From Sanderia malayensis (taxonomy: Eukaryota; Cnidaria; Scyphozoa; Semaeostomeae; Pelagiidae): 64,000 nucleotides of DNA. Each line of letters opens with the position of its first letter. The first letter of the stretch is position 1. Under the pieces are notes generated by a model. It saw only the letters and a program-made list of their open reading frames with translations, did not search any database and was not told the origin of the DNA. A program made the position numbers and the translations under genes. Positions 1-64,000 of this stretch are shown here, piece after piece. The DNA lies in assembly GCA_013076295.1 (NCBI GenBank), contig RQOL01000660.1, forward strand, positions 1-64,000, given 5' to 3'.

Positions 1-1545
1 GGACTCAAAAATACGTCGTAAGAAATATGACTAATGCTTTTTGTGCTGGTGTTTGAACTGAAGGTATGTGGTATTTATTTTTTTTACAGATTCTAAACTA
101 TGTTAAGCCGTTCATTGCCTCGATTTCGTAAACTGCCGTAGCTCTAATATGTTAAGTTCCTTTAAGTTCGAGTTCGTTTTCGACGAATTTATCTCGTGAA
201 ATTCATCTCGTGATGTACCTGTCGAAAGAATGGCCTTTCTTGTTGTGCGTTTTGCAATTGTCAAAGCACTTCTGCAGATGATGGCTCAAACTGTGAGAAC
301 TCATCTGGTTTCATCCACTGAGCTAACCTTTTGTAACACCGGTTCAGTTTGACTTTTTATTCAAGTTTGGACAGATAGAGTTTGGTTTAGTTTTACGTTT
401 TAATTAAAGTTGTGAATGGACTTTTCCACTAGGGAATTATTATGCTTATAATTTAGTGTACTTCTAATGGAAATTCATTATAAAATAGCAATACTTCAAG
501 ACGACGATCATTTTGGTGGACAAATGTTAGCGCATGCGCAGTAATTCTTCTAATGGAATTTATCTTTTTACGCAGGTTTTAGCTCGATTAATAGGTAAAT
601 AATAATAGCAAGACCTTTATTTAGCGCAGGAGTGCTATTAAAACTAACTAAAACACCCCAAAACGTTCAGTAAAACTATGACCAAATACGGTGAAAGGAG
701 TCAACTTTGAAGGTTTTTGAAGGACCTACCACGTCCCCAGATGTCCACTTTCGATTTTTGTATCGTCAAATGGGGTGTTTGACGATGGTGCAAGGTCATT
801 TCCGGGGGCAAAGAATTCCTACGGATTCGACCTCAGCGTATGAACTATGGGGTTGTTCTTCAAATTAATATAGGTTTCAGCTGACTTTGTTAAGTAATCT
901 GTTGTTCTCTGATTAATAATGTTTAACCTTGCAGATCGTATTGTGATAATTGACAATCACTACGATGCCTGGGTGATGGGGGCAGGCGATCCAAGCAGAG
1001 CAGTGGATCTGCTACCTTGATAGATATTGTTAGAATTATGGCCTACGGCCTTAAGAAAGGCTAGTAATTTTGAATCTCCCCGTCTTGAACTCGAAATAAG
1101 CGTTTGAGCGTTAATCTATGCATGGAATTTAGCGAGACGTGGAGGCAACTGAGCTTGGAAGAGATTGGTATTTTCTTGACGGAACTACATTTTATCTCCA
1201 ATAGCTTATTGTTCGAGGAAGTGAACCATTTGTTTGTTTTTCTTCATCCTTCAAGCTAGCTGACGGAAAGTCCTTTTGAGTTCTTCAATTTTTTTCCATC
1301 AATTCTACAAAATCGGTTTTAAATTCATCACGTTTTTTGTTAATGCAGTGACGGTGTTGCCATGTCTCACATCTTCCGCTTCCACTGATGATTCCTTTCT
1401 TGATCTTTTCCCCGGATTTATACTTTCTATCCCTAGCAATTTTCCATGAGTTGGGTACTGTTTTCGCGCATCCCACCGACCATCTTCTTTCATTTGTTCC
1501 ATCTTAATTGAACCCTTTTTTGTATCGACTCCTCCATCTGATTTT
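1..1545. other. No recognisable gene
   Basis: AT-rich sequence with only short, unconvincing open frames on both strands. I recognise no repeat termini, RNA gene or splice-linked coding segment here. Confidence 0.5.
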
Positions 1546-3910
1546 AGAATAATAATAATAATAATAATAACTGGTTCTTACCCACAGTTTCTACCGCCAT
1601 ATGTATTATATGGGCAGTTTGCTCAACTGTGAACTATTTATCTACAATATTTCTACAACAACTAGGATTTTTTATTAAAGTAGACTAAAAATTGACTAAA
1701 AAACTTTTTACAGATTAAATTTCATTTCGGAAAAGTAAAATCAGATTGACTAAAAACCTTGTTTTCTGCTAAGGTAAATTACAAACTTTTTACAGGCTAA
1801 TTATTTACATTATTATAAAAGTTAGTTAAGTTTGTTGTCATGAGAAATGATTTTAAATTGGACTTAAAAGCATCCTTCACTTCAATTAGTCTTGTTTGAA
1901 GGGGTAAGTTATTCCAAACTTTAGGGCCCGCCCTGGAAATAGCTCGTTCACCATGTTTGGATTTGCAGATTGGTACCTCTAACGTCAATGTTCGTTTGTT
2001 TAATATTTTAATTTTACTTTTTATGGCCGAAGGTGCAATTCCCCAAACACAATTGTGTACGATCAGTGATATTTTGAAAATTATTCTTTCTCGAACCTGC
2101 AACCAATGTAGCTGACGGAACAATGGGGAAAGAGGTACCCTGCTAAATTTCCTTATATTGCATACTATACGAGCAGCCGCATTTTGAACTGATTGGAGTT
2201 TTCTGATTGATTTCATGTTAACATTATATAGCAGCGAATTACAATAATCGAGCTTTGATGTAACTAATGACGTAACTAAGGTGTTAAGTACCTCTTTGGG
2301 AAGAAAGCATTTAATCCGGGCAATGTTTCTTAGAATCGAGTAGCAATCAACGACAATTTTGTTAATGTGGCTTTCAAAGTTCAAATTTTCATCCATAATG
2401 ACACCAAGATTTCTTGCACTATCAACAAACCGGATGCATTCTCCATCAATAATTGTTCCATGAATTTTGATGGTAGCTTTAATTGATTCGGGTGCTATTA
2501 CCAATATCTTTGTTTTTGCCTTATTCAACTTTAAGAAATGAGCATCCATCCAGCTGGATGTCAATGAGAGACACTTTTGAACATCTTTTGTTAGGACACT
2601 GGATTGAAATACTGGGTGAAACGACTTGTATAGTTGATGATCATCAGCAAATCCAGTAATGGTAAATCCTGTACTATCTATTACAGAGTATAATGGTTGC
2701 ATATAGATATTAAATAATATTGGTCCAAGGACAGAACCTTGGGGAACACCAAAATTTAACATTGTTGGCTCAGAGAGTGCACCAGAAACCAGCACTTGTT
2801 GAGACCGACCCTTCAAATACGATGTAAACCATTTCAATGCGATCCCGTTAACACCAAGCCTGCTTTTGAGAATTTCAAGGAGTATATCTTGGTCCACAGT
2901 GTCAAATGCAGCACTTAAATCTAATAAAAGAAGCACAGTTGCACAATTCTTGTCAAATGCTGCCGCAATACTGTCCATTGTGTTGATGAGTAGTAATTCA
3001 GTGGAGTGATTCTTTTTGTACCCAAATTGGCAGGGAGAGTCAAACTTGTTGTCAAAAATATGCTTTTCAAGGCGAGCAGCTACACATCTCTCAACTAGTT
3101 TGCTAAGAAAAGGTAAGTTGGAAATTGGTCGGTAGTTCTTGCATAGTTCCAAGTCTGTTGAATTGTTTAGTCCTTTGAGCAGTGGTGTAATGATTGCTGA
3201 CTTCAAACCACTCATACATCCATATTCTAAAGAAAGATTAACAATCTCTACCCAAATTGGTAGGAAAGTTGTGATGTTGTCTGATAGGCATTGCTTGTTC
3301 AGGGGATCGTTTGGGGAAGACTTGATTTGAGTCGATTTAATGATTTGATTGAGTTCTTGGATTGTTGTAGGTTCAAAGTGAGTCAAGCAGTTGGATGTGG
3401 ATGGGCACGCATGCGAAGATTGGTCAAGAGGACTTGGTAAGTTAAAAGACTTTCTTATTTCATTAATTTTATTTTGGAAGTGCTTACTAAACGTATTTGC
3501 TAATGACAGATCACTTTCTGCAGATTGTGGTTGATTACAGGAAATAGGCAAGGTAAGTGACTTTGATATTTCAAATAATGTCCTAGCTTTATTGTCAGAG
3601 TTATTAAATTTATCTTTGTAGTATTGTATTTTTTTAGTTTTCGCCAGAGTTTTTTAGTTTTTTTAGAATGCTCTCAAGATACTTGAAACTATTCGTAGCT
3701 GTTTGTTTTGCATCTGCTGGCTTTCTCTGCGCACTCCGTTCAAGCACATGCACTTTGTCTTCTTTCTTGACACACAAATTTCTTCACGTTTTGAGGGTTC
3801 ATAAAATGTGCACTACATATACATTTTCGAATGTTCTCCAAAAATTGAATGGAATGGCCTCAAAAGATCCATAAATGCCCTGTTGGTATCAACGTCTTGG
3901 TCAATCACTA
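1546..3910 (-). mobile_element. 5'-truncated non-LTR retrotransposon (CR1/L2/Jockey-like LINE)
   Basis: Minus-strand LINE. A long reverse transcriptase frame is followed by a short 3' untranslated region ending in a (TTA)n-type tail, seen on the plus strand as an AAT microsatellite at 1548-1570; such simple-repeat tails are usual for CR1/L2-type LINEs. Upstream of the RT start, weak frameshifted coding similarity continues to about 3,910, resembling the linker between endonuclease and RT. I see no endonuclease domain, so the copy is probably 5'-truncated, as most LINE copies are. No target-site duplication could be fixed. Confidence 0.8.
1797..3551 (-). CDS. LINE reverse transcriptase (ORF2 fragment)
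   Basis: Uninterrupted 584-codon frame. It would copy element RNA into DNA at a nicked target. RT motifs occur in family order: KNYRPISNLPFLSKLVE near residues 138-154, the first catalytic Asp in LLLLDLSAAFDTVD (residues 207-220), GVPQGSVLGPILF (268-280), and the catalytic box FADD at 301-304. The usual box is YADD; FADD is common in CR1/L2/Jockey clades. The C-terminal part (HWLQVRERI, then AGPKVWNNLP and FKSNLKSFL) matches the conserved post-RT tail of animal CR1-like elements. The frame stays open 5' of the chosen Met, so the Met is arbitrary. The absence of stops suggests a fairly young copy, but no endonuclease is present. Confidence 0.9.
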   Translation of the reverse strand: MPISCNQPQSAESDLSLANTFSKHFQNKINEIRKSFNLPSPLDQSSHACPSTSNCLTHFEPTTIQELNQIIKSTQIKSSPNDPLNKQCLSDNITTFLPIWVEIVNLSLEYGCMSGLKSAIITPLLKGLNNSTDLELCKNYRPISNLPFLSKLVERCVAARLEKHIFDNKFDSPCQFGYKKNHSTELLLINTMDSIAAAFDKNCATVLLLLDLSAAFDTVDQDILLEILKSRLGVNGIALKWFTSYLKGRSQQVLVSGALSEPTMLNFGVPQGSVLGPILFNIYMQPLYSVIDSTGFTITGFADDHQLYKSFHPVFQSSVLTKDVQKCLSLTSSWMDAHFLKLNKAKTKILVIAPESIKATIKIHGTIIDGECIRFVDSARNLGVIMDENLNFESHINKIVVDCYSILRNIARIKCFLPKEVLNTLVTSLVTSKLDYCNSLLYNVNMKSIRKLQSVQNAAARIVCNIRKFSRVPLSPLFRQLHWLQVRERIIFKISLIVHNCVWGIAPSAIKSKIKILNKRTLTLEVPICKSKHGERAISRAGPKVWNNLPLQTRLIEVKDAFKSNLKSFLMTTNLTNFYNNVNN

Positions 3911-5360
3911 CATACAACACATTCTTCATGAGTCATGTTTTTTGCATGACAAATCCGCCACAAACTTCCCAAAAAATCCAATTCCATCTCATGCCTTGAC
4001 AATAGAATCTGAGACTGGTTTGATGTTTGATTAACATTGTTGGATTTCAGTTAGTGATTTTTTGTGTTGTTTATTATTTTGTGTTTGGCGCCAAGCATAG
4101 TTGATTCCAGCATTACAGGTATTACGGAAGTGCCATTTATGCATTTGTGGATCAACAATGATTGATTGGGGTGTCTTTTAAGATATTTTTGCGATCGAAT
4201 GGCTTTAACTGAGATTTCATAAGCTGTATTAAAATGCTGTAAATGACAATTTTGTTCAACGTCTGAAGCTATGCAAGATAAGATAAGATAACTCGTGTCA
4301 CTTTCAGTCATAATGTTTGAGCGGAATGAAACAGCTTTCCATTACATGGAATTCATGTAAATATCCTAGGTTACCAACTTTGTTAGGTTATTTGGAAAAG
4401 AATGTATCATGTCTGTTAGCTAACACATTGGAATTACTATTTAGTTTTTTATAAGAATGTATAAATTTATATGATGCACGTTTGGTATTTTCCTCTATAA
4501 TTGGCACTCACTCTCTTTTAACCGGCCCTCCCTAATTTGTATAGTCGAGGCACGGTAATATATTGTCATGCATAGCATTTAGTAGTATTTTTTTGGTATT
4601 TTGCATTGTAAACTCATATGGTAATCTAGTATTGAATTGTATAGATATTTTCAGCAATCATAAATAGTAAAAGTATAATTATGCCTTTTGTTTTTTATGT
4701 TGTTTCAAACCTGAACAAGACTTTAGTTGAGTGCGCTTTGACCTCTAGCTAATTCTGTGACTGGGAAGTGAATTGCACCAAGTTTGCATTTGATTTAACT
4801 GAAGCGTGGAAAGGAATTATGTCACTTGTGCATACATATAGCAGCCTATTTTGAAAAATAGTCCTACCATCTCCAGGATTCCTGTACTTCTTCCGCAAGG
4901 CTTCCATCAAGTGAGTTAGTTTTATTAACCTTCTTTTCGGCCAAACTGGTTGGTTCTTTTGGTCAATGCAGCTGGTTAACTCCGCCAACCTCTAAGTTAG
5001 CGCTGTAATATCCAAATGCTCTGACTTGCTGAATATTCATTTTAACAGCATGCCCTTTTTCGAACCAGAAAATGGTATTTGCAAATTTTGATATCTAAAT
5101 CAGCATGTATAGGCCAAGATATATCATCGGCTAACTATCTTGCAAACTTTATACATTTGAACCTTTAATAGCGATCATGATTAATGTAATGCAATTTTTA
5201 ATTTTTCTAATTTTTACTATTATACTTGCAAATATAACGAGCCAATCGGATCAAGAAGGGGGACCCCCAGTCTTATAAAACGTTGTTTTTACATTACGCT
5301 GTTATGTGTCATGTTTTTAAGTAGCTCAAAACATGACACATCAATATTAATACTTATATA

Positions 5361-5638
5361 CCGTAAATCCTCGAATAAGCCCCCACCCTAGGACTACAAA
5401 TTGTTAATAAGCCCCCCTCCCTCGAATAAGCCTTTTTCACCAATATCTGAGCATTCTTCTTGTCATCTATGTATGCAAAATACAAAATACTTCGCTGGAA
5501 GAACTAAACCAATTTCACGTTTTCTTTTCCTAGTAACAACATCAATTTTTGTGCCACATTTCAGATTTCTTTATAAGCCCCCCTCTGAAAATGTCAAAAA
5601 TAGATAAGCCCCCAGGGGGCTAATTCAAGGATTTACGG
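5361..5638. mobile_element. MITE with CCGTAAAT inverted termini (family member 1)
   Basis: A 278-bp non-coding element. The left end CCGTAAATCCTCGAATAAG is matched in inverted orientation at the right end (GGATTTACGG). It is flanked by TA on the left and TG on the right, consistent with a TA target duplication carrying one change. GC-rich blocks of the type AATAAGCCCCCC recur inside. Related elements occur at 42,259 and 58,881. Confidence 0.75.
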
Positions 5639-5699
5639 TGATCAAACAAATTGCACTCTAACGGAAGAATAAGATAAAGATTAATAGTTAGATTCCCTT

Positions 5700-6376
5700 G
5701 TTCGTTGTCTGCAGTAGCATGGAGGAAGGGCTATGGTTTGGCATCTGACAGGTTAGAAGTTCAAGGCCAGGTGCCTGATGGTTGACTTTTGATTAATGTT
5801 ACACAAATTGAATTCGTGATAGAGTTTAAGAGTGACATTTATATCGTCTCTTCCATCGGTTGCAGTAGCCTAGAGGTAGTGCTATGGTTTGGCATCTGAC
5901 GGGTTAGAAGTTCAAGGCCAGCTGCCTAATGATTGACTTTTAATCAATGTTACACAAATTGAATTCGTGATAGAGTTTAAGAGTGACATTTATATCGTCT
6001 CTTCCATCGGTTGCAGTAGCCTAGAGGTAGTGCTATGGTTTAGCATCTGACAGGTTAGAAGTTCAAGGCCAGGTGCCTATAGGTTGACTTTTGATCAATG
6101 TTACACAAATTGAATTGGTAATAGAGTTTAAGAGTGACATTTATATCGTCTCTTCTATCGGTTGCAGTAGCCTAGAGGTAGTGCCATGGTTTGGCATCTG
6201 ACAGGCTAGAAGTTCAAGACCAGGTGCCTAATGGTTGACTTTTGATCAATGTTACACAAATTGAATTTGTGATAGAGTTTAAGGGTGACATTTATATCAT
6301 CTCTTCTATCGGTTGCAGTAGCCTAGAGGTAGTGCTACGGGTTGTGCACCGACCAGGTAAGTGGTTCGATAGCGGG
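5700..6376 (+). repeat. Tandem array of tRNA-like SINE heads, about 151-bp period
   Basis: Five copies start near 5,709, 5,859, 6,010, 6,161 and 6,312. Each begins TTGCAGTAGCCTAGAGGTAGTG, in which TAGCCTAGAGG fits an RNA polymerase III A box. About 35 bases later comes AAGTTCAAGGCC, or GTGGTTCGATAGC in the last copy, fitting a B box. The rest of each unit is a shared unrelated tail. The last copy is more divergent and stops after the B box. This looks like a tRNA-derived SINE that has become tandemly amplified; none of the copies is a plausible functional tRNA. Confidence 0.65.
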
Positions 6377-6898
6377 TAAGTAGCTAGATTTGAATTTACA
6401 TGCATGTAAGTATAATTCTGATTTATAATTGATAATTGGCCTTGTCTATAATTATGCACTTAGCTACATTTGATCATTCTCACAAAGTACAAGCGTGAGT
6501 GATCACAAACACAAAACGCTAGTGATGAAAACCAATAGGAGCATCGCACAAATTGAGAAAATAAGCAAGGGGAACATTGCCCGAATCATGAAAAATCAAG
6601 GGGGAGATAATTTCGGTCTGCGTTTTCTGTAGAGGTGCTTTCTTGTAACAAAAAGTTGAACCGCCTCCCCTTAGTTTTTCGGGCGAGAGCGTATGACGCC
6701 TTACTATTTACAACTATTTGCGCGATGTCCCCTTAGCTGCTATTCACCACTACCAATCTCTCTACTATTACTAACTTTTCTAATTGAAGTCTACTACCAC
6801 TTACTACTATCCTTGGATATATGTTAGGAGATAGTTAAAGGAGAATTACAGATAAGTACTTTGAGATCAGGCAAAGGTAAATTGAATTTAAATGACTT

Positions 6899-6972
6899 AC
6901 CGTCGTCTCGAACCACTTACCTGGTCGGTTGCACACCCCATGGCACTACCTCCACGCCACTGCACCCGACGA
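6899..6972 (-). repeat. Inverted copy of the tRNA-like SINE head
   Basis: The reverse complement reads GTGCAGTGGCGTGGAGGTAG and then, after a gap, CCGACCAGGTAAGTGGTTCGA. It closely matches 6,312-6,376 in opposite orientation. The two copies bracket about 520 bp of non-repeated AT-rich DNA, so they may be the inverted ends of one small element, or two SINE heads that inserted tail-to-tail. Confidence 0.6.
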
Positions 6973-7836
6973 TTGAAGTAATGCAGTAATTCAATGTCAT
7001 TGTTTTACATTATTAAATTTGCCAGCATAACCAGGCGATCAGACAAAGAGGAAGAAATCCTCACTGTTATAAAATGTGATTTTTACAGAGACAAGGACTG
7101 TTTATTGAAGAATTGAAACCTAATGTTAATTGGAAATATTCAGTATTTTTAAGTTTTATCCCTTTATAAACGTTAAAAGATCAATTAGTAGGTAAGTGTA
7201 CATAAGTTACTAAAATCAAAAGTTCGGTGTCTTCTGCGATCCCAACCTTTAGCCCAAGATTCTAGCAAAGCCTGTAAAATCAAAACGATTTTAAAAATTT
7301 CTCTACAAGTACTCCAAAAGTGCTTATAGGAAATATTTCTACAGAAAAAACGTAAATACTTACGATGAGATGTCTTCAGAAGTTGTCTGTTTCTTCGTCT
7401 TGATTTCCTACACTATTGCTTTGGTCTCTTTTTGCTTTCTTCTTTCAATGGTAAATTGGATACTTTTGATGATAACTAAGACACGGGAAAATGAGATCAT
7501 GAAAATCATGACCAGTATTCAAGAGACGTTCATCACAGAGCAACATTATTAGATGTTTAAGGAACCATTTATCAAAAGCAACAGAGAGTCACCATTGATC
7601 AATATCAGGCTCTGACCAAACTCGAGGGGCAGGGATTCAGCCAAATTACCTACTGCGCGAACCAATCTTTCGTATTGTGCTCAGAATAACATAACCTTCA
7701 CACTAACTATAAATGAGCTGGCTGCGGAGGACTGGCCGGAGTTTCTTTGCTGCCATTGGCTGAGAAATAAAGGTATATAAAAACCCATTAGAGCGTATTT
7801 GTATTAATCTTTCAGTTCATCAATATCGTAATGCAG

Positions 7837-7873
7837 ATTTTGGAAGATCAATGAGGCAATTGATCTTCCAAAA
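7837..7873. repeat. Perfect 15-bp hairpin
   Basis: ATTTTGGAAGATCAA is followed by an 8-base loop and its exact reverse complement. No U-rich tail or coding context links it to a known RNA element. Confidence 0.6.
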
Positions 7874-8517
7874 TCATGTACGTCGAAATTGCCGAGAAAC
7901 CATTTCAAAGAACAGCAACAATACACAAAGATAAAAAAAATTCAGCGCCCTGATTCATCGGATGCCTTTTGTTTAATAGCCAATCGTCATTGGCCGGAAA
8001 CCCAAACTCGCTTAGTTTTCTCATTTTCTTGCTCTGCAGTTGGCCTGCAGTCTTCATACGAAATGAATTTGGAGCAGGTCAAGAGAAGTGAATGTAGCTT
8101 TAAAAAACAGATAAAAAGTATGAAAATTATCTGGAATCTCGTCTCATTGTCTGCAAAGATTTGCCATGTTTGAGACACCCGAGGAGTGAAAGGTTAAACC
8201 TTCATCCCGGAAAGAAAGGAATAATACAAACTCAACTAAACATACTCCTGATAGTTAGCTTCATGCAATATAAAGGTGCTGGTCGGCCTCAGCGGTTGCG
8301 AATATGTAATGTCTCATTACTACAAAGACGCTGTATGATTGGCTTTCAAATACTAGCAGCAACATTATAAAACGTTTTAACCCTATGCATTTGATATTCT
8401 AAAATCACTCATTTCAACGTGTCTTTTTTGTATTAGCTTGAAGAAAAAAGGAAAAGCCGGTTCAAAAAATCAATTCGTTGATCATCCCACGGCAACAACA
8501 ACAACACGGTATGGTGC

Positions 8518-8550
8518 GGTATATTATATTATATTATATTATTATATTGA
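8518..8550. repeat. TATTA microsatellite
   Basis: Short run of TATTA/ATATT repeats in non-coding DNA. Confidence 0.8.
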
Positions 8551-9599
8551 TTCCTTCATTATGTATAAAAATATCTTTTCTAGCATGGGATGAAATGTCA
8601 TGAATAACGGACCCCGTCTGTCGTTTGCGGAAGATTGATAAATTCTAAATTGATGAACAATAACTATTGCTATGGCCATCGTACATCCAGAATTAGTTGC
8701 TGCAATTGGTCGATTTCTGGTACTTTTCACTCAAGTTTAATAGTGTGGTACCCAATAGGACGCGCGAGACAACAAATGGCCAAAAGAGCCAATCTTTACG
8801 GCATAATAAGTTGGGCATAATAAGTGGGCGTAATAATTTTCTAAAGATTTCTGTTTCAATCGGTGCTGCAATTTCAACGCAAATTTCAGCCTTTCCAGCA
8901 AAGGTGGGGTACAAAAATCAAAGAAACCTTCAAGTGACTCGCAAATGACGGTTTTTAGTAATGGCTTCATTGTACAATTAGCCGGAAAATGAACAAAATA
9001 ATGGCGAATTGTTTAATATATAAATCAAATCCTGCAAGCCTACAAGCTGAGCTCAAGGAAAACTCTGTTTTGGCCATTCACCCTCTCGATTCTTGTGCAT
9101 AAAATTCATGCAACTCAAGGGCTTACGGAGCCAAAACTGCATATTTTTACTGAAACAGGTAAATTTTAGCAAGCATGCCAAATAGAATTTGCAAATATTT
9201 TTTAGTTTTCGTGCCATTTAATGACAAAAGGAATTTTGGACAACTCTTTGTGAAAACCGTGACATCACAGTGATGCTCAATCCCGGGCGCCTGTGGAATC
9301 ACTTTCGTTGAGAATCAGCTAACTCTTTACTGTTTTTGAGATAAAAATTGATGGAAAAGGACAACAATATATTTCTAACTGAGCTCAACTTTCTGGAAAC
9401 ATGTCTCAATTCATTTCGTTTACAATAGACACAAATGAGGCTACATCTGAAGCGAATACATCCAAGCTCCAGACACCCAGACACTTACTTAGCCTACGTT
9501 AAAAGAATCGTGGTGGACGCCATTGACGAAAATACGCTATAAACAGATCCCTAAAATACACTATCCAAAACAACTTTGATGGTTCCCTTGCAATTCACA

Positions 9600-11460
9600 A
9601 CTTGAGTAATCATAATGTAATGCAAACACAAGTTGGTGCACTCTCAAAAGACTTGTTCTTTATTGCCAGACCAGAACCAGTTATAAATGCTGGTATTAAA
9701 CTATTCTTTTTTTTACAAAGACTTGTATATGAAACATCATCTTCAACACAATCACAGCATGAATTTTCCCCATTACATATAGTTTCTAGATGGCCACCCA
9801 CCGAAACTAACAACAACAGTATTTTAACATACATAGAGAATCTGCAAAATGATATTTCTGACTTACATTACAACACAAGTCATCCACGAAATGTCTGTGA
9901 GGTTGAAAGAGAAGCTCTTCGTGAGCTTACATCATTCTAAGACATCCTCATCAAACCTGCCGATAAAGGAAGGCAAATAGTAATATGGTTACGTGAGGAT
10001 TAATTAAGAGAGGCATGCCACCAACTTAACAATATGCAATACTACAAACCGATACTAAAAACACAATGAATGACATAAGTCTTGATATGTCGACCTTTGT
10101 TATACATTTATGGAAACAAACTGTCATTGATTAATCAATGTTTACATTTCTTAACCCTTGTAACAATGCTAGGACCCCTGTGTCATAGTTTTCCCAAACC
10201 ACCAACTCCCCAACTTACCAACTCCCATTGTTTTTCAGTGGTTAGGATCTTTGGCATAAATTAGAATTTCTGCCCAGCTTCCTTCCTGCGGCATTATTTA
10301 CAATAATAATTTTGTGTTGTTGCTATTACTGCTTGGGTACTTTTATGGTGCCAAATCTTTTTGTTGCCTGCAAAGAGAATGAAGATGGTTGCAGCTGCGA
10401 TAAATCTGAGGAGCTATAGAAGAAAGATATTCTATCGTCAGCAGAGCATTTTCAGTTGCTAATAAAAGATGTGCTGATGCATGCCACTCCTCCACCTGTG
10501 AGTCCTGACAAAAGTGGCATTTATCTTGTTGGTAAAGTTTTGTGCTCAACATCCTAACCACAGAAAAACAAGGGGAGTTGGTGAGTTGGGAACACTACAA
10601 CACCGACTAGGACCCCTATGTTACCCAAAAATACACAAACCTGATACACAAGGCAGACCAATTATTACTGGCAGCAACTCACTCACATCAAGCATCTCAG
10701 TATATATATTGATTTCTTCATCAAACCAATTGTAAAACACATTCCTTCCTACATCAAGGATACCACACACTTTCTACAGACATTCAAGTTGTTGGTATGT
10801 ACAATACCTTCTAACTCGATCATGGTCACACTTGATGTGAAATCACTCTACACTAACATCATTCAGGATGATGATATCAATTGCTGTTCACCATTTCTAT
10901 GAGTTCACTGGATTTTGTTGAAACATGTACCTTATCCACAGCCCCTTTGAGCAAAAAGTCAATTATTTGGCTATGATTCATTGATATGACACATTTGCAA
11001 TCTGGACAAATGGTTTGGAAAATTTGAATACATTTTATAATAATATGAATAGACTACATAGCACTACCTAATTTGAAATATTCTACTCATACTCACTTGA
11101 TAGAATTGCATTTCCAGATACAATGGTCATACTAACCCCGGGAGAAACTTCACTTTATAAAATCAAATAGAGTTCATTACTATATTTATCACCCTCCCAT
11201 CATAGTTACCATAAAGAGGGTATTATCAATTACAAATGCCAGGCCAAACCCCAAGCCCTGTCAATGTCATCCCATCATCTGTTATAATGTCGACTTTGAA
11301 TAACATTTACAGCAACTTTCAACAACACTTGTTAAAAGAGGCTATAATAACATTAATCTCATTTGCGATATTTTTTCCAGGGTACGTGCAATATCACACA
11401 GGATGACTTAGTAAAAGCTAACGAGGCTCGACAGAGCTATCTATAAATTAAATTACTTTT
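9600..11460 (+). pseudogene. Penelope-like element reverse transcriptase, degenerate
   Basis: Several frames together follow the order of Penelope-like RTs. At 9,602-9,940 there is an N-terminal segment ending in VEREALRELTSF. It is followed by DILIKPADKG, the conserved 'KPADKGG' block, near 9,940-9,970. YPKIHKPDTQGRPIITG lies near 10,620-10,670, a stretch reading HIPSYIKDTTHFLQTF near 10,740-10,790, and the catalytic-motif region TLDVKSLYTNI near 10,827-10,860. A frameshifted counterpart of the RYIDD catalytic box follows near 10,975-11,000 and the RRI/RGY tail near 11,330. Several frameshifts and stops, plus a MITE at about 10,200-10,592, make it non-functional. I see no GIY-YIG endonuclease. 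Confidence 0.8.
10200..10592. mobile_element. Inverted-repeat MITE inside the Penelope remnant
   Basis: About 45 bp at the left end (starting CCAACTCCCCAACTTACC, later GTGGTTAGGAT) recurs inverted at the right end (ATCCTAACCAC, then GGGGAGTTGGTGAGTTGGG). A direct repeat of CTAGGACCCCT lies on either side (near 10,170 and 10,609) and may reflect the insertion event. No coding capacity is visible. Confidence 0.6.
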
Positions 11461-11984
11461 GTTGCAAGAATCAGAAGTTGGTTGTTCAGCCCTTGGGCTC
11501 CAAGGATATTCAAAACTATGATGACTTTGTAATAACTATATTCCATAACTTCAGCGATTGGATGCTATTCAGCTTCGTAGTATTCATCCTCGGATTCGAT
11601 TCATCTTGATCCTCGGATGTTTTCATAGTTTTTACGCCACGAAAACTTGGCAATTCGTTAAAAACTGTAGATTCTTATATAATTCGAAGGCATTTACTTT
11701 ATTTCCTATGTTTGAGTGGAGATAATCGCAGTTTTTAATTTACATTTGTGTGTATTTGCTAGACTCATTACATTGCGTCCCTGTGCCTCGCTCGCAACTC
11801 GCTCAACACAAGGGACACGCAACAAGTGACAACTTTTCTCCAAGAAATTCGTTTATTGGCGCCATTATGAAGATATTCCTGCCACTTTCCTCCCTCTGAC
11901 ATCCTTTGCTCGACACCTGTTACATGCACTTGGGCTCCGGGTGCACCTCTTCTCTTCCGCAAACAGCTTTTGATACTCCTTTCA

Positions 11985-12552
11985 TTAACCATTCCAAGCA
12001 TTACCGGTTGTGAATCATTAGGTGGCTGCATAAATCGGAGAAGGCATTTTATCCAATCGGAGAAGGCATTTTATCCAAAAGTTGTCACTCCGTTACCAAC
12101 ACTGCACTGTCTAACAGGATGTGACTCAACGTCGTATTTTTACAAAGCTGGAAAGGTTCGTGTACTCCAGAAGGTCAAGAAGAAGCTAGGAGATTTTGCT
12201 AGAAAATATCGTGTCGCCAGTGTGGTTTACTGGAAGCCAGTTACCAGCGTCGTTTTCTATTAAAAAGAGGAAAAAACGAAATTCTTCCCAAAAGGCCTCC
12301 GCCGATGTAGGGGATGAGTCAAGTGAAGCCACCGCGCCAAAAACAAAGAAAAGAAAACGGAAGATATCTTCAATTCTCACAGCCATGAAAGACATCTCCG
12401 AAGATGAAAAATCGGCAAGCATTTACAATGGTGATGATGAAACAACGCTATCTAACGCAGAACAAGCCATATTATCTGAAGCAGATGAAAGCGCGTGGGA
12501 AGTTTCGGACTTTCTGTCCAGTGAAGATTCGTGCAACGGATGGCTGCCTTGA
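11985..12552 (+). pseudogene. Fragment of GCDT-motif mobile-element protein
   Basis: A frame through 12,263 contains LHCLTGCDSTSYFYKAGK, very similar in spacing to the ITGCDT/TSYFYHTSKK region of the protein at 44.7-46.7 kb. A second, overlapping frame (12,196-12,552) is lysine-rich and then acidic (SEDSCNGWLP end), recalling the acidic tail of that protein. The HEEADTR and DTDV blocks expected upstream are missing, so this is a C-terminal relic. A 22-bp direct tandem duplication (GGAGAAGGCATTTTATCC) lies at 12,033-12,076. Confidence 0.55.
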
Positions 12553-12599
12553 TATTTCGATAAAGCCTTCTAGACAAGGCAAAGATACATTGTAGATAG

Positions 12600-13611
12600 T
12601 GTAAATACACCACTTTAACTATTTTTATTGTAACTATGGATTTCGAATCGAAAATTTCGGCTTATACGCGAAATATCGAAAACTTGATGTTTTCGAACAA
12701 CAACAACAACAACACAAACTTTGAGACGTTGTACCCCCCGAATGGTGAGAGAAAAGTAATAAGTGTTTTATAATTTCTTTCTTGCCTTATGATGCACTAT
12801 ACACTGGTGAAAAATTGTTACAAAAAGTCCAAAAAAATTTTTTCAGACCGTGGGTAGGTGTGGTCATGAATCAAGTGAATATCGGGCCACGCCCGAAGTG
12901 GCCCCTGGCAGTTTTAGATACTTTTCAACATGGAAAACCCAAATCCGAAATAAAATTTAGGGTTAGGCAGTTTGCTAGATGGTTGTAGTAATTTCCCTGT
13001 CTAAAATGTCTTCGAATTATATAAGGAATTTTAAGTGTTAAAATTCCCTTCAAAAAAGTGAAAACCTCATTCTGTTTTAACTTACTTCAATTAATTCAGA
13101 TTTGTCAGTTCCCATTGGAACAATATTGTCATAGCTGCTGCTTGAGTCTGCAGTAAGCAATAAAAGGAGATAAAAAACGAAAACACTCGTGTCAATGGTT
13201 AAGCTTCAAATTGCAATTATATCAAATAAACACAACAAAAATTAACCAGTAAATACTGAACAAAACAACAAAACAAATCTTAATAAACAGAATTAACTTT
13301 AAACTTTTCAACAGCAATATAATTGTTTAAAAATTACTGTCTTCACAAACTCAAGAACAAATAAATTGTTTAAGATTCTATTGCCTGAAATGTTTAATAA
13401 CACTTTATAATAAAACAATGGATTCGTCAGAATTCTTCAAGTTCCGTCATAATAAACTTCCAACGAAAATAAACTAAAACTTTAGTAAGTCTGGATGTCT
13501 CATTCTGTAGAATTTTACCATTAAATTACTGTACTCATCTACCAATTTTTTAAAATCAAATTTTTGCCAATAAATCGCATTGGGACAAAGATGCCATAAT
13601 CCAAACTACAT
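12600..13611. other. Non-coding stretch downstream of A20
   Basis: AT-rich DNA with a short CAA microsatellite near 12,700. It should contain the A20 3' untranslated region at its right edge, because A20 runs on the minus strand and ends at 13,612. I recognise nothing else. Confidence 0.5.
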
Positions 13612-13805
13612 TTACACGATCGGTTCATTGTAACACTTGCTGCAATAACCACCTTGTTCTGCCCTGCCATACATGTTACATCCAGGCTTTCGGCAACGCT
13701 GGTTACCAAGCAACCCGTAATAACCAAATTCAGATACTGATGCCACTGAAAATTTAGTACCCTCATTGTAAGTACTCAATTTCCGAGGCACCTGTTGCTT
13801 CTCTT
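13612..13805 (-). CDS. TNFAIP3: A20-like deubiquitinase, exon 4 (last coding exon)
   Basis: The exon follows an acceptor (TTTTGCAG) and continues exon 3 in phase 1. It encodes about 65 residues ending in the sixth A20-type zinc finger, CRKPGC then eleven residues and CSKC, at residues 904-924 of the assembled protein. Translation stops six residues later at TAA. The frame that carries the finger differs from the longest open frame here, so splice phase decided the reading. A C-terminal A20 finger is also how vertebrate A20 ends; there ZnF7 binds linear ubiquitin. Whether this finger does the same cannot be told from sequence alone. Confidence 0.85.
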
Positions 13806-14205
13806 CTGCAAAACGAATCAGATATATACATTACCGTCTGCATACACATTTTTTAACAATACACCTTACCAATCCTCCATTGAGCAAGTCACAAAGACTC
13901 ATTTCCGAAACTAAATCTCAGCTAGATTCGATTCAATATAAAGGCTTACTTGATAGGGTGGTGGGTATATTCGAAATCGCATTGACGGCCGCAAAAGGCT
14001 GTCAATCGGATCGAAGTGTGGTTCTGTTTCAAGAGGTTGTAATTGATAGTTTTTGCTCAATTAGGGATAAAATTTGCAGTCCGGAAATTCAATACATTGA
14101 GCGGCTTGCTTATCCATTGAAAACAGTTGGCATTCCTGGGGGAGGTGCATAAAAATTACTAGAATTAAACTTATCATTAATAAAAACAAATTGGTGATGA
14201 AATAC

Positions 14206-14629
14206 CTTCGTTGTATCCAACCAACCAATCTTGCTTAGGCCTAATAGCATCATATTCTGTCTTTTCAAGAAAGCATTTTGAACACAAAGTTCCGTACTCC
14301 GGGCTAGCGAAAAACCTACACCCGGGCGTGGAACATTCTTCACTCGGCTGCCTTGGTCCGACACCGAGTTCTTGGAGCGTACGAGGCTCGTCGTAAATAG
14401 GTTCAGGCTTGGGTTGCTGCCGTGAGCCCAGCTCAAATGCGCCTCCGCCAACACCTTCTCCATAAGCCGGTGGCTCACGATTGGCCAAAGTCCTGTCTGC
14501 TCGGCCAATCGCCTTTCCGTGGCAAATAATGCACATAAATTCATGTTCCCGGATGCCCATGTGTGGACAGCCGAGAGTCTTGCATGGAACTGGATTGGGA
14601 TAAGGACTATCCGATGGAAACTTTGAAGG
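14206..14629 (-). CDS. TNFAIP3: A20-like deubiquitinase, exon 3
   Basis: Bounded by acceptor TTTGCAG and donor GTATTT. It joins exon 2 in phase 0 and exon 4 in phase 1. It carries A20 zinc finger 4 (CKTLGC...CIIC, residues 741-761) and finger 5 (CSTPGC...CSKC, 824-844), separated by a glycine/proline-rich linker. The Cx4Cx11Cx2C spacing is exact in both. In vertebrate A20 these fingers bind ubiquitin and carry the E3-ligase-type activity of ZnF4; that function is family knowledge, not shown here. Confidence 0.88.
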
Positions 14630-14735
14630 CTGCAAATGCAGAAAAAATCATCACAACATCAACAAACAACATCAACTCGAAGTAAATAACGAGGAGTGGG
14701 TGCAAATGCGTAAAAATGTACGTGGAAAAGCATAC

Positions 14736-16504
14736 CCTTTCTGGAGGCTGCATTTGCACACGTGTGACTTGTCTCTCTTTCTCGGTCTGCAACACCTCCT
14801 CCTTCTTCACTGACTGTTGCTGGCAGCGATCGCAAAGTCCATTGAGTTTCTCGTTGGCTTCACTATCACAACCTGCCATGGTGCACCTACGTGTTGCAGC
14901 AGACGGTAAAGAGTAAAGACCCTGCTCAAAGGCTTCATCGACAAAGGCATCAGGCACGATGACATCCGAGGGTACTGTGGCAATCGGGGGTATGATGCGC
15001 GCCAGGCGCAATGGTGGAGGTACATTGGAATCAGCAGTCGCCACAGCGCATCTCAGTGGCGATGGTTCCGTGTACAGATCACTTACGTCGCTGCAATAAA
15101 TGCTAGCCATTTCGTTGCCACTGCTTGCAGACATCCGGCCTGGTCTGGACATTTCAGGGAAGTCTTGCTCGCACTGCCATGTAGTATTTGCTGCAACCAT
15201 GTGGTCTTTTATGCTTCCTGACGGCCAAAAACCAGCCCGCTTCTCTCTTGTCGTCTTCTTCCACCAAACATAAATCTGGTCCTTCCAGCACTTCCCACAC
15301 AATGGCACCTCCCTGTCCGTTGCCTTATTCTTGCAACCTTCGGTCATGCAATCAGCTTTTCCTTGACCCATGAAAGACTGACAGAGTTGGGAGCCAGCTA
15401 CAAGCTGCTCTTGACGGTCTGGATCAGATTTCTTCACACCTTGGAGCTTTACACCAGCGGTAGCAGTTACTCTGCTGTTATCTCTTGGCTCATTCCTTCG
15501 TCTACACTGTTCCAAGGCTTCAACAGGAGGGACATCACTCTTCTTTCTACACGTGGCAGCAGCCATTTTCTCATCGAACGGTGATGTCAAATCTCCAATC
15601 GGACTGCCGCTCATCTTCTCATCATAGCACAAACTGCAAAGGCCTTCGAACATATGCAATCCAGGGTTCGGACACAATGTCTTCAAGCATGTGCGACTGG
15701 TCCTGTTTTCACGATATTTTGGATGCATAATTACTCCAGCTGGTTTGGAGCGTCCTGAGCTTGGAATTTTCATCCAGGAGACTGGCAACCAGCTAGCCCT
15801 TGGAAGTAGCGGTAAAAGCTCTCCAGAAGGGGATGTTGGCTTGTTCAGGCTTTCATTGAACATCACTTTTGCCAGTGAGAACAGACTCCACATGAGCTCA
15901 ACAGACCATGTCGGCGGTGGCTTGAATTTCAATAGGGCTGCAGAAACGTGGTTTGGTTTCTGCACACACTCCCCACCATATAACGGAACATCCATACAGT
16001 CCAGATATGCCTGTACTAGATCTTCTTCAATATCATCATCCAACAAGAATCGCACCGGCATCCGAGACAGGTCTTCGTAGACAAGCGGTATGCAAAATTC
16101 CGAATTGGGATGGTCCTTCTGAGCAGATACCACGAGGTCAAAATCTTCAACGTTCAGCAATGGCATAAAATGATTCTGCCAGTAGCAGAGGACAATGGGT
16201 GTCTTCTCGCATTCGGATGGATCCCGCAGCAAGGGCAAGTAGATGCCACCCATCCTGCTTAGCTGGAATGATCGTTCCTCCAAGCTTCGATGCATTTCGT
16301 CGCAGATTACGATTATTGGCCTGGCGAGTATGCTGCTTGCCGTGAATATGTGAACAGCTTCCAACGACTGAAAGGATGGTCCCTGACTGCCGCATGGTAA
16401 TAGCATGGGAAAGACAGCTTGCACCACACTGTTCCAATCTGTACGCATCCCACCGGAATTGAAGTCAATTTCTTGCTCAGCCTTCCAGCGAGTGTAAATC
16501 TTGC
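14736..16504 (-). CDS. TNFAIP3: A20-like deubiquitinase, exon 2 (OTU core and zinc fingers 1-3)
   Basis: Large exon bounded by acceptor TTTCAG and donor GTATGC. It holds the second half of the OTU cysteine-protease domain: VHIFTASSILARPIIVI, IYLPLLRDPSEC and the catalytic-His segment PIVLCYWQNHFMPL (His247; human A20 His256 lies in the same block). Three A20 zinc fingers follow at residues 408-428, 521-541 and 676-696, all Cx4Cx11Cx2C. A20 removes K63-linked ubiquitin from signalling adaptors and thereby damps NF-kB activation. The open frame continues into the next intron; the donor and the homologous junction set the exon end. Exon lengths sum to 2,793 nt (931 codons with stop) without a frame break, against 790 residues in human A20, with six fingers instead of seven. 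Confidence 0.92.
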
Positions 16505-17548
16505 CTGAAAGTAAACAATTTGCTTGGTCTATTAACAATGCACCTGATAATTTGACGCATATCAAAAGTTAATAAAATAGATTAATTTGAACTATGTTCC
16601 AATGACAATTTACTATGTTCGTCGCTGCAAAGCATTGTGTGAAACTAAGATTCTTAAACTTAACCAGTGTATCTTTATGCCTAATATATACCATATTAAG
16701 CACCATAATATGCAGTTTGCTATGCATAATGTGCTTTTTACATAGCCCCAACATGCAGTATGTACTATGGTAAAATGTTCTGCTTGGTTAAAAAACAGCA
16801 TAAAAACACAAATCCCAGTGGATTAAAAACTTCTGAGCCTAATATTAATGAGATACAGCTAGAAACTTGTAGTGTGCAATAGGTACTGCTCTTGGGAATA
16901 TAAAATTTTGAAAATACAGTACAACCAAAAAATACAGTAAAACACCAATAATTCGAGTTTCCCAGAGACCAATGATAATGGTACAAGTTAACAAATGCTT
17001 GAGTTATCGGGAGTTAAAAGTACTATAAATGGCGCCAGTGGGCATGCAAAACAGTTCGAATTGTAGGAGGTTTGAGTTATCAAGATTTAACTTTAAAATT
17101 CTTGACACGGCAAGCTGAAGAGAATTTGAAAATAAATGAAACATTTAACATTTTCATTAACAATCATTTCGAAGATTTTCCAAGATTAAATCCGCGCAAA
17201 TAAATACAATTATTCATTAAACAAATCATTGTTAAAATATTGGTATTGCTATACACGGGAAAATTAAATTCAACCGCAATCTAAAATAGAAAGCAAAAGC
17301 AGCGCCATTGTTAAATTATTGCGCAATAGTTATTGTTCTGGCCACGTTACTTCAAAGTTCAAACTTTCCTACCAGATTAGAAAGGCTACTTCGCAGCAAT
17401 AATCTATTGTTCGCTTTCAACAGGTTGGATGCAATATTTACTGGTTTTTACGGGCGGGTTTTACTGCACGTATATAAAAAGAATATGCCCTGCAATGTAC
17501 CACTGCAACAGTACCACATGAACAGCAAACAACAACAACAAAACTCAC

Positions 17549-17954
17549 CAGTAGACCGATTCTCTGCCATCAACTTCTGGCGGATAAATCTGCGCAAAGT
17601 CAATTTTCTGTCGTGCACACCGAATACATATATAGAAATGGAGTGTAGCAAGCAATTTCCATCAGCATCCGTGTTCAAGGGAACGAGGCTGCGCGCTCCG
17701 CGGCACCAATTCACAAGCCTCCCTTTCTCTATCGAATTCAGGGCATCGATGTTTACGAGAAGATTCATCAAAAATTCAGGCAGGTTCTGGTTGTACTCAC
17801 GCAAACTATCAAAAGTGGGTATTATCATTGACGATTTCGTCACGTCAGACTTTATACCCTGGGGCGATTCTTCTCTTGAAATGAACTGGTGAATGCTTAG
17901 CGTAGCTAGCAGATTGCTCGATGAAAACGAACGATGTAGCTGTGAATGCGACAT
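17549..17954 (-). CDS. TNFAIP3: A20-like deubiquitinase, first recognised coding exon (OTU N-terminal half)
   Basis: Encodes the first 135 residues, including the catalytic-Cys box TDADGNCLLHSIS (Cys101; human A20 Cys103) and the following FGVHDRKLTLRRF, equivalent to the vertebrate WGVQDTDLVLRK segment. The donor GTGAGT gives phase 1 and joins exon 2 to read STG-KIYTRW, matching the family. The chosen ATG is the first three bases after a strong acceptor (pyrimidine tract ending TCTAG). At least one more exon, non-coding or short coding, must therefore lie upstream, beyond the 83-bp minisatellite. The Cys position close to the human one favours this start. Confidence 0.88.
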
Positions 17955-17989
17955 CTAGAGAAACAAAAAAAGGAATTAATATCAATGTC

Positions 17990-19410
17990 ATGCTTCAACT
18001 GATAACTAACTACAAATGAAAGTAATTTGAAATAGAGGATTTAAACAACATTAAACGCACTTCCCATCTAGTTACAACGCTTCAACTAATAGCTACATAA
18101 GAATGTAGGTTGAAATAGAGGATTTGAACAACATTAAACGAACTTCCAAACAAGTTACAACGCTTCAACTAATAGCTGCATAATAATGTAGCTTCAAATA
18201 GAGGATTTAAACAACATTAAACGAACTTCCCATCTAGTTACAACGCTTCAACTAATAGCTACATAAGAATCTTGCTTGAAATAGAGAATTTGAACAACAT
18301 TAAATGAACTTCCCATCTAGTTACAACGCTTCAACTAATAGCTACATTAGAATGTAGGTTGAAATAGAGGATTTGAACAACATTAAACGAACTTCCAAAC
18401 AAGTTACAACGCTTCAACTAATAGCTGCATAATAATGTAGCTTGAAATAGAGGATTTAAACAACATTAAACGAACTTCCCATCTAGTTACAACGCTTCAA
18501 CTAATAGCTACATAAGAATGTAGTTTGAAATAGAGGATTTAAACAACATTAAACGAACTTCCCATCTAGTTACAACGCTTCAACTAATAGCTACATAAGA
18601 ATGTAGGTTGAAATAGAGGATTTGAACAACATTAAACGAACTTCCAAACAAGTTACAACGCTTCAACTAATAGCTGCATAATAATGTAGCTTGAAATAGA
18701 GGATTTAAACAACATTAAACGAACTTCCCATCTAGTTACAACGCTTCAACTAATAGCTACATTAGAATGTAGGTTGAAATAGAGGATTTGAACAACATTA
18801 AACGAACTTCCAAACAAGTTACAACGCTTCAACTAATAGCTGCATAATAATGTAGCTTCAAATAGAGGATTTAAACAACATTAAACGAACTTCCCATCTA
18901 GTTACAACGCTTCAACTAATAGCTACATAAGAATCTTGCTTGAAATAGAGAATTTGAACAACATTAAATGAACCTCCAATCTAGTTACAACGCTTCAACT
19001 AATAGCTACATAAGAATGTAGTTTGAAATAGAGGATTTGAACAACATTAAACGAACTTCCCATCTAGTTACAACGCTTCAACTAATAGCTGCATAATAAT
19101 GTAGCTTGAAATAGAGGATTTAAACAACATTAAACGAACTTCCCATCTAGTTACAACGCTTCAACTAATAGCTACATAAGAATGTAGTTTGAAATAGAGG
19201 ATTTAAACAACATTAAACGAACTTCCCATCTAGTTACAACGCTTCAACTAATAGCTACATAAGAATGTAGGTTGAAATAGAGGATTTGAACAACATTAAA
19301 CGAACTTCCAAACAAGTTACAGCGCTTCAACTGATAACTACATAATAATGTAGCTTGAAATAGAGGATTTAAACAACATTAAACGAACTTCCAAACAAGC
19401 TACAATTGTT
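17990..19410. repeat. 83-bp minisatellite, about 17 units, with higher-order variants
   Basis: The motif ACGCTTCAACTAATAGCTRC recurs every 83 bases from 18,078 to 19,323 (16 in-phase positions), with a divergent unit before and a partial one after. Variants can be told apart by AGAATGTAGG, ATAATGTAGC, AGAATCTTGC and by CCAAACAAG versus CCCATCTAG. Their order is A-B-C-A-B-D-A-B-A-B-C-D-B-D-A-B, indicating block duplication. Most units contain CTACAT-NNNN-ATGTAG, and the A type also pairs TTCAAC with GTTGAA. The array lies just 5' of the A20 exon, probably in its first intron. Confidence 0.95.
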
Positions 19411-21468
19411 ATTTGCTCGGCATCAAAGTACAATCAATTCTTTTCCACATATTAATCCCCAAAAATTTCGGACGGTTTAATTTTTGGACAAGTACACAGT
19501 CCGAAAATTTTACTGCCAAAAATAGCAGCCCATCCTCACATCAAGACAAGACGGCCTGATGACAAGGTAGCAGTGGCGAACGTAATAATAATAATAATAA
19601 TAATCGTAATAACAGAAAAATCATGAAATCAAACTGCGAAATAATTACTGAAATCGTAATGGAAAATCAAAAAAACATTAAACGGAGAGGAAGAGAGGGC
19701 GAAATTGTGCTTAATCCTTTAGCTCCAGCGAAAATTCAAGAATCGTTTTGTACAGCTACATTATGCCCTTAATGTTTTTTGCGACAAACAGTGCTTGTCT
19801 CGGGAATTTTGATGAGCTGTGGAAAAGGACTCATATATCCGTCTTGTCATAACAAAATTCAATGTGGCAACAACTGTGCATTAGATTTCAAAGCTTTCAA
19901 TATTTATGACTTTCATTTTCTGACACTATAAACAACTATAAAATCAAAGAAACGGTTTCGGTTAAGAAGTCAGTAAGTCACGGCAAGCAACTGCGTCGAA
20001 AGAGGTTTGCGTCTCATCCAAAATTGCAGCAGATGTTGGCAAAAACTTAAATTTGATAAAATGCCAGTAAATATTGCAGGGACACTGATATCAATCAAAA
20101 ACATTCATTGCCCACCCCATTTGACAAACAACGGCCAATAGATTTCAGACTGAACATTTTCCAAAAACGTCATTAAAACTAATGATATCTGCCCCCGGCC
20201 ACGACGCTACTGACTGAAACTAAACATATTATCATCAATGTTGTTTGGAAATTCTGCCTCATGAGCTATAGTTTACGAAAATATACAACAATTGATTGCC
20301 CCGTTTAATTATTTTGTTGTCGCCTAACATTGCAGTATATGGTTAATTTGGACATGGCGTGACTTGCGTACGATTTAAGGTTTCTTATTACTATATATAA
20401 CGTCGTCATATAAAAGCAAAAGGCAGCGAAAAATACAAGGTAGGTAAGAATAACTAAGAACAACTAAACAACTAAAAACAAAAGCGAACAGCAATTTGAT
20501 AAAAGTTGGACAGTGATTACTCGGAATACATTTGAACAACGGATCAATGCGTCTCTTGGATATTTAGCTATACTTCAAAACCATCTTTCCTTTCATTAGA
20601 AAGAATTTGGGGGACTTTGATAATTTATCGAAAATATCCTGTGATAAATTATCGAAAAGTGCAGAACTTTTGCAACAATTTACTTAATTTGTAAAGGTTT
20701 CTCAAAAAATGATTAGCCTAAACTGAAAAAGTAATTATCGCTGGCTAAATTTGTTTCACTTTGAAATGGCAATTGATTGTCGAAGTGTGTGGATAATTTC
20801 ATGATTCCAACGGGCAGTGCCACTGCAACCAACCCTTTTTTAACTTATTGATATCCATTATTGATTATTGATATCTTTTTGATGTCCAAATTCACCCCTT
20901 TCAGAATTCCGGGAAATAAACATTCACATATGGGCACACGAAGTGCTTTCAAGTTGAAACGTGGTATGTTCTGCGTAGATTTTGCAGCATCGAATTACCG
21001 TGAAATGTCGATAAATCAAAGTATAACTGGTTTGTTTTACAACAATATCGAAACAAAACAAACAAACGCGTTTCTTGGCGTTATGCAAACACATGTTAAC
21101 TGTTATTTTTATAGATGGCGTAAAATGGTGCATGTGGGGTGATAAGGAAAGCGTTTAGGCCAAACATTACCAATCATTAGTAATATAGGTAGTAAATAAA
21201 TATATCAACAATATGAAAACAATGAATACAACAGACAGAAGGTAATGAAATATTGGGGGAAATAGCAGCATGAGAGAGTAACGAAAACACAGACTCACTT
21301 TCAACTGTTGATCGTCTCGTCGTCTGGCCATCCTGCTCGCAAGCATGATCCACATCCACACACACAGCGGGCGCCCCAAGTCCAGCAAATGAGTAGCATT
21401 TCATTGACAAATACGGCAAGATGATTGGCGCAAATTTGTCACGTCATTGGAATTCAAATCCTCCATGA
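19411..21468. other. No recognisable gene
   Basis: AT-rich DNA with an AAT microsatellite near 19,580-19,610 and a GATAATTTATC/GATAAATTATC inverted repeat near 20,618-20,655. A20 5' exons or promoter may lie here, given the acceptor at its first recognised exon, but I cannot place them. Confidence 0.45.
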
Positions 21469-21476
21469 GCATGACC

Positions 21477-22008
21477 TCGAGCTAGGGCTCCCATTCGTAG
21501 GGATTTCTACCTATACATTAGGGATTTTCTGCCTCTTGTAGGTTATAGGGATATCCCTACGGTATAAATTGCAAAATGTGGGTAGAAATTATCCAATAGT
21601 AGGTATAATCTGGATTGAAAAGAATTCCTTCGACTTTTATTTTCATTTGCACAAAAAATCGAATTGTTGTTGTTTTAATTGTGGTAGCAGTAGTGTAGTA
21701 GCAGTAGTAGTAGTAGTAATTTGAGCCAGTGAAAAACCTGTTTTTGAGAGATTTCTGAGAGACTTTTTAACAGAGCGGCCCTCAGCGGCTCCCACGCCTC
21801 TGCAAAGACATGTGCACTTTGCAAGCTTTTTTTAACAATGGCAGGTTGCAAAGATGAATTTTGTGTCATAATGTAGGTAGCTCTCGTGGGTATAATTTCG
21901 AAATTGTAGGGATTTGTAGGGATAATCGAGGAAAAATCTGTAGGGGGAGGGTAGGGAGAAATCACATGCGTTGTAGGTAAATCCCGCTTTCACAGAGTGG
22001 CAACCCTG
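21477..22008. mobile_element. hAT-type MITE, 8-bp target duplication with one mismatch
   Basis: The right end reads inward CAGGGTTGCCACTC, a typical hAT terminus. The left end, after six extra bases, has the imperfect mate TAGGGCTCCCATTC. Flanks are GCATGACC (21,469-21,476) and GCATGACT (22,009-22,016), an 8-bp duplication with one change. The interior is rich in GTAGGGAT repeats and has a GTA microsatellite. No transposase. Confidence 0.65.
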
Positions 22009-22027
22009 GCATGACTATATTTTGGTT

Positions 22028-22425
22028 GATGTCAGATCAAAGGCTACAAAAATGACGTAATGGCTTTATTTTCTAATCAAGAACATGAAGAGAACATGTC
22101 CATTGCAGCTTGATCAATGCTTTTTGGAAGTAATGCGGGTTCAGTTTAAGATTTAGTCAACTTTCATATATTTTTACTACTGTTTTTGGCACTTCGCTTG
22201 GCTTTGAATTTTGGGTTTCATATGGGTTTAAAGTGATATCTATTCTTCAGAGCTGATCTTGGCTCATTTTAATGGCAATTTGCTAGTGTATTCAAAATGT
22301 CAACAAAAGCTGAGACTGTAAATTAGTGAAGCTGGTTTTATTAATTTACGGTGTGCGACGTGTAATGCTCAGCCTCCATTTGATCAAAAGAGTATTACGT
22401 CATTTTTGTAGCATACTAGCCTATG
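22028..22425. repeat. Inverted repeat bounded by TACAAAAATGACGTAAT
   Basis: GTCAGATCAAAGGCTACAAAAATGACGTAAT-type sequence at the left recurs inverted near 22,390-22,425 (ATTACGTCATTTTTGTAGC, then a short insertion and GATCTAACAC). This is compatible with a roughly 400-bp MITE. The arms contain a TGACGT half-CRE-like core. Confidence 0.45.
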
Positions 22426-22439
22426 ATCTAACACCGACC

Positions 22440-23215
22440 AGCACCGATCATAATTTTCTGTCATACTTGTGACGCTATATCACGTGATTCTTCTGCTCTC
22501 TCATATAGAGACTGTAAGTTTCTTTTTCTTTCGATATGAATTGTTTTTTGTGTAAAAACATTTATTGCAAGAAATCTAGAGGATTGCAATAGGGGACAAA
22601 ATTCCTGGGACACCTAGGTTTTTAATATTCCAATATCGCCGAATTTATTTTGGCACAGTGATGAGAAAATACAGGTATGTATAAAAGATAACACTTTTGG
22701 GGGGATGGAGGGTTGCATTCTACTTCTAGGGAACAAAGTGCGCAGAAATATAACATCATCAACAAAAAACGTACAAAATAGTCAGAGCAAATTTTGCATG
22801 CAGCATACATCATTTATTACCTGCATGATCTCTTAATCCTTGCCATCTGTAGTCTCATAACCATTTCTTCATTGCATTTCACCTTCACATTAGTTTTTGA
22901 CTTGGGGTCATCGCTCGCATTCACTCGCTCGCTCCAGCCCGTTAAGTGAGAAAGCTTAACATGGTTGGTGCGCTGAATGCGCTAACGCTCATGCCCTTGC
23001 TATCCCAAATACAACTACAACGGCTTGGCTTTCTCTGCTCGCTCGCCTGGGAATCATGTATCGCTATTCGTTAAAGGACTTATGCAGCCAAAAATCACGA
23101 TTCCCGTTTTGAAAATAAAACTTATGATGATAATTGGTTAGTTCATTTGCTATTTAATACATTTTGGCAACTGTTAAACATTAATTTTATGGAATCATAT
23201 ACGTTTTGTTCATTG
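22440..23215. other. No recognisable gene
   Basis: Unique-looking DNA without coding potential that I can recognise. Confidence 0.4.
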
Positions 23216-23258
23216 TTCTGTTTTGTCTTCAGTTGGTACGGTCCACTTGCCATGGTTA

Positions 23259-24078
23259 TCACCTAAGCGAACAGTTTCTGGCTTTGAAAGTTCTCGTACT
23301 CGCATGCTCGCTTTTCTTCTCAGAAGGTTTAGCTTTCTTTGGCTTATTACAATCTCTAGCAAAGTGACCCACAATTCCACAATTATAGCACTTCCCTATT
23401 GTCTTTGTTGATGAAGCAATTCTTTGATCACATGACTTTGGTTTAGCGCTCACAGAGAGCATTGCTTTTTCAAAGCTTTCTGTGGAAGAAGTCGATGACT
23501 CACTCCGCTTCCTCTCTTCGTGAAGCAACCTGGCTGTCACAAACTCCACATTTAAATCTTCAACACGAGATTCTAATGCTACGATCAAATTGCTATATGA
23601 TTCTGCAAGGCTACATAATAAAGTTGCCACCTGATCATCTTCTGATATCGGCGCACCTACTGATTCGAATTGTTCTGCTAACGACTTTAGCTTGTTGACA
23701 TGCTCCATCATGTTATCACCAAAATTCATTGTAGCTGTAAAATATTTCTTTCTCAAAAATAACTTGTTTCCTAATGACTTTACCTGGTAGTGGTTCTCAA
23801 GCTTCTTTTGCTGACTGTGCTGTACGGACTAAAGATAACTGCTCATCTCCCAGAGATAAACAAATTGTGGCGAGAGCTTTTCTCCCACGTTTTCTGAATC
23901 TTTGTAACTGTGTTTCGGTTACGCCTTGATTATCAGGCTCTAACTCTTCTCCAGACACAATTCCCCAAAGATCTTTGTCCTCCAAAACCATCTGCATTTT
24001 AAATTTCCATAAATGAAAATTTTCTCCTCGAAATTTCTCAATTCGTAACGGTGCAGAATCCTCACCAATCGAAGGCAT
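23259..24078 (-). pseudogene. Ty1/copia-type gag with CCHC knuckle, frameshifted
   Basis: The first segment (93 codons from 24,078) has FRGENFHLWKFKMQMVL, typical of copia gag N-termini. A frameshift near 23,790 moves the frame, and the second segment carries ATLLCSLAESYSNL and the zinc knuckle CYNCGIVGHFARDC, which packages element RNA in this family. The frame stops shortly after the knuckle and no protease, integrase or RT follows, so the element is truncated near 23,220. Confidence 0.85.
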
Positions 24079-24136
24079 CGTTTGTTAAAAACTAGCGTAA
24101 ACTGTATCATAAATCTTCACTCGTTATCAGCCTAAT

Positions 24137-24150
24137 CTGGGCCCATAACC
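24137..24150 (-). other. Copia primer-binding site
   Basis: On the minus strand it reads GGTTATGGGCCCAG. This matches the internal initiator-Met tRNA primer site known from Drosophila copia. It lies between the LTR and the gag start, as expected. Confidence 0.75.
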
Positions 24151-24159
24151 TATTAAAAT

Positions 24160-24419
24160 TGACAGAGTTAACGCAACAAATAACAGCAAAACGTGAACAA
24201 CTTTGAACAAAAACATAACATAACAACTTTATGATTTATACCATAACATAACAACCTTTAACAAACTGATAATCAGAAGATAATAATTAATAATGATTTT
24301 ATGCACAACAATTCATTAATCTACCAAAAGGTCCATATTATTGAGACTATTTTTCTGCCATGTTTCAGCTCTTACCAGAGGTGAAGAGTTTCAAATGTAA
24401 AAAAGCTTCGTTTTTAACA
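24160..24419 (-). mobile_element. Copia 5' LTR (candidate boundaries)
   Basis: A 260-bp segment that on the minus strand begins TGTTAAAAACGAAG and ends CTCTGTCA, nine bases before the primer-binding site. Both ends show the TG...CA dinucleotides of LTRs. No partner LTR is found in the window, so the ends are inferred from the primer site and terminal bases. Confidence 0.55.
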
Positions 24420-24772
24420 ACTGGGATGTTGTTAGTTGTGGATAATTCGATTTTGGTTCATTAAACATCGGGCAATATAATTTTGATCTCATGAAAAAAA
24501 GAAGTAAACGAAAGATATGATGTCACCATGGTTATAGAGATGCTATCACTATTATTATGACGACAGTGAAGTGAATTATCAGCGAGGAAGCGAACGGAGA
24601 TGCAAACCAGTATGAAACGAACTGATGGTAAGCAAACTAAACAATTTACAAATAGTTTATTCATTTACAGTTTAGTATTTTGATATATCAAACCCAATTG
24701 CGTACATTGAAATTCGATTAACTGTTGACAAACTGTCAGAACGTCTGAACAGAGAATGGACTCTCGATGCTT

Positions 24773-25145
24773 TCACCAAACGCGCTGTTCTCTAGCTTGC
24801 AAGTAATAAGTGTCAACAACAACTTTAACAAATATGGAATCCTTGCAAATAAATGATCCGCTTGCAACTGCTGATTGGGTGACAAACACGGGAAAACCCG
24901 AGGCCACGTTCATTTCCGAAGATGGACGGCGAAAGCTGGATGAATTGGGATCCGGTCGGAATGTTTCAGAGACATTTGGGCCATCCTTGGACATTAACTT
25001 CATGGTTACTCTACATGGAAATGGCCACTCCAACAATGCGTCATAATCGCTCCTCATCACGACAAAAAACAACGAAATATGTGAACCTTTGCCTTTACCA
25101 TCGCCATTCAGATAAATTCTTGCGCACATCTTGTAACCAAAACGA
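24773..25145 (-). CDS. TRAF3-like adaptor, exon 6 (MATH/TRAF-C domain)
   Basis: Last coding exon, after acceptor TTTTTAG, ending at TGA. It encodes most of the TRAF-C (MATH) domain: FGYKMCARIYLNGDGKGKG, DYDALLEWPF, FRPDPNSSSF and a closing SIFVKVVVDT. These blocks match TRAF family MATH domains, closest by eye to TRAF3 (MCARxYLNGDG, DPNSSSF). This domain trimerises and binds receptor tails such as those of the TNF-receptor family on the cytoplasmic side of the membrane. Confidence 0.93.
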
Positions 25146-25243
25146 CTAAAAATCAATTTGATTTATATTGTGATTATATTTAATACGTGTATGACATTTA
25201 AATTGCTTAAAACAGAAGAATTTCTTGAAACACAGTCACCTAC

Positions 25244-25766
25244 TTTGTGTAGAAAGGTGGGCTGTACAATGAAGGGGTTTTACCCATAACAGCATCCTGT
25301 TTTCTTCTTTGGTAATTATCAATTTTCCAGATCAGTTTGCCATCATACGAAGTTGTCTCTAACAGCTGAAGTTTCGAATTCAATTCAACCATTTGGACAT
25401 CCTGTAAAACAAGTTGATTTTCTATTCTTTGTGCAGTTTTTTCTATTTCGTCATGTGACTTTGATACAAGACCAGTTGGTAATGACATTGGTCCCACATT
25501 TCCAACAACCTCCACTCGAATCGACTGTTTAACTGGCTCACTTGATCGCCTTATTGCACCATCTAGTTTCTGTTCTAACTGTTGAGCTTGTGACTTCAAA
25601 TCATCAACCTCTCTCAATATAGTTGGTCCAATCTTTTTATCTAACAAAGCCAATTCTTTACCCATGTCTGCTCCTTCATATTTCAACATCACATAAGTAT
25701 CTTTTGCTTCTTTCAATTTAGATTGCATTTCATTAAGATTCTTGTGTGCTCTAACAAGGTCTGACC
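25244..25766 (-). CDS. TRAF3-like adaptor, exon 5 (coiled coil and start of MATH)
   Basis: Bounded by acceptor TCTCAG and donor GTAGGT. The open frame runs three bases past the donor, but splicing two bases earlier gives FYTNRFGYKMC, the family sequence. The first two thirds are charged, heptad-rich coiled coil (TRAF-N). The end, from SYDGKLIWKIDNYQRRKQ to SLYSPPFYT, starts the MATH domain near residue 348. Coiled coils hold TRAF trimers together. Confidence 0.9.
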
Positions 25767-25885
25767 CTGAGATTTAAAAATATTCATTGAAATGCTTTAT
25801 CAATCAAAGGTTTGATGTTCAACTTTTTTTGCTGTAAAATTAATATATTAATACAGATAAAAGGGGCAAATAAATCTATAATTAC

Positions 25886-26054
25886 CTTGGAGCTGTAATC
25901 TTTCTTCAAGCTGCTGTGCTCTTCTTGCTTCTGCCTCAAGCTTTTCATTTAATTCGACATTTTTTGCAACAAAAGAGCTTGCATACTCTCCTGCAATTTT
26001 GACATGTCTGGTTATTTCTGTATGCAAATGTTTCTCAATCTCTTCTTGATTTCC
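25886..26054 (-). CDS. TRAF3-like adaptor, exon 4 (coiled coil)
   Basis: Bounded by acceptor TTCTCAG and donor GTAATT. It starts GNQEEIEKHLHTEITRH and continues as a heptad-rich helix (LNEKLEAEARRAQQLEERL). It links the zinc fingers to the trimerising coil and ends in phase 1, matching exon 5. Confidence 0.88.
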
Positions 26055-26142
26055 CTGAGAAAATAATTAATGACAATTAATGATAAATATGCTAAATTAT
26101 GAGGAAGTGACACAAGTCAACAACCTACTAACATGTTTCTAC

Positions 26143-26298
26143 CTTAAAGGTACAGTCAGCAAACGCAAAAGGACAGAAGCCAATTGCTAGTGGACAGTTT
26201 TTCTCGACATGTTTTATAAGGTCTTTTCTTGTCATATTTGTCTTTCTGCATTTGTTCGGACAATCCACTACGTATTTGGAGCAATCCTCATAGTGAAT
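26143..26298 (-). CDS. TRAF3-like adaptor, exon 3 (TRAF-type zinc finger)
   Basis: Bounded by acceptor TTATTAG and donor GTAGAA, phase 0 at both ends. It encodes HYEDCSKYVVDCPNKCRK, then DLIKHVEKNCPLAIGFCPF, a TRAF-type zinc finger with the usual C/H spacing. Confidence 0.9.
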
Positions 26299-26388
26299 CT
26301 AATAAATAACAAGCAATTAACATGTCATTTCATAGTTTAGTTTATTACTTTATTGAGTAGAATCCTGGAATAGATTTTTTTTACAAAC

Positions 26389-26553
26389 CTCTAATTTGGA
26401 CTTTGGAACTTTTTCCTTGCAAAACTGACAAGACACATGCCGTAAAGGGCATGTTTCCATTAAGTGCTTCTCTAACAGATGTCTTGGGATTATTTGGGTG
26501 CAGCCATCACTTGTACATTTGATATCTTCATATATGCAATTCTTAATGTGATC
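26389..26553 (-). CDS. TRAF3-like adaptor, exon 2 (TRAF-type zinc finger)
   Basis: Bounded by acceptor ATGGTAG and donor GTTTGT, phase 0 at both ends. It encodes DHIKNCIYEDIKCTSDGC, then HLMETCPLRHVSCQFC, continuing the zinc-finger array. Confidence 0.9.
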
Positions 26554-26647
26554 CTACCATACAATTGATTTCAATTCACGAAGAAGAGCAATAAACAGCA
26601 ATCATTGATTTTGCAACAAGGTGAGATAATAAAACTAATACTATACT

Positions 26648-26862
26648 CAGGGCCGGTTCCATGGGAGGGTGTGGGGGGTGTGACACGGACCCCCCCCCCC
26701 CCCCCAGAATTGAGTTTTAGCGATTTACTCGGTAAATTTCGATTTTTGGTCGGTAAAATTTGTTACGAAAGTTTCTATATGGTTTTGTGGTAAGGTTTTT
26801 TTTAATTGCTCGGTACATAAGAGCTTACACCCCCCGAAGAAAATTTTCTGGAACCGGCCCTG
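26648..26862. mobile_element. hAT MITE, copy 1, in TRAF intron 1
   Basis: A 215-bp element with inverted ends CAGGGCCGGTTCCA and GGAACCGGCCCTG. It is flanked by a perfect 8-bp duplication ACTATACT (26,640-26,647 and 26,863-26,870), the hAT signature. The right duplication overlaps the 5' splice site of TRAF exon 1: the element begins only 11 nt into the intron, and the donor survives because the duplication regenerated it. Confidence 0.93.
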
Positions 26863-26873
26863 ACTATACTTAC

Positions 26874-27017
26874 TTCATAATATTTCAATTTGCCCAACCA
26901 CTCGCATCCGTTATCTCTATATTTGCAATGTGTATCCGAATTTTGAGTTTCATGGTTTACAAATCTATCAGGATAAACCTGGTTCCTAGGCACAATTGAT
27001 CCATCAACACTGGACAT
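26874..27017 (-). CDS. TRAF3-like adaptor, exon 1 (first finger; RING absent)
   Basis: ATG at 27,017 is preceded in frame by TGA eight codon-bases upstream, so this exon can start the protein. It encodes the post-RING linker (NQVYPDRFVNHE, like VFPDN...RE in other TRAFs) and half of the first zinc finger (CKYRDNGCEWLG), ending at donor GTAAGT. The six exons sum to 1,530 nt, 509 codons, without a RING. Alternatively, an acceptor inside the exon (start 26,985) would join in frame to an upstream exon at 27,644-27,700 that looks like the end of a RING. Confidence 0.75.
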
Positions 27018-27258
27018 TTTATTTCACCTGTACTGCCACTAATAGAATAAAAACAATTCTTGATTTTCTCTTAAACTGGATCAGTGATTCTGGTTCCGAT
27101 TGTTCTCCCACATGGGATGGGTTAATGATAGATATCACCAGGCGGCAAACCGACGTTCTCCCTCCGTGAGGCTCTTGCCACGCAGAAGTAATTTTCTTTC
27201 GTCCGTTGCGAACATTTTTCGTAATCGACAGATCGCAGATCCCATCGTTGTTGAGAAG

Positions 27259-27468
27259 CAGGGCCGGTTCCAGAAAATTTTCTTCGGGGGGGGGGTGTAA
27301 GCTCTTATGTACCGAGCAATTAAAAAAAAACCTTACCACGAAACCATATAAACTTTCGTAACATAATTTTACCCACCAAAAATCGAAATTTACCGAGTAA
27401 ATCGCTAAAACTCAATTCTTGGGAGGGGGGGGTGTCACACCCCCACACCTCCCATGGAACCGACCCTG
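27259..27468. mobile_element. hAT MITE, copy 2, opposite orientation
   Basis: Same family as the element at 26,648 but inverted (210 bp), flanked by a perfect 8-bp duplication TTGAGAAG. The two copies bracket TRAF exon 1, so a transcript crossing both could form a long hairpin. Confidence 0.93.
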
Positions 27469-27700
27469 TTGAGAAGTGATAACATTCGTAACGTTACTGT
27501 GACAGTCCTTGGCTCATCATTGAAAAACCGCCATGGTGGTATTTTTTAAGATTACAGATCTGCACAATTAAACATAACGAAAATAACACAAGCAGAAGTG
27601 AAAACAAGGAGAAGGGCACACACAGGAAACTTTGAATCTTTACCACATGATTTTCTTGTAAAAAACTTGCTTCTCACAAGGGCATTTGTTTTCGTCCATA

Positions 27701-30427
27701 CAGTCAACTCTGTCTAATTCGAACTTTATGAGGGAATCCAAATTTGTTTGAATTACAGAAAGTTCGAATTATACGAGTTTTCATGTAAGTGCCATACTTT
27801 ACCCCTAGTTACCCCCATATCTCCGTTTTATGGCCATAAACTATATTTTTATGACCATTGTTATGGACTAAAGGCATTTTAAGGAAGCAAAACAGTTTAT
27901 TGATTATTAATCCAAATTAAGCAGGGTTAATGGTCAAGAAATAGTTGCTTTGATGGGCACAGTTGCCAGATGGATTATCGTTATGACTAGACGGATACGA
28001 GTCCTTATACACAGTTCATCAACATTCCTCACTCCTGGGCATAGAAAAATCTCGAATCCAAATTTAGATTTGTGCGGCACCTTTTATCGTGAAACCATAG
28101 GAGTATATAGCTGTACAGAATTTAGCATCTCCAATCGCTCTTTGTTAGACTGCGCGGAGCGAGCACAATTTCCCCCACCCTCCCTCTCCTTTTTATTTTT
28201 GCCACACGTAGTGTGGCCCTATAGCCACCCCCGGGTAACTGAGGTCTGACTTGAAAATCGAAATTTTGTCTAAAACCGGTTTGAGAATTTCAACCAATCA
28301 GTTTTGCAATTGCTCCAACTGGTTTGTTGTTTTGATCATACCTGTTTTTCTTTGTTGGCGGAAATTGACCTTTCAACACGCAGCGCAGTGAATGCAAACC
28401 GTCATTTCTGCATGTCATTACAGTCATATCTGTGTGTGATTGCAATACACGCATTTTTTCTATAAGAAGCTAGGCTTCGAAGTAGTGCTCAGGTTCTCAA
28501 ACTTTATGGCCATTTTAGTACTACAAATTTCTTGAAAGTCTTTTAAATTTGGAAGTGAAAATAGGTAGGAAATGCATCGCAGATACATCGCAATTAAATG
28601 CAAATAAACAATTGCCAATTCCATGTCGTGTCAATTCCATCTAAGTCTTCGATCGTATTTAAAATAACCATTAGTGCCGTCTTCAAAATACAATCAAAAC
28701 TTACCCATTCGCCTGTTGTACCAGGTGACACGGTTTCTTAAACTTAACGGAAAGTAGTACTATAGTTTCTTAATTTTTTTGGTATCTTAGGGGTCGGTTT
28801 CTTATTACTTTAAAAGAAGAAACTTTCGCAGGAAGAAACTTTCGCGACTTTCGCGTTCTTAGCCTAAAATTCGCGAAAGTTTATTACGTGAAACTTTCTA
28901 AAATATGAAATTCGCGAAAGTTTATTCTTGATAAAAATTTCAAAATTGAAAATTCGTGAAATTTTATTTTCGCGAAAAAGCTATTTTGAGAAACTGGTAA
29001 TCCCAAAGTGAAAAAGGCGACTAACAAAGAAGAATATTTATTCATTAGTTAGTTTCATGGAAAGAAAAGGGAAGGCAGAAAAGGCAGAGTGAATATGGAA
29101 ACGAAGCTGACCCTCTTGAGATTTTGATGATTACAATATTGTTCTTGTTCTGTTTACGTTGTTAAAATGAGAAAATTTTATGAAAAGAGTTTCACGGGTT
29201 TCTTATAAAAAAATGCGTGTACAGTCAACTCTGTCTAATTCGAACTCGTGTAATTCGAACTTTTGCTAATTCGAACCAAATTCTGTGGTCCCTTGAAAAA
29301 TTCCTAACAAACCCTTATAAAAAAACCTCTATAATTCGAACCTCTGTAATTCGAACTTTCTGTAATTCGACCATTTATTTTTGTCCCTTCAAAGAAAAAA
29401 CCTCTGTAATTCGAATTTTGTGTTAATCTCAGTTACAGTACTTCAGTACTGTACTTCAGTTCAGTTCAGTACTGTACTACAGTACAGTAATTACCTTATG
29501 ACAGTACTTCTTTTTTTTTGCTCTTGTCTCTAGCAAGCCCATTGAAGCTTGCGTCATGGGGCAAATTGACACAAATTGACTTACTGGGACTTAGTACGGG
29601 ATGCCAGACAGTGATTTTTACGACCCAGTTTAAAGGGAATGTGCAAGGTTAAAAGCTTGCCTGTGCACATGCTAAAAATAGATTTGGTTAATTAACCAAT
29701 CAGAGAAGCGCAAAGGGAAGATTAGGCCTGTTGTTGTTTCCATTTTGCATTCTCTTCCGGTTCTCATCGATCTATTTTTAAACACAGCCTATTATGCTTG
29801 CACATTCCCTTTAAGCGTGGCACTTTCTAGAAGTTAGATTCGATCAGTTGAACTTTATCAATGGCACTAATTAAAGTACCCAAACCTGTCAAGCTCATTG
29901 AAGATGCAGAGGAGGTATTAAGGCCAATATAAACGAAATTTCAATTCCTTTCGATGCTGAACTGCCGGTTATTGTTACAAAAAATTGGAGCATTCTATCT
30001 CATGAAAAAGGTTATCACGTGTACCAAAGTGTATGAAGACCTGTATAATTAATAAAGCTTTAGAAGCTAAACGACAACTAGAGAACCCAACGGATAAATA
30101 TGCCGTGGGTGTTCTCAAAAATACAAAGTTTGGGGCACTTAGACAAAGGCCGTAATGAACGCTTTGCAAAACAATTTTCCATGTTGTGACGTAATCCATA
30201 TATTTTTGTTTTCTATTATAATAATTAATAAACTGTTTTGCTTCTTTAAAATGCCTTTAGTCCATAACAATGGTCATAAAAATATAGTTTATGGCCATAA
30301 AACGGAGATATGGGGGTAACTAGGGGTAAAATATGGCACTTACATGAAAACTCGTATAATTCGAACTTTCTGTAAATCGAACAAATTTGGATTCCCCCAT
30401 AGAGTTCGAATTGGACAGAGTTGACTG
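27701..30427. mobile_element. Pogo/Tigger-like inverted-repeat element A
   Basis: Ends CAGTCAACTCTGTCTAATTCGAA and its inverse, flanked by TA on both sides. The terminal inverted repeats are about 205 bp and near-identical (27,701-27,910 against 30,218-30,427). This terminus style and TA target are typical of pogo/Tigger. No transposase frame is visible inside, so it is non-autonomous. Its span is crossed by the left end of element B. Confidence 0.75.
28815..28985. repeat. Cluster of TTCGCGAA-type palindromes
   Basis: At least six copies of TTTCGCG or TTCGCGAAAGTTT occur on both strands in about 170 bp, in otherwise CpG-poor DNA. Likely the body of a MITE; an E2F-like binding cluster is a weaker possibility. 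Confidence 0.45.
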
Positions 30428-32733
30428 TATTCTGGTGCAGCATTTCCCATTCGACAGTGTCGCTTTTGTTCCAGAAAGATAATTCCATATAAAATTGCTG
30501 CTGTGTGGCATTCTAGTGTTTACTATTGCTAGTTTATTGATTTAAATTATGATTTCAGTCATTATTCTGCAGTTTGACCATGCGGTTAGTACTGCCCGGT
30601 GTACCGGCCGGAGTTTGTCGGAATCGCCGACCGTAAATGTCTTTCTCTACTCAAGCAATCCGGGCCAGTAGGCTACCCGCCCAATTTCTTGAGATAAAAT
30701 TAACTGAGATTAATACAAAGTTCGAATTACAGAGGTTTTTTCTTTGAGGGGACAAACAGTGGCGGATCCAGAGGGGTGCGGAGGTTGCTTGAGCACCCCT
30801 CAAATTTTTAAGACAAAACTTAAAATACGTATAGAAAATTTTCCCCAAAGTCCTATCTAATATTATAAGCATCTTGAGTATGATTGGGATTATTGTAAAA
30901 TCTCTTTTTGAGTTGCTCAGATTGCGATTCTGTCTTGACAACTTTTCCTTTCGTTTTATGCCGATTCCAGCTAATTTGGTCTGCATATTAGCCCGGTGTT
31001 TGTCATGAGGAAAAATAGGTTGCTGGCCAATCATTGTTGTGAAGGAAAAGTTGCTCAAATTGAGCGGGAGCAACTCTTTATTTCAAAAATAGTTCGCAGG
31101 CCAATCAAAACATAGTATGAGGGTTGCTCAAATGGAGCGGGAGCAACTCTTTTTCAAAAATAGTTCGCAGACCAATCAAATCATCGTATAAGGGTTGCTC
31201 AAATGATCAAAGTCTCGTGAAGAGTGGCAGAGTACTGACCAGGAGTTGCTCAAGCAACTTTCATTCTATTCATCCAAAATGGCTGTTGCGCTTCGCAAAA
31301 TCCGTGAAGTCATTTTGGATGAAAAACCTGATTATCATGACAAACAGAAAATTTTATGCAATTTTAAGGAAGCGTGTCTGCGCTTTGTTTCGGATTATTT
31401 TGAAAATCAAGACAAGGAAGCTTGTAATGTGAAAATCAAAAAGGCAAAGAGTGAGCTTGCGTTTGGGTTTGCCTAGGCCCGACGAAGCAGCAAGGTTACA
31501 GTTTCCAACTTGTGAAAAAAATAGAGCTGGAAATCTTCAACCTATTGTGTAAATATTGAATTTATCAATTGTGACTGAGCATGATATAAATTGGTCTATA
31601 TATGTTTTTTGTTGCTGGCTAAATGGCTCATAAAATTGAATTGACCACCTCTTAACATCCTAAGTAAGTTCAGGATTTCAGATTTACACAGATATATTAT
31701 ATGTGTGCTCTAAAACCAAACAGATTCTTTTTAGTGCTGCTTCATCCATTTCATTGATTGGGGACGAAAATTTGTCTGTTTATCTTCAATGTTTGACATG
31801 TATGGAGCTGTTATGCTATGCTATGTTATGCTATGCTGACCACCCTCTTCTTTATGGCCATATCAGAGATATTCAAATTGTTGATGAGAATAAAATGTTT
31901 TCTTTATACATCTCTAATGAGGCATACAAATAATTTTCAAAAAATGATAGAGTTCCAGCTGTATTGTCAGAAGCTGCAAATGTTGCAAATAATTAGTTTT
32001 TCATCATTCATTAGTACTTCTGCTTCTGCAATTTCAAGTGTTCTTGGCAGACTAAATGAATGCTACTATCCCATTGTTGATAGCTCTTTTTGAGTCATAT
32101 ATGAGATGCTGTTCAATTGGCATGTTAACCCTCAGTTGAATAATGAATGCAAGTCTATTGATCATAGCCATGGTTGAGAATAGGCTGAATGGACTTGCAA
32201 TGTTGCATGTCCACAGAGAAATTGACCTAGAACCACAAACTATTAATGACCGATTTGCAAACAAGCACCCAAGAAGAATGAAACTTCTTAGCATTTTAGT
32301 CACAGAACATTCTGAGTAAACCCTGAGTTATCAATTTATTATCATATAAACTTGTTTGTTTGCTTTCCAGCAGTTTGTTTTGCTAGAAAATATTTTTGAA
32401 ATTTTTTTACAATCTTAATGACTTTATTTTCATATTCATTTCACAATAAAACGAAACATTTTAATCGTTCTTTGTTAGCGACGTTCTACTAAAAATGGGC
32501 GTGGTTCACAAAAGTTACGCCCCCAAAATTTCTTGAGCACCCCTCAATTTTTTTCCTGGATCCGCCCCTGACAAATATAAATGGTCGAATTAAAGAAAGT
32601 TCGAATTACAGAGGTTCGAATTATAGAGGTTTTTTTATAAGGGTTTGTTAGGAATTTCTCAAGGGACCACAGAATTTTGTTCGAATTAGTAAAAGTTCGA
32701 ATTACACAAGTTCAAATTAGACAGAGTTGACTG
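29222..32733. mobile_element. Pogo/Tigger-like inverted-repeat element B
   Basis: About 205-bp inverted ends. The left arm is 29,222-29,430. The right arm is split into 30,700-30,756 and 32,572-32,733 by a hAT-like insertion. Flanks are TA and TG. Arm B shares the first 24 bases with element A but differs beyond (CTAATTCGAACCAAATTCTG), so it is a second subfamily. Confidence 0.7.
30757..32571. mobile_element. Non-autonomous hAT-like element inside element B
   Basis: Ends CAGTGGCGGATCCAG and, inverted, CAGGGGCGGATCCAG, a common animal hAT terminus. ACAAA occurs on both sides at the split point of B's right arm, a partial target duplication. A roughly 71-bp tandem repeat (TTGCTCAAATGGAGCGGGAG) occupies 31,020-31,215. 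Only short frames occur, so transposase is absent. Confidence 0.75.
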
Positions 32734-33254
32734 TGGTACGAAATAAGCCTCCGCGTGGCGAGAACTTCACGGCAGGAGAACGTCAGTTTGCCTGGTGATA
32801 TCTATCATCAACCTCCAATGGTGCAGAACAATCTGCTGACCGACGCTACTAAAATATGGAACAAACGGGAACATGTCAGAACAATTCAATTTCAATTTCA
32901 ATTTCAATTTCATATATTTTTCACCAATAACAATATTTAATTACAATAATACGAAAAAACGATATGGTGAATATTTAAGTTAACTTTTAATTGAACAGAG
33001 AAGAATATATGCATTACTTCAATTTAAAAAGTTTATTGCTGAAGGACATATGGAAAGAGCTCTGAAAAGAGCTATCGAAGCCATATGACCTCAGTCACGT
33101 GTTAAAAATAGATAAAAGTGAAATATACACGAATATGTTTCAAATGCATAAGAAAGATATTTTAAGAAGAAAATCAGTCGATAATGAGAAAAAAGATAAA
33201 ATAAAAGAAAAGAATAATCAATGAAAAATGAATTAAAATTAAAGAAAATCAATA

Positions 33255-33290
33255 TTACTACTACTACTAATAATAATAATAGTAATAACA
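33255..33290. repeat. ACT/AAT microsatellite
   Basis: Runs of ACTACT and AATAAT just beyond the LINE tail at 33,358; probably its 3' simple-repeat end. Confidence 0.6.
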
Positions 33291-33357
33291 AAAATGCTGG
33301 GAGAGTTTATGGCATATTATTTAGATCAAAAACGGGATGAATTGTATTGTTGGATTT

Positions 33358-33555
33358 TTACGTATATTTTTCAAGAATAGATTGCTTTAGAAAACTTGAA
33401 AATACTTTTTTGGAATTAGTACATTTGATATTATTTGGTATATTGTTCCAGATTTTTACACCAGAATTTTGGTGTACTGATGGCAGCTTTTTGTTTGTCT
33501 GAAAGTTTAGAGTAGCTGTATCCCAATTCATCGAGGCAATCATCCGTATTTGCAT
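33358..33555 (-). pseudogene. LINE reverse transcriptase C-terminal tail
   Basis: Sixty-five codons with LPSVHQNSGVKIWNNIPNNIK and FSSFLKQSIL, the conserved end of CR1-type RTs, truncated upstream. Confidence 0.6.
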
Positions 33556-33580
33556 GTCTTGGTGACACTGTCTGCCAATT

Positions 33581-34386
33581 TTAGACCTTGAACACTTGGA
33601 ACCTGATTTTATCTAATGCGGTGGCAAACCCGGTCTGCGACTTTTTTACCTTTTTAATGCTTGGTTCGGATTTTCTGGGATTGAACTGCAAAGACAGACT
33701 AGGTGGCTCCTGATATTTACCGAACTTTTGTTTGCGTGGTATCGTGTTCTTAGGTGTGTTCTTACTCCATGTGTCCTCGTCTTCTGCAGGAATATCGACG
33801 TCAGACGCGCATGCGATATCAGCATCATTTGGATACCTTGGGGGTGCACCCACTGATTTTCGCCATGTTGCCGCCTTTTGATGTGTTCTTCTGATATCGT
33901 AGCGTGTCGACAAATTGTCTTTTCAAGCCTTGCATGTCTTAGAAATGACAACAAATGAATTCGTCTGTTGGAAGCACTCTCTGCGTCAGTTTTACAAAAT
34001 TAAAGTATTGCTCTGCCGTGGCACTATTTACATTGATATCCAAGTTGCCTTGCATTTTTTGTATGTTTTGCGTTTCTCCTGCCAATGGTGGATTGCCATT
34101 TGTGCTCAACATAATCTTTGTCCACAGAGGCAAATATGGCAGCAATGTACTACGCATGTACTCAATGTATTTTGGCATGAAATACTTGTTTTTTTTTTCA
34201 GCTGCACGTCACATCCATCTTCTGTATTATTTTTGTTTTAAATAAATTCTCGAAGTATTGACTGAACTTGCTGTGGGACAGTTTGAGCCATCCTGTGGGG
34301 TTATCTGTATTTTCATCGTCAGAAACTTGCTGGGCGCTGTAGTGCTCCTTCCAACTGCGGGGTAACTTTCTCCGACAGAAACACAA
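33581..34386 (-). pseudogene. Unrecognised frameshifted coding remnant
   Basis: Several minus-strand frames align end to end: SWKEHYSAQQVSDDENTD with WLKLSHSKFSQYFENLF, then YMRSTLLPYLPLWTKIML and TAEQYFNFVKLTQRVLP, then EDEDTWSKNTPKNTIPRK. The composition is protein-like, but frames change several times. I do not recognise the family; a decayed transposon gene is likely. Confidence 0.4.
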
Positions 34387-35025
34387 TATATGCCAACTCT
34401 ACTCTACAATCCTACAACCACCGCTATGCAATCAGCATTGACAAACAAAAAGCATACAACATAGAATGCATACAACAACCAACTTTAAAATGGTCAGACT
34501 TGACTTGTAGTAATTACGTATTTTTAGATTTCTTTCATTTTGCTTCGTCATCATGATTTTTAGAGTAAATACTTGTAAATTATTGTATTTAGTCTGTCAG
34601 AGTCAGTCATTCAAAATCAACACACTGTATCGTTTCTCTCTGGCTCCGTGTTCCTTGCACGTGTAAAACACTCAACAGTGCCTCTTGGAACAAAAACCAA
34701 AAAGGTGGGCAGAAATGTAATTTATCATTGAATCTTTATATTACTGTGGGGATTTACTTGACGATTGCTGCTGACTGGAACATTAAACGGGGTTTTATAT
34801 GAGCTACCACTCAAAATTTAAATTTTTTTTGTAACAATTAAAAAAGTTTGGTTCCAGAAGTATAACTCTAAAAAACATCTAAACATATTTAGTTATCTAG
34901 TCATCTTCAACATCGTCTTCCTCGATGATGTTAATAGAAGGACCAGCTTCGGTTCTGTGTGCTTCATATACACGCCCTCTACAAGGGGGTGTCTATTCAA
35001 ATGGGCGTTTAATAGAGGGGGTGTT

Positions 35026-35551
35026 TGTTGTGAAAGAGCAAAGCAATGATGCTTGCAACTATAGCAACAGTTAACCATAACAACAGTTGACCTTTGATTT
35101 TATATATTCCTAATTTCGTAATCACTTTTAGTTGAACTTTGATTTTATTATTTCGTAATTTTTACTAGATCAGTGACTTGACTTATTTTGATTTGTCGAA
35201 CATTATCTTTAATCAACATTATCCCCTTTTTTGGTAATATTAGATAAGTATTGGAACTGTAGGTATATAAACTCGATCTCATTCATTTTTAGTTTAGTTG
35301 GATTTTCTTGGTAATGATAATATAAATCTGTCGTTGAGTGACCGCGTCAGGAGTATCTAAGCCGATTGTAACGATTATATTTGAAAGAAAGATTAAAGAA
35401 GGTGAACTGAATTACCAAAAACTCTTCTGTCAAGAAAGAAACTGTGAGTTTGCTGTTGTAATATTAGTAATTTGTTTGTGTTGAACCAAAGATTTGAACC
35501 TTCGTCGTTGAACCCGTTGAACCGTTGAACCCCCTTGTAAGTGGTTTTACA
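35026..35551 (+). mobile_element. Solo LTR, family 1, 4-bp target duplication
   Basis: A 526-bp TGTTGTGAAAG...GGTTTTACA segment flanked by TGTT on both sides. It is homologous along its length to the inverted copy at 45,365-45,877. A TATATAAAC box lies near 35,266, in the position of an LTR promoter. No internal retroelement sequence adjoins it. The site itself is GC-box MITE-like DNA (AATAGAGGGGGTGTT). Confidence 0.85.
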
Positions 35552-36555
35552 TGTTTATTGAAAAAATTGTTAAATAGGGGGCCTTTATTTGAGGGGCGTT
35601 TAAAAGAAGGGGTGCGTTTAATCGAAGCATTGCGGCACTCACAGATTCGTTTACGAGAAAACTCTGCAGTTGTGGGAACACTTTTGTACGCATCAACTAA
35701 TGAACGCACACTCCTTGGATACGCATAAGTATGGTCTACAAACAGGGAAGAAGTCTGTGAAGTCTGTCTGTACTGAGAAGTCTGTTTTGCTAGAAATAAC
35801 AAAATTTTAATCCTCAAATACCTTCACGAACATAGTACAAGCTTTTATGCATTTGGCAACTGCTCATATTTCGATCGCGGTAATATGAAAATAATTTTAC
35901 TCTCCTCCAACTATGCACATCCTTTTTACGCCAGGTAGAACTCGATAAAACGCCATTGAGAACCTCAGAGAGCATAGAGCAAATATCAGCATGTTAGGGG
36001 TGGGGGCTTATTCGAGGGGGGGGCAATTCGAGGATTTACTGTATAAAACATTGAACATAGAAATATTATAAAACCATACGCATACCACGAGCGACAAACT
36101 TTCATATAAGGGGCTGTCGTGCTCTGTTCTGTGGGCATAGTGCCCTGCCCGCCACTTTGCACCAATATGCTTACTTTGGCTTACTTACACCATTTCCTGC
36201 CTTGACCATGTGACATCACATTACATCATCTGCTGCAAACTATACTGGGGCTGCGAGAACCTATAATTGGGGTGGGGCAACCAACCTACACTAACTGGGG
36301 CGATCGCAACCAGCATGGGTGCCTGCCTTTAAATTGCCATGCCACAAACGTCTCGACACAGAATAAGGAGAGAAAGGCAGAAGGGAAACTTGACTCATTC
36401 ACAGAGGACACTTTTTTTATGCGCATGTGCTAACAGGAAACGCGCAAACGAGGTTAATGCATCCAAAAATGTTTACGCTCTGTGCTTCAGTATAGAAATT
36501 TATTGTGTCTTTTCATACATTCTTGTATTTCGTTAAAAATCCGAAGAAGACCAGT

Positions 36556-36659
36556 GCAAATTGGGTTTCGAATCGTTGCTGCTCAGCATTGAACTGCAGA
36601 AATAACAAAAGTGCGAGCCCTGAAGTTACTTTTCATCGGTTTCCAGGTGATTCTGTGCG
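36556..36659 (+). pseudogene. THAP-domain exon
   Basis: An open stretch contains CCSALNCRNN, then SPEVTFHRFPGDSVR, ending at donor GTGAGT. The Cx4C start and the TFHRFP block are hallmarks of the N-terminal half of THAP zinc fingers, and THAP exons commonly end here. The second half (Cx2H with HF) is not found downstream. With the SWIM remnant 1.2 kb further on, this looks like a THAP-SWIM type mobile-element gene now decayed. Confidence 0.55.
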
Positions 36660-37447
36660 GTGAGTCTTACCGGGCTAGGCCGAGATATCAAATATTTCTT
36701 TCATTCATTTATGAACAAAAATTAAAATTTGCACTTGCACATTTTCTGACCTAGGTGTAAGAAGTGGCGTCAAAATTTTCAAAGTTTAACATTGCTTTCG
36801 GATTTACTAAACCTATCATAACATGAAGCGTGCATGCACTGGGCTCTAAAATATCTGCGTTTATCTCAGTGTCTTTCACAACATTTCTTGACATGTTTCA
36901 ACCTTATCTTATAAACCTTACATTATAGTTAACCTAAGCTGTATTGCATTGTATTAATTACTATATGTTTTTGTTGTTGAATGAAATGAATTTGATTTTG
37001 AATTTGATTTGATTTGAATTTGCCTTTTCACCGCCATCCTCATCTTCCACTTCCTGCCTTGCGTGCAAATGTCTGGCAGTTTCAAAATGAGGTTAATGTT
37101 TTTCCATTGTTTTCCAAGCCTGCGCGCCAAGACGTTCACGACCCAACAACATCAAAAGCGCCGACAGAGAGTTTCCCTTCTGCTTTTCTCTCCTTATTCT
37201 GTGGTCTCGAACCACTCAATGGACAGAAAAGTCGTGCAGACTTACCTATGGATGTGAGGTATATGTGTTTCTGAGTTTATTTCAATCGCCTTCCCTAGTT
37301 TGCATGACTCTGAGTTTGCATCCTTCTCAAACTGAGGGGGCTTTCCAACGACTGTTTACAAAATAGCGGCCTAGCTTACCTGCCAACATTTACATTTTGG
37401 CCAAAATCTTCGGTGGTGAATTTGCATTTTACGGACCACGATCAAAA

Positions 37448-37742
37448 ACGGTATATCATATTTAAATCGATAACTAATGACCACAAGTACGAATCTGCAA
37501 TAAAATTTGGGGAAGACCCCCGCATTTGAAAGTTAAAGGTAGATGCAAGTGAAAATAATTCCCCTCTGAAAAGTTGGGCGTTGGCGACACTAACATCCTG
37601 CAGTTGCTGTCGTTTTGTGATAATATAGATGTTAGGCCCCCATAAAAAGGGCCATATCTTTTGAATGCGGGGTTTTCTTCAAATTTAATTTCAGATTTGT
37701 ACTCGGCAAGTCATTAGCTATTGATTGATATACAATTTACCT
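37448..37742. mobile_element. Small inverted-repeat MITE
   Basis: GTATATCATATTTAAATCGA... at the left and its imperfect inverse near 37,665-37,740; both arms include CTAATGAC and CCCCGCATT(T)GAAAG. A related fragment (TTTGAATGCGGGG) lies near 57,450. Confidence 0.65.
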
Positions 37743-37794
37743 TATTTGGGCATGGTATATAAGATGCAAATCCACCATCAAGAACAGCATTGCA

Positions 37795-38040
37795 TTGGAT
37801 GGGGACAATAAGGGTAACATCATTTTCAAAAGTTTTGTTTTATGGTCTGAAAGGTGTCATGTATCGCATACTGTTTGGGTTCTTGTTGATAAATCTGAAA
37901 ACGGCTGGCCAGCATACGGCAGTTGCACAATGCTAGACTGTCCTGCTGTTGTAAACATGTCATTGGTGCCTTGTTTAAGACAATTTTGCAGCTTCTGAGG
38001 GCCTGACCAACCCATCATGTGGAAAAGAAGAGTAATTTTA
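37795..38040 (+). pseudogene. SWIM zinc-finger remnant (THAP-SWIM-YqaJ type protein)
   Basis: One frame reads HTVWVLVDKSENG, then a Cys; after a one-base shift the next frame reads CCCKHVIGALFKTILQLL, giving the C..C.H pattern of a SWIM finger. Just beyond, GLTNPSC is a sequence that follows SWIM in many cnidarian YqaJ-type proteins. The frameshift and the missing YqaJ nuclease part make this a pseudogene. Confidence 0.5.
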
Positions 38041-38049
38041 TTGGCACAT

Positions 38050-41000
38050 CAGAAAAATCATAGAGAGCAATCATAGAGAACAAAAAAAAGTACTTTCCCA
38101 AGAAATTCAAAAGGAAAGCTATTGGGCTGGGAAAATATCTTAAATGCTTGCCTCAAATTTGATTAGGGAAACTAAAAGTAAAGCTACATTTTTCAAAGTG
38201 GTTACGGAAATTGAAGCTTTGAAAGTGCCATGACAATCAGTTGAATAAGAGATGGCACCATTTGGGATGTAGCAATGAGCATCTTTACAGTGCAGTGATG
38301 TTTGTATACACTCCATAAAGCTGTCTGAACATCAAGGCTAGATGGAGTTTCAGTGAAGATCTCTGTAAAATCAAGTGCCCTCAAAATCAAAACAGTTTTC
38401 GTTTTTCCCAGCATGCTTTTTTTCTTTGAACTGGCCCATGAATGGTTACTCACATATCAATTGTCCATGCCACAAACTGTATCCAGGCATTGTATCATGA
38501 AATTTAATGTCTTTTAGTTTCAGGGCACTGCAAGGTCCTTATCCTCAACTGATTGAATTTGTGAAACATCTCTGTTTGTTATTTCAGGTAGTTTCACATT
38601 GTAAACATGATTGGCAATGACAGAGCTTAACATTGTGAGCCCAAGCAGGATATGGACAGAATTGTGAAAGAAGTACTATGTAACTTCCTCAAGAAGTGCA
38701 ATACGTTGCTGCAAAAAGTGGTCCAGTTCATTTAGAAACCTGGTCAAAATTTTCTGTTACAGCAACTGTTTCTGTTTCATGATATTTTTATGAACCTTCA
38801 GGCTTTCATCGGAGTTTTTGTTTTCCAATACCTTCTCAGATTCAAAGAGGAAAGATTATTCTATACCCAAGGACAATAATACATCAAAGGAGAATGCCAT
38901 CACATGCACAGGTCTTACGAGCAATCTACTCAGATGAAAGCAAGACTGTAAATGCCCTACCTGGTTAGATGCTCTATGAATTGGAACAAGCTGAAAAGGG
39001 AAGCTTTCCATGACTTGTGTAGACTCTAAGCTCAAGAAGCTTAAGTTTGCCTCATATTTTTTTAAACCTGAAATACTCAAGCGGAAGAAGATCTAATGAG
39101 GGATTGCTTAAACAGATTCAAAAGAGACCACAGCACTGCTACTGAAAGTTCTGATTCCAGAATTTGGAACCAGCAAGCCAAAGATCAAGATCAAACATCA
39201 AGAAAGCATTTGACTTCAAAGATCCAGGCAAACAGGCAAGGGCCGAAGGTCCCTCCAAATGAGCCACCTTAATACATGGAAGGATATCATTGACAACAGG
39301 CCACCAATGAAGTCATTGAAGGATGTTGAAGTAGGGTACCGTCCAAGATGATTTTGCATGCCTCACTTTTAAAGGAAGTGAAATTCACAGTACTTTGCAA
39401 GAAATACAATTAATGTTTCTAATTCACGTTCTTGGTTTTGAAGGTATGTTGAGATTATTTGAAACGTGTACTGTAAATTTAAGTGATCTGTTATTTTCCA
39501 AAGTGTTGTAAAATATCAATTGCAATCCATGAATCTCTATTTGCCAAACCCTTTTCTCTTAGAACACTCAAATAGGTTCTGTATCACTCTCTTTATTGAC
39601 AATGTTTTGTTGTTTTCATTTTGCATGTTAGTAACCCATGTTGCTTTTTTTGTTAATTGAAATTTGATAATAAATCATTTCTGTTTGCTATTTCAGCTAG
39701 AATAGTAATTCACATCTATCACTGAAGTTTACAGTACTTCGCAAGAAATACAATCAATGTTTCTGATGCTGGTTCTTGGTATTGAAGGTGTGTTGAGATT
39801 TTTGAAATGCATGCTAAAAAATTAAGCTGTCTGTCAGTTTTTTATGGTTGTAAAATTGCAAGTATGATCAATTTTGTGCTGTGGAAATTTCAGCAAAAAT
39901 TTTGCTGTTTACTGCATAATCAAGTGTTGTTAAAGTATCCGTACAGCTTTTTTAACAGTTTAACATATAGATTCAAGTGCACTGATTTTGAATTTATGTT
40001 AATATTTGAATTCACGCCTAGTTTTCGAATAAAGAGTCATCATTTATCAGAATTCCGCGACACACTTCTAGGACTGGGTCAAATCAATGATGAAAATTAT
40101 ACTTTTTCTGACCAAATTCCCCCGATATTATCTCTGTTTTTGAGAAACAAGTTGGGCACTGATTTTCTTCAAAATAATAACCTTTTTATTTTGTTCTTTC
40201 CCTCTTCTGGCTTGAAAACTCTTTATATGTTACAGTTTTTGAGGTTTTTGACCGATTTTAATGTTTTTGGATTTTGTTCAGTTGTTGTGATGCATCTAAT
40301 GCTGCCATGATATCCTGGATTTTTTGCTTTTACTTTGTTGACGAGCGGGAAGGGCGAGTTAGGGGAATGGAGTCCCAAACATTTTTGGTTACTTTGAGCT
40401 TCATTGTTGTGTTTGGTGCATGTGAAGTGTTGTTGGCAAATGTAATGTTTACTTTCTTTAGAATGCCTTATCATATCTTCAAAGTTAGAGGGACATTTTG
40501 ATAGCACATTCTTTACTTGTGTCGCCATGCAACTTACCTTTTGAAGACAGCATTTCAATGGACAACAATATTACCGTTTGGTAACATTGGCCATACACCA
40601 CTGACTGATTTCTTGTCTTTAAAAAGTGATTTTTATTTTTATTAGCTGGAAAACAAGTGAGATATAATAACGTAAAAACGATTTATGGTCAAATTGCATT
40701 CAGCTCTGCATAATGAAAAATATTCTGCTCCTATTGCAACACCAACCAACCCTATATATAAATAAAGAAATTTACATTGTGATGACATAAGTTCTGAAGC
40801 ACAACTCTGCTGATTTTAGGGAAAGAAAGTAATGGATTCTGAGAACCTCTACTTTCATGTTTCATATTTATTGATCAAGTGTCTATGATATTTTACAACA
40901 GATACTCTGAATGTTTTTCCAGTGAGGCCTGTTGTCGTGATGTGTGGAGGTTTTTACCCAACAACAATCAATTTTTACTACGATAGAATTGGTTACCCAA

Positions 41001-41615
41001 GTGCCATGTGGGATTGCTACATCAACTCTTTCAATATTATTGACAATGATATCATATCAATATCCTTGACAAACCAATTTTTCCTTAGGTATCTTGGTAG
41101 ATTTCACTTTAAAGTAAGAAAACTCACATTTTCTTCTACAACGTTTGTAATAATCTTTGTGGACTTCCTTCTGTGAAGCTTCATCTTGCCAATTTTGCCT
41201 CCACCCCCATTTCTCTTCATGATTTCACCCAAATGGTCGATTCTTAGCAAAGCACTGTGACAAGCCGTGCCAACGGACATTTGCATTTCAACAAAGTAAG
41301 GTATAGGTAGGTCTTCTCTTGTTATTGCCTTTGATTCGAGTGAAACAGAAATTTTCAACAAAATAGGGTGGGTTTTCTATTGTTATTGCCACAACAACAC
41401 ACACAATTGCCCGGTAGATGTATCATTGAGCTATTTTTGCAAATCCCCGACGCAGATATGCATTCGTCTTCACTGCACAGCTTTTTAACCCGGCTGTGTA
41501 TGTTCTGTATGATAATTTTTAATCTGAGGCGAATATCCCAGTTTTTATTTGGGCCTGGGTCAACCGAAAATGCAATTGACCTGATTTTCTTCTGTACAAC
41601 AATTTTGATATAATT
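38050..41615. other. No gene; contains a 105-bp direct duplication
   Basis: The only structure I see is a direct repeat: 39,385-39,490 and 39,725-39,835 share ACAGTACTT(T/C)GCAAGAAATAC and TTGAAGGTRTGTTGAGAT. The longer open frames near 39.8-40.5 kb are T-rich or low in coding quality. Confidence 0.5.
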
Positions 41616-41624
41616 TCGGATCTC

Positions 41625-41990
41625 AAGTCAAGTTTGGGCGGTATCTGTACTCTTGTAGACATTGGCACATTTGTTCTATGGCTTACTTGTTGAAGCGTTA
41701 GCAGTAGAAAGACGGGTGTTTCTAGCATACTTTCAAAATTTAACAGCTTGCTGTCTTCTGCAGGTGTAGTGCAGTGGCTGCACTTGATATTCGGGGAAAG
41801 TTCATACCCACAAGCCAGTGCATTCCACAGCATATGTATATTTTAAATCATGCTTCACATCCCGCTCGGCGTTCAGGACTGGCAACAAAATACTGTTTTC
41901 TGTCTCAATTTTCCCACTGGCATACTTGCATCTTCCACAGTAGGCAATGTTGGCCATTTTCAGCATCCCAGTGACATATTCGTTCATACT
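41625..41990 (-). pseudogene. Second copy of USP-like finger segment
   Basis: Nearly identical to 48,285-48,555 in the same orientation (CTTGATATTCGGGGAAA, TTACTTGTTGAAGCG). It encodes MNEYVTGMLKMANIAYCGRC and IKCSHCTTPAEDS, but with about 100 bp extra between the two CxxC pairs and a frameshift. The CxxC...CxxC pair followed by PVFLLLTLQQV fits the fingers subdomain of USP deubiquitinases. Confidence 0.55.
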
Positions 41991-42258
41991 GAGGGTACCC
42001 AATAGCCCCCCTGATTCCCGAATTCCCGCAGCGTTTTTAGCCCAATTCCCGATTCCCGACCATGATTTTTGACGAATTCCCACTTGATGTCTAAAAGTGT
42101 AGTTGGTGTACTAGAGCTTACATTAATCAAATATTCACAACTGATGGCGGTGGCCAGATGCAGTTGCATTATTTATGGCTCGCACAATACAGTTGACATT
42201 CGTGGTAACTCGAACTCTCAGGGGAAATCGAAAGTTGTTCGAGTTATCAACTGGCATA

Positions 42259-42693
42259 CCGTAAATTCTCTTTTAAGCCCCCCGGGAGGCTTATTGTTTT
42301 TCAGTACTTTAAAGAGGGGGCTTATTAGAGAGGGGGGGCTAAATTGAGAGAGGGGGCTTAATAAATATTTTGTAATAGAAAACCATTTTCAGTGGTGGAA
42401 ATACATTAAATAATACATGAAATACATTATTCAATGAAGTCTGAGTGAAAAACGTTTATATCTACAATACTTAAGCCTAAATGATTTGAATTTGTTGAGA
42501 AATATTCAACGACCAATGAATAAAATAAAAGTCTCAGTTGTTTGTCAAGTTTACTTATTTTGGCATCAGTGAAGATTGGGGGGGGGGGCTAAATTGAGAG
42601 GGGGGGTTTATTAAATTTTTCCTTCTGAAAAGGGGGGGCTAATTAGAGAGGGGGGGCTTAATTGAGAGGGGGGGCTTAATAGAGAATTTACGG
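42259..42693. mobile_element. MITE with CCGTAAAT inverted termini (family member 2)
   Basis: A 435-bp element with ends CCGTAAATTCTC and GAGAATTTACGG, flanked by TA on both sides. Multiple GGGGGGCTTA/AAGCCCCCC blocks lie inside. It abuts a pogo-like half-terminus at 42,186-42,250 (CAGTTGACATTCG, TAACTCGAAC). Confidence 0.85.
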
Positions 42694-44119
42694 TACTTGT
42701 TTTTTTAACTTCCTGTTTGGGTTTCTTAACTGCAGATATCAATGTTTTGCTTCACCCTATAGGTACAATGTGAATGAAGATATACCTTATACGCTTATAC
42801 AACGCTCATTCATGATTTCACCGAGGCTACGTTTCCATTATTACGATCCAAAACGAAAACATTTGATAGCCCTGTTAAAAGTGGAGTGATTTAAAAACGG
42901 AGACATTTAACAACGGAATCCTATAATAGGCTTGAAAACTATTTGATACATGTACCCTGAATGCGATTCTCCTTTCTAGATTTTTGATAATTGGATTTTT
43001 ATAGAAATAGATTTTTGGTTGCATGACTGTGAATGAGCAGTTTTTTTTATTCTAGTAACTATTTTTACTTGAAGTGAAACTGTACATATTTGCCAAATAC
43101 GGTTCAATGCGGAATTATTCAATATATCTCTTGTTGAATCGAATTGCTCGGCCAAAGCGCGATCTTGTGCCCAAGAGGCATTTGTGATTTTTTTATCTAA
43201 ACTTATTTAGAAAAAATTTTTCATATCAAGCAGAATTGCTTTTCATTTTCATCAGGCTGCTCTGCGTTTGGTTGTTACTTACAGTTTGACAGAAATGAAC
43301 ACAATGTAGGTACCTAATGTGATATAACGAAACATACCATAGCATTATAGTGCATTGTAATACTCACATTGTAAAATATGTTGTCCTACTCTAATTAAGG
43401 GCATTTCTAACCGTAACTGTGCATCGGTGTTGATTGCATAGCATTGAGGCCCCTTTTTGTCTGTCTTATCCAACCGAGCAATTTTTATTTCTATAGAATC
43501 GCCAATACCAATCTTCTTTGCCACATCGCTCACACCTCCAAAATTGCCGAAAAAATAATTTTATAAGATAAGCCCGAGAATATAATCAGATGTCTTCAAA
43601 TTATATTTCAAATTTGTCAAGGTCGAGCTAAGCTCATGCCCAAATCAACACCCACTTTTCTTGACCCACCATCATCAGACTTTTGACAAAAATTAAAGTT
43701 CAATATCATACCTTACGATTGAGCGCACACCTGTCAATGTCTTCTCATCTGTTCGCAATTCTGTTCTAAACTTCTCTTCATGTCGAAAGTTTGTGCCACT
43801 CTGTCCCCTCTCATAATAGATCGCCACACAGCTGATGATGTCGCATTTGACACCACAGTCCGACTCCATTTATGCCTCTTCTTCTCACTATTATTGCTCA
43901 CTATTATTGTCATTTCCCATGTTTTTGCGTCAAAAAATTCCAAACCGAGGCACGTGAAACGAGGCTGAGTGGAATTTCAGGTGACGACCGGGCAAATCCC
44001 GCTTCCCGAAAGCTGTTCCCAATTCCCGAATCCCGTTCACAGAAATTTGCTAATTCCCGAATCCCGGCTCAAAAAAATAACGATTCCCGCTTCACGAAAA
44101 ACGTATTGGGTTCCCTATA

Positions 44120-44333
44120 TAGTATCCAAGTACCCTGGGTATTCTATTCTGTGAACAGCTCCGGCACAAGGACTCGATTCAGCAATGGTAGTCCCAAGCA
44201 GCATGTTTTGGTCATCATTCTACTGCCTTTGAGCGACTTGTCCCCCAATTTTCTGGTTGTATTGAACAGAAGATTTGCAATACCCATGTGCTGTATTGAC
44301 TGCGTTATGCTTGGAAGTTCCTCGTAAGATGAT
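44120..44333 (-). pseudogene. Downstream flank of the interrupted host frame
   Basis: Reads EELPSITQSIQHMGIANLLF and MMTKTCCLGLPLLNRV in one open frame, continuing the frame on the other side of the 2,988-bp transposon, then stops near 44,150. No family recognised. Confidence 0.55.
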
Positions 44334-44741
44334 AGACAGGTACAGGCGCAAAATCTTTTGAATATTGAAAACAGATATTGTTTGTAACATTTTTCCTATG
44401 TAAAATTTCATGCTCTTTCCGAATCTGCTTGTTACCAAACGATTCAGCGGTGGGTGTGGCAGGGCGTGGTCATGTGATGTCATATCAAATTTGTCCTATG
44501 TTTGGCCCGGGTAAACGGTGGAAAGCTACTTAAATCAAGTGAAAATATGTCCTTAAAAGGAAATCGACGTTGCTCTCTGTTCCATGAATATAGGGACCCT
44601 ATAGGGAAAACAAGGGGGACGCAGGGGGGCCATTTTCCCTAATTTTATTAATATTCCATTATTGGGTGTGCTCAAACGAGGTCTCGCTTAGTTTTTGTTA
44701 ATTAGTCATTACAAATTACAAACGAAAACTAAAGTGTACTT

Positions 44742-45360
44742 TTAGGGAAGATATTCAGGGTCATCACTGTCATATTCATCACTTTCAGAGCTAAAATCTT
44801 CAAATAACTGCTCCCAAAATTCTACTTCGCTCGCATTATCATCATGAGCATCGAAATCATTATTCAATTCTTCTCTTTCTGCATCACTCCCAGAAGTCTC
44901 TACATCTGTGGTGTGCTGAGATCTTGGTCGGTTTTGTCTTGCTGTAGCTGATGGAGGCATTTGAGGACCATCATACCACCGTGGATTCAAAACACCATCT
45001 TTGCAATACCATCCGCTATCACAGGGATTTATTTTCTGAACGATTCGTGTGCCAAAGTGTTTGAGGTAGTAAGCTGCCATATTTGCTCGCTTTACCGCAT
45101 AAGCAATGCTGCCAGGGTCTGGTATGATGGTCTGTGTTGTTTTCAATCGAAGCCTGTCATATTGTCTGATCCTGAGACTCACCAAGTCTTCGTCGGATTT
45201 TCCATTGTAAATTACGTTCTTTATGAAACTAGTAACATCGTGTTGGTCTTCAGCATCCAGTGTTCTTGCAGTTCCAAGCTTGTCAAGCAGATGAAGATGG
45301 TTGCCTTTCCTTGCTTTCTCGAAGATACACTTCTTTGATGTATGGTAAAAATAGCTTGTT
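44742..45360 (-). CDS. FEN/PIN-like transposon protein, C-terminal part
   Basis: Continues the frame of the upstream part after removal of the solo LTR: TSYFYHTSKKCIFEKARKG is the natural continuation of ITGCDT. The end is strongly acidic (EREELNNDFDAHDD, SSESDEYDSDDPEYLP). The two parts total 1,431 nt, 476 codons, with no other break. The apparent start codon a few codons upstream lies within the LTR and is spurious. Confidence 0.75.
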
Positions 45361-45364
45361 GTAT

Positions 45365-45877
45365 TGTAAAACCACTTAAAAGGGGGTTTTACACGTGGGT
45401 TCAACGACGAAGGTTCAAACACAACAGGTTATTAATATTACGACAAACTCACAGTTATTTTCTTGACAGAAGAGTCTTTGGTGATTCGGTTTCTTTTTCG
45501 TTCAAATTCAATTCTTTAATTCAAATTCAATCGATACTGATACTCGTGACGCGGTCACTCAACAACAACCAACAAAAATCCAACTGCACATTTAACTACA
45601 AATTCAACTAACTAAAAATCAATGAGAAGAAGATTATATACCGATACTTGTTACACGTGTCTACGATTACCAAAAAAGGAATAATATTGTTTAAAGATTA
45701 AGTTCTACCAATCAAAATAAAGCAAGTCATTAATGAGTTTAAAATTACGAAATACAAAATCAAAGTTCAACTAAAAGAGATTACGAAATTAGAAATATAT
45801 AAAAATCAAAGGTCAATTGTTACCTTGGTTAATTGTTGTTATAGTTGCAAGCATCGTTGCATTGTTCTTTCGCAACA
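45365..45877 (-). mobile_element. Solo LTR, family 1, inside the transposon gene
   Basis: A 513-bp LTR (minus strand TGTTGCGAAAG...GGTTTTACA) with GTAT on both sides, a 4-bp duplication typical of some Ty3/gypsy elements. It splits the GCDT codon block. It matches the solo LTR at 35,026 in inverse orientation. Confidence 0.9.
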
Positions 45878-46689
45878 GTATCACAGCCTGTGATAACATG
45901 GAAGGCAGGAAGATAAATAGAAGTTTCTCTTCCAAGAAATGTCACAATTTTTCTAACACTGATAAATTTATCATTGTCAATCTGTATACACCAATCGAAA
46001 TCCGGTTGCTTTAAGGCGTACGCGTAAACCATGAGAATAAATACGTCTGTATCCTTGGCTTTTACAACTACTGGACCTTCACACTGAAATGCATGTAGAA
46101 CAATTCTCGTGTCCGCTTCCTCGTGATTACAATCCCCCAGTTCTTCAATGTTCGTGTTGCTGACCTTTAGAGTGTAGAATCCATGATTAACAGTGTACTG
46201 AATTCTCATCTGATTCCTCGTTTGTTGTTGCTGAACATAGTCTACGAACCGCTTGATTAACTCATCCTTGTTTTCGTTATTGTGCATGAAACTTTGAAAA
46301 TCCTTCCCTTGAATCATATCTTGAACGTTTGTTCCCATATGCACTCTTGCGCTGGTGCCTCTTTCAATTCTTGTCGCTTGTTTGATTGAAAATTCTTGGT
46401 CGTCTATGTAATTATCAAACACAACTACTGACTCCGCTGCATTCAATGGAGAGGCAGGCGTGAAAGATCTCAGTTGGTTTGCCATGTAATCACCCCACGT
46501 TTTTGCTGGCTTCGAAGCTCTTATTGTAGCCATGGCATCATAAATCCACGTTGCTTGCAAAGGGGGTGACATTATAGATGCATCGGCTTCCTCGATGATG
46601 TAATTCCGAAATTTGGCCTTTGAGCCTGGTTGATAAAGCTTGCCATCTGTAGTAGCTATTGCAAGTGGATAAGAAGCAGATCCCTGCAC
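45878..46689 (-). CDS. FEN/PIN-like transposon protein, N-terminal part
   Basis: 271 codons up to the LTR insertion. Conserved acidic blocks occur in the order VVFDNYID then SIKQATRIERG (residues 88-111), NHEEADTRIVLHA (188-200), VVVKAKDTDVFILM (207-220) and HVITGCDT (264-271). A buried FD...K...R motif followed by E(A)D, DTD and GCD blocks is the arrangement of FEN1/XPG/asteroid-type PIN-like nucleases. That assignment is inference from motif order. Proteins with HEEADTR/GCDTT blocks are widespread as uncharacterised multicopy families in cnidarians. Position inside a terminal-repeat element suggests a role in its movement. Confidence 0.7.
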
Positions 46690-47321
46690 AAGAAGCAGAT
46701 GTTTCTCTCATCACCTGGCACCAGGGATAAAAATGGCGTATTGAATGTCGATGTCATCGGATGTCATGCAATCCGGTCTAGTTGACACAGCAGCAAGTTC
46801 GTATCACTAAAATTTCGCTTGCAGTCGCCCAGTCTCGTTTGGGATATTGCAATCTCGTTTTGGAAATTTTGAGTTAAAGATAAAGAGTTAGAAAACTGAA
46901 GGATGATGATTGTGCCGGGATTGTGCGGGTAAAATTTGGGAGGAGCACATTGTTGAAAAATATAACAAAACAAAAGGTCCAGTGCTGGGGGAACAATGAC
47001 ATTTTAATAATATGGGGGAACACGGCTCCCCCCTGTCCCCCCTTGCTTTTCCCATACCCATGGCCCCCCAATGGGGCTGAGCAGCGATGATTTCCTTTTG
47101 AAGATATATTTCTACTTGATTTAAGTAGCTTTCCAACGTTTACCCGGGCCAAAACATAGGAAAATTTTGATATGACGTCACATGACCACGCCCTGCCACA
47201 CCCACCGCTGAATCGTTTGGTAACAAGCAGATTCGGAAAGAGCATGAAATTTTACATAGGAAAAATGTTACAAACAATATCTGTTTTCAATATTCAAAAG
47301 ATTTTGCGCCTGTACCTGTCT

Positions 47322-47600
47322 ATGATATACGGAATTCATCTCTCCGTAGCACGATCAGGGCCGTGAGCCGATCTGATCTTCGCTCTTGAATAGCTGGATC
47401 ATTTATGTCCAAAAAGCTTTCAATTTTGCCAAGTTGCTGAGCACATTCGTCAAAGAGGCTCATCTCCACATCAATCGGTTTGCGTATGACTGATAGAAAT
47501 AAACTGCTCGTTTCCCCGCTAGAATCAGAGTCATAACTCGGTAGTTTATCTTTTTGTAGCAATTTCCCTATTTGCTCCCAGATATTGCAATTCTCTTTCT
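47322..47600 (-). pseudogene. Upstream flank of the interrupted host frame
   Basis: Encodes WEQIGKLLQKDKLPSYDS and DRLTALIVLRRDEF, continuous with the frame at 44,120-44,333 once the transposon is removed. It lies directly downstream of the Ulp1-like remnant and may be its C-terminal extension. Confidence 0.5.
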
Positions 47601-48262
47601 CTGCAGCGGCGCGTTTACCAACACGTGACTGTAAAAACCCCCAAAGGAATGCGAGGCTTTACATGCAATTCAACAAACTTGTTACTTATAAGACGAAATT
47701 CTTTGCTGACAAACGTGGAGCTTTCTCGGATTTGCGGCATCGCTACTCGGCTTTCGGCAGCTATCCAGATGCGCAGACAAATCATGAAGGCCTCTCGTAC
47801 TCCAGAAGTGTCGCCTGGCAACAATGAATCCGCTTATACTACCAGATTTAGATGGGGAAAGATTGTGAACAACGTGTAGTGTCCCACACCGGGAGCTGGG
47901 CCATATCCGCAGTTTTGAAATTTCTAGCACGAAGGGCTGTTCTAACTACCGCGTTCTTTGCCTTGTTGCTTCATAACAACTCGAACAGGTATCTCTTTTT
48001 TGTCATGTGACGCCAACGTTTGGAGGCAAGCATCCAATACTTGTCCATTCAAAAGATCTCCTTTTAACGTGCTTATAATATCCGATCTGCCTATGAGACC
48101 AGTCATTTTCCTCTCATTCAAGAAAATATGACTAATATCTTTGCAATCTTCAATAAACAGAGTCAGCCTTTCATTTGTGAACATTTCTTGCGTCATACAA
48201 TCTTTGCGAACATAGAACAGCATTTTCACTCCTTTCTGAATCTTCATCTTTGAATCTTTCAA
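47600..48262 (-). pseudogene. Ulp1 (C48)-like cysteine protease remnant
   Basis: The upstream frame has LKGDLLNGQVLDACLQTLA, like the substrate-entry block of Ulp1/SENP SUMO proteases. A shifted frame has GVGHYTLFTIFPHLNLVV, then ADSLLPG, matching the catalytic His (H-W/Y-T-L) and Asp (D-S) strands. Next comes KFVELHVKPRIPLG, after which the Gln/Cys box (Q..G.DCG) is missing. Frameshifts, a stop and loss of the catalytic Cys make it dead. Confidence 0.45.
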
Positions 48263-49115
48263 GCATCTTCATCTCCGGCAATTGAGCATCTCAAGTCAAG
48301 TTTGGGCGGTATCTGTGCTCTTGTAGACATTGGCACATTTGTTCTATGGCTTACTTGTTGAAGCGTTAGCAGTAGAAAGACGGGTGTTTCTAGCATACTT
48401 TCAAAATTTAACAGCTTGCTGTCTTCTGCAGGTGTAGTGCAGTGGCTGCACTTGATATTCGGGGAAAATTCATACCCACTGGCATACTTGCATCTTCCAC
48501 AGTAGGCAATGTTGGCCATTTTCAGCATCCCAGTGACATATTCGTTCATACTGTCGTTAGCCACTTTCGCCATCAACGTTGCAAAGCAATCCCCCACGTC
48601 CATGTGCTCCCCATTAATTGCCTATGGGCCAACCAAAGCCGCCAATTCTCTTATGAGACCATTATTCACGCACAATTGTTCACCGTCTCCGCTTCGCAAT
48701 TCCTCGGCAATCTGCTTTGCAATGTGAGACGGTTGTAAATGTTAAAGTTATGAGCTTGACGCAAGGAAAAGACAGCGTTTTGTTAACATGAACAATCGAA
48801 TATATATATATGTAACGAAAAGTAGAGCATAACATTACAACTAGATTACCACAACGAAAGTCGGCAGTTTATGAAGCTTGACAACGGAAAGATATGTCAA
48901 ACATGACATTGATGATTTTCGTCTAATTTAACAGTAAACCTCTCGCATCCATTTGTGACATCAACAATCGATAAGAACCACTTGCACCATAGCATTCAGC
49001 CAACAGTTGTTGAATGTGTTGCGGATACCAATGGTATTATCCGAGTAGCTTATCACGATGTGTGCCTGTGCACAATTATATGTAACACCATCTAAATTAG
49101 CCATTTGATGATTTA
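48259..49115 (-). pseudogene. USP (C19)-like deubiquitinase remnant
   Basis: On the minus strand, NTFNNCWLNAMVQ near 48,990-49,030 resembles the USP catalytic-Cys box (N..N.CWLNA..Q). A gap and one in-frame stop precede MDVGDCFATLMAKV, like the QxDAxEF block. Then come the fingers CGRCKYASG and CSHCTTPAED with PVFLLLTLQQV. The His box is not found. A copy of the finger segment lies at 41.6 kb. Confidence 0.5.
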
Positions 49116-49140
49116 ATGATGATTATGTGATAAAGTTTAT

Positions 49141-49467
49141 TTACACACCAGTGAAAATGCTTTTCAGTGCTTCATAACTACAATGGTAGTAAGCCATCTC
49201 TTCGGCAAAATCTTCTCCTAAACTAACGCAGTCTACGTGATACCACATGCCGCACAAATCGCACTCCACCCACATGGCGTCCTTATCGATGCCACAGAAA
49301 CAGCTGCTGCTGGTTGCCTTATCGTATCGCCTTATCGGCAATTGAACTTCTTTCCCGAGAGGCTCTTTGCTTGTGCAACTTGGCTTCATTCGTTTGGCTA
49401 GACTGCTTGCCAACAACTTTCGGTGACGCTGTTTTGTTGTCCAACGAGACTGCATTTTCAACCACAC
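49141..49467 (-). CDS. PHD-finger-like protein fragment
   Basis: 108 codons ending in CFCGIDKDAMWVECDLCGMWYHVDC, then YYHC: the CxC...CxxC...HxxC...C pattern of a PHD finger. The eighth ligand (expected CxxC) is Glu, so the finger is incomplete or spliced onward. It lies just upstream of the USP-like remnant on the same strand and may have been part of the same protein. Confidence 0.5.
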   Translation of the reverse strand: MWLKMQSRWTTKQRHRKLLASSLAKRMKPSCTSKEPLGKEVQLPIRRYDKATSSSCFCGIDKDAMWVECDLCGMWYHVDCVSLGEDFAEEMAYYHCSYEALKSIFTGV

Positions 49468-49469
49468 TT

Positions 49470-51225
49470 GTTGTTAAAACACTGGATCAACGATTTTTTA
49501 TTCTTCTGTCGGTGATTGTACTCTTTCCGGGATTGTACGATTTTTAATGTCAATGGCAGAAAGTTTCATGGCGGCAGCCAACGGCTCCCAGTTACTGCAG
49601 CCAGCTGGATTTAGCATCCAATTCTTGCCTATCTGTTGCTCAGGTTCGTTCACAGCAACTGTTTCAGCGTTGTAAAATGCAAATGGTCTTTACACATTTA
49701 TGGTACAATGATAGGAATAAAAAACAAAATCAATTCAAAAAAGTGCAACTTATGTACGATATAGTTATTAAAGCCTACATTGTACATACTTTCAATGTTC
49801 TGCTTTGGGTGTTTCAAGTTTTATTTGTTGCCTTAGAGAGGCTTTCCATAAGATTCTGTCTCCATCCTCAAAAGTCGATGGGAAACATTTGCCAACAGCA
49901 TATCATGTAATCTTTTAATAACAGCTTGGCAACCAATTCTATCTTTTCCAAGATAAATTATTGATTTGTGCACCTTCGATGATTTGTGTTTTCTGGCTAT
50001 CTACATTTCGTATCGAAATTCTTCTCAGGTTTTGGCAGAGAATAGTATTTTTTGCACCTGTATGGGTATGGTTCCATGTGTTTCGGACAAAATAAACAAT
50101 CTCGTGAGTCCTGCTAATGTTACGGCATGTTAGCAACTCGATTAAATGGATTTGCGTTTTATTATCATAATTTTCTACTTGCTAGGTTATATATATATAA
50201 TTTGCATAAGTGAGTTTTTCTTCTTGAACAAACTGTACGCTTGTAATTCTTCAATTCCTTCATCCTTCTTCATTGGTAAAATAAATGGAGTTCAGTGAAA
50301 GTGTTATATAGTGTTGTCTCCATCCTCAATAGACCTCAACCTGTGCCTTTTAGATCCGTCTCAAAACCGCCAACCCTTTTCTCTACAGCATTTCATGCAA
50401 TTTTCGTTTGTTTTTCGTTCGGAAAATCAACAGTGGGTTTTTCTGATAGAGAACATCAGTCTCGTCTTGACTGGTGTTCCTATTCTTTTCAGTTCACCAT
50501 TAATGTTTTTCAAAGGTTGTTTTCTCATAACCTCGACACGCATTGATGAAAAATATTTTTAGCATATATCTTGGTTCGATAACAAAATTTCGTTACGCAT
50601 TTCATTCGCATCCAATTTCGTTTCGTTTCGTTCCGTTAGTAATTTATGCCTTGTGACGTCATCTCATCTTATTCTTTGGTTTGTGAGCACAAATGTCGTT
50701 TACAAACAAATCCTCCATATTGTTCATTACATTTGTAATCAAACGAGTGATATTCTAACAGTTTTTCCAAGTCTTCAAACAATACTTCTCTCTCTTGTGT
50801 GTTAGAAAAACTGCCTTTTTCAATCCTTCTTCCTATATATATTTATTGCGAATGTCGAATTTCCGATTCATTTGATGGTAAAGTCATCGCTTTCGTCCGC
50901 AATTAATTTAAACAAGGAGTTGAACCAAGCATGTTGTTCCCAGTTATGTTTTTGCTATATCGGCATTCCTTCAGTTGGGCCATGTCACAGGCTCTTGTTT
51001 GCGGTGGATCTTGGCAAACCAAATCCTCGTAAGTAAATCTCGAGCATTTTCTTTACATAATGACAAATATTTTCTTCCAACTCAACAGTTTTCCTTATTG
51101 ATTTTGATGAATTTCTTGATGAATGTGTTTTTCGATGCTGCAATTTCCTTGTTTTGTATTGAAGCATCCAAAACAACTCTTTACTCTCTTGCCTTAGTTA
51201 ATTTTACAATTGTCATAATTGACGT
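49470..51225. other. No recognisable gene
   Basis: AT-rich, T-rich DNA with only short frames; nothing I can support. Confidence 0.4.
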
Positions 51226-51229
51226 TTCC

Positions 51230-51958
51230 CTATTCTCCAAAGAAGTTCTTTTGTGAAACTTTATTCCTGTCCTTGATAATTGGACCCTGGCAATCGGAGC
51301 ATTGGAATTGATTTGCCGCAGTTATCTCTTTGGGCTCTGCCAGTACATCACTGGAAGTCCTTGGCGAGTTTATTTCCTTCCTTTTTTCCGGCTTAGCCAG
51401 CAATGGCAGCACATCGAGGATACTTCCACTCTCAAGAAACTTGGTAGCATTGTTAGCGCCTTTTGCCATCTTTTGAGCATAGTGCCGTGGATTTCTTAAA
51501 AGAAGCTGTGCAACTTTCATCTGGACACCAACAGTGAACATTGCAGCTCCCACTTGAATCATGGTATCTAGCAATGTCTCACGATCATCTTTCTCTTCCG
51601 CTAGATCTATAACTAGATCTCTTGTCTCTTCTTCCTTTACATAACCATCAAAATCCCTATGTTGCTTCTCTAGCTTTTGGACAGTGCCCGACAAGTCTCT
51701 TCTTAACCCTTTTCTAAATTTTTTACTCAACATTTCTGCATTTTCGAGCAGAGGCATGTTATCAACCACTGTTGAAGAAAGCTCTGACATGGCCACTTGC
51801 GGACGGCAAAGCCATTCACAGCACTCAGGCCGTAAACGTGTCAGAGCAACATGGCACTGAGGGAACTTTTCAACTACCCCATATGGCCGAAGAAAATTTG
51901 TTGGGAAGTGCATATAAAAAGATACTCCTGGCTGCTTCTTCTGGGTGAGTGATGCCAT
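51230..51958 (-). CDS. Hypothetical protein, 242 codons
   Basis: Uninterrupted frame starting MASLTQKKQPGVSFYMHFP. It has a charged, probably helical middle (KLEKQHRDFDGYVKEEETRD, LAEEKDDRETLLDTM), a possible hydrophobic helix (VGAAMFTVGVQMKVAQLLL) and, near the end, CSDCQGPI, half of a possible zinc ribbon. No signal peptide. I do not recognise the family. It could be the first exon of a host gene or part of a mobile element. Confidence 0.45.
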   Translation of the reverse strand: MASLTQKKQPGVSFYMHFPTNFLRPYGVVEKFPQCHVALTRLRPECCEWLCRPQVAMSELSSTVVDNMPLLENAEMLSKKFRKGLRRDLSGTVQKLEKQHRDFDGYVKEEETRDLVIDLAEEKDDRETLLDTMIQVGAAMFTVGVQMKVAQLLLRNPRHYAQKMAKGANNATKFLESGSILDVLPLLAKPEKRKEINSPRTSSDVLAEPKEITAANQFQCSDCQGPIIKDRNKVSQKNFFGE

Positions 51959-52431
51959 TTAAATGGAAGTAGAAAATAAGGCAGAAATAAAGAGTTGTTC
52001 TATCACGAACCACTTACAATGTGTAATAATTTTTAACTTACGTTACTTATCTTGAAATGAAACTTTGACTGGGATAGATTTGGACGACAAAATTTTTCGT
52101 TGCTAACTACTGCTAGCAATGAAAGTTTCCGACAATATTGGAACAGCGTGTGCATGATTCACCAGTGCCGCCCCGAAAAAAAGTTTGAATAAAATCGAAC
52201 TTGTAACAACCGGGAAAACACCTTTTCAATAAATTGTGGAAAAATTTTGATGAGTCAGCAAGTAAGTTGTTCCCCTTTACAAAGATTGAACGAGCAACAA
52301 AGCATAAAATGTGACTTGTGGAGAGGGTAAATCCCACCCATCTGATTTGTTTGACATGTTTTATTTCGCTTTGGTCAACAATGATCTGTTTAGGAAATTT
52401 GTTGATGAGTCAGCAAGTAAATTGTTCCCCA

Positions 52432-52640
52432 TTACAAAGAATTGTGCAATGTGGCATGATCCTGGTGGGGTGGCGAGCCTGGAACAGCAAAACATGGGTC
52501 TTCTGAAGGGCGATGAATTGCCCGAAATCGTTGAACAAACTCTGTCATTTCTTTCAAGCTCGGCGTTGGATTATGTTCCAGCAGCTTAAGGCGTAAATGT
52601 GCCGGTAGACCTTTCAAAAACTGGCGAGACAACAAGGCAT
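52432..52640 (-). pseudogene. Gypsy-type gag remnant, 3' part
   Basis: Encodes ALLSRQFLKGLPAHLRLKLL, then MTEFVQRFRAI, typical of a Ty3/gypsy capsid C-terminus. It is separated from its 5' part by the hAT transposon; one copy of the 8-bp duplication lies at the break. A 40-bp segment around GATGAGTCAGCAAGTAA is duplicated at 52,250 and 52,403. No pol follows. Confidence 0.65.
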
Positions 52641-52648
52641 GGCGGGCG

Positions 52649-55600
52649 CAGGGATGCCGGAAGCACACTGGGGCACAGGGGGTCAAACATTTTTAAAGGG
52701 CACTTTTGGGCGTGGCATACGAAAAAAATTTGGGCGTGGCATATTAAAAACGAAACGCTATATAGTGTTAACTGTGAACGCAAATTGTTTAACAGCGCTC
52801 CTGTGTTAAACATATTTGATAAATGAACAGAACGATAGTTTTATAACGAAATGTTGTAACTAAATTAGGAAAATAAGAAGTACAGCCGGCAAAACGGTTC
52901 TAATTGAATGCACCAAAGTAATTTCTTCTTTGTTCTGTTTTTCCGACCAACTCGCTTGCAACCTCTGGCACATCAATATCATCCATCAATTGTTTATGTA
53001 TTGTTGCAAACATAATATTATTGAGGTGATTTCCTTCTGTTTGTGCTCGCAGCCACGTTTTGCACCTTCTCATCACGCTGAACGTACGCTCTGCAGTTGC
53101 TGAGCTTAGTGGCACTGACAGATAGAGCTTTATCAATTCATGAACGCTTGGGCATGACTTTTTCGCCGACTCATTTCCATTGAGCAAATCACATAACGTG
53201 GCAACTCGTGTTACACGCTTAATGAGGGAGTCTTGAGGTGCTGAGGCATTGTGCATTTTTATCACGAACGGTATTTCTTCCAATTCTTCCTTTAATATTT
53301 CTTGATCAAAAAACGCATGATATTTTTCTGTGACTGCAGTAAAATCATCCACAGGGTGCGGCTCTCTATTTGCCGCTGAAAGCAACATACTCTCCATTGA
53401 TTTCAACAATTTAATGTCAGTTTGGCTATACCGTGTATTGATACCCTCTAAAATTGCGTCCAATGCTTCAAAATGTTTCATTTTTAGTTGGTCTGATGAG
53501 GTTGATGTGCTTTCTGTATTTCCCAGTCCCTCAGCGTACACAACAAAATCTGAATGTCGTGATGGCATTTTTCTTTTTCTTGATGGCTGATCCTCTTCCT
53601 GTACCAAATTTCCAAATTTTTCCACTTTGTGAAGAATATGGACATACTCTTCGTTGGATCTCATTGCGTGAAACTTAGTAACAGTTTTCTCAATACTATA
53701 GGATGCGTAATCGGCAGAGTTATCCACTGCTTGCAATTCTTTGGACAACTTTTCCATAACTACGATAATGTCATAGAGTGATACGATGGAAAACATCATT
53801 TTATAGGAAGAAAGCTTTGCTTCTAAGCCTTGTGCTTGTGCTTTAACATGGCCGCTGTTGCTTCGATCCCCTGATATTTCTTGCAGTGTAGCTCTTAACT
53901 CTGCATGCTTCTCAATTATGACCTTAGCAGCTCTACCCCTGCTCGTCCAACGTGTTTGGGACAAACTCTTCAGATTTACTGGCTTTGAACCGAAGGAAGA
54001 TATAGATCTATTTGATATTTCTAGCTCTGTTTCTTTTTTCTGAATTTCGTCAAAAAGGAGAACTCTTTTCGGGTAGGCACCAACAAATGCATATAAATCT
54101 TGGCATAAATCCAGGGCATCGCTTAATAAATGTGATACTTCAACCGCATCCTTAATAATGAGCTCCGTGCAGTGTGCCAGGCAATGAACGTATAATGCTT
54201 GCGCTCCTGCATAATCTTTTACATCTCTTGCTAGCTTTTTCATTACTGAGGGCCCATCAAACCCCATCCCAACCAGGTTTGCCTTGTCTAGGCCACATCT
54301 CAGAAGAATGTCTTTCACATAATCAAGTAAAGCATCTGCAGATAGGCCTCTTGAGCAATGCATTACCCCAATAAAATCCTCCATGATTTCATACCTATCA
54401 GATACTGTGCGAAATGATACAGAGAGCTGTTCCTTTTTCGAAATATCTGCAGACTCATCAGCAATGATCGAGAAATAATTGCTTGCACTCACTTTGGAGA
54501 TAAGTTGCCTTCTTGCTTTCAAAATTAACATTGATTCTTGTTCTTGAACAATATCATGGGACAAAAAGCGCTTTTCTTTCAAGAGTAACTTTAAACCAGG
54601 GACATGATTAGCTTTGTCAATAGTAAACTGAATCAAATTAGACTCCTCGTCATCCACTCGTCTGATGGCAATCCCTTGACGTAATACGGTCTTCAATGTG
54701 CATAGATGAGCAATAAGCCCCTCTCTGCGCTTTCTCTTGAGTTCTTCATTCATCGAGTCAATCCGTTTGGAAATTGTTGGTTCTTCTCCTTCATGCACTA
54801 TCTTTCGTCTTTCTGCATACTTGTGGATATCACTTTCATTATGATCTTTGAGTTTCTGGGACGCTTTTTTCCAATTTGAAAATCCATCTCCTCCAGCGCT
54901 AAACACAGTTTTTCCAATTGATTTCTTTTCCAAAAAGTTGAAACAAATATTGCAGAAAGCTGATTTTTTTTCTCGGCTGTACATTAACCATGGATAAATT
55001 TTCATCCATTCGACTAGAAAATATCTGCCATTTTTTTCACTTAACGCTTTGTCTTTAGATGTAAATTCTTCTGATAATTTTATCCACTCTTCTTCGTTTT
55101 GTTCTTCAGTTTCCTCGATGCAAATATTTATATTTCCTTCAATATTTGTCGATTGAGTAGAAGTGTGTGCATCAGTTTCTATCTCTTGGCTTGACTGTTC
55201 ACTGGCTGCTGGCCGCCGAAAGAAGCTTGAGCTTATTTTCGTTTGACCTTTTGCTTTAGCAGCTTCCTTATATTGCTTATTTTTTGATTCTTTAATTCTT
55301 TCTTTTCTTGGCATTTTAGCGATCTATCCTTCACTGTGCCTTTCAAAAAATCATTTGATTTGAGATAAAATTTTGTTTTGCCCTAATTAGTTTTGCAATA
55401 TCTTCCTGTTTCCGGCTCCTTTCAATTCTAAACATTTCTATAACGGCAAACAATGACATTCATTTGTATTCAAAACTCGCACAGATTCTTTGCTAGGCAT
55501 GTATCAAGTGTTTAATTGAGTTGCTTCCTGCCATACTGTTTCTGTATATGATAGCCATGATTGTGCTCCCATAAAAATAAAACCACTAAACACATAATTA

Positions 55601-56011
55601 AAACTTAAAGAGCTTTTAAGAACCTTTCACTACTACCGTTTGGTCAAGAGAGGTCGCAAAACAAGAAACGTTAAGAACTAGTCCTTGACCTGGGTTCCTT
55701 ATAAAAAAACCGTGTATGCTTTGGGTTAAAACGATTCTCTTTCACTTCTTTTGCGATGTTTTGACACCTTTTCCTTTGTCTTCAACATCCAATGATTTGC
55801 TTTATTATATTGTTTATCATGGTGCTATGCTGTATCTAATCTGCTGTTTCAGTTAAATACCAATGGCGATCGTTGACCACAATACGTCTTGATGTAAGGC
55901 AAAAAAGCCGTAATAATTCAAAAAGGGCACTTCTCGCCCCCCTGCTCCCCCTCATGAAAGGGCAAGGGGGGCAGCCGCCCCCCTTGCCCCCCCCCTGTTC
56001 CGGCATCCCTG
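52649..56011 (-). mobile_element. Complete hAT transposon with perfect 8-bp target duplication
   Basis: A 3,363-bp element with inverted ends CAGGGATGCCGGAA and TTCCGGCATCCCTG, flanked on both sides by GGCGGGCG. The sub-terminal regions are GC-rich. It carries one intact transposase gene on the minus strand and sits inside a gypsy-type gag. Intact ends, duplication and coding frame argue for recent insertion. Confidence 0.95.
52900..55314 (-). CDS. hAT transposase (TTF-type finger, DUF4371, hAT dimerisation)
   Basis: 804 uninterrupted codons. A lysine-rich N-terminus is followed by a TTF/BED-type zinc finger around residues 95-175 (CNICFNF, then HNESDIH). Next is the DUF4371 RNase H-like core: Asp286 in IIADESADIS, Asp353 in GFDGPSVM and HCLAHCTEL at 377-385. 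The C-terminal dimerisation segment YLSVPLSSATAERTFSVMRR carries the third acidic residue, Glu742. These fit the hAT DDE triad by position. The type resembles ZMYM1- and '52 kDa repressor'-like proteins. It would excise and insert the element as a dimer or larger assembly in the nucleus. All catalytic features are present, so activity is plausible. Confidence 0.93.
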   Translation of the reverse strand: MPRKERIKESKNKQYKEAAKAKGQTKISSSFFRRPAASEQSSQEIETDAHTSTQSTNIEGNINICIEETEEQNEEEWIKLSEEFTSKDKALSEKNGRYFLVEWMKIYPWLMYSREKKSAFCNICFNFLEKKSIGKTVFSAGGDGFSNWKKASQKLKDHNESDIHKYAERRKIVHEGEEPTISKRIDSMNEELKRKRREGLIAHLCTLKTVLRQGIAIRRVDDEESNLIQFTIDKANHVPGLKLLLKEKRFLSHDIVQEQESMLILKARRQLISKVSASNYFSIIADESADISKKEQLSVSFRTVSDRYEIMEDFIGVMHCSRGLSADALLDYVKDILLRCGLDKANLVGMGFDGPSVMKKLARDVKDYAGAQALYVHCLAHCTELIIKDAVEVSHLLSDALDLCQDLYAFVGAYPKRVLLFDEIQKKETELEISNRSISSFGSKPVNLKSLSQTRWTSRGRAAKVIIEKHAELRATLQEISGDRSNSGHVKAQAQGLEAKLSSYKMMFSIVSLYDIIVVMEKLSKELQAVDNSADYASYSIEKTVTKFHAMRSNEEYVHILHKVEKFGNLVQEEDQPSRKRKMPSRHSDFVVYAEGLGNTESTSTSSDQLKMKHFEALDAILEGINTRYSQTDIKLLKSMESMLLSAANREPHPVDDFTAVTEKYHAFFDQEILKEELEEIPFVIKMHNASAPQDSLIKRVTRVATLCDLLNGNESAKKSCPSVHELIKLYLSVPLSSATAERTFSVMRRCKTWLRAQTEGNHLNNIMFATIHKQLMDDIDVPEVASELVGKTEQRRNYFGAFN

Positions 56012-56019
56012 GGCGGGCG

Positions 56020-56411
56020 TCCTCTTGTAAGGTGGGGTCCGCTTTCGATAGGGCATCGTTCAGGTCATATAAAAACAAGGAAGGGTCCTCGTTAGGCCGC
56101 ATGATCCTCTGGTCAAAAGCAGCGAAGAACTTCTCTCGATCAATGGCAGGCCATAAAACTTCTCTGAGACTCTTGGCAAGATGGGCATAAGAATTTTCTG
56201 ATCATCTTCAAAAGCATGAAAATGGGCAGCGGCTGGCCCACGAAGGAAAGCTGGTAAAACTTTCAGTTTTTTGGCAGCGTCCCATGAGTTGGCAGTGGCG
56301 CAAACTTCAAACTGCTTCAGCCAGCTGACTATATCCCCAGACTCAAATTTTTCAGGCTGAATAGAGGTTGCCATGTCTATCCAATGCTCAGCTCTTCAAA
56401 TGTGTCACCAA
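56020..56411 (-). pseudogene. Gypsy-type gag remnant, 5' part, with leader
   Basis: ATG at 56,374 begins MATSIQPEKFESGDIVSWLKQF, then KLKVLPAFLRGPAAAHFHAF, a common opening of metazoan Ty3/gypsy gag. A frameshift follows, after which the frame with NEDPSLFLYDLNDALSKADP runs to the hAT insertion. Upstream, the minus strand reads CATTACA then TTGGTGACAC, looking like an LTR end and primer site, so an LTR probably starts at 56,412; its far end is not resolved. Confidence 0.65.
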
Positions 56412-56840
56412 TGTAATGCTTAGGGTTCAAGAGAGAGACTTGAAAAAGACAAGCAGTCTGAATTCTGTTCTTAATTCTGTGTATCTGCAATCATCAAGAG
56501 CGGGCTAACTATCACGAGTATTTTATATTCATGGTGATCTGTCAATTACATACAATCGAATAGCTGTCAATCATTACAATTAGATCTAAAAAAACTTTCA
56601 TGCTGCAACTAGTTGCCAAATCTGTTTTGTTGTTATTTTGAGCAAAGTGTATGGAATTATATAGAAAAAACCAACGAAGAGATCGACTTATCCCACCTTT
56701 GCACTAGCCCATTTTTTTAGTCTTGAGCAGAATGTATACACTCTCACACCTTTACGTACTCCCACCCACCTTTGGCTGCCGCCAATTGGTACCTATTCCT
56801 ATTGAAATCCTATTGAAATAAACTTTTTAAGATATAAATC

Positions 56841-57305
56841 TTAAGGATCGGCAGTGTGTGCCAGTCCATTTACAGATGGTCTAAATTTGACCATGTCAAT
56901 AATTGAGTTGCTTTCAGCTCTTCTGTTTGCCGTGTATCCAATTATTTGAGGTTCGTCTGGTATAGTCTTCAAAAAAGAATCCAGTTTATCCTTGAATACA
57001 TTGATCTTCACACCAGTAATGTTCCTGATTGATTTTGGCAGGAGATTGAATAATTTGGGACCGTGGACTATAAAGCTGGCTTCCTTACAATTCCGGATAA
57101 TCGAAGATTGACCTCGCACTCTGTGGACTTTGCATAACCTTCCCTGTCTTATATGGTGGTAGCATTGAACCGCGTTATTTACATTGGGAACAAATTGTTC
57201 GAGAATTTTCCATACGTAGATGATACGATACCTCTCTCTTCTTTGCTGAGTGGAGTAGAGATTAAGAATTTTGAGGATTTGCCAGTAGTTATATTTTGTT
57301 TCCAT
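56841..57305 (-). pseudogene. LINE reverse transcriptase C-terminal fragment
   Basis: 154 codons with RRERYRIIYVWKILEQFVPN, GPKLFNLLPKSIRNITG, LDSFLKTIPDEP and AESNSIIDM. This is the conserved post-RT tail of a LINE clade common in cnidarians and molluscs. The catalytic part is absent (5' truncation). A different clade from the LINE at 1.8 kb. Confidence 0.75.
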
Positions 57306-57309
57306 GCGA

Positions 57310-58395
57310 ATTTTTCTAAGAAAGGACCATTGTAGGGCATCAATCTTTTGAATAAGACCTGTTTTTATTGGACACCATAATACTGAGCAGTATTCAAGTT
57401 ATATAAAAAGGAGCCATAAAAATATACCCTATAAAAAGGAGCCAAACTTTTGAATGCGGGGGGTCTTAAGTAAAAGTTTATTTTTTGTCGGTTTTTATTC
57501 TACCACGTGAAAAGGTGGTCTTTGACTTTGATGTTAAAGACATCTTTTTCTTCATCAGGTCATTCTCTTTCGTGAGAACATCTACCTTCTTTCTTAGGGA
57601 TGATATCACAGAATTTGTATCTGCACATGATTCACAAGGTTTTTTTATGCTCTCCCATAGTATACGAGTGCTCAGATTCAAAGCCAAAAATGAGAACACC
57701 CTCAATCTCTTGCTGTTGCTCAGCAGAAGTTACTGTTGATTGCTATGTTGATCGTGTGGCTGCTGCCAAAGGTGTGTGTGTGTGTCCGAGTCGGACTTTC
57801 TTTTCTTGCATCTGGCTTTGGATGCTTCATCAAAGCTCTTTTTGGAAGTGTCTTTTGAGGCAATTCGTACCCATTTTCAATGTCGGATCTGGGTAACGTT
57901 TTGTAGGAATGCCCTCCACAAATACGCTGAGCAAACAAACACGATCACTGCTACATGGCTTCCATGGTTTCTTCCCTTTCGTAACCCATTTCGTAACAAG
58001 CTTGACCCATCTTTCCCTTTGCTTCAGAAACCTTTTAGACCCTGGAAAACAATACAATCGGAAGGGCTGCTCATTACCGCAAACCTCGTGGGTTTTATTT
58101 GGATGAAGTTACGTACGAACTTTTCTTCCATTTATCCAGCCGTTAACTACTATTATTGCAACCAATTACAGCACAATTATGTTTCCCCATGTCAAAATTA
58201 AAAAAGGATCAATGTTGTCACGATAAGAATCCACTAAAAGCACACGTTCGGCTCGCAGAATGTGAAGCTTTTTTATTTTTTGCCCCTCTAAACTAGGGTC
58301 CAGGCTTTGGCGCGGGCTTTTCCATAATGGTGGACGCTTAGCTACATCAAATCGGTGTATTAAGAAACTTTTAAATCAGTCTTTGATCGGTACAG
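57310..58395. other. No recognisable gene
   Basis: Contains a GT microsatellite near 57,770 and a fragment of the 37.4-kb MITE near 57,450. Overlapping short frames on both strands have no recognisable domains. Confidence 0.45.
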
Positions 58396-58399
58396 AACT

Positions 58400-58675
58400 T
58401 CAAAATTGCTTTGAAAATCGGAAACATAGCAAAACATAGTAAATACTAAAGCTTTTCGTCTGACACTCATCAGAGTAGTACGTCAGAAAGAGAACCAAAA
58501 TGAAAACCTAACGAACAATTATACCCAGAAGAGGATCGAAATGTCCGATTTTCTGATTGGCCGATTTCGATCCTGTTCTGGGTATAATTGATGATGGTTT
58601 ACTCTGATGAGTGTCAGACGAAAAGCTTTAGTATTTACTATGTTTCGCTGTTTCCGATTTTCAAAGCAATTTTAA
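58400..58675. mobile_element. Fold-back inverted-repeat element
   Basis: Arms of about 78 bp (GTAAATACTAAAGCTTTTCG and AAACATAGTAAATACT pair with their inverses at 58,600-58,675), plus an inner pair (AATTATACCCAGAAGAGGAT with its inverse near 58,563-58,589). Nearly the whole 275 bp can fold on itself. Confidence 0.75.
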
Positions 58676-58880
58676 ATTTTTAAATATTAATACGGTCGTT
58701 ATTTGAAAGCAAGTCTTGTCCAAACTTGTTGCTTCAGTACCGAAAATTACGAAGGGATCCCACAACATGTCATAATTGACTCGAGAAAGTCTTCGAAGTG
58801 TGTAAAGCAAATTTATGAAAATGATGATATAATTGACTCTTGAGTGACACATGTCGTTAGCTACGCGTCAAATTTGAGTA

Positions 58881-59509
58881 CCGTATTTCCTCTATTAAGC
58901 GCCCACTCTCCATTAACCGCCCCCCTCCAATAAGCGCCCACCCTAAAATCAAAAAATGTGAAATAAGCGCCCCCCCTCTATTAACCGCCCAGGGCGGTTA
59001 ATAGAATTCTTACATTTTCACTGTTTGGTTCAAATAATAGCGTAGAAACGTGAATAGACATCAATTCCTTTCTTTTATCAATGGAAATATATTCATTTTT
59101 AATGTTTGTCAATTCAATGTCCATGTGTGCGGCTTTACCATGCTGTCGCTTCTTCATTTCTTCTAAAAAAATGCTAACATAGCATTTTTTTAATGAAATG
59201 ATTAATGAAAATGAAAAATTAATGGAAAATGATGAATGAAAAAATGAAAATAATGAAAAAAATGCTAACATAGCATTTTTTTAACATATGTCAATAAATA
59301 ACATTCGGAACTTTGTTATTATTGATTACTGTTATATGCTATTATTGTTAATATAAGATTATTGTTTTGTTTTTGAAGATGTTCGATTTTAAAATTTTAG
59401 GACTATGAAATAACCGCCCCCCTCTAATAAGCGCCCCCCTCTAATAAGCGCCCACTCAATTTTGCGAAATATTTAATAAGCGCCCGGGCGCTTAATAGAG
59501 GAAATACGG
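58881..59509. mobile_element. MITE with CCGTATTT inverted termini (family member 3)
   Basis: A 629-bp element with ends CCGTATTTCCTCTATTAAGCG and CGCTTAATAGAGGAAATACGG, flanked by TA on both sides. Repeated AATAAGCGCCCCCC blocks lie near each end; the middle is AT-rich with two copies of AAATGCTAACATAGCATTTT. Confidence 0.88.
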
Positions 59510-59554
59510 TATTTTTTATTTCCAAAATCAGAGTGCCAATTGTTACTCAAGTAA

Positions 59555-60245
59555 AGGCCCGAATACACCTAGCTATTTTACATTATTTATTCTCCAGACA
59601 TCCCAAAAATAGTCCGTCGGGGGGGAAAAATCGAATTAACACCTTGTCAAAATAAGCAAAAGAAGCTGAGAATATTCGATGGAATAAAATCAAAACGTTT
59701 TGATTTTATTCCATCCGATATTCTCAGCATGATTTTGTGTTTCTAGCATAAAACTGCAGACATAAAGAAACCGACTGTCTGGTGACGTATTTCTGTAGTA
59801 TTTCAGAATTCCCAGTACTGAAATTCCAGTTTTTGGTCAATCAACATAAAAAAGACAATGTTCTTATGTTCCATCACATGCTTTATCAATGTATGTTCAT
59901 GGTAATTTATACTTTCCGCGTTCTTCGAGCGGGTGTCTCAAATCAACCTCACGCTGTATACCTTTATGTTCTTTTCTGTATTTTCAAGCAAATGAACATT
60001 AAAATGCTTGCGAAACTAAGAATGGTACAAATGAGGATTGTTTAAAACTCATTTAAATGCCCTATATCAATCATGTCCTCATATTTAGGCCAAGCAGTGT
60101 TCAAATGAATGGGTTTATTGAATATAGAATGGAATGTAGAATGGAAAATAGAACGCGCATATACACTTTGCAATGTTCCGTTATTTATTCCAACCGGGGC
60201 TATTTTGGGAATAAATAATGCGAAATAGCTAGGTGTATTCGGGCC
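59555..60245. mobile_element. Inverted-repeat element, possible TTAA target
   Basis: Ends AGGCCCGAATACACCTAGCT and AGCTAGGTGTATTCGGGCC, about 40 bp inverted. The right flank is TTAA; the left is GTAA, so a piggyBac-like TTAA duplication with one change is possible. Non-coding. Confidence 0.7.
59665..59728. repeat. 64-bp palindrome without spacer
   Basis: GCTGAGAATAT...CAAAAC meets GTTTTG...ATATTCTCAGC at a perfect dyad (AACGTT), with one small two-base mismatch per arm. Lies inside the element at 59,555-60,245. Confidence 0.85.
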
Positions 60246-60984
60246 TTAAGAAATAAAAAGCTTTATGGAACACTTTAAAATTAACGCGCAATTTTAGAAG
60301 CAACTTTTGTTTAAAAGTGATAGAAAGGTATTTCAAATTGTTGCAATAAACATTTTAGAAAATGATATCACTTAGAGCAATTTTAAGTTTTTTAGTGTGA
60401 TGTTTTAATGTTACTTGTCATCGAATGCCATTATGAAGATTAATATGCGCACGCACAATTTTTATTAAGATATTTATTGTATGACCGAGGCTCAATATTC
60501 TTAAAAATTTTCATTTCGAACCTGAAACTATTATTTAGTTATTGTTTACCGATTTTTTGTACACATATGTACATGTTGTATTTATTCATATCTTAATATA
60601 TATATTTTTTAGTTTAATATTAATTGAGAAGAGAACACACATTAATGAATAACCTTATCTTTGTTCTAATACCTGAGTCTTTTATTCTTACCTTCTAGCT
60701 ACTTGAAATATGGATATGGGTGGTGCCGGGCCTAGCAAATTCCGGGACAATGTTCAAAGGGGAACTCAAATATATTTGTCTCAATTACCAGTCTTTGTGG
60801 GAGCCTATTTGCTAAAGTGTATGGGGATTTTTGGCCAAGTGCCTGGTGATATTAAGGGTAACACGAGTTGCGTTCGTGCTAGACTTCTAACGGGCGTAAG
60901 TTATGATATCATGGTCACAGCTCAAGATATCTACTAACAAGTATGTATTGTGTATATTAATTCCATTATGGCTTAAAACAGGGA

Positions 60985-63120
60985 ATTGCACAATTAATTA
61001 TAACGATGTTTCATTGATTTATTCAGGAATGCCAAGTTTCGTGGATTTTGTAAAAGCAAATCAAGAAAATTCAAAAGATCACCCAGTAAGTCCTTTTTTC
61101 TGCTATATAATGAAGATTCATGGTTTCAGCTTTTATCTTTGGCCAGTTTACAACTAAAAGTAGCTTGAAATAGTCAAGTTTTGTCGTGAGGTGTTTCTGT
61201 TAGAATTCCACCCCAGAGCTGGGGACGGTAGTCAGAAGTTCGGTAGGCGATGTCTCGCTTGCGATGGTGCTGATAACGCTAAGGTTTGACGCAATAAAGA
61301 CAACGAACTTTTTGCGGTGCGGTACGGCTGACCCGAAGGCCGCCACTGTACCACTGGTCTTCAGACTGCTTACTCTCTGAATCTTAAACTCTTAAACTAA
61401 CTCAACTCTCTTACTTTACTCTATTTAAGTTTACAATAATAATCAAAACAAGCGTGGTGACATGGTGCTCCATTCTTATGCACCTGGGACCCTAGTGTGG
61501 ATTGGCACGCGCCTTCACACTTTCAAGCGGGTGCACCAGCCAACCACGCTCATACTTCACAATACTGCAAACAAATACGTGTCAAATACAAGATAACAAT
61601 TGTAGTTACAACGACCCACACAACAGTTTGCACAGCTATTTACAACGATGTTTCATTGGTTTATGCAGGAAAGGCAACGCTTGTAGATTTTTTAAAAGCA
61701 ATATCAAGAATATTCCGAACGCTCACCTGGTAAGTCCTTTTTTCCGCTTATACAATGAAGATTAATCGTTCAGGCTTTTATCTTTGGCCACTTTTGCAAC
61801 TAACAGTAACTCACAATAGTCAAGCTTGCACAGTTATTTATAACGATGTTTTATTGCTTCATTCAGGAATGCCAACGTTCTTGGATATTGTAAAAGGTAA
61901 TGCAAGAAAATCCAAGAAGGTCGCCTCGTAGGTCCTTTTTTTCCTATTGTATAATGAAGATTAATCGTTCAGGTTTTTATCTTTGGCCAGTTTTACAACG
62001 AACAGTAACTTAACATAGTCAAACTTGCACAGTTATTTATAACAATGTTTTATTCATTTACTCAGGAATGCCAAGTTTCGTTGATTTTGTAGAAGCAATA
62101 TCAAGAAAATTCCAAAAGGTCACCTGGTAATTCCTTGTTTTTTCTGTTGTATAATGAAGATTAATCGTTCAGGCTTTTATCTTTGGCCACTTTTGCAACT
62201 AACAGTAAATCAAAATGGATAAGCTTGCACAGTTATTGATAACGATGTTTTATTGCTTCATTCAGGAATGCCAACGTTCTTGGATCTTGTAAAAGGAAAT
62301 GCAAGAAAATCCAAAAAGGTCACCTTGTAGGTCCTTTTTTTTCTATTGTATAATGAAGATTAATCGTTCAGGTTTTTATCTTTGGCCAGTTTTACAACGA
62401 ACAGTAACTTAACATAGTCAAACTTGCACAGTTATTGATAACGATGTTTTATTGCTTCCATCAGGAATGCCAACGTTCGTAGATCTTGTAAAAGGAAATT
62501 CAAGAAAATGCAACGTCACTTGGAAGGTCCTTGTTTTTTCTGTTGTATAATGAAGATTAATCGTTCAGACTTTTATCTTTGGCCTGTTTTGCAACTAACG
62601 GTAACTCAAAATGGTCCAGGTTGCACAGTTATTTATAACGATATTTTATTGCTTCATTCAGGAATGCCAAGTTTCGTAGATCTTGTAAAAGGAAATTCAA
62701 GAAAATCCAAGAAGGTCACCTGGTAATTCCTTATTTTTTCTGTTGTATAATGAAAATTAATCGTTCAGGCTTTTATCTTTGGCCAGTTTTGCAACTAACG
62801 GTAACTCAAAATAGTCAAGTTTGCACAGTTATTTATAACGATGTTTTATTGCTTCATTTAGGAATGCCAAGTTTCGTTGATTTTGTAGAAGCAATATCAA
62901 GAAAATTCAAACAGGTCACCTGGTAGGTCCTTGTTTCTTCTGTTGTATAATGAAGATTAATCGTTCAGGCTTTTATCTTTGGCCTGTTTTACAACTAACA
63001 GTAACTCAAAATGGTCAAGCTTGCACAGTTATTGATAACGATGGTTCAGTAATTTATGCAGGAAGGCAAGGTTTTTAGATTTTGAATTGATTTGAAAGAG
63101 ATTTAAAATGTTCACCTGGT
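60985..63120 (+). repeat. About 199-bp tandem array, nine units, each with an exon-like block
   Basis: The element AGGAATGCCAA recurs at 61,026, 61,668, 61,866, 62,065, 62,266, 62,464, 62,661, 62,861 and 63,061 (spacing 197-201 apart from the LTR insertion). Each unit has a pyrimidine-rich TTTATTGCTTCATTCAG, then about 61 nt that read MPSFVDLVKGNSRKSKKVTW or a close variant, then GTAAGT- or GTAGGT-like sequence. The reading frame is open in eight of nine blocks. Either a satellite whose unit once held an exon, or alternative exons. Confidence 0.85.
61182..61625. mobile_element. Solo LTR, family 2, in the 199-bp array
   Basis: A 444-bp segment TGTCGTGAGG...CCACACAACA interrupts the first array interval. 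GTTT lies on both sides; removing it rebuilds the array sequence CAAGTTTGCACAG. It is unrelated to the family-1 LTRs. Confidence 0.7.
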
Positions 63121-64000
63121 ATGTCTTGCTTTTCTAAGTTTTTTAATGGACATTAATCGTTTGAGTTCATATCTTTCAGCAGTTGTTGAACTGGGAGTAG
63201 AGTAACTAACTATTCATCCCAAATATGGACAAATCCTGGATGAGAAATTCTTTGCTGGTTTTATCAGTTTCATGGAGCATTTTACAAATGAAATATAAGT
63301 TTTAAAATATTTTAATAAACTTCAGGTAATGTCAAATAATTATGGAATGTCTTAGTTACCTATCAATGCCAAATACGTTGTGTTCTCTTCTTCTTGCATG
63401 TTAGGGCACATATAGAAATTATTAATATAATAGTTTCTAAAATTTCTGTAACATGAGTAGGCTAAAAATATCCATACATACTATTGATTTCATCTATTTC
63501 GGATGAGAAGAAGTAAGCCGAGAACAATGGCCAAGAATGTTATAACATAAAGATCCCAATCATTTCCAACCAACTCTCGAAGATTCAGATATTTCCAAGA
63601 TACGTATTTCTTTAGAAATAAAAAGTGAATTCAGTTTAAGAATGCTTGAGCAATGATACATGGGGTTAGTTCAGACGGTGGTCGAGGTAGGTATCAACTG
63701 AGTGGGTGTTTAATAAGGATTCTCTACACCATTTTCACGTGAAATCTGAACCCTGGCGTGTTATTCATAAAAACAATGCTCTTTTTTGAAGATATTGTGC
63801 ACTAAATTATCATTTTAGATTAGAATCTCTATATGACTGTGCAATGTTCAATTTGTGACATCTTCGTTTGCAATCTTCGCTCAAGACATGAAAATTTGAC
63901 AACTGAGAATTTTAAACTCTTCCGGAAAAAGTTCATTGTCTGTATACTTAGCAACTTATTAAGAAAAAGTAACAAGGGGGGATAATTTCAATCAGAGCCA
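63121..64000. other. No recognisable gene
   Basis: AT-rich DNA with stops in all frames; nothing recognised. Confidence 0.45.

Follow-up and report, generated by a model that had tools for sequence, protein, structure and literature searches.

A nuclease-bearing inverted-repeat element of Sanderia malayensis is a defective, internally deleted transposon, very probably of AcademX type

Can a DNA transposon be moved by a FEN/PIN-like nuclease encoded as its only gene? The question was raised by an element in a 64,000 bp stretch of Sanderia malayensis DNA (contig RQOL01000660.1; this whole stretch is called the window), which has long inverted repeats and, judged from the letters alone, a single gene of this kind. 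The first-pass annotation considered it a poorly described type of element, moved by such a nuclease or depending on it. We find that the element in the window is a defective representative of an already known transposon kind, and that it appeared nuclease-only because it had lost the transposase half. Very probably it derives by internal deletion from a cut-and-paste DNA transposon of the AcademX type, and is non-autonomous.

Table 1. Features of the element and of other parts of the window (TSD, target-site duplication)
Feature	Position	Strand	Remark
Terminal-inverted-repeat DNA transposon, internally deleted	44333..47322		2,990 bp including the nested 513-bp insert; ends TAGACAGG...CCTGTCTA
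TSD TGA, left copy	44330..44332
TSD TGA, right copy	47323..47325
Left terminal inverted repeat	44333..44660	+	about 330 bp
Right terminal inverted repeat	46995..47322	-	86% identity with left repeat
Open frame, remaining nuclease domain and natural C terminus	44742..45422	-	aligns with P0006 residues 708-909
GTAT, 4-bp duplication of the nested insert	45361..45364		second copy 45878-45881
Nested 513-bp repeat in the nuclease gene	45365..45877		missing from seven sister copies
Open frame, first two thirds of FEN/XPG-type nuclease domain	45829..46689	-	aligns with P0006 residues 445-711
Deletion joint with filler AAGCAGAT	46674..46681		identical eight bases at 46693-46700
Reverse transcriptase frame	1797-3551
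Two frames matching OTU-like cysteine protease	14607-17954		second match under the Pfam cut-off
copia-type gag with zinc knuckle	23259-23756
hAT-type transposase gene	52900-55314		DUF4371 and hAT dimerisation domain; one 804-codon open frame

Ends of the element and target-site duplication

An inverted-repeat transposon with terminal repeats of about 330 bp had been announced by the first-pass annotation and was confirmed (Table 1). The arms 44329-44524 and 47131-47326 are 93% complementary in the window, and are continued by a second pair (44501-44575 and 47079-47153, 88%). The left repeat gave 40 scored matches from 55 candidates in the 184-Mb assembly containing the window, the window's own right repeat being among them (86%).

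The duplications were read in loci L009-L036 (28 fetched), 14 of which had two recognisable TAGACAGG-type ends and gave, together with the window, 15 elements. The loci left aside were L012 and L013 (left end lost), L017, L018 and L019, L020 (its right side, L037, is without a recognisable end), L023, L029 and L036 (at most one end recognised) and L031-L035 (repeats of another kind, or none recognised). L001-L008, short loci around the repeats and mostly of the same copies, were not used. Across 14 two-ended elements, the window counted, the ends were TAGACAGG..CCTGTCTA, with one-base variants in four of the 28 ends, and the duplication was exactly 3 bp in 13, L015 having 4 bp. The fifteenth element, L025, showed TAGACAGG at both ends and a 3-bp duplication, which corresponds to totals of 3 bp in 14/15 elements and 4 bp in 1/15. 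The combination proposed earlier, ends starting AGACAGG with 5-bp duplications, was present in only one of the 14 elements, namely the window. These 5 bp consist of TGA together with a matching A and T, in the window only. The span first given to the element, 44329..47326, had taken in the 5-bp stretches; the element is real, but its true ends are 44333 and 47322.

Joining the two flanks to reconstruct the empty site gave one stop-free frame of 173 codons across it. The restoration of a host frame claimed by the annotation holds to this extent, but a Pfam search of the restored frame gave no match.

An interrupted nuclease gene and a private deletion

The window copy is 97.6-100% identical to seven sister copies over the common stretches. 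The nuclease gene, described earlier as encoding a protein of 476 codons, is split here into two frames by the nested 513-bp insert; unbroken frames of 476 and 480 codons do exist, in sisters L009 and L010, respectively. The frame with the first two thirds of the domain starts with GTG, its first in-frame ATG lying already within the nuclease domain, and its 3' end extends into the insert, in which the first codons of the second frame also fall. Relatives of the insert were found at 35026-35551 of the window (75%) and at 1005-1492 of L023 (89%). An intron at 45423-45828 was ruled out: L009-L013, L020 and L029 are uninterrupted at this point, and the inserted sequence is a repeat that also occurs elsewhere, with a 4-bp duplication. 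Pfam gave nothing credible on the window frames, the two matches at E 0.06 being below the cut-off. The blocks that the annotation had recognised, in FEN order, are present and belong to a FEN/XPG-type PIN nuclease, and the statement that there is no DDE transposase is true for the window copy.

A deletion joint explains this absence. Between the two sides of the joint, the longest sister (C487, L010, 8.3 kb) has about 5.7 kb, a portion of which may be a later insertion because L010 has its own inverted repeat pair there. A 201-bp probe across the joint gave 13 matches in the assembly. The window alone spans the joint, and the other twelve matches stop at query position 77 or start at 82 or later. 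Different parts are missing in other sisters (L009, L011 and L012). As the joint is unmatched elsewhere in the assembly, "nuclease-only" describes one broken copy and not an element type. The filler AAGCAGAT is identical to bases 46693-46700, which suggests error-prone end joining. The deletion would then be the faulty repair of a break inside the element, leaving a short filler at the joint. All the sequence as far as the beginning of the FEN domain is gone, and the 513-bp repeat additionally interrupts the residual frame. With the transposase deleted and the residual frame broken, the window copy is unlikely to produce either enzyme, and any movement would have to be in trans.

Full-length relatives with transposase and nuclease

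Intact relatives in the same genome measure 5.8-6.4 kb, have TAGACAGG ends and code for a single protein about 1,500 amino acids long. From the N terminus this protein consists of a Cys/His-rich region, a winged-helix-like region (a weak match), a DDE transposase with a predicted RNase-H fold containing a helical insertion, and a C-terminal nuclease of FEN/XPG fold. L021 (6.37 kb) and L022 (5.81 kb), with the same type of ends, each have one open frame, 1,557 and 1,624 codons long, respectively; taken from the first methionine, these are proteins P0001 and P0002. L025-L028 show 36-39% protein identity to P0001, yet they have TAGACAGG-type ends and 3-bp duplications. Protein relatives were also found in Hydractinia. 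The chance capture of a host FEN/asteroid-like gene between inverted repeats would fit the mere piece of a gene held by the window copy, but is barely credible: the nuclease forms the C-terminal portion of an uninterrupted frame, about 1,500 codons long, that it shares with the transposase between the same kind of ends, and the fused frame recurs in families as divergent as about 36-39% protein identity.

The nuclease proteins are multicopy, as the annotation had stated: the nuclease frame of the window gave at least 139 matches in the genome (a lower bound, 136 of 484 candidates being scored), of which at least 16, counted by eye, lie inside frames of 950 codons or more and are stop-free within the match. 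The pairing of nuclease and transposase was followed in 30 stretches, the window and L009-L037, picked by repeat or protein matches and some of them overlapping. At least 420 of the 441 residues of the transposase domain were found in 13 of them (L010, L016, L017, L020-L028 and L035). The nuclease accompanied it in twelve of the 13 (from 244 residues to all 388), L017 having none, and nine of the 13 showed both TAGACAGG-type ends within the fetched sequence (L010, L016, L021, L022 and L024-L028). The idea of an element type carrying only a nuclease gene was not borne out. Four stretches (L009, L011, L012 and L013) had the nuclease and a partial transposase domain. The transposase domain was undetected in the window, L014, L015, L029, L030 and L036, each with the nuclease. 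L031-L034 had the nuclease and no transposase at E 1e-5, and a full-length query still aligned through both parts at 23-26% identity. Neither domain was found in L018, L019 and L037. Long inverted repeats are also present in L031 and L034 (about 23-26% protein identity), and do not begin with TAGACAGG.

Palindromic derivatives, 3.2-3.5 kb long and bounded by TAGACAGG ends, were observed at L014, L015 and L030 (G000 C777, C551 and C405, respectively). Each holds the nuclease part twice, in inverted and broken form, the arms of L015 covering 859 bp (99.9%). Their duplications, TTA, TAGA and AAA, differ, indicating separate insertions.

The nuclease region was compared in eight copies, the window and its seven sisters. 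The private changes amounted to 5 synonymous and 19 non-synonymous ones with no stop, for 290 synonymous and 1,123 non-synonymous sites, and copy by copy these small numbers showed no departure from neutrality. A genuine nuclease-only type of transposon, cut and moved by the FEN/PIN protein itself, could be seen in the intact ends and target duplication of a window copy without transposase, and in the palindromic forms, nuclease-bearing and devoid of a detected transposase, which have moved. We regard this as very improbable: the deletion joint is private to the window, the transposase domain is present in 13 of the 30 stretches (both TAGACAGG-type ends being present in nine), the nuclease of the palindromic forms is in broken pieces, so that these were probably mobilised in trans, and the private nuclease changes look neutral.

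The folds were examined on two models, both of relatives and not of the window's own frames, and were called by VIA-align Z. The transposase domain was predicted to adopt an RNase H fold like that of the P element and Hermes (hAT); for residues 460-896 of model mc225bbe9f811 (P0015), the nearest fold among the chains compared was P element transposase. D440, D625 and E863 (P0001 numbering) are invariant in 8/8 full-length proteins. The C-terminal domain was modelled as a FEN/XPG fold; its Rad2-type PIN fold and its seven conserved acids agree with the FEN/XPG/EXO1 (Rad2) nuclease family. With Foldseek the two models gave nothing at E <=0.001, the best values being 3.7e-3 and 1.6e-2, and alignment A1, run with hmmsearch on the PDB sequences, yielded chance matches only (best E 1.6). 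The sole recurrent Pfam family among 20 proteins was DUF6589, whose function is unassigned (12/20 at E 0.01). A match to the influenza PB2 family in one of the 20 (E 0.0041) was taken as chance. Movement by the nuclease is unsupported, the relatives having a transposase domain with a P-element/hAT-like fold and an invariant D-D-E. A known transposase fold had been named by the annotation as evidence against its own reading; it is predicted for the full-length protein, but not for what remains of it in the window. Among the eight full-length proteins, mean identity was 38% in the FEN domain (47/388 residues invariant) and 44% in the DDE region (77/441 invariant). The FEN domain is conserved nearly as well as the DDE region is, which would be expected of two domains that are both of use to the element.

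We propose that the transposase domain would cut the ends and join them to the target at positions staggered by 3 bp. Trimming of 5' flaps or of the non-transferred strand, or processing of repair intermediates, could be the part of the FEN domain. A stronger version is rather unlikely: the FEN domain would perform a required cleavage, such as removal of the non-transferred strand or flap resolution after DDE strand transfer, so that two metal nucleases in one polypeptide would act in one cycle, on a P-element-like core forming its own lineage next to Academ. The apparent link of the core's predicted fold to the P element is unstated in those passages of the literature that were used for comparison.

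The window copy has no special standing of its own. The family, defined by TAGACAGG ends, 3-bp duplications and frames of about 1,500 codons, offers a means of testing what a FEN-type nuclease does when joined to a DDE transposase. It may also explain the multicopy "uncharacterised" FEN/asteroid-like proteins, since most of them, in the stretches examined, lie inside transposons and many are fused to a transposase.

Comparison with known systems

The family nuclease shares about 10-14% identity with the 5' nucleases FEN1, EXO1, XPG and Rad2, and differs from them in being attached C-terminally to a transposase. FEN1 has an E-x-E pair; in place of its second Glu the family has D.

The P element and hAT transposons make 8-bp duplications, EnSpm/CACTA ends begin with CACT, and Harbinger duplications are 3 bp. 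Membership in the P element or hAT groups was rejected, the duplication being 3-4 bp in 15/15 elements; the family further differs from the Drosophila P element and Hermes in its ends and in the extra FEN domain. EnSpm/CACTA was rejected on the TAGACAGG ends (a one-base variant in 4/28), and Harbinger is less likely, no Harbinger Pfam match being listed for the 20 proteins. Another DDE superfamily or lineage, for instance a P-element-like one, could have gained a FEN/XPG nuclease independently of Academ. This is quite unlikely, given duplications of 3-4 bp against the 8 bp of P and hAT, and a P-like fold that is compatible with Academ; the association of 3- or 4-bp duplications with a nuclease in AcademX (PMC10045372, in part) argues in the same direction.

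Passages of PMC10045372 give duplications of 3 or 4 bp for AcademX and 9 or 10 for AcademH, and tie these lengths to the encoded enzymes, nuclease and helicase, respectively. Elsewhere, also in excerpts, bivalve Academ elements have a mean length of 5,565 bp (PMC10294476), Academ is listed with the DDD/E superfamilies (PMC9587614) and Academ-1_NV is named (PMC9004415); the excerpts of PMC10799480, PMC8290104 and PMC5753468 added nothing on the nuclease. AcademX is for now the best name because every testable feature fits and none is contrary; the superfamily assignment is drawn from architecture, duplication length and size. The AcademX lineage of the Academ superfamily reportedly goes back to Kojima in 2020; its nuclease is of XPG type, and the NV of Academ-1_NV stands for Nematostella. 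Duplications of 3 or 4 bp flank 15/15 elements, the DDD/E transposase is found in the full-length relatives and missing from the window copy, and the nuclease besides it is kept, broken, in the window. Like AcademX, the intact relatives are elements of 5.8-6.4 kb with terminal inverted repeats, 3- or 4-bp duplications, and a DDE transposase accompanied by a nuclease; the window copy departs from this pattern as a deleted form of 2.99 kb without transposase.
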